Source: Chryseosolibacter indicum
GTDB taxonomy: Bacteria > Bacteroidota > Bacteroidia > Cytophagales > Cyclobacteriaceae
DNA: 64,000 bases
Direction: 5' to 3'
Assembly (NCBI RefSeq): GCF_018598585.1
Contig: NZ_JAHESD010000024.1
Span: 1-64,000 of the forward strand
The position numbers and the translations under genes are program-made. This document shows, piece after piece, positions 1 through 64,000 of the stretch. Below the pieces are notes generated by a model that saw nothing but the letters and a program-made list of their open reading frames with translations, was not told where the DNA came from and did no database searches. Each line of letters begins with the position of its first letter. The stretch's first letter is position 1.

Positions 1-18
1 CCTTTTATTGAGTGCGCT

Positions 19-309
19 TTAGGCTTCAGCAGCCTTCAATTCTTTCTTTTTAAATCTTTTGTCCTTCTTCTCCTTTTTACCTTTTAGTACATCTTCAACG
101 TAAGTCAATGTCTTTGCAGTTTGCTTTGCTTTCTTATTTTCCTTTTTTAGAATGTCTGCAAACTCAACTGCAATTCGCTTTGAACTTTTGTTAATTAATT
201 TTTTAACCTTCTTTGATGGTTCCGGCAATTGTAAACGGCCAATTGCGTCACGCATTGAATCATTTAGCAATGTTCTCAATGCTTTCTTAGATACGTTTTT
301 GTTTTCCAT
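19..309 (-). CDS. Lysine-rich small hypothetical protein
   Basis: A 96-residue protein of unknown function. It is very basic, with lysine clusters throughout and especially in the last 30 residues, and it has no signal peptide or membrane segment. The composition would fit a nucleic-acid or ribosome-associated protein, but no domain was recognised and that is only a guess. It begins at an ATG (complement of 307-309) and stands alone, with about 110 bases between it and the next minus-strand gene. The base composition is like its neighbours, so it is probably a real gene. Confidence 0.6.
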   Translation of the reverse strand: MENKNVSKKALRTLLNDSMRDAIGRLQLPEPSKKVKKLINKSSKRIAVEFADILKKENKKAKQTAKTLTYVEDVLKGKKEKKDKRFKKKELKAAEA

Positions 310-419
310 AACTAGTAGTTACAACTCCCAATTTACCAATTGTTAACTGAATATTTCCTCCTTAACAAAAACTTAATATTAGTTCTAAAAAGATTCGAAA
401 TTAGCCTAAAAAAGCACTC

Positions 420-2825
420 TTATTCATACCGCAACGAATGTACCGGATTCGCAATTGCGGCTTTGATAGATTGATAACATACCGTAATCCATGCAATAAG
501 AACCGCAGTCACGCCACTTAGAACAATTATCCATGGGCTTACTTCTATACGATAAACGAACCCGGAAAGCCAATGATTAGAGATAAACCATCCTGTTAAT
601 GCAGCAGGAACAAAGGCTATCAAAACAAGTTTCGTGAACTCTCTGGATAATAAAACTGTGAGGCTAAAAACGGTTGCCCCCATTGCTTTGCGAATACCAA
701 TTTCTTTGGTTCTTTGCTCTGATGTAAATGCAGCCAATGCAAATAAACCCAATGAAGCAATAAATATTGCCAAGGCAGAAAAGATACTAAATATAGTACC
801 CATGCGCTGCTCGACACGAAATAGCTGATCAAATTCCTGATCCAGAAAAGTATATTCGAAAGGTTCATTTGATGAATTGTCTCTCCATAACCTTTCAATA
901 GTCGATATCAATGATTGCGCACTTCCCTCGTAACGGATAAGAAGGTTGTTCTCATTTTTTCTTAGTCTTATGGAAAGAGGTCTTACCTGACTTTTGAACG
1001 ACTCGAAATTGAAATTTTTAACAACTCCTACTACTTTTAAACGCTCTGTTGTACCATTATCCTTATAAAGGATCTCTTCTCCAACGGGATTCTGATATCC
1101 AAATTCCTTTGCCGCAGCTTCATTCAAAATAATGCCCATCGAATCTGAAGGAAACTCCTTAGAGAAATATCTTCCTTCTTTCATTTCAAATTTCATTACG
1201 TCCATATGATCATAATCCGCATAGTATATACCCATGATATGATCTTGCTCAGAACCTGCCTCCTTAAAAACAGTAGTGCTGTTAACACCGGGAAAAGTGT
1301 TATTGGTATAGCTTAGTTTTGTTACACCTGATTGCTGAGCCAATGCATTTCTGAATGCTTCCTTATTTACACCTAGCCTTCCTGTGTTCTGCAAAATAAG
1401 AACATTACTTTTATCAATACCCATGTTCTTTTCCTGCATGTATTGTATTTGTTGATAAACAACAAGGGTAAAAATGATAAGAAAGATAGATAACGCGAAT
1501 TGGAACACAACAAGAAAACTTCTAACTCCTTTGCTTTTCATCCCTGCCCTTACCTTTCCCTTTAATACTTCAACTGCATTGAAAGAAGTGAGGTAAAATG
1601 CTGGATAGCTTCCGGCTACCAGTCCCACAATAATGACAAGTGTTACAAGGCCCGATATAAACAAGGGACTTACCAATGTTGCCATCCCTAGTTGTTTTCC
1701 TGATAATAGATTGAAATGCGGTAAAAGGAAATAACAGGCAACCAAAGCGAATATGACAGCAGCAAAACTATAGACAGTAGATTCCGCAAGAAATTGCCCT
1801 ACCATCTGACCTCGAAGTGATCCTAGCGTTTTTCTTAAACCAACCTCTTTAGCACGGCCTGCAGATCGTGCCGTAGATAAGTTCATGAAATTAATGCAGG
1901 CAATAACTATAATAAACAGTCCAATAGCAGCAAAGAAATAGATATACATAACATTTCCCCCGGCCTCTATATCATCTTTGGATGTTGAATGCAGGTGTAT
2001 ATCTGTTAACTTGGTAGAATAATAGCCATACTCCCCTCCCTGGCTTCGCATCTGCTTCAAGGAAATTCCCATGAACCGTTCGGCTTCTGGGCCAACATAT
2101 TTCTCAACAAGAAATTTAAATTTCTCATTTACCTGCTCCACGTGTGCGTTCTCGCGCAGCAAGAAGTAAGAATAAAGGTAATTATTTAACCAAACGGTAC
2201 TTTTCAACCCTTCATTAGATGAGGCTGAAATAAGCATATTAAAGCTAAAGTGAGAATTTCCTGGCGTGTTTGCTGCAATGCCTGTTACTTTATAGGAACG
2301 ATTGTCATTTCCGATTACTAACAGTTTCCCCATAGCTTGCTCGTTACCAAAATACTTTTTAGCTGTAGCTTCTGTTACTACTACCGTATTAGGCTCTTTA
2401 AGGGCGGTAGCAATATCACCATCCAGTAACTTAAAGCTAAAGAATTGAAAGAAGTTAGAATCAGCAAAAATCACTTTCTCTTCTGTAAAAGCTTTACCGT
2501 TGTATTTTACTGAGGGTTTTCCCCAGTAAGGACTAATGCGAGTAGCAGCTTCCACTTCAGGAATTTCAGCTACAAGCGTTGAGGCCATGGGTGGGCATGT
2601 ACTTGCTGTTCTTATATCCTGGCCTGAAATTTTGCCATGCAAACCTACCTGGTATATTCTTTCTGCACGTGAATGAAATTTATCATAACTTATTTCATCA
2701 GCTATGTATAATATGATAAGCAGACATGCAGTAATACCGATCGTCATGCCTAAAATATTTATGGCCGAGAAAAACTTGTACTTAAGAATATTACGAAGGG
2801 CTACCTTAAAATAATTTTGTAACAT
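420..2825 (-). CDS. FtsX/MacB-type ABC transporter permease
   Basis: An 801-residue inner-membrane permease of the duplicated FtsX/MacB_PCD kind common in Bacteroidota. An N-terminal membrane segment (about residues 17-43) is followed by a periplasmic MacB-like domain. Three membrane helices follow with the typical RAKEVGLRKTLGS stretch, then a second periplasmic domain and a final three-helix block with RTKEIGIRKAMGA. The two EIGIRK/EVGLRK coupling motifs are the contact sites for an ATPase. It follows the 2865-5237 permease by 39 bases and is surely in the same transcript. No ATPase is encoded in this unit, so it probably uses the one at 5468-6157. Transported substrate unknown; the family moves lipoproteins, peptides or drugs or acts by mechanotransmission. 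Confidence 0.9.
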   Translation of the reverse strand: MLQNYFKVALRNILKYKFFSAINILGMTIGITACLLIILYIADEISYDKFHSRAERIYQVGLHGKISGQDIRTASTCPPMASTLVAEIPEVEAATRISPYWGKPSVKYNGKAFTEEKVIFADSNFFQFFSFKLLDGDIATALKEPNTVVVTEATAKKYFGNEQAMGKLLVIGNDNRSYKVTGIAANTPGNSHFSFNMLISASSNEGLKSTVWLNNYLYSYFLLRENAHVEQVNEKFKFLVEKYVGPEAERFMGISLKQMRSQGGEYGYYSTKLTDIHLHSTSKDDIEAGGNVMYIYFFAAIGLFIIVIACINFMNLSTARSAGRAKEVGLRKTLGSLRGQMVGQFLAESTVYSFAAVIFALVACYFLLPHFNLLSGKQLGMATLVSPLFISGLVTLVIIVGLVAGSYPAFYLTSFNAVEVLKGKVRAGMKSKGVRSFLVVFQFALSIFLIIFTLVVYQQIQYMQEKNMGIDKSNVLILQNTGRLGVNKEAFRNALAQQSGVTKLSYTNNTFPGVNSTTVFKEAGSEQDHIMGIYYADYDHMDVMKFEMKEGRYFSKEFPSDSMGIILNEAAAKEFGYQNPVGEEILYKDNGTTERLKVVGVVKNFNFESFKSQVRPLSIRLRKNENNLLIRYEGSAQSLISTIERLWRDNSSNEPFEYTFLDQEFDQLFRVEQRMGTIFSIFSALAIFIASLGLFALAAFTSEQRTKEIGIRKAMGATVFSLTVLLSREFTKLVLIAFVPAALTGWFISNHWLSGFVYRIEVSPWIIVLSGVTAVLIAWITVCYQSIKAAIANPVHSLRYE

Positions 2826-2864
2826 AAATAACCAATTAAAAATCTTTATTGAATAATCTACGAC

Positions 2865-5237
2865 TCACTCTGTCCTCAACGTATTTACAGGATTCATAGA
2901 CGCTGCACTGAATACTTTATAGCCTATTGCTATTGCGGAAATAAGAAACATAATAGACACTGAGGCAATTAAGGTCAACTCCGTTGTCGATTGGTAATAT
3001 TTCCAAATGCTTCCCATCAATGCGTCAACAAGTAAAAAGCTTACAGTAGATCCAAGAAGTGAAGCAATAACGAGTATAACCACAAATTCAGTATTGATGA
3101 TTCTGGTGATATTACCAATAGATGCCCCAAGCACTTTGCGAACACCTATTTCTTTCATCTTTTTAATGATGTTCAAGGATACAAGCGTGAAGAGGCCGGT
3201 AGCGGAAAGAAGCAGTGCAACTGCACCAAGAAATCCAAACATCTTTACAATGTTATTATTCACCGTATCTGCCTCAACCATATCTTCGTTTATAACACGG
3301 CCATTGTACAATCTATTTGGGAATACATCTTTCCATGATGCCTCCATAAACTTATCTACGTCTTTCACTTTATCGGAAGGCATATTAACAACCACATGTG
3401 TGTATTTATCTTTAGACGTATACCTGATCATTAATGGTTCATTCTCGCGCCACAAGCCATTGGTATAAACATCTTTTACAACGCCAACCACAAATAGTTT
3501 AACCGTATCCATCCACTTTATCTCTTTCCCTATAGGATCATCCCAGCCGAAGCTTCTAACTAATTTTTCAGATACGATGATTGATTCACGCTTGTCTGTC
3601 TCTGAGTCCTTTTGAAAATCCCTCCCCTTAATGAGTTTAAGGTCCAATGCTTTTAAATATTCATCGCCAACTTCAATAATATCTACTTCCAACTGTTGCG
3701 ATTCATATTTAACGGGATCATTATATCCGGCAGAAAATAGACTGTGGGTGGAACCTGCTATCAGATTAATATCTTTATTTTGAAGCAGTGTGTTTTTATA
3801 CGTCTCATACTCGTTGCCATTTTCAACGTAAGCTATAATTACATTATTAGGATTAAATCCTATATCGAAGGCACGCTGATATTTAGAATTCTGATAAAAG
3901 GCAATCGCGAAAATTATTGCTAGCAGTGAGATAGAATATTGCAGTGCGAGAAGAGCCCTGGTAAATACATTGGTACCACCAAACTTCAGCTTGCCTTTAA
4001 GAATGCTTACTGGTTCAAAATGACTTATATAAAATGCCGGGTAGGATCCAGCAATCAATGCGGTAACAAGAAGTGTGCATACAATAAAAATAACAAACGC
4101 CGGATTATCGATATAATGCGAAGTCAACTTCATGTTTACCCAAAGAGAATTCCACGCATTCAATAATACTTCACCAAAGAACAATCCTAAAAGCAGGGCT
4201 ATTGTACATATAAAGAAGGTCTCTCCTAAAAATTGAGCAATTAGTTGACTACGCAAGCTTCCCATCACTTTCCTTACACCGATCTCTTTCAACCGTCGTG
4301 AAGAAATAGCAATAGCAGTGTTTGTCATATTAAAACATGCAATGAGTAATACAAGCACCGCCATAAATCCAGGAGCAACAACTGCAGCACGATTATTTGC
4401 TGAGGTTGTCTGTGACCAGGTCTCGTTGGCGGAGTCTCTCCTTGCCATACCTTCAAACGGATCAAGAACGTATTCCTTGATCTGAAAATCCTCCCTTACC
4501 TTATTATTATTTTCAATGTATTGCTGGATTTGTTTACTTACTACAGCCACGCGTGCGGGTTCTTTTATATGAACGAATATTGTGTTGTGATTCTTCCAAT
4601 CATCCTCCTTCAGGCCCCTTGCCTCATCGTAATAGTTTTCGAAGTTCATGAAAGCCTGCCAGTGAAAACTTGAATTACTGGGTTGCTTTTTAAATACACC
4701 TCCTACCTGAAATTCTTTTAACACAGTACCGACTACCTGCGTTAGTTGCTTACCTACTGCATCGGTAGTGTTAAATAGTTTAAGTGCCATTTCATCACTT
4801 AAAAATACTTTCGACTTATCCTTTAATTCATCAGGATTGCCAGATATAAACTCAAAAGAAAATACATTGAACAAGTCAGCATCTGCATAGCCTAGTTGGC
4901 CAGGAAATAAGTTATCTTCTACTTTAAAGTTTGACCATGAATGGTTAATCCTTACAACTTTGTCTACATCAGAAATATTATGTCGGATTACTTCGCCTAA
5001 AGGACCAGGAGCATGACCATATAATGTTGTTACATTATTGAACTCTCTTACTGAACTTATCCTATAAGTGTTTTTGGCGTTGACATGATGAGAATCGAAC
5101 ATCACATCATATTCCCAATTAAAATAAGCTACAATACAACAGGCAATACCAATGGCGAGACCGAAGATATTAATGAAGATAAACATTTTGTTCTTCATCA
5201 TACTTCTCCAAGTAATGAGTAAGTAATTTCTAATCAT
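2865..5237 (-). CDS. FtsX/MacB-type ABC transporter permease
   Basis: A 790-residue paralogue of the next gene downstream, with the same plan. It has an N-terminal helix, a MacB-like periplasmic domain, a three-helix block with RRLKEIGVRKVMGS, a second periplasmic domain, and a C-terminal block with KKMKEIGVRKVLGA. It is first in a two-permease unit. Upstream lie a GTTC-N6-GAAC palindrome (5369-5384) and a sigma-54-like element (5302-5317), the same pair of signals found before the adaptor gene at 7490. That suggests co-regulation with the HlyD-ATPase unit by the response regulator at 7775. A terminator at 5404-5430 separates it from the ATPase gene. Confidence 0.9.
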   Translation of the reverse strand: MIRNYLLITWRSMMKNKMFIFINIFGLAIGIACCIVAYFNWEYDVMFDSHHVNAKNTYRISSVREFNNVTTLYGHAPGPLGEVIRHNISDVDKVVRINHSWSNFKVEDNLFPGQLGYADADLFNVFSFEFISGNPDELKDKSKVFLSDEMALKLFNTTDAVGKQLTQVVGTVLKEFQVGGVFKKQPSNSSFHWQAFMNFENYYDEARGLKEDDWKNHNTIFVHIKEPARVAVVSKQIQQYIENNNKVREDFQIKEYVLDPFEGMARRDSANETWSQTTSANNRAAVVAPGFMAVLVLLIACFNMTNTAIAISSRRLKEIGVRKVMGSLRSQLIAQFLGETFFICTIALLLGLFFGEVLLNAWNSLWVNMKLTSHYIDNPAFVIFIVCTLLVTALIAGSYPAFYISHFEPVSILKGKLKFGGTNVFTRALLALQYSISLLAIIFAIAFYQNSKYQRAFDIGFNPNNVIIAYVENGNEYETYKNTLLQNKDINLIAGSTHSLFSAGYNDPVKYESQQLEVDIIEVGDEYLKALDLKLIKGRDFQKDSETDKRESIIVSEKLVRSFGWDDPIGKEIKWMDTVKLFVVGVVKDVYTNGLWRENEPLMIRYTSKDKYTHVVVNMPSDKVKDVDKFMEASWKDVFPNRLYNGRVINEDMVEADTVNNNIVKMFGFLGAVALLLSATGLFTLVSLNIIKKMKEIGVRKVLGASIGNITRIINTEFVVILVIASLLGSTVSFLLVDALMGSIWKYYQSTTELTLIASVSIMFLISAIAIGYKVFSAASMNPVNTLRTE

Positions 5238-5301
5238 GAAGGATGCGTTTTATTTTGGTAGCTATAAGACTACATTTTCAACATCAAGGTTGCATCTCTT
5301 T

Positions 5302-5317
5302 GCCAGAAATTATGCCA
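5302..5317 (-). promoter_or_regulatory. Candidate sigma-54 promoter of the permease unit
   Basis: On the minus strand this reads TGGCATAATTTCTGGC. The first half matches the -24 element TGGCAC closely. The -12 half reads CTGG rather than TTGC, so the usual GC falls one base late. The element at 7523-7538 has the same deviation. The inferred start is about 50 bases before the permease ATG. The link to sigma-54 is inference from sequence shape plus the nearby NtrC-type activator. Confidence 0.45.
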
Positions 5318-5368
5318 TAATCAACTTCTTTAATTAAAGAACGATTGAACAGCTTTTCGTTTTTACAA

Positions 5369-5384
5369 TGTTCAGATACGAACA
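5369..5384. promoter_or_regulatory. GTTC-N6-GAAC palindrome, candidate activator site
   Basis: TGTTCAGATACGAACA, an inverted repeat TGTTC-N6-GAACA. It lies about 55-70 bases upstream of the candidate -24 element, the usual place for an NtrC-type enhancer. It has the same arms and spacing as the site at 7612-7627. Confidence 0.5.
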
Positions 5385-5403
5385 GAAGGTGTACAGATAT
5401 AAA

Positions 5404-5430
5404 AAAAGCCTTTCAATTTGAAAGGCTTTT
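5404..5430 (-). terminator. Rho-independent terminator after the ABC ATPase
   Basis: The stem AAAAGCCTTTCAA pairs with TTGAAAGGCTTTT around a minimal loop. On the minus strand it is followed by a run of T. It lies about 40 bases after the ATPase stop codon and ends the HlyD-ATPase transcript. Confidence 0.85.
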
Positions 5431-5467
5431 AAGAATCAAAAATTGATTTCGACTCAGAGTAAACTTG

Positions 5468-6157
5468 TTAAATATGGAAGTGTTCTTTAATGTTTTCAGT
5501 TACTACCTTACCATCGAACAGGTTAACAATCCGGTGTGCATAGTTAGCATCATAAGGAGAGTGAGTAACCATTACAATAGTAGTTCCTTCTTCATTCAAT
5601 TGCGAAAGAAGCTTCATTACTTCTTCACCATTAGCAGAGTCAAGGTTACCAGTAGGTTCATCGGCTAGAATTACTTTTGGTTTGGCTACTATGGCACGTG
5701 CTATGGCTACACGCTGCTGCTGCCCGCCAGAAAGCTGTTGAGGAAAATGGTTTCTTCTATGCATGATATTCATACGCTCTAACACCTCTTCAACACGTGT
5801 TTTACGTTCAGCAGCAGGCACCTTTAGATACAACAAGGGCAACTCTACATTTTCAAATACAGTAAGTTCGTCAATCAGGTTAAAGCTTTGGAATACAAAA
5901 CCTATAGAACCCTTACGCAATTGTGCGCGCTGGCGTTCCGAATATTTTGAAACTTCGTGTTCGCCGAAATAATACTCACCTCCTGATGGATTATCAAGTA
6001 GTCCGACAATGTTCAGCAAAGTAGATTTGCCGCATCCTGAAGGCCCCATGATGGCTACGAATTCGCCATCTTTAATATCAAGGTTAATGTTATTAAGTGC
6101 CGTTGTTTCTACTTCTTCAGTAGTGTACACTTTCTCGAGGTTTTTAAGTTTTATCAT
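5468..6157 (-). CDS. ABC transporter ATP-binding protein (MacB/LolD type)
   Basis: A 229-residue cytoplasmic ATPase with every ABC signature. These are Walker [10 protein letters not shown] near residue 39, the Q-loop in [13 protein letters not shown], the signature [14 protein letters not shown], Walker [14 protein letters not shown] and the switch histidine in MVTHS. The [20 protein letters not shown] stretch is typical of the LolD/MacB branch. It is 82 bases downstream of the membrane-fusion protein gene and ends at a strong terminator. It most likely energises the two FtsX-type permeases encoded just beyond that terminator. Confidence 0.93.
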
Positions 6158-6239
6158 GGCGTTAAGATTTATGCTTTATTGAGATGTTCTATTGGTACAA
6201 TTAGTTTTAACTCTATACTTCTATTTTTAAAAAAGGTTA

Positions 6240-7490
6240 CTAATTCAGAAGTAATACTTCGTTATCCCCGAAGTTTTCGTACGACGATGTAATCACGCGA
6301 TCGCCAGGCTGAAGGCCTTCCAGTATTTCAAAGTTCTCAGGATTCTTCCTGCCCAACTTAATATCACGCTTCACTGCCCTGTTTTCACCATCCAACACAT
6401 AAACCCAATTTCCACCAGTATCCTTGTAGAATCCACCTACTGCCAATAACAATTCTTCAGTTGACTGGCTAAGTTCTATTCTTAATCGTAATGATTGTCC
6501 CCTAACAATTCCTTTTGGTGCTTCGCCCAGAAATTTCATATCCACATCAAATCTACCATTAGAAATATCTTCATATTTATAGATAATTTCCAGTGAATAA
6601 TCTTTATTATTATAAGTTGTGGTTGCGCGTTGCCCTACCGTGATCCTTGGAAGGTATAACTCATCAATAGGCACCCTTACTTTATAGCTTCCTACAACAT
6701 CCATCTGACCTAAACGTTGGCCAATGTTAACATTCTGCCCTGGATACAATTGCTGAGGAAATATAAGCTGTCCGTCAATCGGTGCACGAATAACCAGGTT
6801 ATCCAATATTTTACCGGCACTAACTAAACTCTGGGTCATTTTGCGCTCAGAAAAATTAAGATCATTGTATTGTCTGATACGATCAACCGAGTCTGCCTTA
6901 TACACTTCATAAGTTATTCGCTTTCTCTCAAGATTATATAGATAATCAGCTTCAGTTTTTTCGAACTCCTGCTTAGAGATCAACTTTTTAGCAAAAAGTT
7001 GCTTCTGACGAGTATATTGTGGGCCGAGAACCTGTAATTGATTTTCAATCAAAGCCAGATTCTGACGTTGTTCAAGGTCGTTTCTTGAAATCTGTAATCT
7101 CGTCTCGCGCAATTGGTTTATACTCTGATTTAACTGAGCTTCCTGCTGTAAGACATTCAATTCGCGGTTGAGGTTGCTTAATTCGAGAATTTTATCTCCT
7201 TTTTTTAGCATCTGACCACTTTCAGCTGATATATTTTTAATGATACCACCTTCAACAGCATCCAGGTATACGGTAAGACTAGGCATTACTGTACCTGTCT
7301 GCGGAATTGTTTCCTGAAATACACCACGCTTTACTGTTGAGATGGTTATTTTATCCTTTTCGATTTTTAATTTGGAACGCCTGTCTGCAAAGATGAACTG
7401 GTACCCTACAAATACAATGAATATTGCTATCCCACTGTAAGTACCAATGCGCTTCAGCGTCCATTTTTTCTTTTGAATTTTCTTATCCAT
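6240..7490 (-). CDS. HlyD-like periplasmic adaptor subunit
   Basis: A 416-residue membrane-fusion protein. A short cytoplasmic lysine-rich start is followed by one membrane anchor (about residues 15-33) and a lipoyl-like half domain (GTVMPSLTVYLDAVEGGIIKNI). A long coiled-coil hairpin (about 110-225), the second lipoyl half (LVIRAPIDGQLI) and beta-barrel domains with LEGLQPGDRVITSSYE complete it. It should bridge an inner-membrane ABC permease to an outer-membrane channel. It is first in its unit, before the ATPase. A sigma-54-like element lies about 35 bases upstream and the gene diverges from the sigma-54 activator gene. Confidence 0.9.
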   Translation of the reverse strand: MDKKIQKKKWTLKRIGTYSGIAIFIVFVGYQFIFADRRSKLKIEKDKITISTVKRGVFQETIPQTGTVMPSLTVYLDAVEGGIIKNISAESGQMLKKGDKILELSNLNRELNVLQQEAQLNQSINQLRETRLQISRNDLEQRQNLALIENQLQVLGPQYTRQKQLFAKKLISKQEFEKTEADYLYNLERKRITYEVYKADSVDRIRQYNDLNFSERKMTQSLVSAGKILDNLVIRAPIDGQLIFPQQLYPGQNVNIGQRLGQMDVVGSYKVRVPIDELYLPRITVGQRATTTYNNKDYSLEIIYKYEDISNGRFDVDMKFLGEAPKGIVRGQSLRLRIELSQSTEELLLAVGGFYKDTGGNWVYVLDGENRAVKRDIKLGRKNPENFEILEGLQPGDRVITSSYENFGDNEVLLLN

Positions 7491-7522
7491 TCTTTTGGTC
7501 TTTCACTAGACAGCTTATGAAA

Positions 7523-7538
7523 GCCAACAAGCGTGCCA
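7523..7538 (-). promoter_or_regulatory. Candidate sigma-54 promoter of the HlyD-ABC unit
   Basis: On the minus strand this reads TGGCACGCTTGTTGGC. The -24 half (TGGCACG) is a perfect match to the sigma-54 consensus. The -12 half is TTGG instead of TTGC, so the GC dinucleotide is shifted by one base. Transcription would start about 20 bases before the adaptor ATG at 7490. Confidence 0.55.
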
Positions 7539-7591
7539 GACGATTTTCGCTCTAACAAACCCTTAAATTAGTCAAATTTCGATGTTTTTCT

Positions 7592-7627
7592 CGTTCACAT
7601 ATGAACGAAGCTGTTCGGGACCGAACA
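7592..7627. promoter_or_regulatory. Tandem GTTC-N6-GAAC sites between divergent operons
   Basis: Two 16-base inverted repeats, CGTTCACATATGAACG (7592-7607) and TGTTCGGGACCGAACA (7612-7627), have centres 20 bases apart, about two helical turns. They lie roughly midway between the minus-strand element at 7523-7538 and the plus-strand element at 7701-7715. That is the expected layout for an NtrC-type activator serving both directions. The activator itself is encoded at 7775. Confidence 0.6.
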
Positions 7628-7700
7628 TAATCGGACAGCGTAAAAGCGAACAATCCTTTAAATTTACCAGATTTCAGCGAAAGAAGGTGAAAATAGAAAT

Positions 7701-7715
7701 CGGTATGTACTTTGC
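7701..7715 (+). promoter_or_regulatory. Weak candidate sigma-54 promoter of the regulator-kinase pair
   Basis: CGGTATGTACTTTGC has the invariant GG-N10-GC spacing and a TTTGC -12 half, but a poor -24 half. It would start transcription about 45 bases before the regulator ATG and would allow autoregulation through the sites at 7592-7627. Confidence 0.4.
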
Positions 7716-7732
7716 CCATTAACGGACAGCCC

Positions 7733-7748
7733 GTTTCGAATTCGAAAC
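7733..7748. promoter_or_regulatory. Perfect palindrome in the regulator leader
   Basis: GTTTCGAATTCGAAAC is a perfect 16-base palindrome. It also fits the looser TTC-N6-GAA form of the neighbouring sites. It lies just downstream of the presumed plus-strand start, where a bound protein could repress. Confidence 0.35.
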
Positions 7749-7774
7749 ACTAACATTACTTAAACTCACGATCA

Positions 7775-9157
7775 ATGTCAGAAAATAAGCATGGTAAAAT
7801 TCTAATTGTTGACGATAACGAAGACCTTCTTAAAGCTGCCAAGATGTATCTGAAAAGACATTTCTCGCAGGTTGATATAGAGAAGAATCCGGAAGCAATA
7901 CCCTCCCTTATGAATAATGAGGATTACGATGTTATTCTTCTCGATATGAATTTTACCAAAGATGTGAGCAGCGGCAGTGAAGGATATTATTGGCTTGAAA
8001 AGATTTTACAACTCGATCCTTCCGCTGTTGTTGTACTCATTACAGCTTATGGTGATGTACAAATGGCTGTAAGGGCAATTAAAGCCGGGGCGACGGATTT
8101 TGTTTTGAAACCGTGGGAGAACGAAAAGCTGTTGGCAACACTTTACTCAGCCATGCGGCTGCGGGAAACACGCGACGAAGTTGAGACACTCAAGATAAAA
8201 AACCAGGAGATAAATCAGGTTATTAATACACGTTTTAGCGAGATCATAGGCCAGAGCCCCAGTATGCAAAAGATCTTTCAAACCATTGAGCGTGTAGCCA
8301 AGACAGATGCTAACCTGTTAATACTGGGTGAAAATGGAACGGGTAAGGAATTAATTGCGCGGGCTATTCATAAAAATTCTCCCAGGCAGAATGAATCCTT
8401 TGTAAGTGTCGATCTTGGTTCTATAACAGAAACATTGTTTGAAAGCGAACTGTTCGGGCATAAAAAAGGAGCGTTTACCGATGCAAAAGAAGACAGGGCC
8501 GGGCGTTTTGAACTAGCCAATGGAGGCACTTTATTTCTTGATGAGATAGGAAATTTAAGTATGCCATTACAAGCAAAGCTTCTTACTGTTTTACAAAATA
8601 GAAAGGTAAGCCGGGTAGGATCAAACAAAGATACACCAATCAATATCCGTCTTGTTTGTGCTACAAACATGCCTCTTTACGAGATGGTAAAGGATAATCG
8701 TTTCAGGCAAGATTTACTTTATCGTATCAATACAATTGAAATAGAAATTCCACCGTTAAGAGAGCGTTTCGAAGACATTCCACTGCTTGCCAATCACTTC
8801 CTTAAATACTATAGCGAGAAATACGAAAAACAAGTTGCCAAAATCAGCGATGCAGCCATGACACGGCTTCACAAACATAACTGGCCGGGCAATATACGAG
8901 AGCTCCAACACGCCATTGAACGCGCTGTTATTCTTAGTAACGGAAGTGTTTTACAGCCTGAAGACTTTAACCTGAGCGCATCACAAACAAAAGAAGATGG
9001 ACAGCTAAGTCTCGACCAATATAATCTCGAAGAAGTAGAGAAACTACTGATACGAAAGGTGTTAAAGAAGTTTAATGGCAATATAACCCAGGCAGCTTCT
9101 GAACTTGGACTAACAAGATCATCGTTATACCGAAGGCTGGAAAAGTATGGACTTTAA
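7775..9157 (+). CDS. Sigma-54-dependent response regulator (NtrC family)
   Basis: A 460-residue three-domain activator. The receiver domain spans about residues 7-125, with acidic pair Asp13-Asp14, phosphoacceptor Asp57 and Lys112. The AAA+ domain spans about 153-385, with Walker A GENGTGKE at 185-192. Its sigma-54 contact loop reads GAFTDA (232-237) in place of the commoner GAFTGA, a variant also found in working activators. A Fis-type helix-turn-helix at the end contains NITQAASELGLTRSSLYRRL. The histidine kinase gene follows 47 bases later. The divergent ABC export unit and the permease unit carry matching palindromes and sigma-54-like elements, so they are the likely targets. The inducing signal is unknown. 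Confidence 0.95.
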   Translation: MSENKHGKILIVDDNEDLLKAAKMYLKRHFSQVDIEKNPEAIPSLMNNEDYDVILLDMNFTKDVSSGSEGYYWLEKILQLDPSAVVVLITAYGDVQMAVRAIKAGATDFVLKPWENEKLLATLYSAMRLRETRDEVETLKIKNQEINQVINTRFSEIIGQSPSMQKIFQTIERVAKTDANLLILGENGTGKELIARAIHKNSPRQNESFVSVDLGSITETLFESELFGHKKGAFTDAKEDRAGRFELANGGTLFLDEIGNLSMPLQAKLLTVLQNRKVSRVGSNKDTPINIRLVCATNMPLYEMVKDNRFRQDLLYRINTIEIEIPPLRERFEDIPLLANHFLKYYSEKYEKQVAKISDAAMTRLHKHNWPGNIRELQHAIERAVILSNGSVLQPEDFNLSASQTKEDGQLSLDQYNLEEVEKLLIRKVLKKFNGNITQAASELGLTRSSLYRRLEKYGL

Positions 9158-9204
9158 AAATCAACTGAACAAGGGCCTATTTTTACTATCTTTGTTCTAT
9201 CTGC

Positions 9205-10557
9205 ATGCACTTTGGATTTAATGATTTTCCCACCCGCGTAGCATTCCGGGTAATAATTTTAGGACTAACGATGGCCTTGTTCATCTTTATGATATCGAGG
9301 CCTAATATGCTATTTGCCGCTATTTTAACCTTTATCATTATAATAGGGCAATTGGTAGAGATCTGCCGTTTTGTTAGTCAAACCAACCGTAAGCTTACAC
9401 GCTTTCTTGAATCCGTAAAGTATTCCGATTTTATTTCCGGCTTTACTTCTGATAATAAGCTTGGCAAAAGTTTTCGTGAGCTTAACGTAGCATTTAACGA
9501 AGTGCTTGAGGCCTTTAGAAAAGCGCGTTCAGAAAAAGAAGAGCATTGGCAATATCTTAATTCGGTAGTTCAACAGGTCCGAACAGGTATACTATCTTTT
9601 GATGCAGAAGGCAACGTACAGCTAATGAATGCAAATGCTAAGCGATTCATGAATGTTACTTCCATCAAAAATATAAAAGAGCTTATTCAAATCAATGCAA
9701 AACTGTATCATGCTATAAATAGTGTTGAACCAGGCAAAAGCGAACTTTATAAGGGAAGTAACGAGCTATACCTCACCATACAGGCTACAGAATTGCGCAT
9801 ACGGGCAATAGACGTAAAACTGGTAACACTTCAGAACATTCAGCCTGAATTACAAAAGCAGGAACTTGAAGCCTGGCAAAATTTAACCCGCGTATTACGT
9901 CATGAGATCATGAATTCAATTACACCTATTTCCTCACTTACCTCTACGCTAAGAGATATTCTTGAGCAGGAGATGGTAAGGAAGGATGGCCACTGGGAAT
10001 TAAAGGAAGAAGGAGCAGATGATCTCAAAGAAGGGCTCAGTACTATTGAAAACCGTAGTCGTGGTTTAATTAAATTCATTGACGCCTATCGTGAATATAC
10101 TTCACTGCCTAAACCCCATTTATCAACGATAAGACTGAAAGACCTTCTCGATAAGGTAGCGCAGCTGATGAAGAATGAGATCAGGAAAACGAAAATCGCA
10201 TTTCACTGCGAGTGCTCATCAGACTACCTGACGATACAAGCTGACCTGGAAATGATAGAGCAGGTATTGATTAACCTGTTGAAAAATGCCGTAGAAGCAA
10301 TGATGGAAACAGAAAATGCTCGGCTGCAATTAATAGGCAGGTATGAAGAAAATGCTGTAATTATCGAAGTAACTGACAATGGCCCTGGGATTATTAAAGA
10401 AGCACTGGAGCATATATTTGTCCCTTTCTATACAACCAAGCGAACCGGTTCAGGTATTGGACTAAGTCTTTCTCGGCAGATCATGCAAATGCATAATGGC
10501 TCCCTATCGGTTGTCTCAGAACCGGATGTAAAAACAACCTTTACCCTTAAGTTCTAA
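9205..10557 (+). CDS. Membrane-bound sensor histidine kinase
   Basis: A 450-residue kinase, the likely partner of the regulator just upstream. Two membrane helices occupy about residues 12-52, with almost no periplasmic loop between them, so it probably senses membrane or cytoplasmic signals. A linker and a PAS-like region (about 113-215) precede the dimerisation helix with phosphoacceptor His233 in LRHEIMNSITPISSL. The ATPase domain has the N box NLLKNAVEAMM, G1 DNGPGI and G2 GSGIGLSLSRQI. The short extracytoplasmic part and the NtrB-like HEIMN motif suit a kinase paired with a sigma-54 activator. It begins at an ATG 47 bases after the regulator stop. Confidence 0.93.
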   Translation: MHFGFNDFPTRVAFRVIILGLTMALFIFMISRPNMLFAAILTFIIIIGQLVEICRFVSQTNRKLTRFLESVKYSDFISGFTSDNKLGKSFRELNVAFNEVLEAFRKARSEKEEHWQYLNSVVQQVRTGILSFDAEGNVQLMNANAKRFMNVTSIKNIKELIQINAKLYHAINSVEPGKSELYKGSNELYLTIQATELRIRAIDVKLVTLQNIQPELQKQELEAWQNLTRVLRHEIMNSITPISSLTSTLRDILEQEMVRKDGHWELKEEGADDLKEGLSTIENRSRGLIKFIDAYREYTSLPKPHLSTIRLKDLLDKVAQLMKNEIRKTKIAFHCECSSDYLTIQADLEMIEQVLINLLKNAVEAMMETENARLQLIGRYEENAVIIEVTDNGPGIIKEALEHIFVPFYTTKRTGSGIGLSLSRQIMQMHNGSLSVVSEPDVKTTFTLKF

Positions 10558-10692
10558 TCCCTTCATTTCGTAGAATAATAAGGCCGCTTAACATTCAAAT
10601 CATAGAAAGTTAATAGAAGCCTTAAAATTATTTATTATATTTATTCTATCCCCCTAAGTAAAAATAAAGGTTTAACACTTAATTCAGGTGCC

Positions 10693-11049
10693 ATGAGATC
10701 TAACATTGTCATTGCAGGAGGCTTGTTACTATTCCTGGCAATAGTAATTACTACCCTACGTCCACCAATGTCCATGCGGACAGAAAAACATTCCATCACA
10801 GAACAAGGTGTTGTGGTAGAAATGTATGAGACTGCATTTAAAGACCTTGTTGTAAAACTTCAAGGGCAGGCTTCTACTTTCTATATAAATGTAAATAAGC
10901 GCGATAAAATAGATCTTGCTGCGTTAAAGGATAAACTACTTAATAAAAAGGTGATGATTCAATACGATGAACCTTTGTTCAAAAACAAGTCTGAGCACTT
11001 CATTTCAAAACTCGAATATGACGGAGAAGTTATCTACTCAGACAAATAA
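10693..11049 (+). CDS. Small membrane-anchored hypothetical protein
   Basis: A 118-residue protein with one N-terminal hydrophobic segment (about residues 4-22) and a soluble remainder of about 95 residues. That remainder looks like a small beta-rich domain (GVVVEMYETAFKDLVVKLQG, then a lysine-rich helix). No family was recognised. It lies 135 bases after the kinase gene, on the same strand, and ends at a bidirectional terminator. It could share the kinase transcript, but the gap leaves room for its own promoter. Confidence 0.65.
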   Translation: MRSNIVIAGGLLLFLAIVITTLRPPMSMRTEKHSITEQGVVVEMYETAFKDLVVKLQGQASTFYINVNKRDKIDLAALKDKLLNKKVMIQYDEPLFKNKSEHFISKLEYDGEVIYSDK

Positions 11050-11067
11050 GAAAACATTGCATCAAAT

Positions 11068-11099
11068 AAAAAAAGTAAGGTCATCGCCTTACTTTTTTT
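11068..11099. terminator. Bidirectional terminator
   Basis: AAAAAAAGTAAGG pairs with CCTTACTTTTTTT around the six-base loop TCATCG, so both strands end in a T run. It serves the plus-strand gene ending at 11049 and the minus-strand fabF ending at 11124. Confidence 0.9.
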
Positions 11100-11123
11100 A
11101 TTTTATAAAACAACAAGTTGTGC

Positions 11124-12377
11124 TTACTCAACTTTCTTAAATACCGCACTTGCGTTGTGACCACCAAAGCCAAAAGTATTGCTTAATGCAACTTTAACAT
11201 CTTTTTTAAGTTTGCTACCAATTACAATATTTAATCCTGAAGGAAGTTCCGGATCAAGTTGTTGGGTATTAATTGTAGGAGGGATTATACCAGTTTCTAT
11301 TGCCTTGATACAGATAATTGCTTCTGTGGCACCTGCGGCACCCAGTAAATGTCCTGTAGCCGATTTAGTAGCACTGATGTGTAAATGATCGGGTTTTTCT
11401 CCGAAAAAGTTTACTACGGCTTTCATCTCACTTACATCTCCTAATGGTGTAGAGGTAGCGTGAGGATTTAAGTAATCTACTTCATGTGTTTTTACACCTG
11501 CATCTTCCAGCGCCCACTTCATGCCAAGCGCAGCACCTTTCCCTTCAGGATGCGTGGCTGTAAGGTGATAAGCGTCGGCCGACATACCTCCGCCAGCTAC
11601 TTCAGCGTATATTTTTGCACCCCGTCTCTTTGCATGTTCGTATTCCTCAAGTATCAAAGTTCCTGATCCCTCTCCCATCACAAAGCCATCGCGATCGATA
11701 TCAAACGGTCGTGAAGCTGTTTGAGGGTCATCATTTCTCGCTGATAAAGCTTTCATAGAAGCAAAACCACCAATACCCGCCTCGTTAATAGCAGCCTCTG
11801 AACCTCCGGTTACAATAATATCTGCCTTACCCCAACGGATGTAGTTCATGGCATCAATAATAGCTGTAGTTGAAGTAGCACATGCAGATACCGTTGTAAA
11901 GTTAGGCCCCATAAATCCGTATTTGATAGAAATCCATCCAGATGCAATATCAACAATCACTTTAGGAATAAAGTACGGGTTAATCCTTGGAGTACCATCA
12001 CCTCTTCCATATTCTATCATCTCCTGCTGGAAAGTATAAAAACCGCCATTCCCAGTTCCCCAAATTACGCCTACACGGGTTCTGTCTATTGCCCCTAAAT
12101 CCAAGCCTGAATCCTTTAGTGCTTCAGCTGTAGATACCATCGCATAATGTACAAAAGGATCCATCTTTCTGATGTCTGCCTTATCAAAATGATCTTGAGG
12201 ATTAAAACCTTTTATCTCACAGGCAAATTTTGTACGAAACTTAGCAGGATCGAATCTGGTAATGGTAGCTGCACCGCTTTTACCTTCAGTAAGGTTATTC
12301 CAAAACTCACTAACCGTGTTTCCTAAAGGCGTTAAAGCTCCGAGGCCAGTTACCACTACTCTTCTGGGTTGATTCAT
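11124..12377 (-). CDS. fabF: 3-oxoacyl-ACP synthase II
   Basis: A 417-residue beta-ketoacyl-ACP synthase, which condenses acyl-ACP with malonyl-ACP in fatty-acid chain elongation. The N-terminal RRVVVTGLGALTPLG is typical. The catalytic Cys lies in TVSACATST, and the two active-site His in NPHATSTPLGD and SATGHLLGAAG. The length equals that of ordinary FabF. It starts three bases after the stop of a TetR regulator and ends at a terminator, so the two form one transcript. No acpP or other fab gene is adjacent, unlike the usual housekeeping cluster. It may therefore be a second, regulated FabF. Confidence 0.93.
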   Translation of the reverse strand: MNQPRRVVVTGLGALTPLGNTVSEFWNNLTEGKSGAATITRFDPAKFRTKFACEIKGFNPQDHFDKADIRKMDPFVHYAMVSTAEALKDSGLDLGAIDRTRVGVIWGTGNGGFYTFQQEMIEYGRGDGTPRINPYFIPKVIVDIASGWISIKYGFMGPNFTTVSACATSTTAIIDAMNYIRWGKADIIVTGGSEAAINEAGIGGFASMKALSARNDDPQTASRPFDIDRDGFVMGEGSGTLILEEYEHAKRRGAKIYAEVAGGGMSADAYHLTATHPEGKGAALGMKWALEDAGVKTHEVDYLNPHATSTPLGDVSEMKAVVNFFGEKPDHLHISATKSATGHLLGAAGATEAIICIKAIETGIIPPTINTQQLDPELPSGLNIVIGSKLKKDVKVALSNTFGFGGHNASAVFKKVE

Positions 12378-12380
12378 AAT

Positions 12381-12971
12381 TTATATACTAATTTGGTCTA
12401 ATAGATTTTTACAATGAGAGACAATAATATTTATTGGTTCTTCAGATCTTTCAGCCCTCGAAAACATAACTGCACCTTCAATAGAACAAAAGATTACGTA
12501 AGCAAGCCTGCGAGCATCTGTTTCTTTTTTAAACTCTCCATGCTTTATGCCTTCTTCCAGTAGCTCTTCAATGAAGTCAATTATTAAATGAAGCTCTTTA
12601 ACAAGTACTCTTCTAAAGGAAGTGCGATAATCATCTACCTCAACGGCGGTGTTCAATAAAGGGCAACCTCCTTTTACTGGCGGGTTAAATACATATTCTT
12701 CGTAAAAGTCCAGAAACGCAAAAAGTTTGCGCTTGCTTGTATTAACTGTTGCTATTTTTTCACGTGCGCGTTGCCTCGTGGTGTTGATGGCATAACGAAA
12801 AGCTTCACGTGCAATCTCTTCTTTATCTTCAAAATTGCCATATATAGCCCCCTTTGTAAGCCCTGTTGCTTCAGTAAGGTCATTGAGAGACGTGCCATCA
12901 TACCCCTTCATATTAAATAAAGGAGCCGTTTTCTCAATAATGTATTGCCGTGTTCTTTCTGCCTTGCTCAC
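12381..12971 (-). CDS. TetR/AcrR family transcriptional regulator
   Basis: A 196-residue repressor. The helix-turn-helix is near residues 26-45 (TSLNDLTEATGLTKGAIYGNFEDKEEI in outline), and the remainder is the ligand-binding helical domain typical of the family. The first codon is GTG (complement of 12969-12971). It is the first gene of a two-gene unit with fabF. A perfect 14-base palindrome at 13002-13015 lies about 30 bases upstream of its start, so it very probably represses itself and fabF. The ligand could be an acyl-CoA or acyl-ACP, given its partner gene, but that is inference. Confidence 0.9.
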   Translation of the reverse strand: MSKAERTRQYIIEKTAPLFNMKGYDGTSLNDLTEATGLTKGAIYGNFEDKEEIAREAFRYAINTTRQRAREKIATVNTSKRKLFAFLDFYEEYVFNPPVKGGCPLLNTAVEVDDYRTSFRRVLVKELHLIIDFIEELLEEGIKHGEFKKETDARRLAYVIFCSIEGAVMFSRAERSEEPINIIVSHCKNLLDQISI

Positions 12972-13001
12972 GAGGCAAATATAAATAAAAATATTAAAAT
13001 T

Positions 13002-13015
13002 ATACCGTACGGTAT
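13002..13015. promoter_or_regulatory. Probable TetR operator
   Basis: ATACCGTACGGTAT is a perfect palindrome in an otherwise AT-rich gap between the tetR start and the end of the cupin gene. Its place immediately before tetR fits autorepression. Confidence 0.65.
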
Positions 13016-13057
13016 TTTTTATAAGTTACAAAAAAATACCAAAATCGACTGACAAGC

Positions 13058-13393
13058 CTAAGAAAGAAATTCCTCCCGGATGGGATTGAAACTATCTATT
13101 AATCTCAACGTCTTACTTAGTACTTGTATGGTATGCTTCTTATTTGAAGTAACAAAGAACATATCACCGGCTTTCAAATGCTGATCAGGTTCTCCTTCAC
13201 ATAGAAATAAAAGCTCACCCTCTGCTACATAGGTAGCCTGTTCATGAACATGAAAATGAAAAGGCTCGGGCTCGCTCCAGGGTCCATTAGTAAAATCAAT
13301 TACTACCATCATCAGGTTTTCTCCATGTATTAATCTTCTTTCAACACCTGACTTTACTTGTGTTATAGCCTGATTAGCTTTTAATATTGGCAT
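13058..13393 (-). CDS. Single-domain cupin protein
   Basis: A 111-residue protein formed by one cupin beta-barrel. Motif 1 reads PFHFHVHEQATYVAEGEL, supplying the metal-binding His and Glu residues. Motif 2 follows as GDMFFVTSNKKHTIQVLSK. There is no signal peptide. Small cupins of this type bind metal and either isomerise or oxidise small molecules or simply bind sugars; the substrate cannot be told. It stands alone, 85 bases upstream of tetR on the same strand, and is the last gene before a 590-base gap. Confidence 0.8.
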   Translation of the reverse strand: MPILKANQAITQVKSGVERRLIHGENLMMVVIDFTNGPWSEPEPFHFHVHEQATYVAEGELLFLCEGEPDQHLKAGDMFFVTSNKKHTIQVLSKTLRLIDSFNPIREEFLS

Positions 13394-13670
13394 TCTTATT
13401 TTTCCTTAAACGTTATTTTAATATTCACTGCAAATACAATAATAACAATACATACTGAATAACGTCATTCTTCTAGATGACAATGATAAAAGCCGATACG
13501 TCAATATCTATCAAACGGCATTATTTCCTTTAAGATTAGCTCCATTTTTCGTATTTTTAATCTCTTATCCCATCCCGATTTTTCCCTTTTTTAACATCTA
13601 TTCCTTTTAACAACAACTCCCCGACGAGTGGACAAAGAGTGCAGAGAGGGTGGAGAGAGTGTGGAGAATG

Positions 13671-13791
13671 TCTTGGAGAAGACTTAGAGAAGTCTCAGGG
13701 AAGTCTTAGAGGAGTCTCAGAGAAGCCTTAGATGAGCCTTAGAGAAGCCTCGGAGAAGTCTTAGGGAAAAGGTTTAGAAAAGGCTTGGTAA
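13671..13791. repeat. Degenerate 11-base tandem repeat
   Basis: About eleven consecutive 11-base units, such as TCTCAGGGAAG, TCTTAGAGGAG, TCTCAGAGAAG and CCTTAGAGAAG, run without a break. A purine-rich relative of the unit extends a little further upstream (about 13637-13670). The array sits in a 590-base gap (13394-13982) with no credible gene. It lies beyond the 3' end of the pectinesterase operon and upstream of the cupin gene. No terminator-like hairpin was seen in the gap. Confidence 0.75.
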
Positions 13792-13982
13792 TAGATCATC
13801 TACCAATTGTTACTATTTATCAGCGAAACGTGGGCATAAAGCACATTGTTAAATTTCAAAACACCTAAGGCGCCCCCCTAAGCCTTTGGAGGAGAAGTTT
13901 AAAGAGAAATGAAGAAAGCCTGATGAATTTAAGAGCAGGCTAAAAGCGTGAAGGATGCGTGAAGGAATTATTGAAGTTAAAA

Positions 13983-14957
13983 TCAAAAATGAGGAACCCA
14001 TTGATCAGTGCCTGCAAGTATTTTATGAGGTGTTAATTCTTTGACCTGCTTCTCAGTAAGCTTGTGCGACCAACTCACCCTCTTACCTGGTGCGCCTGGA
14101 CCAGTAGAATTATATTCAGCATAAAATGCAGTTTTCTCAGCATCGGGTTTATTCCAGTTGTGCCATCCCTCGGGGCGAATGTGTTTATCGAGAAAACAGT
14201 TTATAAAAATAGTTTTTGCATAAGGGCGCCAAGGCCTGCCTAAATAGTACGTGTTTGCAGGAGCATCACCCGTGATCTTGCAATTAATAAATACAAACCC
14301 ATGTTGTGTTTCTTCCAACGTAGATGCTGCTGTTACGTAACCACTTCCATCCTTACAGAAAATGGTACAATTCTCGAACACAGCAGTAGACCACCCGAAA
14401 ATAAAGTCTACCGTTCCTTCTATATAGCAATCTTTGTAATACTGCCTGCTTTTTTCACCGTGCGGATATAATGTATCCTGATAGCCCAAAAATCTGCAAT
14501 CCTTAAACTGCACGCGGTCGCCATCAACTCTTACCGCCACGGCTTGCCCTACAGGTCCAGAGGAATTTTCAAATGTGATGTTTTCCGCACTAAAATCATC
14601 ACCAAAAATATAGAAGCTAGTAGAACCTGTGGTTCCCTTCTCTTCTCCAAATCGATTCTTCTTAGAGGCGTAATCATCATAAGTTAAAATCGTTTTAGTT
14701 ACATCTTCTCCTATAAATTTCACGTTTGTTTTAGAGGGTGCCAGTGTAAGCTTTTCCTTGTAGGTTCCATTCTTTATAAAAATGTGTGTGGCTTGCTTCC
14801 GAAAATCAGGAATAGCATGAATAGCCTCCTGTACCGTTTTAAAATCTCCTGATCCATCTTGGGCAACAACAAAATCATAAGTAGGCTGGGCCAACACGCT
14901 AGCCTTTAAACCCAACCAGAAAGCAAACAGGATTTTAACTCTCAACAGAATTTGCAA
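13983..14957 (-). CDS. Pectinesterase (CE8)
   Basis: A 324-residue exported enzyme that removes methyl esters from homogalacturonan, giving pectate and methanol. A signal peptide of about 23 residues ends at SVLAQ. The parallel beta-helix carries the family motifs QDGSGDFKTVQEAI, VGQAVAVRV (oxyanion Gln), GYQDTLY (acid Asp), GTVDFIFG (nucleophile Asp) and LGRPWRPYAKT (substrate Arg). The length is normal for a bacterial CE8 enzyme. It is third in a minus-strand operon, six bases after the GH105 gene, and should act in the periplasm or at the surface before the GH28 enzyme. Confidence 0.95.
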   Translation of the reverse strand: MQILLRVKILFAFWLGLKASVLAQPTYDFVVAQDGSGDFKTVQEAIHAIPDFRKQATHIFIKNGTYKEKLTLAPSKTNVKFIGEDVTKTILTYDDYASKKNRFGEEKGTTGSTSFYIFGDDFSAENITFENSSGPVGQAVAVRVDGDRVQFKDCRFLGYQDTLYPHGEKSRQYYKDCYIEGTVDFIFGWSTAVFENCTIFCKDGSGYVTAASTLEETQHGFVFINCKITGDAPANTYYLGRPWRPYAKTIFINCFLDKHIRPEGWHNWNKPDAEKTAFYAEYNSTGPGAPGKRVSWSHKLTEKQVKELTPHKILAGTDQWVPHF

Positions 14958-14963
14958 TATCGT

Positions 14964-16184
14964 TTATTTAGAAGTTGTTGACGTATTATTAATGCTTTCG
15001 AATAGAATTGAAGCCATAATAAAAGGACCTACAGCTTTAGGATCGTTATCCCGTTTCTGCTCATTCACATAGTACTCGTAAGAACCATCTCTATAAGGCT
15101 TTCCTCCTAAACCTGCCACTGCACATACATTGGTAATATCTACAGAGCCGTCCGGATTTTCGCTTATAAATTGTTTAACCACTCCGTTATACGCCCTTTT
15201 TCCTTCTGATAAATATTTCTTATCTATATATCCTTTGCTTGCGCCTTTTAACAGGAAGTACGTAAACATTGAAGAAGCCGATGCTTCAAGGTAATTGCCT
15301 TCTCTTTTTCCCTGATCAACTACCTGGTACCACACACCTGTCTTCTTATCCTGGTACTTCATTATACCCTTAGCAAGTTTATCAGCAATGTCCAATATCT
15401 CTTTTCTCTTAGGGTGTTTCTCGGGCAGAAAGTCAAGCACATCTACCACTGCCATTGCAAACCACCCCATCGCTCTACCCCATACCTGGGGCGACCGCCC
15501 CGTCTGCTTGTCAGCCCATTTTTGTTCTTTGCTTTCATCCCAACCGTGGTAGAACAACCCATTCTTAGCATCATAAGTATATTTATCGATAAGGTGGAAT
15601 TGTAAAGCTACATCATCAAACAGTTCTGGCTCATTAAATTTAATCGCATACTGCGCAAGAAAAGGACTCCCCATGTATAAGCCATCGAGCCACATCTGGT
15701 GAGGGTAAATCTTCTTATGCCAAAAGCCACCTTCTGATGTTCGCGGATGTGTTCTCATCTGATCGCGTAATGCTTTAATTGCAATTTCATATTTATGTTC
15801 ACCTGTGCGCTCAAGCATGGCAAACAAAAACTTGCCGGAATTCACTTTGTCGATATTGTACTCCTGCGGTTTATATTTGTTGATGGTACCATCATCATTG
15901 ATCATTTCATCCGCGTAAAGCTTGATATAATTATAGTACTTCTCGTCACCCGTTTTCTTCCATACTTGTTCAATAGCACTGCATACCAGACCGTTTGTGT
16001 AGTTCCAGCGCGGCTCTGTGGCAAAGTCAAGCAACGATGGTCTTGGATTTCTCGCCATATCTGAGTCAGCCATGCGCACAGAAAATGGTTTGCTTGGAGC
16101 TTGTGATTTAGAAGCTGGTTGTGCACATGCGGCAAAATGTTGAACTACAAAAAAAAGTATGAGCGCACGAAGAACAAATTTCAT
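14964..16184 (-). CDS. Unsaturated rhamnogalacturonyl hydrolase (GH105)
   Basis: A protein of about 406 residues of the GH88/GH105 alpha-barrel type. It hydrates the 4,5-unsaturated uronic acid end left by pectate or rhamnogalacturonan lyases, releasing 5-keto-4-deoxyuronate for KduI. The ATG at 16184 is preferred over a codon ten residues earlier, because MKFVLRALILFFVVQHFAAC is then a clean lipoprotein signal with Cys as the lipidated residue. Family landmarks are HQMWLDGLYMGSPFLAQYA and RSPQVWGRAMGWFAMAVVDVL. It lies between the DUF4861 gene and the pectinesterase gene in one operon. Its presence implies a lyase somewhere in the genome; none is in this window. Confidence 0.92.
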   Translation of the reverse strand: MKFVLRALILFFVVQHFAACAQPASKSQAPSKPFSVRMADSDMARNPRPSLLDFATEPRWNYTNGLVCSAIEQVWKKTGDEKYYNYIKLYADEMINDDGTINKYKPQEYNIDKVNSGKFLFAMLERTGEHKYEIAIKALRDQMRTHPRTSEGGFWHKKIYPHQMWLDGLYMGSPFLAQYAIKFNEPELFDDVALQFHLIDKYTYDAKNGLFYHGWDESKEQKWADKQTGRSPQVWGRAMGWFAMAVVDVLDFLPEKHPKRKEILDIADKLAKGIMKYQDKKTGVWYQVVDQGKREGNYLEASASSMFTYFLLKGASKGYIDKKYLSEGKRAYNGVVKQFISENPDGSVDITNVCAVAGLGGKPYRDGSYEYYVNEQKRDNDPKAVGPFIMASILFESINNTSTTSK

Positions 16185-16245
16185 GGTTATTGTTATTGAG
16201 TAAACGATCAATTATTAATCAAACCCGTAAACATTACAATCAAAA

Positions 16246-17502
16246 TTACTTCCCTAACGATACCTTTACTGGTACTGCAAGCTCTTCTGCTGTTTTTGAA
16301 AGGTATTGCGTAAACTGATCTTTAGTTTTTATTCCATCTGGCTGGCCTACCCAGGCTGCACCAAAATAATATTCTATTTTACCATTGTTAGGTTTCAACA
16401 CAGCAATGTGACTGTATTTATCAGAAGCAATTTTAACGATGTTATCCGGGTTTACAAAGAGAACGAGACCGAGCTCATCTTTATTCAAGCTTTGCTTTCC
16501 ATAAGTAGCGAGATATGCCCAATGTTGTGCATCACCTTCACGGTAGATATATTCCGCATCTTTATCTTTAACAATCCCTGTACAGATATTCTCCGGGGCA
16601 GCGGTGATATCAAGGGTTTGGTGCGTGAGCAAGGTGCCAGCATGTATTGTGATTTTTGATTCGAGGTCATGTCTCTTTGCACCTATCTTCCATCCATAAT
16701 AATTAGTTTGAATAGAAGAAAATACAGAACCATTTTCAGGTATAGAACAGATCACGCTATCAGTTTTCTCTACGCGTATAGCAGCAGTATCACCTACAAA
16801 AGAACCTATTGAACCAAGCCCTAAAGACTTCCCTACTTTCATCACATCCATTCCCCATGGTTGCATCTCATGGTACGAGTCAAAGCCGTCGAGACCAACC
16901 TGGCTCAGTATCATTTTTGAGGTTTTCTTTCCGAATACATCAGTGGCATTGCGTTGATCGAGGTAGAAACGATAGCCAACCTTATCAGACTCCCACCCGG
17001 GTCCTTCATAACGTATAAACCAGGAGTGGTCTTTGTGTTCAGGAGGAACGCGCAAGTAATTCACGTTCACAAATTGCCCCCCTACGTATTCGCGATTGAT
17101 AAATTGGCCATCAACTTTGTGAGACAACTCAGCCTGTGTGCGCTTCGGGTAACTTCTTGTAGTTCTACCTGTAGGATTATACCTGATGTCAATCTTAACA
17201 TTTTCAAGAGCACCCAATTTATCAAGAACAAAAACTACCCCGTTGAACTGTTTGTCGTTAACATTATACTGTGATGGTATCTCCTGCCCCTTGTATACAA
17301 CTACAAAATTATTCACATTGAAGTCTTGCTTTTGTGCCTTAAGCTGTTCGGTAGTTAAATGAATGAACACACTTTCCCTTGGTGAGTTAAGTGGATTAGA
17401 AACTTCTACAGATATGCTTTTAGGAAATTGCTTTGATAATTGTTGTGCATAAGAATTACCAGTTACGCATAATAAAATAGTCAGCAGAAAAATTCTTAAC
17501 AT
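16246..17502 (-). CDS. DUF4861 family secreted protein
   Basis: About 418 residues from the ATG at 17502. The open frame runs further upstream to a TTG, but only this ATG gives a clean signal peptide (MLRIFLLTILLCVTGNSYA). The body matches the DUF4861 family found in pectin and alginate loci of Bacteroidota, often beside GH105 enzymes. Key stretches are KSISVEVSNPL near the start and YRFYLDQRNATDVFGKK in the middle. The biochemical role is not settled; a carbohydrate-active role is likely from context. It is first in the operon, with a sugar-type operator on its promoter (17647-17690) and a long leader containing a hairpin (17548-17587). Confidence 0.85.
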   Translation of the reverse strand: MLRIFLLTILLCVTGNSYAQQLSKQFPKSISVEVSNPLNSPRESVFIHLTTEQLKAQKQDFNVNNFVVVYKGQEIPSQYNVNDKQFNGVVFVLDKLGALENVKIDIRYNPTGRTTRSYPKRTQAELSHKVDGQFINREYVGGQFVNVNYLRVPPEHKDHSWFIRYEGPGWESDKVGYRFYLDQRNATDVFGKKTSKMILSQVGLDGFDSYHEMQPWGMDVMKVGKSLGLGSIGSFVGDTAAIRVEKTDSVICSIPENGSVFSSIQTNYYGWKIGAKRHDLESKITIHAGTLLTHQTLDITAAPENICTGIVKDKDAEYIYREGDAQHWAYLATYGKQSLNKDELGLVLFVNPDNIVKIASDKYSHIAVLKPNNGKIEYYFGAAWVGQPDGIKTKDQFTQYLSKTAEELAVPVKVSLGK

Positions 17503-17547
17503 AGTTTGGATAATGCTTTTAGCAAAACAATAAAAAATTATGCAGAA

Positions 17548-17587
17548 AGAAGAAGCCCGCATGATTACCAGGCACACGGGTTCTTCT
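17548..17587 (-). promoter_or_regulatory. Leader hairpin with U-rich tail, possible attenuator
   Basis: AGAAGAA-G-CCCG pairs with CGGGTTCTTCT, an 11-pair stem with a single bulged base and a 17-base loop. It lies in the leader of the DUF4861-GH105-pectinesterase mRNA, about 70 bases after the inferred start and 45 before the ATG. On the mRNA strand the stem runs into a pyrimidine tract and then a T run near 17531-17540, the shape of an intrinsic terminator. Confidence 0.45.
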
Positions 17588-17646
17588 AACCCAAACAAAA
17601 TGATCGCATATTTTTAGATGCTAAATTGTACAACAACACCTAAATA

Positions 17647-17664
17647 TGCGCAATCGATTGCATT
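17647..17664. promoter_or_regulatory. Uronate operator O1, DUF4861 operon
   Basis: TGCGCAATCGATTGCATT, with a perfect 12-base core palindrome GCAATCGATTGC (17650-17661). It overlaps the -7 box of the minus-strand promoter at 17661-17690. The same core is found before susC (28359-28376) and uxaA (48408-48425). Confidence 0.8.
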
Positions 17665-17690
17665 TTAGTGATCATATTTAAAACATCAAA
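17661..17690 (-). promoter_or_regulatory. Bacteroidota-type promoter, DUF4861-GH105-pectinesterase operon
   Basis: On the minus strand a TTTG (17687-17690) is followed by exactly 19 bases and TAAAATG (17661-17667). This matches the TTTG-N19-TAnnTTTG pattern except for one base in the -7 box. The susC promoter at 28374-28403 has the identical boxes and spacing. Confidence 0.7.
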
Positions 17691-17811
17691 GCAAAACCCG
17701 AAATATTTAGTAGGAAAGTTAGCAGTGCAGGGTGGGGTAAAGGCACTTAGCGGCGTCTTATTTTAGAGACCAGCAGCAACATTTAGATCCATTATACTTT
17801 TGTTTTTTGTT

Positions 17812-17834
17812 TATATTGCGCAACCGATTACACA
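17812..17834 (+). promoter_or_regulatory. kduI -7 box and operator O2
   Basis: TATATTG (17812-17818) runs straight into the operator half TGCGCAACCGATTACACA (17817-17834), which ends three bases before the kduI ATG. The -7 box and operator arrangement copies that of uxaA. The operator is less symmetric than O1. The centres of O1 and O2 are 170 bases apart. Confidence 0.65.
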
Positions 17835-17837
17835 GCT

Positions 17838-18665
17838 ATGAATAAACGATTTTCAATACATCCGAACGATTTTAAACATTATACTACTGATAAAATCAGA
17901 AAGGAATTTTTAATAGAAGACCTTTTTCAAAATGATGCAATTACCCACACTTATACCCATTATGATCGCTTAATTGTGGGGGGCGCCATGCCCGTAAATA
18001 AGGCTTTAAAACTCGAGACAATAGATGTTCTAAAATCAACCTATTTTCTGGAAAGAAGAGAGATTGGAATAATCAATGTTGGCGCAAGTGGGTCGGTTAC
18101 CGTAGATGGTACCCAATACCCATTAAACTTTAAAGAAGCACTATACATCGGCAAAGAATGTAAGGAGGTTGTTTTCCATCCATCAACTAATGGTAGGGCC
18201 TTGTATTATTTTAATAGCGCTCCTGCCCATGCCAAATACCCGACACGCAAAGTAACCTTTAAGGAAGCCGAAACAGTAGAAATGGGTTCTTTAGAAACCA
18301 GCAACAGCAGAACCATCCGAAAATTAATTATCAATACAGTAGTACCTACCTGCCAGCTTCAAATGGGACTTACCGAACTAAAACCTGGTAGCGTATGGAA
18401 TACCATGCCACCGCACACGCATGACAGGCGTATGGAAGCATATTTCTATTTTGAAATACCTGAAAACCAGATGGTATGTCATTTTCTTGGTGAACCTCAG
18501 GAGACCCGCCACATCTGGATGAAAAACAACCAGGCTGTGCTCTCACCTCCTTGGTCAATACATTCAGGAGCAGGAACAAGCAATTACACTTTCATCTGGG
18601 GCATGGCAGGAGAAAACCTGGATTATAGTGACATGGACGCAGTTAAGACAGTTGACCTTCGATAA
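17838..18665 (+). CDS. kduI: 5-dehydro-4-deoxy-D-glucuronate isomerase
   Basis: A 275-residue cytoplasmic zinc enzyme that converts 5-keto-4-deoxyuronate to 2,5-diketo-3-deoxygluconate in pectin catabolism. The length is that of E. coli KduI. The cupin metal site is visible in PPHTHDRRMEAYFYF (His, His, Glu) and PPWSIHSGAG (His). LQMGLTELKPGSVWNTMP is also characteristic. It is divergent from the DUF4861 operon, and its promoter carries a uronate operator. Its substrate comes from the GH105 enzyme encoded across the divide. The next enzyme, KduD, is not in the window. Confidence 0.96.
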   Translation: MNKRFSIHPNDFKHYTTDKIRKEFLIEDLFQNDAITHTYTHYDRLIVGGAMPVNKALKLETIDVLKSTYFLERREIGIINVGASGSVTVDGTQYPLNFKEALYIGKECKEVVFHPSTNGRALYYFNSAPAHAKYPTRKVTFKEAETVEMGSLETSNSRTIRKLIINTVVPTCQLQMGLTELKPGSVWNTMPPHTHDRRMEAYFYFEIPENQMVCHFLGEPQETRHIWMKNNQAVLSPPWSIHSGAGTSNYTFIWGMAGENLDYSDMDAVKTVDLR

Positions 18666-18828
18666 TCCATTATTGAGTGTCTCAAAATCAAATCAGATTG
18701 TTATTGCTTTAATTGCTTATGACCTCTAAAAGCAATTGATTATTACCTATGTCTACCATTTGTGTAACTATTAAGGTGCAGCAAATAAATTATAGGCCAA
18801 AGATTCTTATTATTGGTTGTTATTTTTT

Positions 18829-19854
18829 ATGAAAAAGGAGAAGGCTACAATACATGACATTGCCCGCAAGCTGAACATCACAGCTTCGACTGTGTCGCGT
18901 GCCTTGAAAGACCATCCAAGAATCAGCGAAGAGACTAAGAAGGCAGTAATAAAGGCTGCCCAAAAACTTAATTACCAACCTAACCACATTGCCGCAGCCC
19001 TCCGAAACGGGAAAAGTAATATCATCGGCATTATTGTGCCTACAGTAGATCGCACCTTTTTCTCATCCGTTGTAAGAGGCATTGAAGAAATTGCCAATAC
19101 GGCAAAATATAATGTAATGATATGCCAAACCTACGACAACTATGAAAAAGAAGTTGCTACCGTAGAAGCATTACTAAACGCCCGGGTGGATGGTATCATT
19201 GCTTCCTATGCTAAAGAAACAAAAGATTTCAGTCATTATTTGAAAGTGAAAGAGCGTGGCATACCGCTTATCTTTTTCGATAGATCTAATGATGAGTTGG
19301 AAGTTAGTCATGTTGTAATTGATGACTACATCGGAAGTTACAGGGCAACTGAGCATCTGATACAACAAGGCTGTAAACGCATTGCTCATTTTACCAATAC
19401 ACGTAAAATATCAATTTATAAAGAACGCTTACGCGGATACAGAGACGCCCTTCAGAACAATGGCCTGATGTACGAGGAATCACTCATAATTGAAAGTAAC
19501 CTTCAACTGGAAGATGGACGGGAAAGTATGTTGAAACTTCTCACGCGCGATCAACTACCGGACGCAGTTTTCTCAGCAAGTGCTTTTGGTATTATGGGCG
19601 CACTGCAGATTTGTAAAGAAAAAGATATTAAAGTACCAGACCAGATTGCTTTGGTAGGTTTTAGTAACGAGCCTTTTACTTCATATACAGAACCAGGCTT
19701 AACAACCGTAGACCAGCACAGCAAGCGAATAGGTAATGCAGCTGCAGAGATTTTTCTCGAAGAAATAACTGCAGCTTATAACCAGTTTATACCTCAGAAA
19801 ATAGTTCTTAAACCCGACCTGGTGGTACGGGGTTCTTCTTTAAAGAAAAAGTGA
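18829..19854 (+). CDS. LacI-family transcriptional regulator
   Basis: About 341 residues. The N-terminal helix-turn-helix reads ATIHDIARKLNITASTVSRA, followed by a hinge (LNYQPNHIAAALRNGKSN) and a periplasmic-binding-protein-like sensor domain. The ATG at 18829 is chosen over an in-frame TTG twelve bases earlier. It sits between kduI and uxaC and ends ten bases before uxaC, so it is likely co-transcribed with it. It is the natural candidate to bind the GCAATCGATTGC operators, since LacI proteins favour CG-centred palindromes of that size. A degenerate copy of the promoter-operator (CTAAAAGCAATTGATT near 18726-18741) before the gene hints at autoregulation. Confidence 0.93.
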   Translation: MKKEKATIHDIARKLNITASTVSRALKDHPRISEETKKAVIKAAQKLNYQPNHIAAALRNGKSNIIGIIVPTVDRTFFSSVVRGIEEIANTAKYNVMICQTYDNYEKEVATVEALLNARVDGIIASYAKETKDFSHYLKVKERGIPLIFFDRSNDELEVSHVVIDDYIGSYRATEHLIQQGCKRIAHFTNTRKISIYKERLRGYRDALQNNGLMYEESLIIESNLQLEDGRESMLKLLTRDQLPDAVFSASAFGIMGALQICKEKDIKVPDQIALVGFSNEPFTSYTEPGLTTVDQHSKRIGNAAAEIFLEEITAAYNQFIPQKIVLKPDLVVRGSSLKKK

Positions 19855-19864
19855 TTTTAATTCC

Positions 19865-21277
19865 ATGGCAAAATATTTTTTAACCGAAGATTTTCTACTT
19901 CAAAATGAGTTTTCAAAGAAGCTTTACCATCAATATGCTAAAGATCTTCCAATTATAGACTACCATTGCCACCTGCCACCGCAGGACATAGCTACCAACA
20001 GGCAGTTTTCTAACTTAACTAAAATCTGGTTGGAAGGTGACCACTACAAATGGCGTGCAATGCGCACGTTAGGCATCGATGAAAAATATATTACAGGTAA
20101 CGCTTCAGATGAAGACAAATTTAATAAATGGGCTGAGACAGTACCCTACACCATGCGGAACCCGCTCTACCATTGGACGCATCTTGAATTAAAACAATAC
20201 TTCGGTGTAGAAACGCACTTAACGCCGGATACTGCGACAGAAGTTTATAATAAATGCACCACACTACTGAATAAACCTGAATACGCTACGCAAAGCCTTC
20301 TAAAAAAAATGAAGGTGGAAGTGATTGGAACTACTGATGATCCTGCTGACTCACTGGAATATCATCAGCAAATTAAAAAGGCTAACATCGGTATTATTGT
20401 GGCCCCTACATTCAGACCAGATAAAGCCTACGCCATTGAAAATGCCCCGGCATACATCCAATACCTCGAAAAACTGGGTAACGCATCGGGCGTTACCATT
20501 AAAAGTTTTGATACGCTATTGGATGCTCTAAAAAACAGGGTTGATTTCTTTGAAAGCAACGGATGTAAGCTTTCGGATCATGGACTCGAACAACTTTATT
20601 TCCCTGAGGAAAAGTCTGCATTTACACCCGACGGAATCCTTAAAAAGATTTTGAAGCAGGAGAATTTGAGCATCGCAGAAATACAATATTTCAAATACGC
20701 TGTTCTTATTGAATTGGGAAGAATGTATCACAGCAAGGGATGGACACAGCAATTCCATTTGGGAGCATTGAGAAACACCAATGAACGAATGCTTCGCATC
20801 CTCGGCCCCGATACTGGTTTCGATTCAATAGGCGATTTCCAACAAAGTCGGGCACTTGCTAAGTTCTTGAATGAACTGGATAAAAGTGATCAGCTAGCTA
20901 AAACCATTCTCTATAATCTAAACCCTGCTGATAATGAAGTAATGGGAACGATGATCGGAAACTTTAATGACGGATCTACGAAGGGAAAAATACAATTTGG
21001 TTCAGCGTGGTGGTTCCTCGATCAGAAAGACGGTATGGAAAAACAAATTAATGCGCTTTCAAATCTTGGTCTATTAAGTTGCTTTGTCGGAATGCTAACA
21101 GACTCCCGCAGCTTCCTCTCTTATCCACGTCATGAGTACTTCAGAAGAATACTTTGTAACATTATTGGTAAAGATGTAGAGAACGGCGAACTACCTTGGG
21201 ACGAATCATGGTTAGGAAAACTGATCTCTGACATCTGTTATTACAACGCGAAAAACTATTTTGAATTCTATAAATAG
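19865..21277 (+). CDS. uxaC: Glucuronate/galacturonate isomerase
   Basis: A 470-residue cytoplasmic isomerase of the amidohydrolase fold that converts D-galacturonate to tagaturonate (and glucuronate to fructuronate). The size matches E. coli UxaC. Landmarks are the metal-binding YHCHLPPQDIA near residue 34, GTTDDPADSLEYHQ, HLGALRNTNERM and SRSFLSYPRHEYFRRILC near the end. It begins ten bases after the LacI gene and ends at a terminator. Its product would go to UxaB, which is not in the window, and then to UxaA at 48440. Confidence 0.97.
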   Translation: MAKYFLTEDFLLQNEFSKKLYHQYAKDLPIIDYHCHLPPQDIATNRQFSNLTKIWLEGDHYKWRAMRTLGIDEKYITGNASDEDKFNKWAETVPYTMRNPLYHWTHLELKQYFGVETHLTPDTATEVYNKCTTLLNKPEYATQSLLKKMKVEVIGTTDDPADSLEYHQQIKKANIGIIVAPTFRPDKAYAIENAPAYIQYLEKLGNASGVTIKSFDTLLDALKNRVDFFESNGCKLSDHGLEQLYFPEEKSAFTPDGILKKILKQENLSIAEIQYFKYAVLIELGRMYHSKGWTQQFHLGALRNTNERMLRILGPDTGFDSIGDFQQSRALAKFLNELDKSDQLAKTILYNLNPADNEVMGTMIGNFNDGSTKGKIQFGSAWWFLDQKDGMEKQINALSNLGLLSCFVGMLTDSRSFLSYPRHEYFRRILCNIIGKDVENGELPWDESWLGKLISDICYYNAKNYFEFYK

Positions 21278-21300
21278 ATTATATCAATAACATAAAAACA

Positions 21301-21335
21301 TAAAAGCCTGGTTGTTTAAAACAGCCAGGCTTTTA
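21301..21335. terminator. Bidirectional terminator after uxaC
   Basis: TAAAAGCCTGG pairs with CCAGGCTTTTA across a 13-base interval that can pair further (GTTT with AAAC). It lies between convergent uxaC and the minus-strand NTF2-like gene and can serve both. Confidence 0.85.
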
Positions 21336-21352
21336 TGTTGAGAGTTCTCTCA

Positions 21353-21781
21353 CTATTTAAACGCTTGTCTTGCTAAAAGCTTCCATTCCTGGCCTTGCTT
21401 TATCCATATCAGGAGTACGTTGATATTTACATTACCAGGTTCCTTCCCTTCATCTTGAACGCGACCCGCTAGTTTATGTCTTACTACTGCGGTATTCCCT
21501 GTTATTTCAACACTCTGCTCAGTAAGTGATATATCGAGAAAATCAGACTTCCCTGATACAAACGTTTCTATAAAAGCTTTCTTGTCTTCTATTTTTCCGC
21601 TTGAATGGCCATAGCTGAGCTTATCAGCAGCAAGTTTATCCAATGCAGCTTTGTCTGCATTAATCATTGCAAGTCTTAACTTCTCTACTGCACCTTCAAC
21701 TTTTTGAGATTCCGTAGCTTGTGCAAAAGTCATCAGTGATAGGGTTAATAATAGTACCGATAGCGAGATCTTTCTTTTCAT
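21353..21781 (-). CDS. Secreted NTF2-like (DUF4440) protein
   Basis: About 142 residues. The ATG at 21781 is preferred, as MKRKISLSVLLLTLSLMTFAQ is a typical signal peptide. The rest is a single NTF2/DUF4440 cone-shaped domain (AMINADKAALDKLAADKLSYGHSSGKIEDKKAFIE, ending WKLLARQAF in outline). Proteins of this type bind small ligands in a pocket; no function is known for this one. It is the last gene of the SusC-SusD-GH28 operon, 51 bases after GH28, so a link to pectin use is likely. Confidence 0.82.
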   Translation of the reverse strand: MKRKISLSVLLLTLSLMTFAQATESQKVEGAVEKLRLAMINADKAALDKLAADKLSYGHSSGKIEDKKAFIETFVSGKSDFLDISLTEQSVEITGNTAVVRHKLAGRVQDEGKEPGNVNINVLLIWIKQGQEWKLLARQAFK

Positions 21782-21831
21782 ATTATTTAGCATTTATAGC
21801 ATAACATACTTAAACTTAACTAATTCAATGC

Positions 21832-23460
21832 TTATTTCTTAGTCTTCACAATTTTGTCAGAAAGACCTTCTTCGAGTAAAACCTGTTTGTTAGCCGTAGA
21901 TGCATTTATATTTATAAGTTGAATTTCTTTTGATCCTGCACCAGCTACTGTCATAAAAACGCTGGTCGGTTTATAGCTTACCTTATCAAAAGTTAAATTT
22001 TTGCCATTCGAAACTTCAACTACCTTAGCATTATCATTTGTATGAAGCGTAACGTTTTTGATTTTCACGTCTTCGCATTCAATGCATTGCATTCCCTTTT
22101 GGCTTTCGATAGATATATTTTCCATCGTGATGCCTTTAACGTTCATCTCCGGTAACCCCCTGACGAATATTGCGGTTTCCGCTCCTTTACATACCACATC
22201 TTTAATATGGATATCTTTAAACTGTGGCGTAGCTTCTGTAACAGGGAAATATCCAATAACAGGCTTATCAGCACCACCAAACATTGTTAACGGATCTTTA
22301 GCCATGTAGTACATATCAAATAATATGGCAGCACCTCCAATGTTATTCATACGGATATTATTGATGTATATTTTTTCTACGATACCACCCCTGCCGCGCG
22401 TTGTCTTAAAGCGAAGACCAATGTCTGTACCAAGAAAATTACAATCATATACGTGAATATTTCTTGCTCCACCGCTCATTTCGCTTCCTACAACAAAACC
22501 GCCATGCCCGTGAAAAACAGTACAACCTCTTACGATAACATCTTCTGTCGGTACTCCTCTTTTTCTTCCCTCCTCATCACGACCTGACTTGATACATATC
22601 CCGTCGTCACCAACATCGAAAGAGCTATTCTCAATAAGAACATATCTGCAAGACTCTACATCTATACCGTCTCCATTTTGCGCATTCCAAGGGTTTCTAA
22701 CTGTTACATTACGAACAGTAAGATGCTGACTGAGCAAAGGATGCAAACACCATGCAGGTGAATTTTGAAAAGTTACTCCTTCCAAAAGAATCTTTTTACA
22801 ATGGATGAGGCTCACCATATTAGGGCGGAGAAATTCTTTTATAGTCTCAGCCTTAACGAAATCATAACCTTCTGCAATTACACCAGGTCTCTTTTCCTTT
22901 GAACCCTTGAGTGCACGTTCAGTTGGATACCATGTATCTTTCTTTTCGTTCAGAAAACCACCGGAAGAAACAAGCGCCTCCCATTCCGGAGGTGTTAATT
23001 TGTTTTTCTTTACAGGTCTCCATACCTGCCCGGCACCATCAATTATTCCTGATCCTGTGATACCAATGTTCTCGAGTCCATCTCCGTAAATGGGAGACTG
23101 ACAACGAATGGCATCAAGGCCTTCCCAGTTAGTTTTGATGAGTTGATAATCGTCAGTATTACTGCTGAATTGTAACACTGAGCCGCTCTTTAAATGAAGG
23201 TTAACATTACTTTTCATGGTAATCGGGCCTGTTAGCCAGAAACCCTTTGGTATAACCACTACACCGCCTCCTTTCTTATTACAATCATCAATGGCTTTTT
23301 CAATCGCCTTCGTATTTAAAGTGATTCCATCAGCTTTCGCTCCGTAAGAAGTGATATTAAAGGTATCAGGTTTAAAGGATGGATATTCTACTACAGGCAA
23401 TTGTTGTGCTTGTGTAACAGAGATAAGTAAAGTCAGGAATAAAATTGTAATGTATTTCAT
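21832..23460 (-). CDS. GH28 polygalacturonase-type glycoside hydrolase
   Basis: A 542-residue exported beta-helix enzyme that hydrolyses alpha-1,4-galacturonosyl bonds in pectin. The signal peptide is MKYITILFLTLLISVTQAQ. A pectate-lyase-like N-terminal segment (DTFNITSYGAKADGITLNT) precedes the GH28 core. The catalytic motifs are NGDGIDVES (Asp), DVGDDGICIKSG (paired Asp), GHGGFVVGSEMSGG (His) and RFKTTRGRGG (substrate-binding Arg-Lys region). The length suits the exo-acting or rhamnogalacturonan branch common in Bacteroidota. Third in the operon after SusC and SusD, it probably works in the periplasm. Confidence 0.93.
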   Translation of the reverse strand: MKYITILFLTLLISVTQAQQLPVVEYPSFKPDTFNITSYGAKADGITLNTKAIEKAIDDCNKKGGGVVVIPKGFWLTGPITMKSNVNLHLKSGSVLQFSSNTDDYQLIKTNWEGLDAIRCQSPIYGDGLENIGITGSGIIDGAGQVWRPVKKNKLTPPEWEALVSSGGFLNEKKDTWYPTERALKGSKEKRPGVIAEGYDFVKAETIKEFLRPNMVSLIHCKKILLEGVTFQNSPAWCLHPLLSQHLTVRNVTVRNPWNAQNGDGIDVESCRYVLIENSSFDVGDDGICIKSGRDEEGRKRGVPTEDVIVRGCTVFHGHGGFVVGSEMSGGARNIHVYDCNFLGTDIGLRFKTTRGRGGIVEKIYINNIRMNNIGGAAILFDMYYMAKDPLTMFGGADKPVIGYFPVTEATPQFKDIHIKDVVCKGAETAIFVRGLPEMNVKGITMENISIESQKGMQCIECEDVKIKNVTLHTNDNAKVVEVSNGKNLTFDKVSYKPTSVFMTVAGAGSKEIQLININASTANKQVLLEEGLSDKIVKTKK

Positions 23461-23520
23461 GGCATTAAGTTAAAGAGAATACCCGTATTCTATAGACGGA
23501 TATTCTCGTATTTACATAAA

Positions 23521-25209
23521 CTAATATCCAGGGTTTTGAGGTACTTCTGCCTGATTTAAATCCAAAGCTTGTTGTGGTATCGGGCGTAATATTTTCAGTT
23601 CACCATCAGCCCCGGTAAATGGATTTACTCCTCTGGCAAAATATTTCGCTTTAACTTGCGTATTGTATGCCTGAACACGCTCCACAAGCTTACCTGTTCT
23701 CTTCAGGTCCATCCACCTATGGTATTCACCAACAAGTTCGCGAGCGCGTTCATCAAGGATAAAATCAATAGTTACATCAGCTTCGCTAATCATCATCTTT
23801 GCTTCCTGTCCAGGAAGCGCTGCTCTTCTTCTTACCTCATTGATACGTTGCGCTGCTAATGAGGGATTACCTGCTTTAAAATAAGCTTCAGCAGCTATGA
23901 GATAAGTTTCGCCTAGTCGTGCTAAATAAATATCGCGAGTGCTGTTACCATCGGTGTTCCCAATAAACAATGAAGTTGGGTCATCAAATTTTTTTACCGG
24001 AGGCGTCGCCCGATCCTGGCTGTTTGTTGTTGCCTCCCAATTCTCAAACTTAACTACCGTAGCCTTGCTTCTTCTGGCAGGGTCGGCAGCACGCCACGTT
24101 GCTTCATCTACCCAGGGCGGCGCATAGAAATACCATACACTTAAAGTATTAAGACTTGAATTTCTATCATAATAGTCATAATAGCGATCATATATTTCCA
24201 GCATAAATGTTTCATAAAACCTCGAATCATATGTTGTAGTATTATTCAATTCATCCTTCGACAAAAAGAGATTGAATAAATGCATAGATGGGGCCAGTGT
24301 ATACATTCTATATGGATATCCTCTTGCAGCACCTTCACCCCCCATGTAAGGACCAAAGAATGCATTCTGATTACTTCCGTCTCGCTGTGAAACTGCAATT
24401 GAAGTTTTATCATACTGGATGGAGAATAAGACCTCATCATTCTTCTCTTTTCCAGGCCAAAAAAGATCTTTAAAAGATATGCTTAAAGATTTCCCTCCTA
24501 TAGCGACATCGGCATAAGCCGCAGCTCTGGTAAAGTCATCTCCGGCAGCAAAGGGTTCATAACCTCTTGTTAGATGCACTTTTGCCAGATAGTGTTGAAC
24601 AACTTTCGCTGTAACACGACCAAATGCCTGTGACGTAGCAGGCTCCAATACAGTGAGCGCCTGGTCCATTTCTGAGATTATAAATGCATAAACTTCCTCG
24701 GCTGTATTACGCTTAAATTCAAGTACAGGCTCTTCAAATCGTTCTGTAACAATAGCAACACCACCAAATTGCTGAACAAGAAGAAAATAATAATATGCAC
24801 GCAAGAATTTAACTTCAGCTACCCGAATAGGAAGAATGTCTGACTGTTCTGTTCTCTCGCTGTAATAAATGGCGGTATTACAACGCTGGATAGCTTTATA
24901 ACAAGATGTATAAAATGATAAAACATTGATTTCTGTAGGCGTAAGAAGTTTATATTCAAATAGAGGTTCTGGTTGTGCATCACCTCTACCCATTACATAT
25001 ATATCTGTTCCTGCTTCAAAAACCCACGGCATGTTGTATACCTCACGAAGAGATGAATAGGTACTATTAACCAAATTCTCATATCCATCCTTTTTTGTAT
25101 AAAATTCATCGGCCGGAATATTGGATTTATTTTCTTCTTCAACAAAGTCACTACACCGCACTGTAATAAAAAGAACAACCAGCGTTATTAACAATATTTT
25201 TGTATTCAT
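23521..25209 (-). CDS. SusD/RagB-family nutrient-binding lipoprotein
   Basis: A 562-residue surface lipoprotein. The signal peptide ends in a lipobox, with Cys20 in ITVRCSDFVEEENKS. The helical SusD fold is indicated by GYENLVNSTYSSLREVY, VAEVKFLRAYYYFLLVQQFGG and the C-terminal RLGETYLIAAEAYFKAGN to LDERARELVGEYHRWMDLKRTGK signature. It lids the partner SusC channel and captures oligosaccharides, here probably oligogalacturonides. It starts ten bases after the susC-like stop codon in the same operon. Confidence 0.96.
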   Translation of the reverse strand: MNTKILLITLVVLFITVRCSDFVEEENKSNIPADEFYTKKDGYENLVNSTYSSLREVYNMPWVFEAGTDIYVMGRGDAQPEPLFEYKLLTPTEINVLSFYTSCYKAIQRCNTAIYYSERTEQSDILPIRVAEVKFLRAYYYFLLVQQFGGVAIVTERFEEPVLEFKRNTAEEVYAFIISEMDQALTVLEPATSQAFGRVTAKVVQHYLAKVHLTRGYEPFAAGDDFTRAAAYADVAIGGKSLSISFKDLFWPGKEKNDEVLFSIQYDKTSIAVSQRDGSNQNAFFGPYMGGEGAARGYPYRMYTLAPSMHLFNLFLSKDELNNTTTYDSRFYETFMLEIYDRYYDYYDRNSSLNTLSVWYFYAPPWVDEATWRAADPARRSKATVVKFENWEATTNSQDRATPPVKKFDDPTSLFIGNTDGNSTRDIYLARLGETYLIAAEAYFKAGNPSLAAQRINEVRRRAALPGQEAKMMISEADVTIDFILDERARELVGEYHRWMDLKRTGKLVERVQAYNTQVKAKYFARGVNPFTGADGELKILRPIPQQALDLNQAEVPQNPGY

Positions 25210-25218
25210 ATACCAGAA

Positions 25219-28200
25219 TTAGAATTTAAGATTTACACCTACTTGATAAGTAATGGAGCTTATTCCTCCTTCAGCATAAGTTGCATTGCCCCACTCCGGA
25301 TCAAATCCTTCATAATCAGTAAATACAAATGGATTTAGAACATTCCCATATATTCTAAGTGAACTAATACGGGCACGTTCGAGGGCACTTGCAGGAATAG
25401 TATAACCAAGGGTAATGTTCTTAACCTTTATGAAGCTGGCATCTCTGTAGGCAGCCACACCATTTTCAGTTCGCCAGTACGGACCAAAGTTTTTAGGTTG
25501 AGGATATTCGTTTGAATGGCGCTCAGGCGTTACGTTATTGGCAGGCATGTACCAGTTAACGTTAAGCTTCTGCCTTCCTCTGTCATCCCAATTAAGAAAC
25601 TCTTCGTGAAAAGGACTGTATACCTGTACTCCCTGTCGGGTAAATAAAGAAGCAGAGAAGTCAAAACCTTTAAATGTTAAAGTGGTTGTAACACCACCCG
25701 TCCATGAAGGCATAGAGGTACCTATAATTCTTCTGTCTTCAGGAGTAATAGCGCCATCGCTGTCCATGTCTTTTACGCGGGCCTGCCCTGGTAATTGATT
25801 GTAAGATGCAGCAAGATCACGATCTTCTTCCTGCCAGATACCACCAAATACATAGGTATAGTTTACGTTAATCGGTTCTCCTATAAACCATTTGTTTCCT
25901 GGCAGGTCTTGCTTGCCATTCAAAAGCTCAAGAATCTCGTTTTTGTTTTTAGTAAAATTAAATGATGTAGACCACGTTAAATTATCATTGGTTACGTTTA
26001 TAGTAGTCAAAGCGAGTTCTATACCTCTGTTTCTAACTGTTGCCACGTTATCCCATACTCTAGGATGGCCAATTTCAGGAGGTAACTGTCTATTAATTAA
26101 CAGTTCTCTGGAACGCCTGTTATATAAATCAACTGATCCTGTAACGCGCGTTTCAAATAAAGAGTAATCGACTCCTACATTAAGCTCACTTGTTCTTTCC
26201 CAGGTGAGGGATCTATTTCCTAATCCTCCTGGGGCAAATCCTCCTGCATTTGTACCACCAAAATCATAATAAGACTGGGAACTTGCTGCAACCGTTGTTG
26301 TGTAAGGGTCGATTGCATTGTTACCTGTAAACCCATAGCTTACTCTGAAAGCCAGGTGATTGACAGCTCTTAAACCTGACATGAAGAGTTCTTCAGAGAT
26401 TTTCCAGGATGCCGCAGCAGAAGGAAACGAAGCCCATTTATTTCCTTCGGACAGAACTGAGGCACCATCCCATCGATCTGACAATGTCAAAAAGTATTTA
26501 TCCTTCCATGAATAATTTAAACGAACTGCAAATGACATTAGGGAGTATTTGCCAAAACCGGTATCAGCGCGTTGGTCTGCAGTAGGAGCACTTCCGATGT
26601 TGCTATAACCCGAGTTAAAAGGGAGGTTATTACCTGAAGCAAATGTTGAGTCATTGCGGAATATATTCATAGAATATAATCCCATCAGGTTAAAATTGTG
26701 ATCACCAAATGTTTTATTAGCGGTAACCTGGTTATCCCAAACGTAGGAGAAAGATTCTACCGTAGAAAGCTCAGCACTACCCAGTAGCCCAACCCGTCCT
26801 TCTGAATTTGGTCCCCAATACCTTCCCCTTTTCCAATTTCTTAAAGATGGCGCAAAAGTGCTTCGCGCACTTAGCCAATTAACAGGAGCATATTGAAGGT
26901 AAACATTACCTAATATATTATAAGTATGTCTGTCATCCTTTGCGTTCTCCATGTCAATTAAAGGGTTTACAGAACTTGTCATATCTATGTAAGGAAGATC
27001 TTTGCCGGGTTGAATAGCAAGTTCATTTGGTCTATCCGTATAGTACGGTTTTACAAGAGGTGACATTCTAAATGCATTAACAATTGCATTTGGGCTTCCT
27101 GCTTGCTGGTCCGCTAGCGCCAAGTTTAAATTAGCACCTGCAGCCCACTGGTCATTGATTGTATGACTAACATTTGCTTTAATGTTGTAGCGCTTGTAGC
27201 TCTCATTAATTACGTTTCCAGTTTCTTCCTGATAGCCCACGCCTAACGTATATCCTATCTTATTTTCTGAGGTACCAGAGGCAGATATCCAGTGGTTCTG
27301 CTGAGAACCCGTTTGAAGAAGAAGATCAGGCCAATCGGTAAAATCCTTCTCAGCAAGTCTTCTGGTCAGCTCAGTTCTATCTGTAGTGTTGTTACCAATC
27401 GCGGCATCGTAGGCCTGATTATTTTGCATTGCAGGTGTGATGTAAGCATCCTGACGGAAGTTCCACCAGGTAGTACCATCCATAAAATCAGGTAAACGAG
27501 CTGGCGTTCTCCATCCATAATAACCATCATAAGAAATGGTTGCTTTTCTTTTAACAGATGCACCTTGCCTTGTTGTTACAATAACCACTCCGTATGCGCC
27601 ACGTGACCCATAGATAGCGGTTGAAGAAGCATCCTTCAATATGTCCATCCGCTCTATATCCTGAGGGTTAAGAAAATCGATGTTGTCTGTAATAACCCCA
27701 TCAACAACATACAGGGGATTACCCCCCTTTAAAGATTGTTGTCCTCTGATTTGTACTTTAAAACCTGCACCGGCGCGACCAGAAGGATTTGAAATGTCTA
27801 CGCCTGCAACCTGTCCTTGTACACCTTCAAGTGCGCTTACGGGACCTCTCTTTGTAATTTGATCCGGTTCAATGGTAGCTACAGACCCTGTTAAATCTGT
27901 TTTCTTTACAGTTCCATAACCGACAACTACAACTTCATTTAGCTCAGTCACATCTGGAGACATGGCTACGTCGATGGAAGTTCTTGACCCTATCGAAACC
28001 TCCTGTGACGCATACCCAATAAACGAAAACACAAGTACACCGTTTAAATCTGGAACACTAATCCGGTAATTTCCATCGGTGTCTGTGGTGGTTCCTGTGG
28101 TTGAGTTCTTCAAGAGGACTGTTACGCCGGGTAGTCCTGAACCATCATCAGCAGAAGTTACTTTTCCTGTTACTGTAGTAGATTGACTGAAAGCATGTAT

Positions 28201-28302
28201 CGGAAGATACAGTGCTAATAGTACGAAGAGCAAAATTCTCCTATTCGAATGCCTGAGCATCGCAAAAGGAGATGGCATTTTTGAGGGTAATGATAATACC
28301 AT
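25219..28302 (-). CDS. SusC/RagA-family TonB-linked outer membrane transporter
   Basis: About 1027 residues from the ATG at 28302; ATGs at 28278 and 28260 are possible, and the longest frame starts at a TTG. A signal peptide ending AFSQ is followed by a carboxypeptidase-like domain (VTGKVTSADDGSGLPGVTV to LVFSFIGYASQEV). The plug domain (VVVGYGTVKKTDLTGSV) and the 22-strand barrel end in SSITYQVGVNLKF. With SusD it imports oligosaccharides using TonB energy. Its promoter (28374-28403) is overlapped by a uronate operator identical in core to that of the DUF4861 operon, which supports pectin fragments as substrate. Confidence 0.95.
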   Translation of the reverse strand: MVLSLPSKMPSPFAMLRHSNRRILLFVLLALYLPIHAFSQSTTVTGKVTSADDGSGLPGVTVLLKNSTTGTTTDTDGNYRISVPDLNGVLVFSFIGYASQEVSIGSRTSIDVAMSPDVTELNEVVVVGYGTVKKTDLTGSVATIEPDQITKRGPVSALEGVQGQVAGVDISNPSGRAGAGFKVQIRGQQSLKGGNPLYVVDGVITDNIDFLNPQDIERMDILKDASSTAIYGSRGAYGVVIVTTRQGASVKRKATISYDGYYGWRTPARLPDFMDGTTWWNFRQDAYITPAMQNNQAYDAAIGNNTTDRTELTRRLAEKDFTDWPDLLLQTGSQQNHWISASGTSENKIGYTLGVGYQEETGNVINESYKRYNIKANVSHTINDQWAAGANLNLALADQQAGSPNAIVNAFRMSPLVKPYYTDRPNELAIQPGKDLPYIDMTSSVNPLIDMENAKDDRHTYNILGNVYLQYAPVNWLSARSTFAPSLRNWKRGRYWGPNSEGRVGLLGSAELSTVESFSYVWDNQVTANKTFGDHNFNLMGLYSMNIFRNDSTFASGNNLPFNSGYSNIGSAPTADQRADTGFGKYSLMSFAVRLNYSWKDKYFLTLSDRWDGASVLSEGNKWASFPSAAASWKISEELFMSGLRAVNHLAFRVSYGFTGNNAIDPYTTTVAASSQSYYDFGGTNAGGFAPGGLGNRSLTWERTSELNVGVDYSLFETRVTGSVDLYNRRSRELLINRQLPPEIGHPRVWDNVATVRNRGIELALTTINVTNDNLTWSTSFNFTKNKNEILELLNGKQDLPGNKWFIGEPINVNYTYVFGGIWQEEDRDLAASYNQLPGQARVKDMDSDGAITPEDRRIIGTSMPSWTGGVTTTLTFKGFDFSASLFTRQGVQVYSPFHEEFLNWDDRGRQKLNVNWYMPANNVTPERHSNEYPQPKNFGPYWRTENGVAAYRDASFIKVKNITLGYTIPASALERARISSLRIYGNVLNPFVFTDYEGFDPEWGNATYAEGGISSITYQVGVNLKF

Positions 28303-28358
28303 AAAAAGGTTTTTTGGGTAAGTAGATATTCGTTGGATTGGCAGCAAATACTTACTTG

Positions 28359-28376
28359 ATGCGCAATCGATTGCAT
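28359..28376. promoter_or_regulatory. Uronate operator on the susC promoter
   Basis: ATGCGCAATCGATTGCAT with the core GCAATCGATTGC at 28363-28374. It overlaps the -7 box of the minus-strand promoter in the same register as the DUF4861 operon operator. Confidence 0.8.
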
Positions 28377-28403
28377 TTTAGAAAAGGTGAGTGATAATTC
28401 AAA
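28374..28403 (-). promoter_or_regulatory. Bacteroidota-type promoter of the susC operon
   Basis: On the minus strand TTTG (28400-28403), 19 bases, then TAAAATG (28374-28380). The boxes, spacing and following operator are the same as at 17661-17690. Confidence 0.7.
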
Positions 28404-28516
28404 ATAAAATTGCCCAAAAAACTGTATTAATAAGATATTTTAGTGCCGGACCCCTCCATTTTCCCTATTTTATCCTAGTAAAGCGACCGTATTTGAAATA
28501 AAAATTCAGCTCATAT

Positions 28517-28534
28517 TGTGCAATCGATAACATG
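28517..28534. promoter_or_regulatory. Second, imperfect uronate operator upstream of susC
   Basis: TGTGCAATCGATAACATG, sharing GCAATCGAT with the other sites. Its centre is 157 bases from the promoter operator. It lies 53 bases beyond the aldo/keto reductase stop codon. On the plus strand it is preceded by CATATTG, resembling the -7 box seen before kduI and uxaA, but no plus-strand gene follows. Confidence 0.5.
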
Positions 28535-28586
28535 CGATCTACATTAAGAATGAAGCCTAGCAAGCTCCATTCTCGCTTACATTACT

Positions 28587-29585
28587 TCATCTGGCGCCAA
28601 CCCAATGTGGATAAAGAGAAGTCGGTCTGGCAATTTTATCCAACCTCTGGAGGTGATCGTTTGACAAACGCCATTCCACTGCACCAAGATTATCTTTTAA
28701 TTGCTCTACGTTTCTAGCGCCTATTACTACGTTGCAAACCGTTTGTTGTTGTAGTAACCAATTTATTGCGATCTGTGGTATTGTCTTTCCGGTTTCAATT
28801 GAAATTCCATTTAGTATATCAACCGCGTTGTATAACAAATCAATTGATACCTGCGGACCTCCTATGTCTCCTCCTGACTTAATTCTTCCTTCAGGAAGCG
28901 CTGCGTCTCTTCTTATTTTACCGGTTAACCGACCCCATGCCAATGGGCTCCATATCATTGAACCAATGCCTTGATCCTTCCCTATTTGCAAAAGCTCAAG
29001 CTCCGCATCTCTTCCTATTAAAGAATAATATATCTGATGGACTACAAACTTTTCAAAACCTTCTCGCTCTGATGTTGAGAGCGCCTTCATTAACTGCCAT
29101 GCAGCGAAATTAGAACATCCGATATAACGAACCTTTCCGCTTCTCACCAAGTGATTGAGTGTGCTTAGTGTCTCCTCTAATGGTGTAGTGTAATCAAAGC
29201 CATGAATAAAATACAAATCAATATAATCCGTTTGAAGTCTTTTCAAACTTGCCTCACATTCTCTGATCAGGTGATAACGGGATGCACCTCTATCGTTGGG
29301 CTGATCTCCTGTGGCGAAGGTAGCTTTGGTAGCTATAATAGAATTGTGGCGTCTGCCTTTAAGTGCTGCTCCCAGTATTTCTTCTGCTGCACCAAGGGAA
29401 TAGACATTTGCTGTGTCAAAAAAGTTTAACTGGTTTTCAAGACAAACATCAATTAACGCTGATGCTTCTTTTACATCGGTTTCGCCCCACCGCTTAAAAA
29501 ATTCATTCGTTCCACCGAATGTTCCTGTTCCAAGACTAAGCACAGGCACACGCAATCCTGACTTTCCTAATTGACGATATTCCAT
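28587..29585 (-). CDS. Aldo/keto reductase
   Basis: A 332-residue NADPH-dependent TIM-barrel oxidoreductase. The start MEYRQLGKSGLRVPVLSLGT is standard. Catalytic residues are visible in FFDTANVYSLGAAEEILG (Asp, Tyr), the Lys in IIATKATF and the His in DLYFIHGFD. SGKVRYIGCSNF and CNVVIGARNVEQLKDNL complete the cofactor and strand pattern. The substrate is unknown; family members reduce sugar aldehydes or ketones. It is the last gene of the minus-strand run that starts at the subunit-3-like gene (32903), and it lies 76 bases after the AraC gene. Confidence 0.92.
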   Translation of the reverse strand: MEYRQLGKSGLRVPVLSLGTGTFGGTNEFFKRWGETDVKEASALIDVCLENQLNFFDTANVYSLGAAEEILGAALKGRRHNSIIATKATFATGDQPNDRGASRYHLIRECEASLKRLQTDYIDLYFIHGFDYTTPLEETLSTLNHLVRSGKVRYIGCSNFAAWQLMKALSTSEREGFEKFVVHQIYYSLIGRDAELELLQIGKDQGIGSMIWSPLAWGRLTGKIRRDAALPEGRIKSGGDIGGPQVSIDLLYNAVDILNGISIETGKTIPQIAINWLLQQQTVCNVVIGARNVEQLKDNLGAVEWRLSNDHLQRLDKIARPTSLYPHWVGAR

Positions 29586-29660
29586 AATGATAATTTATAT
29601 GATTTTTATATCACACAAATTTCAATATGCTAACCCTACAGCTTCAGCACATTATACTGT

Positions 29661-30602
29661 TTAACTGGTACTTTCCACAGATTTTAAAATTTCGGATGGC
29701 GACGTTCCGGTTTGGCTTTTATAGAAACGTGCAAAATAGGAAGGGTCTTCAAACCCAAATCTATAAGCAATCTCTGCAATAGTCTCGTTAGAATTCTTAA
29801 GACAAGCTGTTGCATAGCTAACCAATTGCTGTCTGATTAGTTGCCCTGCAGATTTACCTGTAATTGTCTTAACGGTGTCATTCAGATGGTTTTGAGCTAC
29901 GCCAAGCTCGTTGGCATACTCGGAAACTTTCTTCAACTTAACCACCTTATTATCTTCAAGTACTTTAAAGTCCTTCAAATATAAAGCTGTAAAATCCTGC
30001 AACAACTTTAATCCGCGATGATTAAATTTAGGCTGATCGTTTTTTCTTGTTCCGCTTATAAAGCTTGCCTTTGCCAATAGTGTTTGAATATGGCTTCTTA
30101 TAATCGGATGAGTAGATTTACTTCTATCCCTTGCTTCGACTTCAATAAGCCGAAATAAAGTAACGAAATACTCCATGTCCTGCTCCGAGAGTTTGATCAC
30201 TGCGTTATCACCTGCCTGGAAGTACGGCAGGGTAACTAGATATTGTTTATCAGTCCTGCCCAGGTTGAAGAAGTCCTCTGAGAAGGTGCAGAAAAAACCT
30301 CTGTGTGCCTCTAATTCCGTTTGCCAGGATGTTATAACACCTGGAGGCACAAAACATAACATGTTCTTTGCTACATAGTAGTCACGTGCTCCGATGGATA
30401 AAATTCCTTCTCCTTCCATAACCAGTACTACCATGTAGAAGCCCAGGCGATGGACAGGGATCACATTCTTCCATTCGCATTTGTAATGAAAATCAAAATG
30501 TTGAAGCGAAAGGAAAGTATTCTCTTCTTTGCTTTTGTCTGATTCTTTTAAATACGAATTTACGTATGAGTCTCCCTGATAGATCGGTATCTGTTTCCGC
30601 AT
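29661..30602 (-). CDS. AraC-family transcriptional regulator
   Basis: A 313-residue activator with an N-terminal cupin-like ligand domain (about residues 30-160) and a C-terminal AraC DNA-binding domain. The first helix-turn-helix is VSEYANELGVAQNHLNDTVK, and the second is ETIAEIAYRFGFEDPSYFARFYKSQTGTSPSEI. It sits between the GMC oxidoreductase and the aldo/keto reductase on the same strand, with 44 and 75 base gaps. It probably regulates one or both; the effector is unknown. Confidence 0.92.
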   Translation of the reverse strand: MRKQIPIYQGDSYVNSYLKESDKSKEENTFLSLQHFDFHYKCEWKNVIPVHRLGFYMVVLVMEGEGILSIGARDYYVAKNMLCFVPPGVITSWQTELEAHRGFFCTFSEDFFNLGRTDKQYLVTLPYFQAGDNAVIKLSEQDMEYFVTLFRLIEVEARDRSKSTHPIIRSHIQTLLAKASFISGTRKNDQPKFNHRGLKLLQDFTALYLKDFKVLEDNKVVKLKKVSEYANELGVAQNHLNDTVKTITGKSAGQLIRQQLVSYATACLKNSNETIAEIAYRFGFEDPSYFARFYKSQTGTSPSEILKSVESTS

Positions 30603-30646
30603 ATTTGTACATTATAAGCAATGTCAACACCGCCTGCGCTAATTCT

Positions 30647-32350
30647 TTATACCATCTTGCTTCTGACAACATAGTCAACAGCACGGGCCGCTAATGCCAT
30701 GTATGTTAAGGACGGATTTTGTGTTGCGGTAGATGTCATACACGCTCCATCAGTTATAAACACATTTTTACATGCATGTAACTGGTTCCATTCATTAAGC
30801 AATGATGTTTTCGGATCTTTACCCATACGCACCCCTCCCATTTCATGGATATCTAAACCAGGAGCTTGTTTTGAGTCACTTACTTTAATATCAACAAAGC
30901 CTGCCTTCTCATACATCTCTGTAAACTGTTCAATAAAATCTTTCACCATCTTCTCGTCATTGTCATCGTAGTCAATAGAGATTTTCAGTTTAGGCATGCC
31001 CCATTCATCCTTTTGAGTTTCATCCAACGCAACATAATTAGTTTCTTTCGGAATAGTCTCTCCCATCATGTGGGAATTCACGTGCCACACACCAAGTTTC
31101 GTTTTTGCAAGGTTGTCCTTTAGCTCAACACCTAACCCATCCCAACCCTGCTCATCATAACGACCTGAGTGAAATCCTGCCGCGTATCCGCGAAGGAAAT
31201 CCGTTTCCTGTTTATGAAGATTTCTAAATCTTGGAATATATCCGCTTGTAGGTCTCTTTCCTTTTGTTGTTGAGTCAAGAAACCCTTCATAAGAAGCATT
31301 AATCCTCGCCCTGTAATTATGAAACGCCACATATTTACCTAACAACCCATTATCATTTCCAAGACCGTTAGGGAAACGATTGGACTTAGAGTTGAGGAGT
31401 ATAAGGTTGGTATTAAGTGCAGCTGCATTAACAAAAATTACAGGTGCATAATATTCTACTGATTCTTTTGTTTTTGCATCGATAACCAGAACACCTTTGG
31501 CTTTTCCTTTTGCTTCATCATAAAGTATAGAATGAACTACAGAATCGGGTCTTAAAGTAAGGTTACCGGTTTTAGCTGCCCATGGCAAAGTCGAAGAGTT
31601 ACTGCTGAAGTATCCGCCAAAAGGACAACCACGTTGACATATTGTTCGATGCTGGCATTGGGCTCTGCCTTGTTGTATATGAATTGGCTGAGGATCGGTA
31701 ATATGGGCACAACGGGCAACGATGAGATGCCTGTTACCGTAATTTTCCTTAAGTTTTTCTTTAAAATATTTCTCAACGCATGTGAGCTCGATGGCAGGAA
31801 GGAATTCTCCGTCAGGTAATTCAGGAAGACCGTCTTTATCACCTGAAATCCCCGCGAACTTCTCTACATGGCTATACCATGATGCAATGTCTTTATAACG
31901 TATGGGCCAGTCAACTGCAAATCCATCCCGCGCAGGTCCTTCAAAATCGAAATCACTCCAACGTTGTGTTTGTCTTGCCCATAATAATGATTTGCCGCCT
32001 ACCTGATAGCCCCTTATCCAATCAAAGGGTTTCTCCTGTATATAAGGATGTTCGTTGTCTTTTACGAAAAAATGCATGGCATCTTCCCGGAAGGCATAAC
32101 ATCTGCTTACTACTGGATTTGCTTCTTTAATTTCCTGAGGAATTTCACCGCGATGTTTAAATTCCCAGGGCATCATGTTGGTAGTCGGATAATCGACATT
32201 ATGTTTTACATCTCTTCCGCGCTCGAGCACAAGCGTCTTAAGTCCACGTTCTGTTAACTCTTTAGCCACCCACCCTCCGCTGATACCAGATCCAATTACA
32301 ATTGCATCATAAGTCCGTTGTTGAGCGCTATCTATATTAAAATTCGCCAT
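30647..32350 (-). CDS. GMC-family FAD oxidoreductase
   Basis: A 567-residue flavoprotein. The FAD-binding Rossmann motif is YDAIVIGSGISGGWVAKEL near residue 15. QVGGKSLLWARQTQRWS is the conserved GMC region, and the C-terminal catalytic and flavin parts are DIHEMGGVRMG and NVFITDGACMTSTATQNPSLTYMALAARA. A Cys-rich stretch (CQHRTICQRGCPFGG) is typical of the gluconate-2-dehydrogenase and sugar 3-dehydrogenase branch. The protein has no signal of its own. It is eight bases downstream of a subunit-3-like gene whose leader could carry the complex out of the cytoplasm. Substrate probably a sugar, sugar acid or glycoside. Confidence 0.93.
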   Translation of the reverse strand: MANFNIDSAQQRTYDAIVIGSGISGGWVAKELTERGLKTLVLERGRDVKHNVDYPTTNMMPWEFKHRGEIPQEIKEANPVVSRCYAFREDAMHFFVKDNEHPYIQEKPFDWIRGYQVGGKSLLWARQTQRWSDFDFEGPARDGFAVDWPIRYKDIASWYSHVEKFAGISGDKDGLPELPDGEFLPAIELTCVEKYFKEKLKENYGNRHLIVARCAHITDPQPIHIQQGRAQCQHRTICQRGCPFGGYFSSNSSTLPWAAKTGNLTLRPDSVVHSILYDEAKGKAKGVLVIDAKTKESVEYYAPVIFVNAAALNTNLILLNSKSNRFPNGLGNDNGLLGKYVAFHNYRARINASYEGFLDSTTKGKRPTSGYIPRFRNLHKQETDFLRGYAAGFHSGRYDEQGWDGLGVELKDNLAKTKLGVWHVNSHMMGETIPKETNYVALDETQKDEWGMPKLKISIDYDDNDEKMVKDFIEQFTEMYEKAGFVDIKVSDSKQAPGLDIHEMGGVRMGKDPKTSLLNEWNQLHACKNVFITDGACMTSTATQNPSLTYMALAARAVDYVVRSKMV

Positions 32351-32357
32351 TTGTAAA

Positions 32358-32903
32358 TTAAACGTTAGGGGTTTCAGACACTGCTATACATCCTTTCCAA
32401 CCAGGACCAGGAACAAGCTGATAAGGTTTTACTTCTGTAAGAAAATATTGAGAAGAAGTATAGCCTTGAATGATGTATTGTTTGGAGGCCATGTAGAAAG
32501 TAACGACATCTTCCTTTAGTCCAACTTCGTTCTTATCAATCTTTTTTAACAGCGTAAGTCGCTCTTCAACACTTAAATCCGAAAAAGATTTGCCGCTTAT
32601 TTCTTCACATGCCTCATCAAAAGCACGTAAACCCCTCATATATTTTTCTTTAGATTCTTTATTCCCACAATCATCGATCATTACTAAGGTAAACAAATGA
32701 GCCCCAACGGTCTTAGCTCCAGGTTTGTCCGTGTCAGGAATAATTGTATCGGCAATTGCAGCAAGCAATTCTTCTTCTTCGCCTGTAACATTAAGATTAC
32801 TTAAAGCAATGGAAACCTTCTTAGGATCTTTTATGCATGATGGCAGAAGCATTGCAGCGGTGGTAGCTAAAGCAAAGTGCTTCAACATCTGTCGTCGTTT
32901 CAT
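32358..32903 (-). CDS. Gluconate 2-dehydrogenase subunit 3-like protein
   Basis: A 181-residue accessory subunit. It begins MKRRQMLKHFALATTAAMLLPSC, a Tat-like leader (paired Arg, then a hydrophobic stretch) ending in a lipobox Cys. The body (EEELLAAIADTIIPDTDKPGAKTVGAHLF) is the family hallmark. It would anchor and help export the GMC flavoprotein encoded next. No cytochrome subunit follows, so electrons must leave by another carrier. Confidence 0.9.
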   Translation of the reverse strand: MKRRQMLKHFALATTAAMLLPSCIKDPKKVSIALSNLNVTGEEEELLAAIADTIIPDTDKPGAKTVGAHLFTLVMIDDCGNKESKEKYMRGLRAFDEACEEISGKSFSDLSVEERLTLLKKIDKNEVGLKEDVVTFYMASKQYIIQGYTSSQYFLTEVKPYQLVPGPGWKGCIAVSETPNV

Positions 32904-33237
32904 ACGGGTTAATCGTTTATTAATTTTTTTTATTTATCGACTTAGCTTTTGCAGGCAATTATATCCATACCTATCGAAAGTGAAATTTACGGAGAAATAT
33001 GCTGCTCAAGACATAAAATTTAAGGAATCACATTTTTCAGCAAGAATCAGGTTAACAACAAACTTAATTGCTTCCCAAGTGTATTCCTTTTCGTGAACTG
33101 AAGAAAAAGATTACCTTAATAAACATGGGTAGCTGGTTGTATAACTTTAAAAGAATATACATATTTGCAGCTCCTTCGCTGGAGCTTGGGTAACTGGGCT
33201 AGAAATAGTTAGAGGATCTAAGCTTTAGCGAAGCCAA
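32904..33237. other. Intergenic region with no gene
   Basis: This 330-base AT-rich stretch lies between the start of the minus-strand dehydrogenase unit and tRNA-Leu. It must hold the promoters of both, but no convincing boxes, operators or hairpins were seen. Confidence 0.5.
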
Positions 33238-33319
33238 GCCTGAGTGGCGGAACTGGTAGACGCGCACGACTCAAAATCGTGTACCTAACGGTGTGCCGGT
33301 TCGATTCCGGCCTTAGGTA
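33238..33319 (+). tRNA. tRNA-Leu (anticodon CAA)
   Basis: An 82-base class II tRNA. The acceptor arm GCCTGAG pairs with CTTAGGT, and the discriminator base is A. The D-arm contains TGGTAGACGC, typical of tRNA-Leu. The anticodon stem CACGA/TCGTG has loop CTCAAAA and anticodon CAA at 33272-33274. A long variable arm follows, then T-arm GCCGG-TTCGATT-CCGGC. The genomic 3' end continues ACAA, so CCA is not encoded. Confidence 0.95.
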
Positions 33320-33342
33320 CAAGCTTGGAAGCAATGTTTTAG

Positions 33343-33370
33343 AAGCCATCCTTAACCGGATGGCTTTTTT
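33343..33370 (+). terminator. Terminator after tRNA-Leu
   Basis: AAGCCATCC pairs with GGATGGCTT around the loop TTAACC and is followed by a T run. It lies 23 bases past the tRNA. The 280 bases from here to the next gene at 33651 hold nothing recognisable. Confidence 0.88.
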
Positions 33371-33650
33371 ATTTCCCTATCCAGAATGACAATCACCAAC
33401 TTCAATTCAGGTAGAAACGGCAATAAGTTCTTGAGACCGCTTCAATCGACGAAGATATACCCGTGAACTATACTACGGCATTCCGCGGAAAACTTAAAAC
33501 CACCATTTGAATTTTCTCTTCCCATCCAAATGACAGCCGAGGAAGCATTATAACCTGGCCGTTGGCGTTAAGCGTGGTTTTTGAAGTTTCTTATTTAACT
33601 GGCATAGTTCTATTCGAAGCACGTGACATTACACTGAAAACATAATTCTT

Positions 33651-34547
33651 ATGATAGCAGAGAAAACAAGCAAGACGGCACAAAATCCCCTGGAGAAATA
33701 TCCGAAGCCTCCGTTTGAGGAACAGGAGCAACAGTTACCAGGTCGTGAGAGTGACCTTAATCCGAAGGCCGACCATGGGGAGAAATCTTATAAAGGATCC
33801 GGAAAATTAACCGGGAGAAAAGCAATTATAACCGGTGGTGATTCAGGAATAGGTCGTGCGGTAGCAATTGCTTTTGCGCGCGAGGGAGCTGACGTTCTGA
33901 TATCTTACCTGAATGAGCATGATGATGCTAAAGAAACGGCAAAGTATGTTGAAGAGGCCGGGCGTAAGGCTCTGACAATAGCAGGAGATATAAGTGACGA
34001 AAACCATTGTAAAGAAATTATTGAAAGAGCTGTTAAAGAGTTTGGTCAAATTGACATTCTTGTAAACAACGCAGCTTTTCAAATGGAAAGAGAATCTTTG
34101 CAGGAGATTTCTACAGAAGAATGGGATCGGACTTTTAAAGTAAACATCTATCCTATGTTCTATCTTTGTAAAGCAGCAGAAAAATACCTGAAGCCAGGTA
34201 GTACAATAATTAACACAACTTCTGTTAACGCTTATAAGGCGCCTCCTAAATTAATTCCTTACTCCGCTACAAAAGCAGCGATACAAAATTTCACAGTGAG
34301 CCTGGCGCAACTTTGGGCAGAAAAAGGTATCAGGGTAAACTGTGTAGCTCCTGGTCCAATATGGACACCGTTAATTCCTTCAACCATGGGCACGGAACAT
34401 GTAAAGTCATTTGGTGAAAGTGTTCCATTAAAAAGAGCAGGACAACCTGCAGAATTAGCGCCGGCCTATGTATTATTAGCCTCTGAAGACTCCAGTTATA
34501 TGACTGGTTCTACCGTTCAGGTAACGGGTGGGTATCCTACTATATAG
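33651..34547 (+). CDS. SDR-family oxidoreductase (stress-type, YhxC/YghA-like)
   Basis: A 298-residue short-chain dehydrogenase. An extra N-terminal tail of about 50 residues (KYPKPPFEEQEQQLPGRESDL) is characteristic of the YghA/general-stress subgroup. The cofactor motif TGGDSGIG is at 61-68, NNAAFQ follows, and the catalytic Ser, Tyr and Lys lie in TTSVNAYKAPPKLIPYSATKAA. It is probably cytoplasmic, NADP-dependent and acts on aldehydes; the physiological substrate is not known. It stands alone between the tRNA and a bidirectional terminator. It is not KduD, which lacks this tail. Confidence 0.92.
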   Translation: MIAEKTSKTAQNPLEKYPKPPFEEQEQQLPGRESDLNPKADHGEKSYKGSGKLTGRKAIITGGDSGIGRAVAIAFAREGADVLISYLNEHDDAKETAKYVEEAGRKALTIAGDISDENHCKEIIERAVKEFGQIDILVNNAAFQMERESLQEISTEEWDRTFKVNIYPMFYLCKAAEKYLKPGSTIINTTSVNAYKAPPKLIPYSATKAAIQNFTVSLAQLWAEKGIRVNCVAPGPIWTPLIPSTMGTEHVKSFGESVPLKRAGQPAELAPAYVLLASEDSSYMTGSTVQVTGGYPTI

Positions 34548-34572
34548 GAAGTAACTTCTACAGTTTTAACAT

Positions 34573-34603
34573 AAGAAGGCTAACCTTTTCGGTTAGCCTT
34601 CTT
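34573..34603. terminator. Bidirectional terminator between SDR and GH3 genes
   Basis: A perfect 13-base stem, AAGAAGGCTAACC with GGTTAGCCTTCTT, around the loop TTTTC. It separates the convergent SDR and GH3 genes. Confidence 0.88.
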
Positions 34604-34626
34604 ATCTGTTTAAGAATTAAACATTC

Positions 34627-36948
34627 TTATTTGGTTCTCAACGTGTTGATATCTCTCGCTGGCACCAATACTTTGTTAGTTTTTGAAACAACCTTTGTTT
34701 CTTTAACATCATACTTACCTTTCAAGGGAAGATCTGCTACTGACGTTCCTACTAAGATGCCGTAGGAACCTTTTTCTGTAATCCATGCCGATTGGCTAGC
34801 ATCGAAGGAAGCAAGGTCTGCAGATGTAAGGGTAAATTCAAGTTGCTGTTGTTCCCCAGGTTTAAGAAGCTTTGTTTTTGCAAAAGCCTTTAACTCTTTT
34901 GCTGGTTTTATTAAGTTACCTTTAGGAGCTGCTATAAATACCTGAGCAACTTCTTTTCCTGGGCTCTTTCCGGTATTCTTAATAACGCATGTAATTTTTA
35001 CATCCCCTTTAGACTCGCTTACTTTTAAATTCGATAAAGAGAATTTACTGTATGAAAGTCCGAAACCAAAAGGATATGAAACTGGCACACCAAATGTCTT
35101 GAAGTAACGGTATCCGACAAAAATATCTTCTTCATAAACCACTTCTGACTTCACACCCATAAATGCTGCAAAACCTCCTTCTTTGGTATGGGCCTCCAGT
35201 TCTTTACCAGGAAAGTTTTTAGAGGAAGAAACATCTTCATAATTTACAGGAAAAGTCGTTGCCAGTTTGCCTGAAGGATTAACTGTACCGAATAACACAT
35301 CTGCTACAGCGTGTCCTCCCTCCTGACCGGATTGCCATGTAATAAGAATAGCGTCTGCATATTGTTTCCATGACGCTGTTTCGATAACTCCACCAATGTT
35401 AAGTAATACTATGAACCGCTTGTTTCTCTTATGAAAAGCTTCTGCTGTTTTTTTTAAGTGATCACTTTCCACTTGTGTAAGATTAAAATCTGCTTCTAGT
35501 TTACGATCTGCAAATTCGCCGGAAGTACGTGTAAGTGTAAATACTGCAACTGAACTTACTTCTGCCAGGCTATCCAATTGCTTATCAGAAAAACCCATCT
35601 CTGGTGCAATTTTATCAGGCTCAAAGAAAAACTGCTTGGGTGGTATTTTGGCCTTTTCCTCCTTGAGATATTTCTGATAATAATTGGCTAAGGGTTCAGA
35701 AAGCAGTATGCCTTTCTTCTGCAATCCCTCATATATAGATACGGTATAAGCCTTATTAACATCACCACTCCCAGTTCCACCGGCAATAGTTTCATAAGAT
35801 CCTATTCCCAACAGGGCGATTGGCGACTGTGCATTCTTGAGAGGTAACGTATAATTTTCATTTTTTACCAATACCATTCCTTCGCTCGCAGCATCTTTTG
35901 CAACACGCTTATGCGCTTCAAGATCGGGTTTGTATGATGGTTTATAATTTCTAAAAGTTAATGTTTGCGAATATACCTTAAGAATTGCTTCAACGTTCTT
36001 ATTCAGGACGTTTTCAGAAAGCGAACCATCTTTAATAGCGTTGAGTATATCCTGTTCCTGCTTTGTTGTGCCTGGCATGAGAAGGTCATTACCTGCAAGC
36101 ATTTGTTTTGCAGGACTTTCACCACCAAACCAATCCGTCATTACAAATCCTTTGAAACCCCATTCCTTACGAAGAATGGTAGTAAGTAATTCCGGGCTCT
36201 CTGATGCAAACACCTCATTAATTTTATTATAAGAAGACATCACGCACCAAGGCTGTGATTCCTTTACAGCTATTTCGAAATTCCTTAAGTAGATCTCCCT
36301 TAAGGCACGCTCACTGACAATGGTGTTGATCTTGTTGCGATTTGTTTCCTGATTATTTGCAGCGAAATGTTTTATGGTAGCACCGACACCCTGAGATTGC
36401 AGACCTCTTACAAATGCAGCCGCCATTTTCCCAGACACTACCGGATCTTCTGAGTAGTATTCAAAGTTACGGCCTCCTAACGGATTACGATGAATGTTAA
36501 GGGCTGGGGCAAGCGCAATGTCTACACCATATTCCTTAGCCTCATTTCCATAGGCAACACCCACCTTCTCCATAAGCTCGGTATTAAAAGTAGACGCTAT
36601 TGATGTTGCAACAGGGAAACCTGTACAATAAAAAGTCTGATCAGCTTGAGAAGATCTTTTAGGATCTATTCTAACCCCGGCGGGGCCATCAGCCATCACA
36701 ACTTTAGCAATACCTAATCTTTCTATAGACTGACTCGTTCCTGCCGCGCCAGGCACTTTATCTTCCGTAGACCCAACAGTGGTACCTCCTTGGCCTGGCA
36801 TTTTCATACCTGCCCCTACAACCAATTTTACCTTTTCCTCTACAGTAAGTTTACCAATGATTGCTGGAATATCATTAGCAGTAATTTGTTGAGCTTTGAT
36901 GGAATAATACCCCATCGATATAAGAAGAAGCAATAAACATCTTTTCAT
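34627..36948 (-). CDS. GH3 beta-glucosidase-type glycoside hydrolase
   Basis: A 773-residue exported enzyme with signal peptide MKRCLLLLLISMGYYSIKAQ. The N-terminal barrel holds MADGPAGVR, GRNFEYYSEDP, ATIKHFAANNQETNR (the KH motif) and the nucleophile Asp272 in GFVMTDWFGG. A C-terminal alpha/beta sandwich and a fibronectin-III-like domain (GKEVAQVFIAAPKG, ELKAFAKTKLLKPGE) follow. This architecture hydrolyses beta-glucosides or related oligosaccharides. It is monocistronic. Two copies of a 19-base inverted repeat lie upstream (36997-37015 and 37086-37104), so it appears to have its own regulator, different from the pectin genes. Confidence 0.94.
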   Translation of the reverse strand: MKRCLLLLLISMGYYSIKAQQITANDIPAIIGKLTVEEKVKLVVGAGMKMPGQGGTTVGSTEDKVPGAAGTSQSIERLGIAKVVMADGPAGVRIDPKRSSQADQTFYCTGFPVATSIASTFNTELMEKVGVAYGNEAKEYGVDIALAPALNIHRNPLGGRNFEYYSEDPVVSGKMAAAFVRGLQSQGVGATIKHFAANNQETNRNKINTIVSERALREIYLRNFEIAVKESQPWCVMSSYNKINEVFASESPELLTTILRKEWGFKGFVMTDWFGGESPAKQMLAGNDLLMPGTTKQEQDILNAIKDGSLSENVLNKNVEAILKVYSQTLTFRNYKPSYKPDLEAHKRVAKDAASEGMVLVKNENYTLPLKNAQSPIALLGIGSYETIAGGTGSGDVNKAYTVSIYEGLQKKGILLSEPLANYYQKYLKEEKAKIPPKQFFFEPDKIAPEMGFSDKQLDSLAEVSSVAVFTLTRTSGEFADRKLEADFNLTQVESDHLKKTAEAFHKRNKRFIVLLNIGGVIETASWKQYADAILITWQSGQEGGHAVADVLFGTVNPSGKLATTFPVNYEDVSSSKNFPGKELEAHTKEGGFAAFMGVKSEVVYEEDIFVGYRYFKTFGVPVSYPFGFGLSYSKFSLSNLKVSESKGDVKITCVIKNTGKSPGKEVAQVFIAAPKGNLIKPAKELKAFAKTKLLKPGEQQQLEFTLTSADLASFDASQSAWITEKGSYGILVGTSVADLPLKGKYDVKETKVVSKTNKVLVPARDINTLRTK

Positions 36949-36996
36949 AAAATACTTATATTATTTTCTATAGATTATATTAACCACGAATATCAT

Positions 36997-37015
36997 ATGT
37001 GTCAAATATACACAT
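36997..37015. promoter_or_regulatory. GH3 operator copy 1
   Basis: ATGTGTCAAATATACACAT, arms ATGTGT and ACACAT with seven bases between. It lies about 50 bases before the GH3 ATG. A TTTG inside it, read on the minus strand, could serve as a -33 box. Confidence 0.55.
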
Positions 37016-37085
37016 TGTTTGGTCTAAGCAAGTATTGACCTGGGCTTTTCTTGTTATTGAAATGACGATGATTCAAGCTGAATAA

Positions 37086-37104
37086 ATGTGTATTTTGGAC
37101 ACAT
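37086..37104. promoter_or_regulatory. GH3 operator copy 2
   Basis: ATGTGTATTTTGGACACAT. Its reverse complement, ATGTGTCCAAAATACACAT, agrees with copy 1 at all but four positions. The centres are 89 bases apart. Both lie in the 303-base gap between the GH3 gene and the aconitase stop. Confidence 0.55.
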
Positions 37105-37197
37105 TAGATTGGAATCATGTGCGACTAACGAGAAGAAATGAATAAAGGCTTACGAATTGAAGTTAGAAACAAAGAAGAATAGGATAGTCATTTAATA

Positions 37198-37243
37198 GAT
37201 ATAGTTATTATTGAAAGAACATCTTTTCAATAATAACTATATC
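37198..37243 (-). terminator. Perfect 19-base-pair hairpin after the aconitase gene
   Basis: GATATAGTTATTATTGAAA (37198-37216) pairs without mismatch with 37225-37243 around an eight-base loop. It begins nine bases after the aconitase stop. There is no T run on either strand, so it may protect the 3' end or pause transcription rather than act as a classical terminator. Confidence 0.55.
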
Positions 37244-37251
37244 GAGAAACT

Positions 37252-39249
37252 TTAAACTTCGTCTGACATAACTTCGGTTTTTTCTGGTTTGGATGATGGC
37301 ATGCGGAAGTAGTTAATCACACCTCCGGCCAATACAACCTTCACTTGTCTCTCAGAAAGGTTATGCTTCAGCTCATACTGAAGTTGTTTTGTTTGATTTA
37401 CAGCAGTAATATTTTTGCCAGGGGCCAGTACGTCTAGCAGGTGCTCAAATTTAATTACGTCAGTTTCTTCGATGGTGTCGTAATCCTCCTTGTTAACAAA
37501 CTCCAGTGGAACAATTCCAAAATTAATGAGGTTTTGCCATCCTAGACGTGCATAACTTTTTGCCAGTACTGCCACCTGTCCTAAGTAACGCGGTGCTATA
37601 GCTGCATGTTCACGACTTGACCCCTGGGCATAATTATCTCCAGCTACTACAACGTGCCCGCCAAAGTCTTCTTTAGCCCGCTTTGCATCTTTGTAAAAGT
37701 TCTCCCTGATTACCGCGTAAGCCCATTTACTTATTTCAGGAATATTGCTTCTGTACGCCAAAACTTTTACTCCTGCCTTTAAAATTTCATCAGTAGAAAT
37801 ATTATCTCCTACTTTAAGCACTACCGGAATTGAGTAATTATTTTTTAACCTGTCGAACTTAGGTAGTGATTGAATATTCGGTCCTTTTTCCAAAGGAAGA
37901 TTTCTTCCATCATCGGCCGGCGGAAGTAGCATTTGTGTATTTATAATTTCCCTTTCTGGTTGTTTGAACAAAGGATATTGTATTCCATACCTCTTCTCAA
38001 GCGTTCTAGGGTCGGTAATTGCTCCTGTTAATGCAGATGCCGCGGCAGTTTCAGGACTACAGAGATAAACACGATCGTCCAATGTACCCGAACGACCAGG
38101 AAAATTTCTTGGAACTGTTCTTAAACTATTTTTCCCGGTGGCAGGGGCTTGCCCCATTCCTATGCAGCCCATACATCCTGCCTGGTGAATACGCGCACCT
38201 GCATGATAGAAGCTAGAAAGAGCGTCCATGGCTATGAGGTTTTCCATCATTTGTCTGGAGGTTGGATTAACATCCATGGAAACACCATTATTAATTCTGT
38301 GTCCTTTAATTATCTCTGATACAATCCAAAAGTCTCTGAGACCAGGATTTGCAGAAGATCCTACAACTACCTGCGCAATTGAAGTACCCTCAACTTCACG
38401 AACGGGCACCACGTTGCCCGGGCTACTGGGAAGTGCTACCAGGGGCTCAAGTTCAGAAAGGTTTATCTCATCAAAAAGGTCATAGGAGGCACCGTCATCA
38501 GGCACAAGTTCCATCCAATCTTCTTCTCTGTCTTGCGCTTTCAGGAATCTCCTTATTTCATTATCTGAAGGAAAGACTGTAGTAGTTGCTCCCATCTCCG
38601 TACCCATATTTGCAATTACATGGCGGTCCATTGCGGTAAGATTAGCAAGGCCCGGACCAAAGTATTCAATGATCATACCACGACAACCTTGCACGTTGTA
38701 TCTTCGAAGCATTTCCAGTACGACATCTTTTGCACTAATCCAATCCGGAAGTTTACCTGTAAGTTTAACACCTAATACCTTAGGCATCTTAATATATAAC
38801 GGTTGCCCTAGCATAACGAATGCAACATCAAGCCCTCCTGCGCCTAAAGCCAGCATTCCCATCGCACCGCTAGCGGGAGTATGACTATCAGAGCCTGCCA
38901 ATGTTTTACCCGGTATACCAAACCGTTCCATATGCACCGGGTGACTAACACCATTTCCCGCCATGCTATACCATAACCCAAAACGCTGAGCAGCAGAACG
39001 AAGAAAAATATGATCGTCAGCATTTCTGAAATCGGCCTGTAACAGGTTATGGTCAACATACTGTACTGATACTTCTGTTTTAACCTTGTCTAAACCCATC
39101 GCTTCAAGCTCCAGCATCACCATAGTGCCAGTAGCATCCTGAGTTAAAGTCTGATCAATCTTTAGACCTATCTCAGTGCCCGGTATCATCTCTCCGCTCA
39201 GCAAATGCGAGCTTATAAGCTTTTGTGTTACATTCAACGGCTTCTCCAT
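37252..39249 (-). CDS. Aconitate hydratase (short, Aquifex type)
   Basis: A 665-residue 4Fe-4S enzyme that interconverts citrate and isocitrate in the TCA cycle. The size fits the compact Aquifex-type family rather than the 850-900 residue AcnA/AcnB. Landmarks are AGSDSHTPASGAMGMLALGAGG, the iron-sulfur Cys region QAGCMGCIGMGQAP, NFPGRSGTLDDRVYLCSPETAAASALTG, and the C-terminal swivel domain with GDNYAQGSSREHAA. The closest relatives by eye are aconitases, although homoaconitase-like enzymes share this plan. It has its own transcript, ending at the 37198-37243 hairpin. The 194-base gap upstream to the TolC-like gene shows no clear site. Confidence 0.9.
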   Translation of the reverse strand: MEKPLNVTQKLISSHLLSGEMIPGTEIGLKIDQTLTQDATGTMVMLELEAMGLDKVKTEVSVQYVDHNLLQADFRNADDHIFLRSAAQRFGLWYSMAGNGVSHPVHMERFGIPGKTLAGSDSHTPASGAMGMLALGAGGLDVAFVMLGQPLYIKMPKVLGVKLTGKLPDWISAKDVVLEMLRRYNVQGCRGMIIEYFGPGLANLTAMDRHVIANMGTEMGATTTVFPSDNEIRRFLKAQDREEDWMELVPDDGASYDLFDEINLSELEPLVALPSSPGNVVPVREVEGTSIAQVVVGSSANPGLRDFWIVSEIIKGHRINNGVSMDVNPTSRQMMENLIAMDALSSFYHAGARIHQAGCMGCIGMGQAPATGKNSLRTVPRNFPGRSGTLDDRVYLCSPETAAASALTGAITDPRTLEKRYGIQYPLFKQPEREIINTQMLLPPADDGRNLPLEKGPNIQSLPKFDRLKNNYSIPVVLKVGDNISTDEILKAGVKVLAYRSNIPEISKWAYAVIRENFYKDAKRAKEDFGGHVVVAGDNYAQGSSREHAAIAPRYLGQVAVLAKSYARLGWQNLINFGIVPLEFVNKEDYDTIEETDVIKFEHLLDVLAPGKNITAVNQTKQLQYELKHNLSERQVKVVLAGGVINYFRMPSSKPEKTEVMSDEV

Positions 39250-39443
39250 AATCTTTAAATTAGTTACAACTGTCTTAGATAAACATGCTTGTTGGAGGGG
39301 CTTGAATAAACATCGTACCTATACTTTGACATATTGTATTTGTACTATCGGAGCAATAAAGTCTTCACAATTGGTTGAACAGATAGACTTAATTAAATAT
39401 TGTATCGAAAAAACTGGTATTAGCCGGTGACTCAATATGGGCT

Positions 39444-40859
39444 TTATCTCCAGCCCCCACCTAGCGCTCTGTATAACTCGACAGTAGCTTGTAATCTTTG
39501 CAATTGATCATTAACACTGCCTAACTCAGCTTGTAACAATGATTGCCGTGCCTGAATAACTTCTGTATAATTGGCAAAACCGTTTTGAAGCAGTTCATTG
39601 GAATACTGAACTGATCGCTGCAATGACAAAATTTGATCCTTACGTATTTCTATCTTTTCAAGTGCACGCTGATGTAATGAAACGGCATCAGATACCTCCT
39701 GCCCTGCTGTAATTACTATGCGTTGAAAATTAAAAAAAGCTTCCCTTTGCTGAGCGTGCGCTATCTCATATCGTGTGCGCACAGCACGTTGATTAAAGAT
39801 AGGCTGGATTAATCCTGCGGCAATGCTCGCTGCAAGTGAATTAGGATCAAATAATTCTGCCCAACTCAGGCTTGAATATCCAGCAGAGCCATTAATTGTT
39901 AACGAAGGATAGAATTGTGTTCGCGCTACGTTTGTCAGCTCGAAAGCATTTCTAAAACTTAATTCCGCCTCCTGTACATCAGGGCGAAAAGCCACCAATT
40001 GAAAAGGGATGCCTGTATTTAATACATCTACAGTCTGTTGTTCATCAAGTGTGGTTCGTTCAATACTGCGTGGTGTTGTACCCAATAAAATGCTAAGTGC
40101 ATTCTCTGTTTCTCTTATTCGCTGCTTAATATCTGGAATTGTTACCTCTGCTCCATATCGTTGTGCCTCACTTTGAACTACTGCAGCACCAGTAACCACT
40201 GCAGCGTCTTTAAGCGCACGCATTGTTTGAACTGTTGTATCCCAATAATGAACTGTTTGCTCTGTTATTTTTAATTGTGCATCTAATGCAAGAAGCTGAA
40301 AGTAAGTGGTTGCAATGGATGTAACCAGTATGGATTGTACAGTACGTGCTGCAGCTTCTGATCGTAGAAGATTGGCAAGATTTGCCCGGCGATTACTTCG
40401 CAGCTTTCCCCATACGTCTATCTCCCAACTTGTTGACACGCCGATTTGATATTGGGTCGCCCTTGTCCTGATGCCAAAGCCTTGTGCTTCTGATAATCTT
40501 GATTCTGTGAACGTCGCGTTTCCATTAAGTGTTGGCCAGAACGCTGCACGACTTTGCCGAAAGGAAGCTTCAGCTTGTGCTATTCTGGTATAGGCAACCT
40601 GCAAATCAAAGTTATGTGCAATTCCTTCCGCTATAAGCCTTTGTAAAATGGTATCTTTGAATAATTCACGCCATTGAAGTTGTGCGAGGTTTGTAGTATC
40701 TCCGCTGTTGATAGAGTCACGATAAAGATTTCCTTCTGGCAATGTTGGCGGCTTGTAGCGATGCGTAATTCTGCAAGCAGAAAATAAAATTCCGAGTAAA
40801 ACAAGGATGATCAGTTTTCTAAAAATGTGCCTATATAAGCTCATAGCAAGTCTGCTCAT
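39444..40859 (-). CDS. TolC/NodT-family outer membrane efflux lipoprotein
   Basis: A 471-residue outer-membrane channel subunit. The N-terminal signal (FRKLIILVLLGILFSAC) ends in a lipobox Cys and is followed by RITHRYKPP. Two repeated coiled-coil halves follow, with LFKDTILQRLIAEGIAHNFDLQVAYTRIAQAEA and the YTEVIQARQSLLQAELGSVNDQLQRLQATVELYRALGGGW end signature. An internal ATG at 40844 is an alternative start. The gene overlaps the RND pump stop codon by four bases (ATGA), indicating translational coupling. With the two upstream genes it makes a complete tripartite efflux system. Confidence 0.94.
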   Translation of the reverse strand: MSRLAMSLYRHIFRKLIILVLLGILFSACRITHRYKPPTLPEGNLYRDSINSGDTTNLAQLQWRELFKDTILQRLIAEGIAHNFDLQVAYTRIAQAEASFRQSRAAFWPTLNGNATFTESRLSEAQGFGIRTRATQYQIGVSTSWEIDVWGKLRSNRRANLANLLRSEAAARTVQSILVTSIATTYFQLLALDAQLKITEQTVHYWDTTVQTMRALKDAAVVTGAAVVQSEAQRYGAEVTIPDIKQRIRETENALSILLGTTPRSIERTTLDEQQTVDVLNTGIPFQLVAFRPDVQEAELSFRNAFELTNVARTQFYPSLTINGSAGYSSLSWAELFDPNSLAASIAAGLIQPIFNQRAVRTRYEIAHAQQREAFFNFQRIVITAGQEVSDAVSLHQRALEKIEIRKDQILSLQRSVQYSNELLQNGFANYTEVIQARQSLLQAELGSVNDQLQRLQATVELYRALGGGWR

Positions 40860-43800
40860 TGTTTTGATATCACTTTAGTATTAGTCTTAAAACGTTCTTG
40901 TAATGATTGAAAAACAACGAACAAAACAGGTATGATAAATAACCCTATTAGTGTACCGATAAGCATTCCTCCTATTGCACCAGTACCAATGGATCTATTG
41001 CCTGCAGCACCAGCCCCTGAGGCGATCATCAACGGAAGCATTCCAAAAATAAATGCAAATGACGTCATCAGAATAGGACGTAAACGTGCCTCTGCTCCTT
41101 CTAATGCAGCATCTATCAGCGAAAGACCATGACGCCTTCGTTCAACAGCAAATTCAACAATAAGAATGGCATTCTTGGCAAGAAGACCTACCAACATCAC
41201 CAATGTGATCTGCAGATAAATATTATTTGTAATGCCAAACAAGTTTGCAAAAATAAGTACACCGGCCAGCCCTACCGGTAATGACAACAACACTGCAAAT
41301 GGCAAAAGGTAGCTTTCGTACTGGGCACTTAATAGCAGATATACAAAGACAATAACAAGAAGAAAAATGAAAAGTGTTTGTCCGCCTGCGGCAAGCTCTT
41401 CTCTTGTGATGCCCGAAAATTCATATCCATAACCCGTTGGTAACTTGGCCGCTGCAACCTCCTCTACAGCTCTGATAGCATCGCCGGAACTATAGCCGGG
41501 ATTAGGAGAACCTGTGACGCCAATTGACGTAAACAAATTAAATCTTGAGATAGACTGTGGTCCATATACTCTTTTTAAAGTAATGAAACCAGTAATTGGT
41601 GCCATCGTACCATCCGCATTTCTGACGTATATATTGTTAAGGCCTTCGGGATTGGCTCTGAAATTTGCCTCTGCCTGGTACATGACTCGGAATATTTTTC
41701 CAAATTGATTGAAGTTCGAGGCATACACTCCGCCGTAATATCCCTGTAGTGTACCTAGAATGTTATTTACGCTTAATCCAGATTCTTTAACACGTTCTAC
41801 ATTTACATCAACTTCGTATTGAGGGAAGTTTGGGTTAAAGGGAGTTTGCGCATATTGTATCTCAGGTCGTTCACTTAATGCTGAAAGAAAATCAGACGCC
41901 ACACTAAAAAAGGTATTAATATCTCGTCCCGTTTTATCCTGAAGTTGAAACTCAAATCCACCGGAAACGCTAAAACCCTGAATACTTGGTGGAGCAAAAA
42001 AAACAATTCGTGCATCTCGTATGGTAGAAGTTTTAGCGAACATTTTTCCGATGATAGATTGAACGTCTTGTCCCTTACCTTTTCTTTCACTCCAATTCTT
42101 CAGTCGCATAATTACCATCCCATAATTGCTTCCTGTACCGCTGATCATTCCTCTTCCGGTGATGCGAAGAATATTTTCAATTTCAGGAATTGACCTTGCC
42201 ATGTTTTCTACTTCCCTGGTTATTTCATCTGTTCTTTCCGTGGAGGCCGAGGGAGGTAGTGCCACATCTGCCATAATTGATCCCATATCTTCGTTTGGAA
42301 CAAATGCTTTTGGTGTGGTTTGCATCAAATAGTAGAACAACCCTGCAAATGCAAGTAAGCCAATCCAGGCAATCCATTTCTTACGAAACAAGAAAGCAAT
42401 AGAGTCGCGATACTTTCTACGTGTTGCATCAAAACCAGCATTAAAGCTTCGATAGAAGCGTTGCAGTAAATTCATTTTATGGCCCTCTTCCGTATGAGGT
42501 TTGAGAAATATAGCACACAACGCAGGGCTAAGGGTAAGGGCATTAACTGCAGACAACACAATGGAAATTGCAAGTGTCAAACCAAACTGCTTAAAGAAAA
42601 CTCCGGCGGAACCACCGATAAAAGCTACAGGAATGAACACTGCGGACATGACCAGGGTAATTGAGATAATGGCACCTGATATTTCATGCATGGCGTCTTT
42701 GGTTGCATTTATTGAAGAGTCATACCCTTGATCGAGTTTTGCATGTACTGCTTCAACAACCACAATGGCATCATCAACTACAATGCCTATAGCCAATACA
42801 AGTGCAAATAACGTTAGCAGATTGATCGTGAATCCGAACATACCTAAAAAGAAAAAAGTCCCTACTATGGCAACAGGAACAGAGATGGCGGGAATTAATG
42901 TAGATCGGAAATCCTGCAGAAAAATAAACACCACAAGAAAGACAAGTACGAACGCCTCAATTAAAGTATGAATTACTTTTTCAATAGATGCATCCAGAAA
43001 GTCATTGGCGTTAACCAGGGTTACGTATTTAATTCCTTTTGGAAAAGACTTGGCAGACTCCTCTAGAACTGCAAGACTCCCCTCAATAACCTCTTGAGCA
43101 TTAGACCCCGCAGTCTGGCTTATGGCTACACCAACAGAAGGGTTGCCATTGGTGGTTGAAGCGCTTGCGTAGCTCATGGCGCCCAATTCAATTCGGGCTA
43201 TGTCCCTTAACCTTAATAATTGACCGTTGCCAGTTGAGCGTAAAACAATGTCACCAAATTCTTCTGCATTTTTAAGGCGACCTCTGTATTTAATAATATA
43301 TTGAAAAGCCTGCTCACCCTGTTCCCCGAATTGACCAGGAGCAGCTTCTACATTTTGTTCCGCTAATACAGCGCTTATATCCTCAGGTACCAGACCATAA
43401 GTAGCCATTACATCCGGCTTCAGCCATATACGCATTGAGTAGTCCATCCTTCCAAATGCACTTGCGTCTCCAACACCCTGTACACGTCTTATTTCCGGAA
43501 CGAGATTTATCTCTGCATAATTCTGTAAAAATGTTTGATCATAAGCAGGATTATCGCTATAAAGAGAAAAGATAACAAGATTACTACTCTGGCGTTTTGC
43601 TGTAGTAACACCAGCACGTGTAACTTCCTGTGGCAAGAGCGGAGTAGCTCTTGAAACCCGGTTTTGAACATTAACGGAAGCAATATCTGGATTTGTACCA
43701 AGTTTAAAATATATAGAGATAGTTGCTGTTCCATCGTTACCTGCAGACGATGTCATATAAGTCATTCCTTCAACGCCATTAATTTGTTCCTCCAACGGAA

Positions 43801-43987
43801 TTACTACACTATTAAGAACAACATCGGCATTTGCACCTTGATAAGATGCTGACACTACAACAGTAGGTGGCGCTATTTCAGGATACTGAGAAACAGGTAG
43901 CGTGACCAGCCCCAATATTCCCAAAAGAACAATAAGAACAGAAATAACAGTAGATAATACAGGGCGGTCAATAAATCGATCAAACAT
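40856..43987 (-). CDS. RND multidrug efflux permease (AcrB/HAE1 family)
   Basis: A 1043-residue inner-membrane proton antiporter. It begins MFDRFIDRPVLSTVISVLIVLLGILG. The proton-relay acidic pair is visible in ALVLAIGIVVDDAIVVVEAV. Large periplasmic porter and docking domains interrupt the twelve helices, and the C-terminal block contains MLVGLLAKNAILIVEFAVE and GNRSIGTGAIGGM. The length and motifs match AcrB. It is second in the operon, 50 bases after the adaptor, and couples to the TolC-like gene. Substrates are probably hydrophobic drugs, dyes or bile-like compounds, as inferred from the family. Confidence 0.96.
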   Translation of the reverse strand: MFDRFIDRPVLSTVISVLIVLLGILGLVTLPVSQYPEIAPPTVVVSASYQGANADVVLNSVVIPLEEQINGVEGMTYMTSSAGNDGTATISIYFKLGTNPDIASVNVQNRVSRATPLLPQEVTRAGVTTAKRQSSNLVIFSLYSDNPAYDQTFLQNYAEINLVPEIRRVQGVGDASAFGRMDYSMRIWLKPDVMATYGLVPEDISAVLAEQNVEAAPGQFGEQGEQAFQYIIKYRGRLKNAEEFGDIVLRSTGNGQLLRLRDIARIELGAMSYASASTTNGNPSVGVAISQTAGSNAQEVIEGSLAVLEESAKSFPKGIKYVTLVNANDFLDASIEKVIHTLIEAFVLVFLVVFIFLQDFRSTLIPAISVPVAIVGTFFFLGMFGFTINLLTLFALVLAIGIVVDDAIVVVEAVHAKLDQGYDSSINATKDAMHEISGAIISITLVMSAVFIPVAFIGGSAGVFFKQFGLTLAISIVLSAVNALTLSPALCAIFLKPHTEEGHKMNLLQRFYRSFNAGFDATRRKYRDSIAFLFRKKWIAWIGLLAFAGLFYYLMQTTPKAFVPNEDMGSIMADVALPPSASTERTDEITREVENMARSIPEIENILRITGRGMISGTGSNYGMVIMRLKNWSERKGKGQDVQSIIGKMFAKTSTIRDARIVFFAPPSIQGFSVSGGFEFQLQDKTGRDINTFFSVASDFLSALSERPEIQYAQTPFNPNFPQYEVDVNVERVKESGLSVNNILGTLQGYYGGVYASNFNQFGKIFRVMYQAEANFRANPEGLNNIYVRNADGTMAPITGFITLKRVYGPQSISRFNLFTSIGVTGSPNPGYSSGDAIRAVEEVAAAKLPTGYGYEFSGITREELAAGGQTLFIFLLVIVFVYLLLSAQYESYLLPFAVLLSLPVGLAGVLIFANLFGITNNIYLQITLVMLVGLLAKNAILIVEFAVERRRHGLSLIDAALEGAEARLRPILMTSFAFIFGMLPLMIASGAGAAGNRSIGTGAIGGMLIGTLIGLFIIPVLFVVFQSLQERFKTNTKVISKQ

Positions 43988-44037
43988 GAATTTAATGCAG
44001 GTAAGGTGAGACGAAGTTTATCACGTTCTATGTTCTA

Positions 44038-45213
44038 TCAGGATTTCACAAGAGCCTGAAACAAGCTATCGGCACCGATTGCTTTAGGGGCAACGGTAGC
44101 ACCGTCTCTCAATGATGCAACGCCTTCTACCACTATCTTTTCTCCTGGTTGAAGACCTTTTTCAACTACAAAGAATTGTCCATTGTCATTCTCCATCACG
44201 TCTATCTCCTGACTTCGTACTGTACCTGTACTTTCAACCACGTACACGAATCTTTTTCCTTGCAATTCATAAGTAGATTTTTGCGGAACAAGAAGAGCAG
44301 AATCAATTTGAACAGGAATCTGAACATTACCGGTACTTCCACTGCGAACCAAATTTTCCGGATTAGGAAATGTTGCTCTAACTCGAAGAGAACCTGTAGC
44401 AGTATTTATTTGACCACTTACTGTTTGAATTTTACCTGGGTGAGAATATTCGCTTCCATTGGAGAGAATTAGTTTAACAGGTGGAATCGTAGCAAGCCTC
44501 TCTTCCAGCGTTTTGCCTTTTAAGTTTGTAGCAGACTCCAACGCTTGTTTTTCATTGATCGAAAAGTAGGCGTAGATACGTTGTATGTCAGAAACTGTTG
44601 TTAGTGGTTGTGTTGTATTACTGCTTACAAGGCTTCCTAAGCGATAAGGTATTGTTCCTACTACACCATCGACAGGACTGGTAATTAAAGTATATGCTAA
44701 ATTTGTTCTTGCATTCGCCAGTTGAGCACGTGCCTGGGCCAGTGCTGCACGACGAGACTCTAAGTTAAACTCCGCTGACTCCAACTCATACCTGCTAATA
44801 ATCTCCTTCTCAACAAGTGGTTTTATCCGATTTACCTCCATTTCCGCCGTACGTACGTCTGCTTCAGCAATCTTAATGTTTGCCTGTGCGGTACGTACTT
44901 CCTGCTCATATTGAGGAGCCATTATCTGAAAAAGTTTTTGTCCTTTCTTTACGGCAGAACCTTCATCAACGAATATCCTATCAATGTAGCCATCTATTTT
45001 TGGTCGTATTTCAATATTTTGTTGTCCTTCAATTGTAGCGGGATAACTGCGCGCAAGGGTAACACTTCTTGGTTCAAGTGTTACAACAGGATAATCCTTT
45101 ACGGGAGCATTACCCTGTGATTCTTTCGCGCCCTCGCCCGTGTTATCATTACACGCAAATAGAATGGACCATAAGAAAAGCAAAGGAAATGATGATGGTC
45201 TGCGTCTTTTCAT
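44038..45213 (-). CDS. RND efflux periplasmic adaptor (AcrA family)
   Basis: A 391-residue lipoprotein adaptor with Cys21 in a lipobox (LFLWSILFACNDN). A split lipoyl domain (IRPKIDGYIDRIFVDEGSAVKKGQKLFQI and LITSPVDGVVGTIPYRLGSLVSS) flanks a coiled-coil hairpin of about 70 residues. The beta-barrel and membrane-proximal domains end in EKGLQPGEKIVVEGVASLRDG. First gene of the efflux operon. No regulator gene lies next to it. The 305-base gap to the divergent protease gene holds the promoters, but no operator was recognised there. Confidence 0.94.
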   Translation of the reverse strand: MKRRRPSSFPLLFLWSILFACNDNTGEGAKESQGNAPVKDYPVVTLEPRSVTLARSYPATIEGQQNIEIRPKIDGYIDRIFVDEGSAVKKGQKLFQIMAPQYEQEVRTAQANIKIAEADVRTAEMEVNRIKPLVEKEIISRYELESAEFNLESRRAALAQARAQLANARTNLAYTLITSPVDGVVGTIPYRLGSLVSSNTTQPLTTVSDIQRIYAYFSINEKQALESATNLKGKTLEERLATIPPVKLILSNGSEYSHPGKIQTVSGQINTATGSLRVRATFPNPENLVRSGSTGNVQIPVQIDSALLVPQKSTYELQGKRFVYVVESTGTVRSQEIDVMENDNGQFFVVEKGLQPGEKIVVEGVASLRDGATVAPKAIGADSLFQALVKS

Positions 45214-45518
45214 AAGTATAGGGTAAGAAGCCTTTGAGTAGTTTTACTTTTTGGTAAAATGTTATTCCTTCTCACTCAAGCGCCTTCAAGAAAAGACAAC
45301 GACAAGAAGAAAACGACAATTATGTGATAGTCTCTATTGATACTTCGATGCTGGTAAATACTCGCATAATAGACAGGGCAACTTTTATGTTAGTGAAGGC
45401 ATTATGTTGTATTTCATTTTAAATACTAACAATGCCATTTAACGTTACAGCAGCAAATATTTGGAAGAACTTTTATAAGTTTACTTTACGTTTAAGCACA
45501 GATATATTTTATTGGTAA

Positions 45519-46673
45519 ATGTTTAAGAGCCTTATTCAAACTACTATTCTCATAAGCATAAGTGCCTTTCTTAGCTGCAATGAGGAACCAGAAGTTGAAA
45601 CCAAACCAACAGTCGATAATTGTCTTACTACGAGCAGTATAAAACAGGGACAAATTATCGAAGGTGACTATATTGTTACTTTCACTTCATCCGGATCAAG
45701 TAATGGACGATTAGAAGCAGCAAGAGCTGCTGCCTTAAAATACAGTATACCCAAATCCGCTATTCGGCGAGAAATAGAAGGAGAACGAGCTCATCTTTTA
45801 ATGCAGCTGTCAGCTGATAAAGTAGAGGAGCTTAAGAAAGACACCAACATATTATCGATAGAACCTGATCGGGTAATTTCTATTTGCGCGTGCTTTAACG
45901 TTATTGAACCAAGATCTGTAACCTGGAATGTAGAGAAAGTCGGGTATGGTGACGGAACAAACAAGACTGCGTGGATTATAGACACGGGTATTGACAGTGA
46001 TCATCCTGATCTAAATGTAAACACTAAGTCAAGTAAGTCGTTTCTTGAAGGCAATGATTCCTTTGAAGATGATAACGGCCATGGTACCCATATTGGAGGT
46101 ATTATAGGTGCATTAAACAACAGAATAGGAACATTAGGCGTAGCGTCTGGAGCTTCTCTTGTTGCGCTTAAAGTATTGGACGAAAATGGGGATGGCAAAC
46201 TTTCAGGTTTGCTGGCTGCGTTGTCGTACGTACGCTCAAACGCCAAAGCCGGCGATGTAGTAAATATCAGTGTTGGTTTTGAAGATGCATCTCAGACTTT
46301 AGAAAATGAAATTAAATCGATTGCCAACCGTGGTGTTTTCTTTGCCCTGGCAGCTGGAAATGAATCCACCAAAGCAAATACATACTCCCCTGCACGAACA
46401 TCGGGTAATAATATTTACACAGTCTCTGCTGTTGACAGTCTGAACCGTTTTGCTAACTTTTCTAACTTTGGAAACGATGTGGTAGATTATGCAGCGCCGG
46501 GTGTGAGAATATTATCGGCATATAAAAACGGGAAGTATGCCATTCTAAGTGGCACCTCAATGGCTGCACCACATGTAGCAGGCATACTTCTGATAAATTC
46601 TGGGAAGATCAATAGTGCGGGTACTGCTTTAAATGATCCGGATGATGATCCGGACCCAATTGCCCACAAATAA
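45519..46673 (+). CDS. Subtilisin-like (S8) serine protease lipoprotein
   Basis: A 384-residue exported protease. The signal peptide ends at Cys20 (SAFLSC), so it is probably lipid-anchored. An inhibitor-I9-like propeptide (about residues 50-120, GDYIVTF to DTNILSIEPDRVIS) precedes the catalytic domain. The triad is Asp155 (WIIDTGID), His188 (NGHGTHIGG) and Ser347 (LSGTSMAAPHVAG), with oxyanion Asn281 in AAGNEST. The C-terminus is short and acidic (DPDDDPDPIAHK), with no sorting domain. It is divergent from the efflux operon and nearly abuts the small minus-strand gene at 46677. Confidence 0.94.
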   Translation: MFKSLIQTTILISISAFLSCNEEPEVETKPTVDNCLTTSSIKQGQIIEGDYIVTFTSSGSSNGRLEAARAAALKYSIPKSAIRREIEGERAHLLMQLSADKVEELKKDTNILSIEPDRVISICACFNVIEPRSVTWNVEKVGYGDGTNKTAWIIDTGIDSDHPDLNVNTKSSKSFLEGNDSFEDDNGHGTHIGGIIGALNNRIGTLGVASGASLVALKVLDENGDGKLSGLLAALSYVRSNAKAGDVVNISVGFEDASQTLENEIKSIANRGVFFALAAGNESTKANTYSPARTSGNNIYTVSAVDSLNRFANFSNFGNDVVDYAAPGVRILSAYKNGKYAILSGTSMAAPHVAGILLINSGKINSAGTALNDPDDDPDPIAHK

Positions 46674-46676
46674 AAA

Positions 46677-46931
46677 CTATGAACTTGTTTCAGGTAACTC
46701 ATTCGTTACTCTGATGTCTCCAGGATTCATAGCGGTATATTTCACGATCTTACAGCCATTATATTCTGTGACGATCACTTTGTCGTCATACCCATTTCGT
46801 TCCTTTACCTCCTGAGCAAGATCGTCCGCCTCGTCTGAAGGCAGGATGATATACAAAGGTGATTCTCCCTTGTGGGCATTCTGATACTTATTAATTTCTT
46901 CCTGTACTTTAGACAATATAGAATTACTCAT
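46677..46931 (-). CDS. Small hypothetical protein
   Basis: An 84-residue soluble protein with no signal or membrane segment. The first half looks helical and the middle has LYIILPSDEADDLAQEVKER. No family was recognised. It starts at an ATG 54 bases after the stop of the next small gene upstream, with which it may be co-transcribed. It is convergent with the protease gene, with only three bases between their ends. Confidence 0.6.
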   Translation of the reverse strand: MSNSILSKVQEEINKYQNAHKGESPLYIILPSDEADDLAQEVKERNGYDDKVIVTEYNGCKIVKYTAMNPGDIRVTNELPETSS

Positions 46932-46984
46932 AGCTTTCCCTTCTATTCCAAAAAAATTCTATTAATTATAATGATTACAGATGC

Positions 46985-47302
46985 CTAAACTTCGGCCATG
47001 TGTAATGCCTTAGACCTTGATACTTTAGTATGCAGATAAGTTGGTTTTACCACCACCGGAATTCTGTTTTCGTATAGGATATGCTTAATGTCGTTTTCCC
47101 AATTTTCTGCATAAAAGCGATAAGCAATTCTACCTGGTTCGTGTTGAGCATTCTCTACAGGTCCATGATCGATTGAGAATTGATTTAAAGCCTGATTTAC
47201 ATTTGTTCGGTTATGCAGAAGGTATGTTTCCCAAAGCTTGATTTCAACGATTTCCAAAGCATCTGAAATTATACCAACAGGTGTACCAGCGATGAATTGC
47301 AT
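46985..47302 (-). CDS. Small hypothetical protein
   Basis: A 105-residue cytoplasmic-looking protein of unknown function. It has a mixed helix and strand pattern, with aromatic-rich stretches such as ENWENDIKHILYENRIPVVV. There are no known motifs. It is probably first in a two-gene unit with the 84-residue gene downstream. The 200 bases upstream, before the lipoprotein fragment, hold no recognisable site. Confidence 0.6.
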   Translation of the reverse strand: MQFIAGTPVGIISDALEIVEIKLWETYLLHNRTNVNQALNQFSIDHGPVENAQHEPGRIAYRFYAENWENDIKHILYENRIPVVVKPTYLHTKVSRSKALHMAEV

Positions 47303-47499
47303 ATTTTAAATTGATTAGGTTCTATAATAGAACCAGAATCATAAAAAACTATGCCAGCCGTTTGGCCGTCTATTACGATTGAAAAAAGATAACAACACAA
47401 AATCTTTAAGAAGAGGGCGCTCATAATCATCTGCGAATATCAAAAAGCTGGCATTAGATTTTATTGCTGCTCTTTTACAAATAAAATTGAAATGTGAAT

Positions 47500-47769
47500 A
47501 TGAAAATTAGTGCTGTTCTCTCCTCTCTTCTTATCTTATTTTTTTCGTGCAAGGACAAGGAGAAGATTATTGAAGTAGTTGATGAAGTGCCAAATGATAT
47601 CTTCAACATCCAGCTATGTGAAACGCTTTCATCAACAGTAATGTCTACGTTGACAGAGTCAAAAAATAACAGGCAAGCTTATCCTGGCCTTTTTTCTGAT
47701 AATGTACAGCAACAAATATTGATTACAAAAGAGACTGAAGTTTTCATCAGTTTCGTTACAGAAGGTGCC
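47500..47769 (+). pseudogene. 5' fragment of a DUF4114-like lipoprotein gene
   Basis: From the ATG at 47500 this encodes a lipoprotein signal (MKISAVLSSLLILFFSC), a short spacer, then YPGLFSDNVQQQILITKETEVFISFVTEGA. That stretch resembles the start of a DUF4114 domain, which normally continues with a Gly-Tyr-rich sequence. After the EGA codons (ending 47769) the frame passes into the antisense of a truncated kdgK and stops at 47844. The rest of the domain is missing. The gene therefore ends at a deletion or rearrangement point near 47767-47774. Confidence 0.65.
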
Positions 47770-47770
47770 G

Positions 47771-48199
47771 CCAGGTTATACCTGTATAGTGAAACCATCT
47801 TACATCCTGAAGTATTTCGTTCCAGTTTATCTCACCCTGTTTAATATGAGCAAAGGCAGAATCGAACCTGTCATAAATAATGCGGGAAGCACGCTGAATT
47901 GCTCCATTCTCAAGAAAGTAAACACCCATTCTTTCTTTACCATATATAATACCGTTTGTGTTTACTCCCAGTTTTCTGAGCGATTGTGTAGCTGCATGGC
48001 CAAGGTCATTATCCGGAAACTTAGTTACATGAGCCGATGGAATACCAAAGTTCTGTAACGATACAGCTACGTTAGCTTCTGCGCCGGCATAAGTAACAAT
48101 AAAACTACCAGCTTGTGTAAAACGCGCAAAGGCCGGGGTAGAGAGCCTTAACATTACTTCTCCAAACGTAACAACACTGGGATTCTTCTCCTTATTCAT
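47771..48199 (-). pseudogene. kdgK: Truncated 2-keto-3-deoxygluconate kinase
   Basis: Only the first 140 or so residues of a PfkB-family sugar kinase remain, where an intact enzyme has about 310-340. The start (VVTFGEVMLRLSTPAFARFTQAGSF) and GGAEANVA-like segment (YAGAEANVAVSLQNFG) identify KdgK, which phosphorylates KDG to KDPG. The sequence stays normal up to WFHYTGIT, where PfkB kinases of this type continue with Pro-Ala-Leu-Ser. Here it switches to five unrelated codons and a stop at 47756-47758. The C-terminal ATP site and catalytic Asp are absent, so it cannot be active. It neighbours uxaA, which makes KDG. Confidence 0.75.
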
Positions 48200-48247
48200 A
48201 ATTGAGGTAAGCTGTTATAGTGACGACGATGAAATATAGGAAGTACC

Positions 48248-48390
48248 CTACTTATCAACCAAGTAATATTTTCCTGCAGCTTTAGGCGGGAAGTTTTCTG
48301 CTGGCTTGTAACTTCCGGGCTTAAAGTATTGTTCTTTAAAAAATTCATTCAAGTAATTGGTAAAAGCAATAAAATTGAGGTTGTAATTAT
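48248..48390 (-). pseudogene. Possible 3' remnant of an unidentified gene
   Basis: Reading the minus strand, about 46 codons run from just after an in-frame stop near 48391 to a TAG at 48248-48250. They end in KEQYFKPGSYKPAENF and GKYYLVDK. The composition is protein-like, with Tyr, Phe, Pro and Lys, but there is no usable start and the family was not recognised. The uxaA promoter overlaps its upstream end. It may be what is left of a gene once located between kdgK and uxaA, or chance. Confidence 0.35.
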
Positions 48391-48425
48391 ATTAAAAATA
48401 GATATATTGCGCAATCGATTGCGCA
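48381..48425 (+). promoter_or_regulatory. uxaA promoter and perfect uronate operator
   Basis: TTG (48381-48383), 19 bases, then TATATTG (48403-48409) form the promoter. The operator TGCGCAATCGATTGCGCA (48408-48425) is a perfect 18-base palindrome overlapping the -7 end and the likely start site. Its centre is 23 bases before the ATG. This is the most symmetric of the five sites in the window. Confidence 0.8.
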
Positions 48426-48439
48426 TATTATGCTGATCT

Positions 48440-50086
48440 ATGGCAAATAAATTCCTAAAAATACATCCCACAGACAATGTCTTTGTGGCGTTAACAGACC
48501 TTAAAGCCGGTGAAAACATTGTAAACAACGGCTCCTCTTTTGTTCTTAACGATGACATTCCGTCAAAACACAAGTTTGTTGAGTATGACCTCAACCCCGA
48601 TGATGAAGTAGTTATGTATGGTGTACTTGTAGGAAAAGCATTAAGCCATATTCCTAAAGGCGGTGCCATCGGTACGCATAATGTTAAGCACAAGTCGTCG
48701 TCCTTCGCAAAACGTACCGAACCTTTCTCCTGGAACGCTCCCGATGTTTCTAAATGGAAGGATAAAACTTTTCTTGGATTTCATAGGGAAGATGGCCAGG
48801 TAGGAACAGCAAACTACTGGCTTGTAGTGCCTATGGTATTTTGTGAAAACAGAAATGTTAACATCATACGTCAGGCATTTGAAGAAGAACTTGGATATGC
48901 TAAACCAGAAGCATATAAAAACTATGTTCATGAACTGGTGGAATTATATAAGTCCGGGAAAACAGATTCACTTACCTCTGCCTCACTTACTCCGCACCAT
49001 ACCAATGGACACAACAAGGTCTTCAAGAATATAGATGGAATTAAATTCTTAACGCATGAGGGCGGTTGCGGTGGCACGCGCCAGGATGCTGAAGCACTTT
49101 GCGCATTATTGGCGGGATATATTCACAATCCGAATGTAGCAGGAGCCACGGTACTGAGTCTCGGCTGCCAGAATGCGCAGGTAGACATCTTAAAAGACAA
49201 GCTAAACAAACTTAACGCGAACTTCTCTAAACCACTGATCATTCTTGAGCAACAAAAAGAAGGAACAGAACAGGAGTTGCTTACACAAGCCATAAGACAA
49301 ACCTTTGCTGCGTTGATAGAAGTAAACAAAATTGAACGCAAGCCTGCTCCTCTAAGTAAACTTGTCGTAGGACTTGAATGTGGGGGGTCAGATGGGTTCT
49401 CAGGAATATCGGCAAACCCGGCAATAGGTCATGTATCAGATCTCATTGCTGCGCTGGGTGGCACTTCTATTCTATCTGAGTTTCCTGAACTTTGTGGTGT
49501 TGAACAAGAACTCATTAACCGTTGTGTAAATGATGACGTTGCTAACAGGTTTGTACAACTTATGCGCGCATATGCGAAAGCTGCTGAAGCTGTAGGTTCA
49601 GGATTTGATATGAATCCCTCACCAGGAAATATTAAAGATGGATTAATTACAGATGCAATGAAGTCAGCAGGGGCTGCTAAAAAGGGAGGCACTTCACCCG
49701 TTAGCGATGTTCTTGATTATACAGAGTATATCAAAAGGCCTGGACTGAACTTACTATGTACTCCTGGTAATGATGTTGAAAGCACAACTGCTATGGCGGG
49801 ATCAGGCGTTAATATGATGCTCTTTACTACAGGTCTCGGTACTCCTACTGGCAATCCGATTGCCCCTGTAATTAAACTTTCTTCTAATACAAAGCTTGCA
49901 CAGAAAATGCCCGATATCATTGACATTGACTGTGGTCCGATTATCACAGGAGAAAAGACCATTGAGCAATTAGGAGAAGAGATCCTCGACTTTATTATAG
50001 AAGTAGCAAGCGGACACAAGCAAGCCAAAGCTACAATGCTTCACCAGGATGATTTTATACCCTGGAAGAGAGGCGTTTCATTGTAA
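48440..50086 (+). CDS. uxaA: Altronate dehydratase
   Basis: A 548-residue cytoplasmic enzyme that dehydrates D-altronate to 2-keto-3-deoxygluconate. An N-terminal SAF domain (about residues 10-90, NVFVALTDLKAGENI) is fused to the catalytic domain. Conserved parts are FLGFHREDGQVGTANYWLV, HEGGCGGTRQD, VVGLECGGSDGFSGISANPA and GSGFDMNPSPGNIKDGLITDAMKS, with Cys residues that bind the iron centre. It is slightly longer than E. coli UxaA. It stands alone between a scarred kdgK region and a strong terminator, but carries the same operator as the pectin genes 20-30 kb away. Confidence 0.96.
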   Translation: MANKFLKIHPTDNVFVALTDLKAGENIVNNGSSFVLNDDIPSKHKFVEYDLNPDDEVVMYGVLVGKALSHIPKGGAIGTHNVKHKSSSFAKRTEPFSWNAPDVSKWKDKTFLGFHREDGQVGTANYWLVVPMVFCENRNVNIIRQAFEEELGYAKPEAYKNYVHELVELYKSGKTDSLTSASLTPHHTNGHNKVFKNIDGIKFLTHEGGCGGTRQDAEALCALLAGYIHNPNVAGATVLSLGCQNAQVDILKDKLNKLNANFSKPLIILEQQKEGTEQELLTQAIRQTFAALIEVNKIERKPAPLSKLVVGLECGGSDGFSGISANPAIGHVSDLIAALGGTSILSEFPELCGVEQELINRCVNDDVANRFVQLMRAYAKAAEAVGSGFDMNPSPGNIKDGLITDAMKSAGAAKKGGTSPVSDVLDYTEYIKRPGLNLLCTPGNDVESTTAMAGSGVNMMLFTTGLGTPTGNPIAPVIKLSSNTKLAQKMPDIIDIDCGPIITGEKTIEQLGEEILDFIIEVASGHKQAKATMLHQDDFIPWKRGVSL

Positions 50087-50113
50087 TAATATCACTCAAT
50101 AACCTATACCTCC

Positions 50114-50144
50114 GGCCATTCTCACGTGAGAATGGCCTTTTTTG
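50114..50144 (+). terminator. uxaA terminator
   Basis: A perfect 24-base palindrome from GGCCATTCTCAC to its complement (50114-50137), followed by TTTTTTT. It lies 28 bases after the uxaA stop. Confidence 0.92.
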
Positions 50145-50465
50145 TTAAAGTAAGTTGAATAATTATTATTAATGATTATTATGTGCATCTGTACTGCTTC
50201 ATCAATCAATAGATAGAACTCAACGTTCTTTTCTTTATAACTCCAAATAAGCAAAGTATTTCGGTCTCCACCCTGGAGACAAATAGGCTTACGGAGATTA
50301 TATTCATAAATCTATTTTACCGCAACCTGGCTACTGCTTTTGACAAATAGTGTCAAAACCACCAGGCGTGAAATAAAAGTATGCGCAAAGCTACAATCGA
50401 TGGTGGGAGCTTAAACCAAAACACTAACTTCTATAATACAGCCCAATGTCGTTGGGAATCTACGA

Positions 50466-50566
50466 TGCCAGCACCGTGTTTGCGCCATGCGTGCGGTATG
50501 TCTGCGAGAAAAGGGGGTAGTTTCTCGCACACATACCGCACGCATAGTGCTCGCATGGTGCTGGCA
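50466..50566. repeat. Long imperfect hairpin element
   Basis: Two 46-base arms (50466-50511 and 50521-50566) are complementary at 39 positions around a nine-base loop with GGGGG. The arms begin TGCCAGCACC and share the block ATGCGTGCGGTATGT. It is richer in GC than the gap around it (50145-50805). That gap also has smaller hairpins, GTCTCCA-CCC-TGGAGAC (50264-50280) and TTTTGACA-N5-TGTCAAAA (50338-50358). No credible gene was found in the gap; an 84-codon frame crossing the arms is an artefact of the repeat. Confidence 0.75.
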
Positions 50567-50805
50567 GAATTCATTCGTAAGCTATGTAGTAGTTATCATA
50601 AGAGGCTGTATATATCCTGGAATTTTCGAGGATAGCTTTTGATTAGATGTGTTAGGTCTCACCAGGCGGTCTATAAGAAGATGGAATAAAAATACAAAAA
50701 AACAGAAGCAACCGCAACGTAAAAAACTGAATAACCTTCCGTTTCAACCTCCCTAGACATTTTTAATAGTAGCAGGCACATTAACTACTTAGTAACCTTT
50801 ACCTA

Positions 50806-51453
50806 TCACTTAAAAAGTATTTCTTCTATTTCAACTTCATCTATCTCAACTTCATTTGCCTTAAATGTGGTACAAAGGTTACAAGAATATTCGGGGATAT
50901 GGAGAGATGTAAAATAACCAGAAATATTATGAGCAGGTGCACTGCCCTGAAATCCTTCAACAATTACGTTGTTCAAAGGTATCTGCAAACCCATACCCCA
51001 TGCCTTTAAAAGACTCTCCTTTTTAGTCCACAAGTCAAAGAAGATTTGTGGAACGTTATCGGCCTGTTGAATGGTAGTCCATTCGTTGTCGGAATAACAG
51101 CTTCTAAAGTCTGATATTGCTATTGTTCGAATCCATTCAATATCAATCCCAACTATACCTTTGTCACATACCGCAGCTATTACTGTATTGTTACTGTGAG
51201 AAATATTAAAATGAATGGATGAACTACTAAACTGCCACTTGCCAAATTTGTTTTGATGCAACGTATCTAATAGCGTTTTAGGAAGCTGCATATCGAAAAA
51301 CATCTTTTCACATAGCAAGTGACCTATCAAACTTAATATTTGCTTGTTGTCCTGATCATATTGTCGAATATTAGGAAATACCTTACAAGTTGAGAGATCA
51401 CCCGGCAATATTTTATCAGAAGCAGAAATTGTTGATGAAAGGATCCTGATCAT
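50806..51453 (-). CDS. 4'-phosphopantetheinyl transferase (Sfp type)
   Basis: About 215 residues from the ATG at 51453; the open frame extends 13 codons further to a TTG. It transfers phosphopantetheine from CoA to a carrier-protein serine. The family motifs are present: HFNISHSNN, the magnesium-binding GIVGIDIEWIRT and FFDLWTKKESLLKAWGMGL. The Sfp-like size fits activation of polyketide or peptide synthase carriers rather than only fatty-acid ACP. A type I PKS lies 1.3 kb away on the same strand, and its ACP is the obvious partner. The STAS-like and lipocalin genes lie between them. Confidence 0.92.
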   Translation of the reverse strand: MIRILSSTISASDKILPGDLSTCKVFPNIRQYDQDNKQILSLIGHLLCEKMFFDMQLPKTLLDTLHQNKFGKWQFSSSSIHFNISHSNNTVIAAVCDKGIVGIDIEWIRTIAISDFRSCYSDNEWTTIQQADNVPQIFFDLWTKKESLLKAWGMGLQIPLNNVIVEGFQGSAPAHNISGYFTSLHIPEYSCNLCTTFKANEVEIDEVEIEEILFK

Positions 51454-51685
51454 GAAGGGATTGCAAAAATATAAGTAGATATACTGACACAACGGTCGGT
51501 GAAATATAGTACGTTCTAAAAGAATGATTAGACCTTACGTTGGAATATGTTTAAACATCATAATGATAATTAGAAATATTGGTAAAAATCTTATGTGCAC
51601 CGATTATTTAACTAAAGTAAATGAATGAATTTAAGGCGTAACTGCTATTTTTAATACTATAATTTTACTTAACCTGTTTTAAAGT

Positions 51686-52111
51686 ATGAAGAAAGAACTT
51701 AATAGACCTAACTCAAAGGATCTATACGCAAAAATCACCTACGAGAAAGAAAACAATTTGATTTATCTCGACTGGAATGGCTATCTGTCTGTAGATCTTG
51801 TTAAATCTGGTTCAGAAGAGCTACTTGCGGTTATTAAAGAAACGCAATGCCAGAACGTTTTGGTTGATAACAGAAAAGTATCAGGTCCTTGGCAGGCAGC
51901 GAATGAGTGGTACCAAACTGACTGGAATCCACGCGCAGCAAAAGCTGGTCTTGCTAACATGGCTGTTATCATGTCTGATAACATCTTCACACAATTATCA
52001 CTACAAGGTTTTGCTAAAGTAAGCAAAGGCGTATTTACAGTAAACGTATTTAATGCCGATGTACCTGCAAGAAAGTGGCTTAAAGAACAATCTACTGCCG
52101 TAGTTAAATAA
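51686..52111 (+). CDS. STAS/SEC14-like hypothetical protein
   Basis: A 141-residue cytoplasmic protein. The strand-helix order resembles the small STAS-like, SpoIIAA-type fold: LIYLDWNGYLSVDLVKSGSEELLAVIKE, then CQNVLVDNRKVSG, then MAVIMSDNIFTQLSLQGFAKV. No conserved phosphorylated serine could be assigned. Function unknown. It is transcribed alone, opposite to its neighbours, with its own terminator (52137-52172). Whether it belongs with the PKS genes is unclear. Confidence 0.7.
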   Translation: MKKELNRPNSKDLYAKITYEKENNLIYLDWNGYLSVDLVKSGSEELLAVIKETQCQNVLVDNRKVSGPWQAANEWYQTDWNPRAAKAGLANMAVIMSDNIFTQLSLQGFAKVSKGVFTVNVFNADVPARKWLKEQSTAVVK

Positions 52112-52136
52112 CTTATTTTCTCCCCGATCTTATCAG

Positions 52137-52172
52137 AAGGAAGATTTCGAATTGCGATTCGGTTTCTTCCTT
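52137..52172 (+). terminator. Terminator after the STAS-like gene
   Basis: AAGGAAGA pairs with TCTTCCTT and CGAAT with ATTCG, separated by a three-base internal mismatch, then T-rich sequence follows. It is 25 bases past the stop codon. Confidence 0.75.
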
Positions 52173-52235
52173 ATTTTTTGTACATCTCAGCCCTTTAAGA
52201 ATCTCTTCTGATCAGAGCTATTACGAACAAAAAGA

Positions 52236-52266
52236 CCTCGGAATAATATTTCAAATTACTCCGAGG
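52236..52266 (-). terminator. Terminator after the lipocalin gene
   Basis: CCTCGGAATAAT pairs with ATTACTCCGAGG, with one mismatch. On the minus strand TCTTTTTG follows. It ends the PKS-lipocalin transcript. Confidence 0.8.
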
Positions 52267-52291
52267 ACTATTACATAGCCGTATTACTCCA

Positions 52292-52729
52292 TCAGGCGCG
52301 TTTCCACCTCACATTAAACACTGTTTCGTGCCCATCTATAGTAACTGGCGGCGCACTCAGGATGAGGTATCCATCTTCAAATTTTGCATACCTTGTTTCC
52401 TTCTGTCCTACCCAATTAGGAAAAAGGCTTCCCTCTACTTCGTGAACAAGTTCTCCGGGAGAAACTTCATAGTACTTTCCAAAGTAGGCGGCATAGCTTC
52501 TGTAAGCACCATCCGTCTCCTGCAGGTTTCCACTCATCAATGAGCTTGCCTGAAGGTTGGCACGGCCTGACTTCATTAACTGTGCATTCATGTAACCGTT
52601 CTGGTCATACATCAATATGCCTACTGGGTTATCGCTAAAGTAATTTATGATATTCCCTGCTGCATCTTTATAAGTCCAGGATACGAGTTTCCAGGTACCA
52701 ATTATTTTATCTCTAACAAACTCCTTCAT
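52292..52729 (-). CDS. Lipocalin-like domain protein
   Basis: A 145-residue cytoplasmic protein of the lipocalin_5 type. The typical start is IIGTWKLVSWTYKDAAGNIINYF, followed by NPVGILMYDQNGYMNAQLM and the end strand of the barrel. Members bind small hydrophobic molecules or sit near biosynthetic genes; some modify polyketide intermediates. It begins 21 bases after the PKS stop codon on the same strand, so it is almost certainly co-expressed. It may bind, cyclise or carry the product. Confidence 0.85.
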   Translation of the reverse strand: MKEFVRDKIIGTWKLVSWTYKDAAGNIINYFSDNPVGILMYDQNGYMNAQLMKSGRANLQASSLMSGNLQETDGAYRSYAAYFGKYYEVSPGELVHEVEGSLFPNWVGQKETRYAKFEDGYLILSAPPVTIDGHETVFNVRWKRA

Positions 52730-52750
52730 TGTGCTATATCGAGTTAATCT

Positions 52751-55700
52751 CTACTTGTAAGAAACTTTCTCTTCCGTTACACCAATTTCCTGCAGGATAA
52801 GATTAGCAACGTATTCGCCATCATGTGCTATATATCTATGTTCTCCTGATCTTGAGATAAGCCTAAACAACACTGAAGTTTCTTTTTCCCATGCTTCTAT
52901 CTGATGTCTTTTCACGCGCTCATCTTCAGAACCATGTATTGCAATGATAGGAATATCCAACGGCTTTTCTACTGTATACTTATGTGAGTATAAGAACTGT
53001 AAATCGGCACGTAGTATATTTACAAGCATACTTTGCAATTCAACATCTCCAATGTTATCGATATGAAGGTGCGGGTACAAATGCACAAGTTCATCGTTGC
53101 TTAACGTAGGATCTACCTGACTCTTATCATAAGCCCCTAGACCTGACGTAGAGGAGATGAACAATTTTTCGGGCATTCTGAAATTTGTTCTTCTGAATTC
53201 CCTAATAATCTCAAAAGCAAGCAAGCCTCCCATGCTATGACCGAGGAAAACGTAAGGCTTATTCAGCAGCGGTTTAATTGCAGGTATAATATCATCTAGG
53301 AAAGGTTTTAACTCCGTAAAAGGAGCTTCTTCTAATCTTCGTCCTCTTCCAGGCATCTCAACAGCGATAAACTCAACCTTGTCGCTATCCAGAAGATTTT
53401 CCCATCCATCAAAAAGAGAAGCACTTCCGCCAGCATCGTGGAAACAGAATACTTTAAATAATGCGTCAGGATTAGGTTTCGGAATATTGAACCAGTTCTT
53501 TTCATGACCCTTCGATGCAGAAGTATGCTCAGCATTTGCTTCCGGCATTAACACACTTTTCAAGTATATTGTATAATCACTTATGCTAGGGTGCGACCAG
53601 AACATACCCACCGGCAACTTAATGTTAAAATCCTTTTCTAATTGATTACGCAGTTGCACCGCCATAAGCGAGTCAAGTCCCATTCCCTTAAAGGTCATGG
53701 AGCCCTTAATGCGGTTTTGAGGAATCTTAATAATCTTAGACACCTCTGTTATTAAGATCTGCTGAAGAACTTCAATCTTTTCTGATTCGAGTTCCATCTG
53801 AGAGAATTTCTGAAGCGCCTCTGAACCTGAGTTCTTCTTACCATTGCTCATTTGGGCAGAAATGATTCGGCCTGCTGTTCCTTTCAATCCGTAAATACTC
53901 ATTACAGCTGTATTGTCGTAGTTTGCAATGAGTATATCTGCGCTGAATGACCAGGTCGATAGTGCATCCGTGGCGCGTTCCAGTTTCTTCAGCATCATTA
54001 AACCTCTAAGCTCACGCTCATAGTTAACCGCGCCTGTGATCTGAAGCTTTTGAATATTTTCCAACGTTACATTCAGGAAGTTCCCTTCCTCAAGAATGGA
54101 TATCAGTTGACCAAAAAGAGGCTGCATGAAACTACTGATAAGCGCCGGGTGAATAATGTATTTACCGGCTGATTGCTTTACGGCAGCATCTGGCTTTATT
54201 GAAAACAAGATCTGGTTGCTACTTTGATTGGTTATCTTATCAACACCTGTAACCGCATGAAAATGTTTACCATAATCAAAGCCTATTGAACGTAGCAGAT
54301 TGTAGTAATTACTTCCATCGGTATAGCTTGGTGCCTGATATTCTATCTCATCGAAAGCCACCTGGATGTTTATCTTCTCCTCGGAAAGAACTACGCTACC
54401 ATTGGAAAGCTCAACCCACGAGTCACCTTCGCGCTTGTAGATGTAGAACTGCCCACCCTTGTCATCGCAAAGCTGAAGTTTCAATTGAACGTCAATAACT
54501 TCATTCTCAGCAAATACAAGTTGACGTGAAAAGTTCATCTGCTCAATTCTTACCGTAGTGTCTTTGAAGATCTCATTCATTGCTTCAAACACCATCTCCA
54601 GATAACATGCTGTTGGCAGTTCAATCTTATTGTTTATCAAATGATCTTTCAGATAAGGGAATTTGCTTACGCTGATAATCGACTGCCAGAAGTAGATATT
54701 CTGGATGTTAGCCAGATTGATCTTGCTGCCCAGCAGTGGATAGGTTGCCGCAGTCTCCTTATTTAATTCAAGTTCTTTAGAGTAATCTTCAATCTCATAT
54801 CGCTCACGTTGGAAAGGATAGTGAGGAAGAGCAACCTGAGGAACTTTATTGGTTGAATAAAAATGCTCCCAATTAATTGAATATCCTTTGTTAAATAAGT
54901 CATTCAGGTTCTTAAGCATTTCCTTTTGTTCGTCCTTCTCGCGTGCAGTAGAGGCTACGGTAATCACTTTCGCGCGGCTATGAGCAGCACACTCATTTAC
55001 GGCATTTACAAGTACGGGATGTGGATTTGCTTCGATAAAAACGACGTGCTGATCCTCAATTAACTGCTGTATAACGGAAGCGAACTGAACCGTACCACGC
55101 AAGTTATTTACCCAGTAGTCAGCATCAAGGGAAGTCCCCTCCATTACCTTGTTAAACACTGTTGAGAAGAATGGAACTGTCGATTGTTGTGGCCTTACTG
55201 ATTGTAATGCCTTACGCAAATCTTCTTTCAAAGGGTCCATCTGCGGACTGTGAGACGCGACATCTACTTTCACCAACCTGCAGAACAATCCTTTACTCTC
55301 CAGCTGCGCCATTACTTCATCAATAGATGCTTTATCACCTGCAAGCACAGTTGATTTCGGACTATTGTTTACCGCTACTGATAATTTACCCGCATACCCC
55401 GCAACAACTTTTAAAGCATCTTCATGGCTCAGTTCTGTCACTGCCATCGCGCCTCCTTTGCCACTCACGGTCTTCATTAACCGACTTCTTGTACAGATAA
55501 TGCGCGCAGCATCGTTAAGAGAAATTGCGCCGGAGATATACGCCGCAGCAACTTCTCCCATACTGTGCCCTACTACGGCATGAGGCTTGATCCCCCATGA
55601 AAGCCAGAGCTTGGCAAGTGCAATCTGCATAGCACAGATTGAAGGCTGAATAACATCAATCTCTGAAAGACGACTTTTCTCTGGAGTAGCATTCAATTGC

Positions 55701-57451
55701 TCCAGGAGAGACCAATCCGTAAATGGTTTGAACGCGTCATCCAATTCTTCTATTGCTTTTTTGAAAACCGGTTCTTTAGGAAAGAGGTCTCTTCCCATGC
55801 CCAACCATTGTGCGCCTTGTCCTGGGAAAACGAATACGACCTTATCACTATCCTTCAAGGGCATATAAGGTAACGCTTCAACGTTGTCCTGAACAAAATT
55901 CTTTATTTCTTGCAATACCTCTTCACGACTCGTTCCTGAGAAAAGTATTCTATGGTCGAATTCGGCTTTGCAAAAAGCAGTTGCAATACAAATATTTTTA
56001 AAGGTCTCTTCGTCACTTCCTTCTAAAAGTGCGGCATACGCCTTCGCGTAGTCTAAAAGCGCCTGAGGAGATTTCGCTGTTAAAGGAAGGCTATACAACG
56101 CAGTTGACCTTTCAGCTGCAGCGCCTTGTGTGTTAAGCTTGGCAACATATTCTTCCAAAACGGCATGCGCATTAGTACCACCCCACCCAAAAGAATTAAC
56201 TCCGGCTTTCAACGTTTCCCCTGGTTTTACAGGCCAGCTTGTAAGGTCTTTTTGAACTTCAAGTTTAAGATCATCAAAGTCTATGTTAGGGTTAGGACTA
56301 TTAAAGTTAAGATTAGGAGGCAACATTTTATGTTGCATGGCCAGTACCACTTTAATAAGGCCTGCAATTCCTGCTGTGGCCTCTGTGTGACCTAAGTTGG
56401 TTTTAACAGAGCCTATTCTCAACCTAGACTCTTCCCTTCCTCTTTTAAAAAACTCCCCTATAGCACGCGCCTCATTCGGGTCACCCAGCTTTGTTCCTGT
56501 TCCATGGGCTTCCATATAATGCACCTCGTCAGGTCTGATGCCTGCCGCTTCGTAAGCTTTTTCAAGCAATGAGATTTGTCCTTCAGTGCTCGTCGCAGGT
56601 AGTGTATCGTTAAAACCGTTGTTATTTACGGCTGTACTTTTAATAACAGCGAAGATTTTATCACCATCGCGTTCGGCATCAGATAACTTTTTAAGAAGAA
56701 GTACTCCCCCACCTTCACCACGCACAAAACCATCAGCATCAACGTCGAAAGTACTGCATCTGCCCTTTACAGAAAGACCACCAAACTTTGTGAGCTCAAT
56801 ATATTTACCAGGATCAAGAATATGGTTAATACCTCCAATAATTGTCATCTCCGATTCGTTGCTGAGCAGACTCTGGCAGGCCAGGTGTAAAGCAACCAAT
56901 GAGGCAGAACATCCTGTATCTATCACCAGGCTGGGACCTGTAAAGCCAAGCGCAAACGAAACACGGTTAGCAATTACGTTAGACGACATACCTACCGCAG
57001 AGTGAAGGGTAGCCTTTGCATTCTTAAATTTCCTGTAGTGCTCAAAGTCACTCCATATATTACCTACATAAACACCTACATTTTTACCCTGTATCTTTTT
57101 AAATGGTATGGTCGAACTTTCAATAGCTTCCCAGGCTAACTCCATCATTAACTTCTGAGAAGGGCTCATTTCAATAGCTTCTGCAGGAGAGATGTTAAAA
57201 AACAACGGATCGAAGTCATGGATATCAGACAATAACGAAGCATGTTTCTGCTGCGTCTTGCGTTCTGAAAGCGGATCGGGATCGTATAAAGCGCTTGCAT
57301 CCCATCGCTCTTTCGATATTTCGGCTATTGTGTCCTTTCCATTGCTCAGTAAATCCCAAAAGCTTTCAATAGAATTTACATTTGGAAATCTGCATGAAAC
57401 ACCAACAATAGCTATAGCGTTAGAATGAGAAGTATTTGATGAAGGGTTCAT
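52751..57451 (-). CDS. Type I polyketide synthase, KS-AT-DH*-ACP-TE
   Basis: A 1566-residue single-module synthase. The ketosynthase (about 11-435) has Cys181 in DTGCSASL and His316 and His355. The acyltransferase (about 535-830) has GQGAQWLGMG, Ser630 in GHSMGE, and VASH at 731-734 in the extender-selectivity region. A dehydratase-like fold (about 900-1195) keeps His937 but has Ser1106 where the catalytic Asp of HPxLLDAxxQ is expected, and the His-motif Gly is lost. The carrier has Ser1261 in GLDSLMAV. The thioesterase is type-II-like (about 1330-1555), with Ser1406 in GHSMGG, Asp1510 and His1538. No ketoreductase or enoylreductase is visible, so a reduced chain is not expected from this protein alone. 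The product is unknown. Confidence 0.94.
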   Translation of the reverse strand: MNPSSNTSHSNAIAIVGVSCRFPNVNSIESFWDLLSNGKDTIAEISKERWDASALYDPDPLSERKTQQKHASLLSDIHDFDPLFFNISPAEAIEMSPSQKLMMELAWEAIESSTIPFKKIQGKNVGVYVGNIWSDFEHYRKFKNAKATLHSAVGMSSNVIANRVSFALGFTGPSLVIDTGCSASLVALHLACQSLLSNESEMTIIGGINHILDPGKYIELTKFGGLSVKGRCSTFDVDADGFVRGEGGGVLLLKKLSDAERDGDKIFAVIKSTAVNNNGFNDTLPATSTEGQISLLEKAYEAAGIRPDEVHYMEAHGTGTKLGDPNEARAIGEFFKRGREESRLRIGSVKTNLGHTEATAGIAGLIKVVLAMQHKMLPPNLNFNSPNPNIDFDDLKLEVQKDLTSWPVKPGETLKAGVNSFGWGGTNAHAVLEEYVAKLNTQGAAAERSTALYSLPLTAKSPQALLDYAKAYAALLEGSDEETFKNICIATAFCKAEFDHRILFSGTSREEVLQEIKNFVQDNVEALPYMPLKDSDKVVFVFPGQGAQWLGMGRDLFPKEPVFKKAIEELDDAFKPFTDWSLLEQLNATPEKSRLSEIDVIQPSICAMQIALAKLWLSWGIKPHAVVGHSMGEVAAAYISGAISLNDAARIICTRSRLMKTVSGKGGAMAVTELSHEDALKVVAGYAGKLSVAVNNSPKSTVLAGDKASIDEVMAQLESKGLFCRLVKVDVASHSPQMDPLKEDLRKALQSVRPQQSTVPFFSTVFNKVMEGTSLDADYWVNNLRGTVQFASVIQQLIEDQHVVFIEANPHPVLVNAVNECAAHSRAKVITVASTAREKDEQKEMLKNLNDLFNKGYSINWEHFYSTNKVPQVALPHYPFQRERYEIEDYSKELELNKETAATYPLLGSKINLANIQNIYFWQSIISVSKFPYLKDHLINNKIELPTACYLEMVFEAMNEIFKDTTVRIEQMNFSRQLVFAENEVIDVQLKLQLCDDKGGQFYIYKREGDSWVELSNGSVVLSEEKINIQVAFDEIEYQAPSYTDGSNYYNLLRSIGFDYGKHFHAVTGVDKITNQSSNQILFSIKPDAAVKQSAGKYIIHPALISSFMQPLFGQLISILEEGNFLNVTLENIQKLQITGAVNYERELRGLMMLKKLERATDALSTWSFSADILIANYDNTAVMSIYGLKGTAGRIISAQMSNGKKNSGSEALQKFSQMELESEKIEVLQQILITEVSKIIKIPQNRIKGSMTFKGMGLDSLMAVQLRNQLEKDFNIKLPVGMFWSHPSISDYTIYLKSVLMPEANAEHTSASKGHEKNWFNIPKPNPDALFKVFCFHDAGGSASLFDGWENLLDSDKVEFIAVEMPGRGRRLEEAPFTELKPFLDDIIPAIKPLLNKPYVFLGHSMGGLLAFEIIREFRRTNFRMPEKLFISSTSGLGAYDKSQVDPTLSNDELVHLYPHLHIDNIGDVELQSMLVNILRADLQFLYSHKYTVEKPLDIPIIAIHGSEDERVKRHQIEAWEKETSVLFRLISRSGEHRYIAHDGEYVANLILQEIGVTEEKVSYK

Positions 57452-58138
57452 AGGTAGGTTAATTGTGATTATACAAACCTAATCAAGTGGCGGATCGAAA
57501 ACCTTTCTTTAAAAGTGCAAAGCTTACCTACCAAACTATTTCTGACGAAATCGTTTTCACTCGGTGAAGAGTGATTCACCTCGATGACATTAACGTATGC
57601 AATACGGGTAAATCAGTAATTTCCTCAGAAGGAGTACTTAGACGTTGTAACAAATTTCGCATTTTGTTCTCGTTATATTACATCACGTTTTCTAACATGA
57701 TTAAAATCATGATTCTTTAACGCTGGTTAACTAATTGGCTACATTTCCTTAATATTAATACCAAGAGAAAGTATTTTGAAATTGTTAACTTATGTAAAAC
57801 CTATGATTAACATATTATAGTCTCATCTATTACATAAAGGTTTCTGCTTATTGAAAAGAAAGTAAAATACGTAGCCGACCCGCTACATAAATGGCAAACA
57901 ATAATACCTATTGCTTATGCCTCCTGTTATTTATATGATGAGGTGCACATTCAATTTCTAATGAAGCAGCTGTATAACCCTCCGCTTTTTTAAGTGCTTC
58001 GATTTAAAATTGAATCAGGATTATTTCACATAGAAAAGGTTTACAACAAATAACAATTTCTGACAGGATGTAATATTTACGCAAAAAATAGCGGCGCAGT
58101 AAATAAGGCAAGTGCTATATTTACTTACCTACTATACT
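57452..58138. other. Intergenic region upstream of the PKS
   Basis: This gap of almost 690 bases has no credible gene. Near the PKS start there are three alternating half sites, TTCAC (57556-57560), GTGAA (57564-57568) and TTCAC (57575-57579), a possible regulator site about 105-130 bases before the ATG. CATGAT-TAAA-ATCATG at 57696-57711 is a further small inverted repeat. The rest is AT-rich with no recognisable signal. Confidence 0.45.
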
Positions 58139-58372
58139 ATGAATAAGAACTTTGAAGCTTTAAGCCTTGAGGATCGGGCAGGAATACTTTGTGACGGCGA
58201 ATTTCTTTACAGCATGGAGTATTATGATTTTCAACTTAACCTTTACGTACTCCCCAACAACAAATTAGCAGAGATTTGGTATAGCACCAAGAAACAGGAG
58301 ATAGTTGAAATTCGGCTAACGGAAGGTGGCGACCTGCAAAAGTGGCTTAACCGTATTGATATTCTCTGGTAA
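58139..58372 (+). CDS. Small hypothetical protein
   Basis: A 77-residue protein beginning MNKNFEALSLEDRAGILCDG at the ATG at 58139. It is acidic and aromatic, with LYSMEYYDFQLNLYVLPNNKLAEIWYS in the centre and a final WLNRIDILW. There is no signal peptide or membrane segment. It resembles in general style the small DUF-type proteins of Bacteroidota, but no family can be named. It is isolated, between the PKS promoter region and the quinoprotein gene, and convergent with the latter. Confidence 0.6.
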   Translation: MNKNFEALSLEDRAGILCDGEFLYSMEYYDFQLNLYVLPNNKLAEIWYSTKKQEIVEIRLTEGGDLQKWLNRIDILW

Positions 58373-58593
58373 TACCATCCCAGGTTAAATATTTCCGTGG
58401 ATGTCAAATGTGATGCTATTCTATTAATAACCTTCTAAAAGTTTTGTGAAAAAGAAGTGCTCCTTTGGGAAGCGCCTCGATTCATAAATCCAATTAGCTT
58501 TTAATATGTGCTTCTAAAGCCTCAAGAGCAAGAGGCTTACTTATTCATCCTTCGGTAATTAGAAATGCATTACATGGCTTACCGAAGTGAACT

Positions 58594-60726
58594 TTATCTT
58601 ATTTCATTACCTGTGTTTTGTCTCTCGTAGCGATGCTTCTGCATGGAGATAATAAATTGATGTATTGCATTCGCATCTTCCTGAGAAAGAACATCCGAGA
58701 ATCCTGCCATTCCATAGAAGCTTAGTTTTCCATGAAGTACAATATTTATGAAATCGTCGTGTAAGTGTTTCGGCAACAGAGACAGGTCAGGAATTTCACT
58801 TAAATGTTCTTCACCCATTGTAGTATGACATCGTGCGCAGAATTGATTGTAAAGGTCTTCACCTCTTCTGATTTGTGATTCTTCCAGTACTGCGTCAGGC
58901 GGAGCCGGTACTTTCGTAACGCGATCTTGAGGTAATGGAAGTGGTGTTTCTCCTCCTCCTAACTTAAAGGCAATAATTCTTCCTGTATTTTTATATTTAT
59001 TTAAGGCAGTAGCACCATTAGGAATTGGAAGAAAAGATCCACCAAACCCTGCCATCACGGCTACGTATTGTTCTCCATCAACGGTATAAGTAACAGGTGC
59101 TGCAAGCATACCAGTACCTGTGTAAATCTCATTTAACTTCTCCCCTGTATCTGCCTTATAAATGTTCAGATAACCGGAGGAAGTACCTTGAAAAACAAGA
59201 TCACCACTTGTAGAAAGTACACCGCCATTAAAACGAGAAGGCAAATGAACACGCCATACTTCTTTTTGTTTTACAGGATCCCATGCCTTCAGCACATCAC
59301 CCTCATGTGCGGGCCATCCTTCTGCATATATTTTTAAATGCTCTGGTAGCGGCACCGCATTGGTAATCACACCTGAGTTTATATTGCGTGGGGCGAACTG
59401 ATAGCCCGGAAGTTCGCTATACACGAAAGGAATATCGTGCGTGGGAATATAAACTAAGCCTGTGTTAGGATTATAACTCATGGGCTGCCAGGAGTGCCCT
59501 CCTACCGGACCAGGAAAAATATAACGCGGAGAATCTTTATACCACGCCTGATTTGATATGGAAGGTTTCCCTGTTCTTGTATCAACAGAATCGGCCCAAT
59601 TAACAGGGACATATTTTTCTGCAGATATCAGCTTTCCTGTAACCCTGTCTATCACGTAAAAGAATCCATTCTTGGGTGCCTGCATAAGCACCTTTCTCGT
59701 CTTGCCATTAATTGAAAGATCTGCAAGCACAATGTTTGCTGTTGAAGTATGATCCCAGCTTTCACCCGGACTAGTCTGATAATACCACACAAGTCTTCCA
59801 TCATCCGGATCAATTGCAAGAATTGATGAAAGAAAAAGATTTTCACCACCAGAAGGACTTCTTATCCATAAGGGATAAGGAGACCCGTTGCCTGTGCCTA
59901 CATAAAGCAGATTAAGATGCGGGTCATAGGCAAGTTCTCCCCAAACAGTACCTCCTCCTCCGGCTTGCCATAGTGAGTTGGCATCCCAGGTAGGCACTGC
60001 TATTTTCATTGCTTCATCTGCCTGCTTATGTGTTGAATCTGCCGGAACGGTAAAGAACCTCCAGGCGAAGTCACCGGTTTCAAGATCATACGCTGTTATA
60101 TAACCTCTTACTCCAAAGTCAGCTCCTGCATTACCAATAACTACTTTGCCCTTTGCTATTTGTGGGGGCCCTGTAATTGTATAAAAAGCTTCGCGGTCAA
60201 CAAAAGTGTCCTGCTTCCATAACTCTTTTCCTGTTGCAGCATCAAGGGCTATTAAATAACCATCCAGCGTTCCTATAAATACCTTTCCTTGCCATACCTG
60301 TATACCCCGGTTTATTACATCACAGCAAGTTCTCCTGGCATAATTTCCATCAACACCAGGGTCATAACGCCAGATCTCCTTTCCTGTTTTTGCATTCACC
60401 GCATATACCTGGCTCCAGGCGCCAGAGGTATATAGAACTCCGTCAACTACAATAGGGGTAGCTTCTAGTCCTCTGTTCACCTTGCCTCTATTGGAGTTTG
60501 TTTCATACTGCCACGCAAAGCCAAGTGACTTAATGTTATCCTTATTAATTTGAGATAAAGGCGAATGGTGGTGTTGCATGAAATTCCTTCCCAGTGACAT
60601 CCAGTTTTCAGGCTCTTCGTCGGCCTGAATTATCCTTTCAATATTTACATCACCAGCTGGTTGCTGTCTGAGATTACATCCGAATAGTACAGCTATACAT
60701 GCAATTACAATACAAGGCTTCTTCAT
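58594..60726 (-). CDS. PQQ-dependent dehydrogenase fused to cytochrome c
   Basis: About 710 residues from the ATG at 60726, which begins a lipoprotein signal (MKKPCIVIACIAVLFGC). An eight-bladed quinoprotein propeller carries the adjacent-cysteine pair (TCCDVINRG, residues 144-145 of the longest frame) that contacts PQQ. It also has tryptophan-docking repeats such as VNAKTGKEIWRYDPG and LDAATGKELWKQDT. A cytochrome c domain follows at the C-terminus with heme motif CARCH (about 640-644) and an axial Met probably in YGMAGF. It should oxidise an alcohol, sugar or polyol in the periplasm and pass electrons to its heme. The substrate is unknown. It is monocistronic. Confidence 0.92.
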   Translation of the reverse strand: MKKPCIVIACIAVLFGCNLRQQPAGDVNIERIIQADEEPENWMSLGRNFMQHHHSPLSQINKDNIKSLGFAWQYETNSNRGKVNRGLEATPIVVDGVLYTSGAWSQVYAVNAKTGKEIWRYDPGVDGNYARRTCCDVINRGIQVWQGKVFIGTLDGYLIALDAATGKELWKQDTFVDREAFYTITGPPQIAKGKVVIGNAGADFGVRGYITAYDLETGDFAWRFFTVPADSTHKQADEAMKIAVPTWDANSLWQAGGGGTVWGELAYDPHLNLLYVGTGNGSPYPLWIRSPSGGENLFLSSILAIDPDDGRLVWYYQTSPGESWDHTSTANIVLADLSINGKTRKVLMQAPKNGFFYVIDRVTGKLISAEKYVPVNWADSVDTRTGKPSISNQAWYKDSPRYIFPGPVGGHSWQPMSYNPNTGLVYIPTHDIPFVYSELPGYQFAPRNINSGVITNAVPLPEHLKIYAEGWPAHEGDVLKAWDPVKQKEVWRVHLPSRFNGGVLSTSGDLVFQGTSSGYLNIYKADTGEKLNEIYTGTGMLAAPVTYTVDGEQYVAVMAGFGGSFLPIPNGATALNKYKNTGRIIAFKLGGGETPLPLPQDRVTKVPAPPDAVLEESQIRRGEDLYNQFCARCHTTMGEEHLSEIPDLSLLPKHLHDDFINIVLHGKLSFYGMAGFSDVLSQEDANAIHQFIISMQKHRYERQNTGNEIR

Positions 60727-60830
60727 CAAATTTGTAGTTCTATAGTTGCCCATCAAGCGTTCATTGGATTTCGATCATGCAATTCAAAGCAATTATAGTT
60801 AAAGTATGGATAGTATTAATAATAAAAAAA

Positions 60831-60856
60831 GAGCAGTACCATTTCCGGTACTGCTC
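60831..60856 (-). terminator. Terminator after the choice-of-anchor I gene
   Basis: GAGCAGTACC pairs perfectly with GGTACTGCTC around a six-base loop. On the minus strand it is followed by a run of seven T. Confidence 0.9.
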
Positions 60857-60894
60857 CAACCCATATAGTATACTAATTAACCTGGTACTAAGAA

Positions 60895-62454
60895 CTAGTA
60901 TTGGTCTTGTCCGCTTAACTGGAATACGTTTACGGTACCATCGCCCTCGCAGCTTGTTACTACAATAGCCTTCTTATTAGGGCTATCTTCTGCAGGGATA
61001 AACAGAACACCTTCTGGTGCATCACCAGTTTGAAGAGCTTGTAAGAAGATGGGTGCATTAGGATTTGTAACATCTACAATTACCAACGCATCTGCACGTT
61101 CAATTCCCACAAACGCTAAAGTACGGCTTCCGATTTTTCCGGTAGTTACGCTTTCGGGCTCAACACCTTTATCGTCACTTCTTGAGTCGTCGTAAAGTGA
61201 AGGCAATTTTTCGATCACATATTTTTCGAGCTTGCTGCCACTTTCGTAAACCAACTGACCGCTGTTACCATTAACAATGGAGAATGAGCGCGCTCCAAAA
61301 GAATATAACTCATCGAAATCACCATCTCCATCTGTATCACCCATTCTGTTGGTAATTTTCAAACGTCCAAGTTTATCGTTTGCCTGTAACGTTGCTGCAT
61401 TAGGAAACTTCACAGGATCCAGTACTACACCACCCACACGAGATTCTTCATTAAACAATCCACCTTCTGAGTAAGGAGGAAGTGCATCATCACTTGTAGG
61501 ACGAAGACGGCTATCGCCTTCGTTAGCTGTGATAAGGAAAGGCACACCACCTACTTCAAATGAGCTGATAGCATCAGGCATATACATACCTTTTACAGGC
61601 CAGTTGCCAAAGAAGATACCATTATCACGGTCGCTAGGATCAAGATCATTACCAGGCTTGCTGTGATCTTTGTACCCCAGCGGGAAGATATTTTCTATAA
61701 CCTTTGTATGTAAATCTACTTTAGCAATAGCATTGTTCTCTTGAAGCGTAATCCATGCTTTTCTGTTATCGTGAGATATAGCAACATATTCTGGTTCAGT
61801 ATCTGCAGCTAATGAAGTGCCAGCAGGACCAGGAGTGCGGTATCCTTTACTTCTCAGGAAAGCTGCCTGACTGTTAAATGAAGTAAAGTCAAGTGTTGTT
61901 ACACTGAAGCCCTGGTTTACGTTGATGATAGAAATGGAACCGTTAGGATCAACAGAGTAATCTTCATTTGGCTCTCCTTCATTTGCAGTTACAAGATACT
62001 TCCCGTCTTTGCTAAAGGTAACCATATCAGGAAGAGACCCAACAGGTACTATGGCTTTTACGCTTAGGTCACTTGTATTCCATACAACAACTTTTCCAGG
62101 ATTTGTTTTAGGATTAGACTCAACAGCAGCTGCAAGCATACCATTTTTTACTGATACACTGTTTACACCAGCACCATAAGCACTTATTTGAATATCTCTT
62201 TCATAAGTGAGGTCAAATGGATTAGACATGTCAATAACATCAATAGCTGCTTTCACCGCATTGATAACGAACAGCTTCTTCGTTTTAGGATCATAGGCAG
62301 ATATCTCAGCCGCGGTAGTTCCTCCTACAAGTTGAATCCGGTCAACTTCTGTAAAGAGCGTGTAATTCTCATGTGGGGGATGCTCACCTGGATCATTACA
62401 GGATGTTACAAACAAAGCACTTGTTAGTAATGCAAGCGTCAAATGTTTTCGCAT
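60895..62454 (-). CDS. Choice-of-anchor I family lipoprotein
   Basis: A 519-residue exported protein with lipobox Cys19 (SALFVTSCNDPGEHPP). The rest is a beta-propeller of the choice-of-anchor I family, often labelled alkaline-phosphatase-like. Landmarks are AEISAYDPKTKKLFVINA, GKYLVTANEGEPNEDYSVDPNGSISII, NRKAWITLQENNAIAKVDL and FGARSFSIV, with calcium-like loops such as DTDGDGDFDELYS. The catalytic function is uncertain. Upstream are four 11-base repeats of the Pho-box type, which fits a role in phosphate acquisition. It is divergent from the TonB receptor gene. Confidence 0.88.
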   Translation of the reverse strand: MRKHLTLALLTSALFVTSCNDPGEHPPHENYTLFTEVDRIQLVGGTTAAEISAYDPKTKKLFVINAVKAAIDVIDMSNPFDLTYERDIQISAYGAGVNSVSVKNGMLAAAVESNPKTNPGKVVVWNTSDLSVKAIVPVGSLPDMVTFSKDGKYLVTANEGEPNEDYSVDPNGSISIINVNQGFSVTTLDFTSFNSQAAFLRSKGYRTPGPAGTSLAADTEPEYVAISHDNRKAWITLQENNAIAKVDLHTKVIENIFPLGYKDHSKPGNDLDPSDRDNGIFFGNWPVKGMYMPDAISSFEVGGVPFLITANEGDSRLRPTSDDALPPYSEGGLFNEESRVGGVVLDPVKFPNAATLQANDKLGRLKITNRMGDTDGDGDFDELYSFGARSFSIVNGNSGQLVYESGSKLEKYVIEKLPSLYDDSRSDDKGVEPESVTTGKIGSRTLAFVGIERADALVIVDVTNPNAPIFLQALQTGDAPEGVLFIPAEDSPNKKAIVVTSCEGDGTVNVFQLSGQDQY

Positions 62455-62590
62455 AGTATTATAAGGTTTAAAGTTATTATTAACGGTAAATAACCTGAAC
62501 TGCCGCTACATATAGGCTAAAATGTAAGATTTTATTAAATTAAATAGCGGCAATTTAATGACATAAACCTCGCTAATCTTACTTGCCATT

Positions 62591-62629
62591 TTAACTTTGA
62601 CTTAACATTAACTTAACGTTAAGTTAACA
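62591..62629. promoter_or_regulatory. Pho-box-like 11-base direct repeats
   Basis: TTAAC recurs at 62591, 62602, 62613 and 62624, exactly 11 bases apart, with hexamers TTAACT, TTAACA, TTAACG and TTAACA. Two such pairs match the form of a PhoP/PhoB-type binding box. The site lies in the 550-base gap between the divergent choice-of-anchor I gene (start 62454) and the TonB receptor gene (start 63008). Confidence 0.6.
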
Positions 62630-62972
62630 TAAAGCGCCGTTAAGTTGTCTATTATGCATGACAAACACCACTGTTACGCAGCAAAATGTGTATTTACAAC
62701 AAATAGGAGGGATTAATTAACCCTGGTTAAACTTATCATCTACCCTAAACTACGTACGTATCTCTTATTCTGATTATTTGAAAAATATTACATTCAAAAT
62801 TTACACATCGAAATATATAAAAAGAGCTACGTTTTGCTTAAAACCACATCTAATATCTTAAAAGTGCTACTCTTCCTGACTCGCTGACGTCAAATAATTC
62901 TCCCGTTCACAAATTACCTTACGCACGACATCCGGGTATATGCAAATAGAAAATGTCGGTTAAATACGCTTC

Positions 62973-62980
62973 TATATTTG
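62973..62980 (+). promoter_or_regulatory. -7 box of the TonB receptor gene
   Basis: TATATTTG is a perfect TAnnTTTG box 27 bases before the ATG at 63008. No TTTG is present at the -33 position, so activation by a regulator is plausible. Confidence 0.55.
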
Positions 62981-63007
62981 TCTCGATTAAATCCTAACCA
63001 ACTATTT

Positions 63008-64000
63008 ATGAATAACTTTACCACATGGCTAATGGCCGGATTACTCCTTGTAACCGGAACATCCGCATTTAGTCAGGAGCAAAAAGATAGCACTGACTTA
63101 TATGCTCTTTCACTGGAAGAACTCTTAAGTATTAAAGTTATCTCTTCTACCAAGACTGAAGTAAGTATTCAAAAAGCCCCCTCTGTTGTCAGACTATTTA
63201 CAAAAGATGATATCTCAAAAATGGGATTTCAGACACTGCGTGATCTTCTCGATCAAATTCCCGGCTTCGAAAATCAGGAATACAGGGCGGGCCACCAGTT
63301 GACATGGATCAGAGGCGTTCAGGCACGCTATAATAACAAAGTTCTTCTTCTTATTGATGGAGTACCTATTCGCGACAGTTATTACGGCAACTTCAATGTA
63401 GATGAAATGATCCCTATCGAAATTGTTGAGCGCGTTGAAGTTATTAACGGGCCTGGATCTGTATTGTACGGAACGAATAGTTTCGCTGGTGTAATTAGTA
63501 TCACAACCAAACAAGAAGGAAGAAGTCTTTCGGCAGAAGCAGGATCTTTCAATACCTATCGTGTTAATGGTCAATATAGCATTAAAGGACTCTTCGTTAA
63601 TGCTAACCTGTTAGAGTCCGATGGTTTTTCTCCTGACTTCAACTCCGATGGAAAAGTACGGGAGCATGATCAATCTGTTTCAAATAAGTCGATCATGGCA
63701 TCATACAACAGAAACGGACTAGAGTTAACTGGCAGTTATACAAAGTATGCCTACCCTTATAAGTACAGAGACAGCAAGGGAGACTACTCTTTTGAAAGAA
63801 CTCCTGTTTATGGTTCTGCTGCCTATACGATAAAGACCAGCACTAACTCCAGCTTAAAACTTCATGGCTTCTATAATAGCTATGGCTTTAACATTGAAAA
63901 AACAAAATACAAGAACGCAACGAGCAATGAGATAAAGGAAATTGCTACAGAAGAACTTAACAGTAGCCTGTACGGTGGTTCAGCAGAGTATTTTATGAGC
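63008..64000 (+). CDS. TonB-dependent receptor, 5' part (runs off the window)
   Basis: The first 331 codons of an outer-membrane receptor; the frame is open to the last base. A signal peptide (MNNFTTWLMAGLLLVTGTSAFSQ) and a motif SLEELLSIKVISSTKTE precede the plug domain (APSVVRLFTKDDI, TLRDLLDQIPGFENQ, WIRGVQARYNNKVLLLIDGVPIRD, RVEVINGPGSVLYGTNSFAGVISI). Barrel strands follow. Unlike SusC it has no carboxypeptidase-like domain and no SusD partner, so it more likely takes up a metal chelate, cofactor or other small ligand. It shares its upstream region, including the Pho-like repeats, with the choice-of-anchor I gene. Confidence 0.93.
   Translation, partial: MNNFTTWLMAGLLLVTGTSAFSQEQKDSTDLYALSLEELLSIKVISSTKTEVSIQKAPSVVRLFTKDDISKMGFQTLRDLLDQIPGFENQEYRAGHQLTWIRGVQARYNNKVLLLIDGVPIRDSYYGNFNVDEMIPIEIVERVEVINGPGSVLYGTNSFAGVISITTKQEGRSLSAEAGSFNTYRVNGQYSIKGLFVNANLLESDGFSPDFNSDGKVREHDQSVSNKSIMASYNRNGLELTGSYTKYAYPYKYRDSKGDYSFERTPVYGSAAYTIKTSTNSSLKLHGFYNSYGFNIEKTKYKNATSNEIKEIATEELNSSLYGGSAEYFMS

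Follow-up and report, generated by a model that had tools for sequence, protein, structure and literature searches.

A predicted sigma-54 regulon that would co-induce scattered parts of MacAB-TolC-like exporters in a relative of Chryseolinea

Introduction

The NtrC, ZraR and AtoC regulons combine a bEBP carrying a receiver and a Fis-type HTH domain with palindromic upstream sites, -24/-12 promoters and a regulator gene that is divergent from its target. The locus described here resembles them in its bEBP architecture, its palindromic upstream sites, its predicted -24/-12 promoters and its divergent regulator, whereas it differs from them in having FtsX-type exporter targets, a -12 C that is not kept and a GAFTDA loop in the regulator.

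The exporter genes of the locus also have described counterparts. The ADOP permeases, which carry the word 'orphan' in their name, provide the best curated model (TIGR03434) for both permeases of the locus, P1 and P2. The MacB_PCD-FtsX duplication is in common, with two stretches of each domain in both proteins, and the scores of 252.9 and 264.7 bits fall below the model cut-off of 622.3. The darobactin exporter DarB-DarC-DarD supplies the best models for the adaptor (DarC, 183.1 against a cut-off of 450) and the ATPase (DarD, 291.6 against 375); with DarB at 83.8 and 125.2 against 700, all of these scores are under the curated cut-offs.

A computed analysis of bacterial classes, Bacteroidia among them, predicts that sigma-54 promoters with the consensus TGGCAC-N5-7-TTGCT are enriched upstream of FtsX permeases (COG0577), and presents this as first evidence of such a link (PMC12316311). 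The link between sigma-54 and FtsX in general is therefore already in print. That computed regulon shares this link with the locus described here, whereas the available part of the paper names no regulator, operator or spacing, and the adaptor promoters found here do not match the TTGC of its consensus. Our literature searches found no paper on this regulator, its operator, the phasing or the -12 relaxation, PMC12316311 being the only near relative noticed, and those on orphan FtsX permeases and on FtsX ABC transporters with sigma-54 in Bacteroid groups gave no match.

Results

The window (the whole stretch of 64,000 nucleotides that was analysed) comes from a bacterium related to Chryseolinea. 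Its regulator and kinase genes are divergent from a HlyD adaptor and an ABC ATPase, which are followed by a hairpin and then by P1 and P2 (Table 1). The preliminary description had called the activator NtrC-class, and a domain search agrees, with receiver, Sigma54_activat and HTH_8 domains in the regulator. The sequence was also read again for the other parts of that description: the palindromes, the two TGGCAY elements of the minus strand and the element of the plus strand were all found where it had placed them, and the terminator that it proposed between the HlyD-ATPase unit and the permeases corresponds to a terminator-like hairpin. The GTTC-N6-GAAC cores of the operators are located at 5370-5383, 7593-7606 and 7613-7626, and a total of five such cores occur in the window against 0.71 expected, a count reached by none of 100 shuffles.

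Table 1. Genes and predicted regulatory parts of the locus.
Feature	Coordinates	Strand	Description
P2, duplicated FtsX/MacB_PCD permease	420..2825	-	domain matches
P1, duplicated FtsX/MacB_PCD permease	2865..5237	-	domain matches
Predicted sigma-54-like promoter of permease unit	5302..5317	-	TGGCATAATTTCTGGC
Operator 3 (permease unit), putative	5369..5384	.	TGTTCAGATACGAACA
Terminator-like hairpin, 3' of ATPase gene	5404..5430	-	between ATPase and permeases
MacB/LolD-type ATPase	5468..6157	-	best curated model DarD, under cut-off
HlyD/MacA-type adaptor	6240..7490	-	best curated model DarC, under cut-off
Predicted sigma-54-like promoter of HlyD-ATPase unit	7523..7538	-	TGGCACGCTTGTTGGC, GG-N10-G
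Operator 1 (HlyD-proximal), putative	7592..7607	.	CGTTCACATATGAACG
Operator 2, putative	7612..7627	.	TGTTCGGGACCGAACA; start 20 bp from operator 1 start
Predicted sigma-54-like promoter facing regulator	7701..7715	+	CGGTATGTACTTTGC, GG-N10-GC
NtrC-class response regulator	7775..9157	+	receiver, AAA+ with GAFTDA loop, Fis-type HTH
Sensor histidine kinase	9205..10557	+	HATPase_c domain

HlyD was found to be divergent, directly or past one ORF, in 23 of the 26 loci around the best matches of the regulator (L053-L078). In named genomes, 80 regulator loci were identified, including those of Ohtaekwangia, Chryseolinea, Dawidia, Fulvivirga and Roseivirga. Ohtaekwangia koreensis DSM 25262 (L145) and Chryseolinea serpens DSM 24574 (L156) are among the strains with the locus. 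HlyD adjoins the regulator in 63 of them, and the 17 loci without HlyD beside the regulator, which include most Roseivirga, were left out of the counts. These 63 regulator-HlyD intergenic regions, 16 further non-identical ones and that of the window make up a test set of 80 regions, all of which were selected for having a divergent HlyD and come from related loci, so that the counts below are not independent.

Paired palindromes were observed in 70 of the 80 regions and in no shuffles. The adaptor-facing pattern TGGCAY-N5-TTGG is likewise present in 70 regions (shuffle mean 0.04), as is the regulator-facing pattern CGGTAY-N5/6-TTG, which always takes the N5 form (shuffles 0.28), and neither pattern occurs on the wrong strand in any of the 80. 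By eye, the promoter is still present, together with a looser operator, in several remote regions that fail the strict patterns. The P1-facing promoter element was found in 31 of 47 relatives, with no occurrence on the opposite strand and 0.24 in shuffles of the element alone, and is missing from the other 16; together with an operator it was found in 31 relatives by a loosened operator pattern and in 27 by a stricter one, against 0.02 in shuffles. A GG-N10-G core was thus present in 70/80 adaptor-facing, 70/80 regulator-facing and 31/47 P1-facing cases. All three promoters predicted by the preliminary description, like its operator pair, recur in relatives with strict geometry and under strand-specific controls, and the conservation of these candidate sites is far beyond chance at the level of sequence.

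The distance from the HlyD element to the nearest palindrome, in the 71 regions that have both, is 51-55 bp in 61 regions, 43 bp in five and 63-74 bp in five. For the regulator-facing element the gap is 62-65 bp in 49 of 67 regions, and the gaps between the P1 promoter and its operator lie near 42, 52, 63 or 72 bp. A search of 196 genomes of the family for the composite of operator, gap and promoter returned 300 sites against 22 for the reversed pattern. The gaps among the matches listed (150 gaps) peak at 53-54, 65 and 73-75 bp, part of the peak at 73 reflecting the 20-bp offset between paired operators. The gaps are thus helically phased, which fits an activator that loops DNA to the sigma-54 polymerase.

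The genome holds about 45 MacB_PCD/FtsX permeases (grouped from 84 domain matches), many of which have no adjoining ATPase in the loci examined. A genome search for an operator upstream of a TGGCA element, as the preliminary description had suggested, gave 26 rows with two patterns against 11 for the reversed controls; gene context was covered for 18 of the 26. Eleven rows, representing ten sites, precede exporter genes or a sigma-54 regulator. The genes in question are those of HlyD and P1, of five further permeases (C75, C156, C44, C104 and C172), of a possible sixth permease with the element about 190 bp upstream (C150), of a second ATPase with a TolC-type protein after it (C128) and of a clade-B regulator (C102); the C156 and C150 sites are without the -13 G. 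Another two rows precede a 157-aa gene (C126) and a small ORF (C128:123769), and five are inside genes (C115, C117:181117, C109, C106 and C127). The second ATPase is 52% identical to that of the window, with the TolC-type gene directly after it (L303:13307-15415, G000:C128), and the pair is preceded by the operator GTCCGTTTCCGGAC and the element TGGCACCATTCTGGC.

The association with permeases was also observed with the promoter element alone. TGGCAY-N6-YG occurs at most 130 bp upstream of 11 of the 40 long FtsX/MacB permeases, while 29 lack it; it is found upstream of none of the 40 on the opposite strand and of none of the six short permeases, three fragments or contig-edge matches having been left out of these 46. 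Among 231 control genes, which include intra-operon genes, seven carry the element, five of which are HlyD, P1 and three permeases, leaving about 2 in 226. A stricter control was limited to genes preceded by 100 bp or more of intergenic sequence (144 genes, from loci partly chosen for their permeases); 11 of them have the element, of which nine are permeases, one is HlyD and one is a 157-aa gene. Exporter genes (adaptor, permease or ATPase) follow 31 of the 50 composite loci examined in the family. The first set contributes 21 of 30 (12 adaptors, which are relatives of the window's own adaptor, 7 permeases and 2 ATPases) and the second set, consisting of 20 hand-picked loci, contributes 10 (9 permeases and 1 ATPase).

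Discussion

We consider it probable, at about 0.86, that the locus is part of a sigma-54 regulon which co-induces scattered parts of MacAB-TolC-like exporters through this regulator and/or its paralogues. The genes, sites, geometry, conservation and genome-wide association behind this reading come from sequence. The sensor kinase would phosphorylate the NtrC-class regulator, which would bind palindrome pairs of about GTYC-N6-GRAC whose starts are 20 bp from each other. Being an AAA+ activator, the regulator would open the sigma-54 RNA polymerase waiting at GG-N10-G promoters, and transcription would start there. The promoters would lie on the preferred helix face, about 43, 53, 64 or 74 bp from the operators. 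One operator pair would drive the HlyD-ATPase unit leftwards and the regulator gene rightwards, and a separate operator would drive P1 and P2. Scattered ATPase-less FtsX/MacB permeases and the second ATPase-TolC pair would be under like control, by the regulator and/or its close paralogues, and far-apart parts of the exporters, which may share an ATPase, would thereby be induced together. Judging from the protein families, the response is most likely one to envelope stress or an antimicrobial peptide, and the exporters may serve in envelope stress or peptide export. The sigma-54 reading of the preliminary description stands in its promoters and operators, which are conserved; its regulon of two units has to be widened to many dispersed units, including orphan permeases and the second ATPase-TolC pair, and its view of the TGG of the -12 half as a local variant has to be given up (see below).

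A rival that falls not far short of an even chance accepts a real sigma-54 regulon and is compatible with the promoter logic of the co-induction reading, but it places the dispersed permeases under paralogues of the C102, C123 and C155 types and lets the regulator of the window govern its own locus only, as one of several parallel circuits. Such close paralogues do exist, being 53-64% identical to the regulator with the GAFTDA loop in common, and comparable operators occur at the gene of the C102-type regulator itself. On the other hand, some operators of orphan permeases resemble those of the window (GTCCGCTGGCGAAC at C104, and a pair at C44 with starts 20 bp apart) and the recognition helices are nearly alike (TRSSLYRR against TRASLYRR), so that cross-binding is possible. 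The assignment of each site to the window's regulator instead of a paralogue is putative.

The clade-B regulators, found in 25 loci, are 62-67% identical to that of the window. Upstream of their own genes, operators of a similar kind and a stretch like TTGGCAYNRTTTT (TTGGCAY) were seen by eye in most loci, and no recognisable -12 element was seen before these genes in the 25 loci. The clade-B loci L079, L091, L092 and L122-L141 tend to carry the TTGGCAYNRTTTT stretch without a -12 element. A nearby ATPase/permease in L092 has a bacteriocin exporter as its best curated model, under the cut-off.

TAnnTTTG is the usual -7 element in Bacteroidota. It is enriched on the regulator strand, being found in 32 of the 80 regions against 14.9 in shuffles (largest 22), and this enrichment, like the non-canonical -12 halves, would suit the alternative that the conserved elements are a Bacteroidota sigma-70-family promoter with an unrelated activator or repressor site. 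We regard this alternative as very unlikely. On the adaptor strand TAnnTTTG is rarer than in shuffles (8/80 against 15.5) and the two-part form TTG-N17-23-TAnnTTTG is absent from all 80 regions, which disfavours a sigma-70-type promoter at the adaptor. The two-part form on the regulator strand, with 5/80 regions against 2.5 in shuffles, does not exceed the largest shuffle (5), and none of the 70 regulator-facing GG-N10-G elements contains TAnnTTTG. The spacing, the phased distant operators and the adjoining bEBP fit sigma-54 instead. Fourteen of the regulator-strand TAnnTTTG motifs have their end 92-100 bp upstream of the start codon (7491-7774, plus strand, in the window, and relatives), and the excess on this strand suggests that the regulator gene may also have a vegetative promoter.

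A chance alignment of frequent palindromes and TGGCA strings, to which the full palindrome taken alone would lend itself (19 sites genome-wide against 17 in the reversed control), is next to impossible given that the conserved regulator-HlyD regions, the permease-upstream counts, the composite sites of the family and the P1-facing promoters all exceed their controls, shuffled or strand-based, in relatives, genome and family. TGGCAY-N5-YTGG alone is weakly enriched in the genome (38 against 25 in the control). Since the palindrome alone is not enriched, it is the combination of motifs, their position and their conservation that exceed chance.

The promoter searches fixed GG-N10-G and left the base after it free. 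In the 71 adaptor promoters this base was G 66 times and T five times; the 70 regulator-facing promoters had C in 37, T in 21, A in 6 and G in 6; and the 31 permease promoters had G in 18, A in 12 and a single C. A C after the -13 G (TTGC) is therefore kept in about half of the regulator-facing promoters and is not the rule for the adaptor and P1 promoters. Towards the adaptor, the canonical TGGCAY-N6-TGC occurs in none of the 80 regions and the looser TGGCA-N8-GC in four (shuffles 1.4). The TGG ending is conserved for the adaptor promoter across the family, TTGG being present in 70 of the 80 adaptor-facing regions, and the base that follows varies by target, which rejects a local variant. A tie between TGG and a second RpoN was rejected as well, because the one-RpoN genomes G017 and G035 share the TTGG promoter.

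RpoN was present in 58 of the 59 genomes searched. The genome of the window encodes it in two copies, and two full matches were found in its genus (3 genomes) and in G046; in G009 and G021 the second match is partial. The second RpoN lies close to a sigma-54 activator (L006, L016; G000:C139). When compared with E. coli sigma-54, the RpoN of this genome has an intact RpoN box and keeps R383 but has I at the E378 position (alignment-counted numbering), and I stands there in all 31 RpoN loci compared. E378 and R383 have been called highly conserved, and both were shown to crosslink to promoter DNA (PMC5505868). The activator loop departs from GAFTGA as well: it is GAFTDA in the regulator, G[AS]FTDA in 56/56 clade-A loci and of the TDA type in 25/25 clade-B loci. 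NorR with the same loop change (G266D) is reported to activate still (PMC2941729). Promoters with a -12 C were sought beside the other sigma-54 activators of the genome as a means of separating the influence of RpoN from that of the activator, and this search gave nothing usable.

A tentative extension, with the odds leaning clearly against it, is that a sigma-54 dialect has arisen in this order, in which the I at E378 of RpoN, the GAFTDA activators and GG-N10-G promoters with a free or target-specific -12 base shifted together, perhaps in relations of cause and effect. The -12 base in such a dialect would be G for adaptors and G, A, T or C for permeases. The regulon run by this dialect would span the genome, and its pool of dispersed orphan FtsX permeases would be served by one or two adaptor/ATPase/TolC units, with one ATPase powering many interchangeable permeases.

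Co-regulation with the HlyD-ATPase unit and the ATPase-TolC pair would give a concrete and testable answer to the question of what powers the ATPase-less permeases, and co-induction suggests how 'orphan' pumps may be powered. The operator code would let such regulons be read in other genomes. Promoter scanners based on TTGC would miss many promoters of this kind because of the relaxed -12 element.

Small ORFs were also observed after some of the sites. An ORF of about 60 aa with a hydrophobic N-terminus follows the operator GTCCAAATGTGAAC and TGGCATGTTATTCG (L303:4531-4711, minus strand, G000:C128), and short ORFs with one hydrophobic stretch were seen by eye after sites in L352 and L364. Peptides of 58-62 aa with a common C-terminal PFS-L-GKFRRLF-RH (L348:259-444, L349:263-451 and L329, in G114 and G014) lie directly downstream of operator and TGGCAY sites and are possibly exported peptides of a related circuit.
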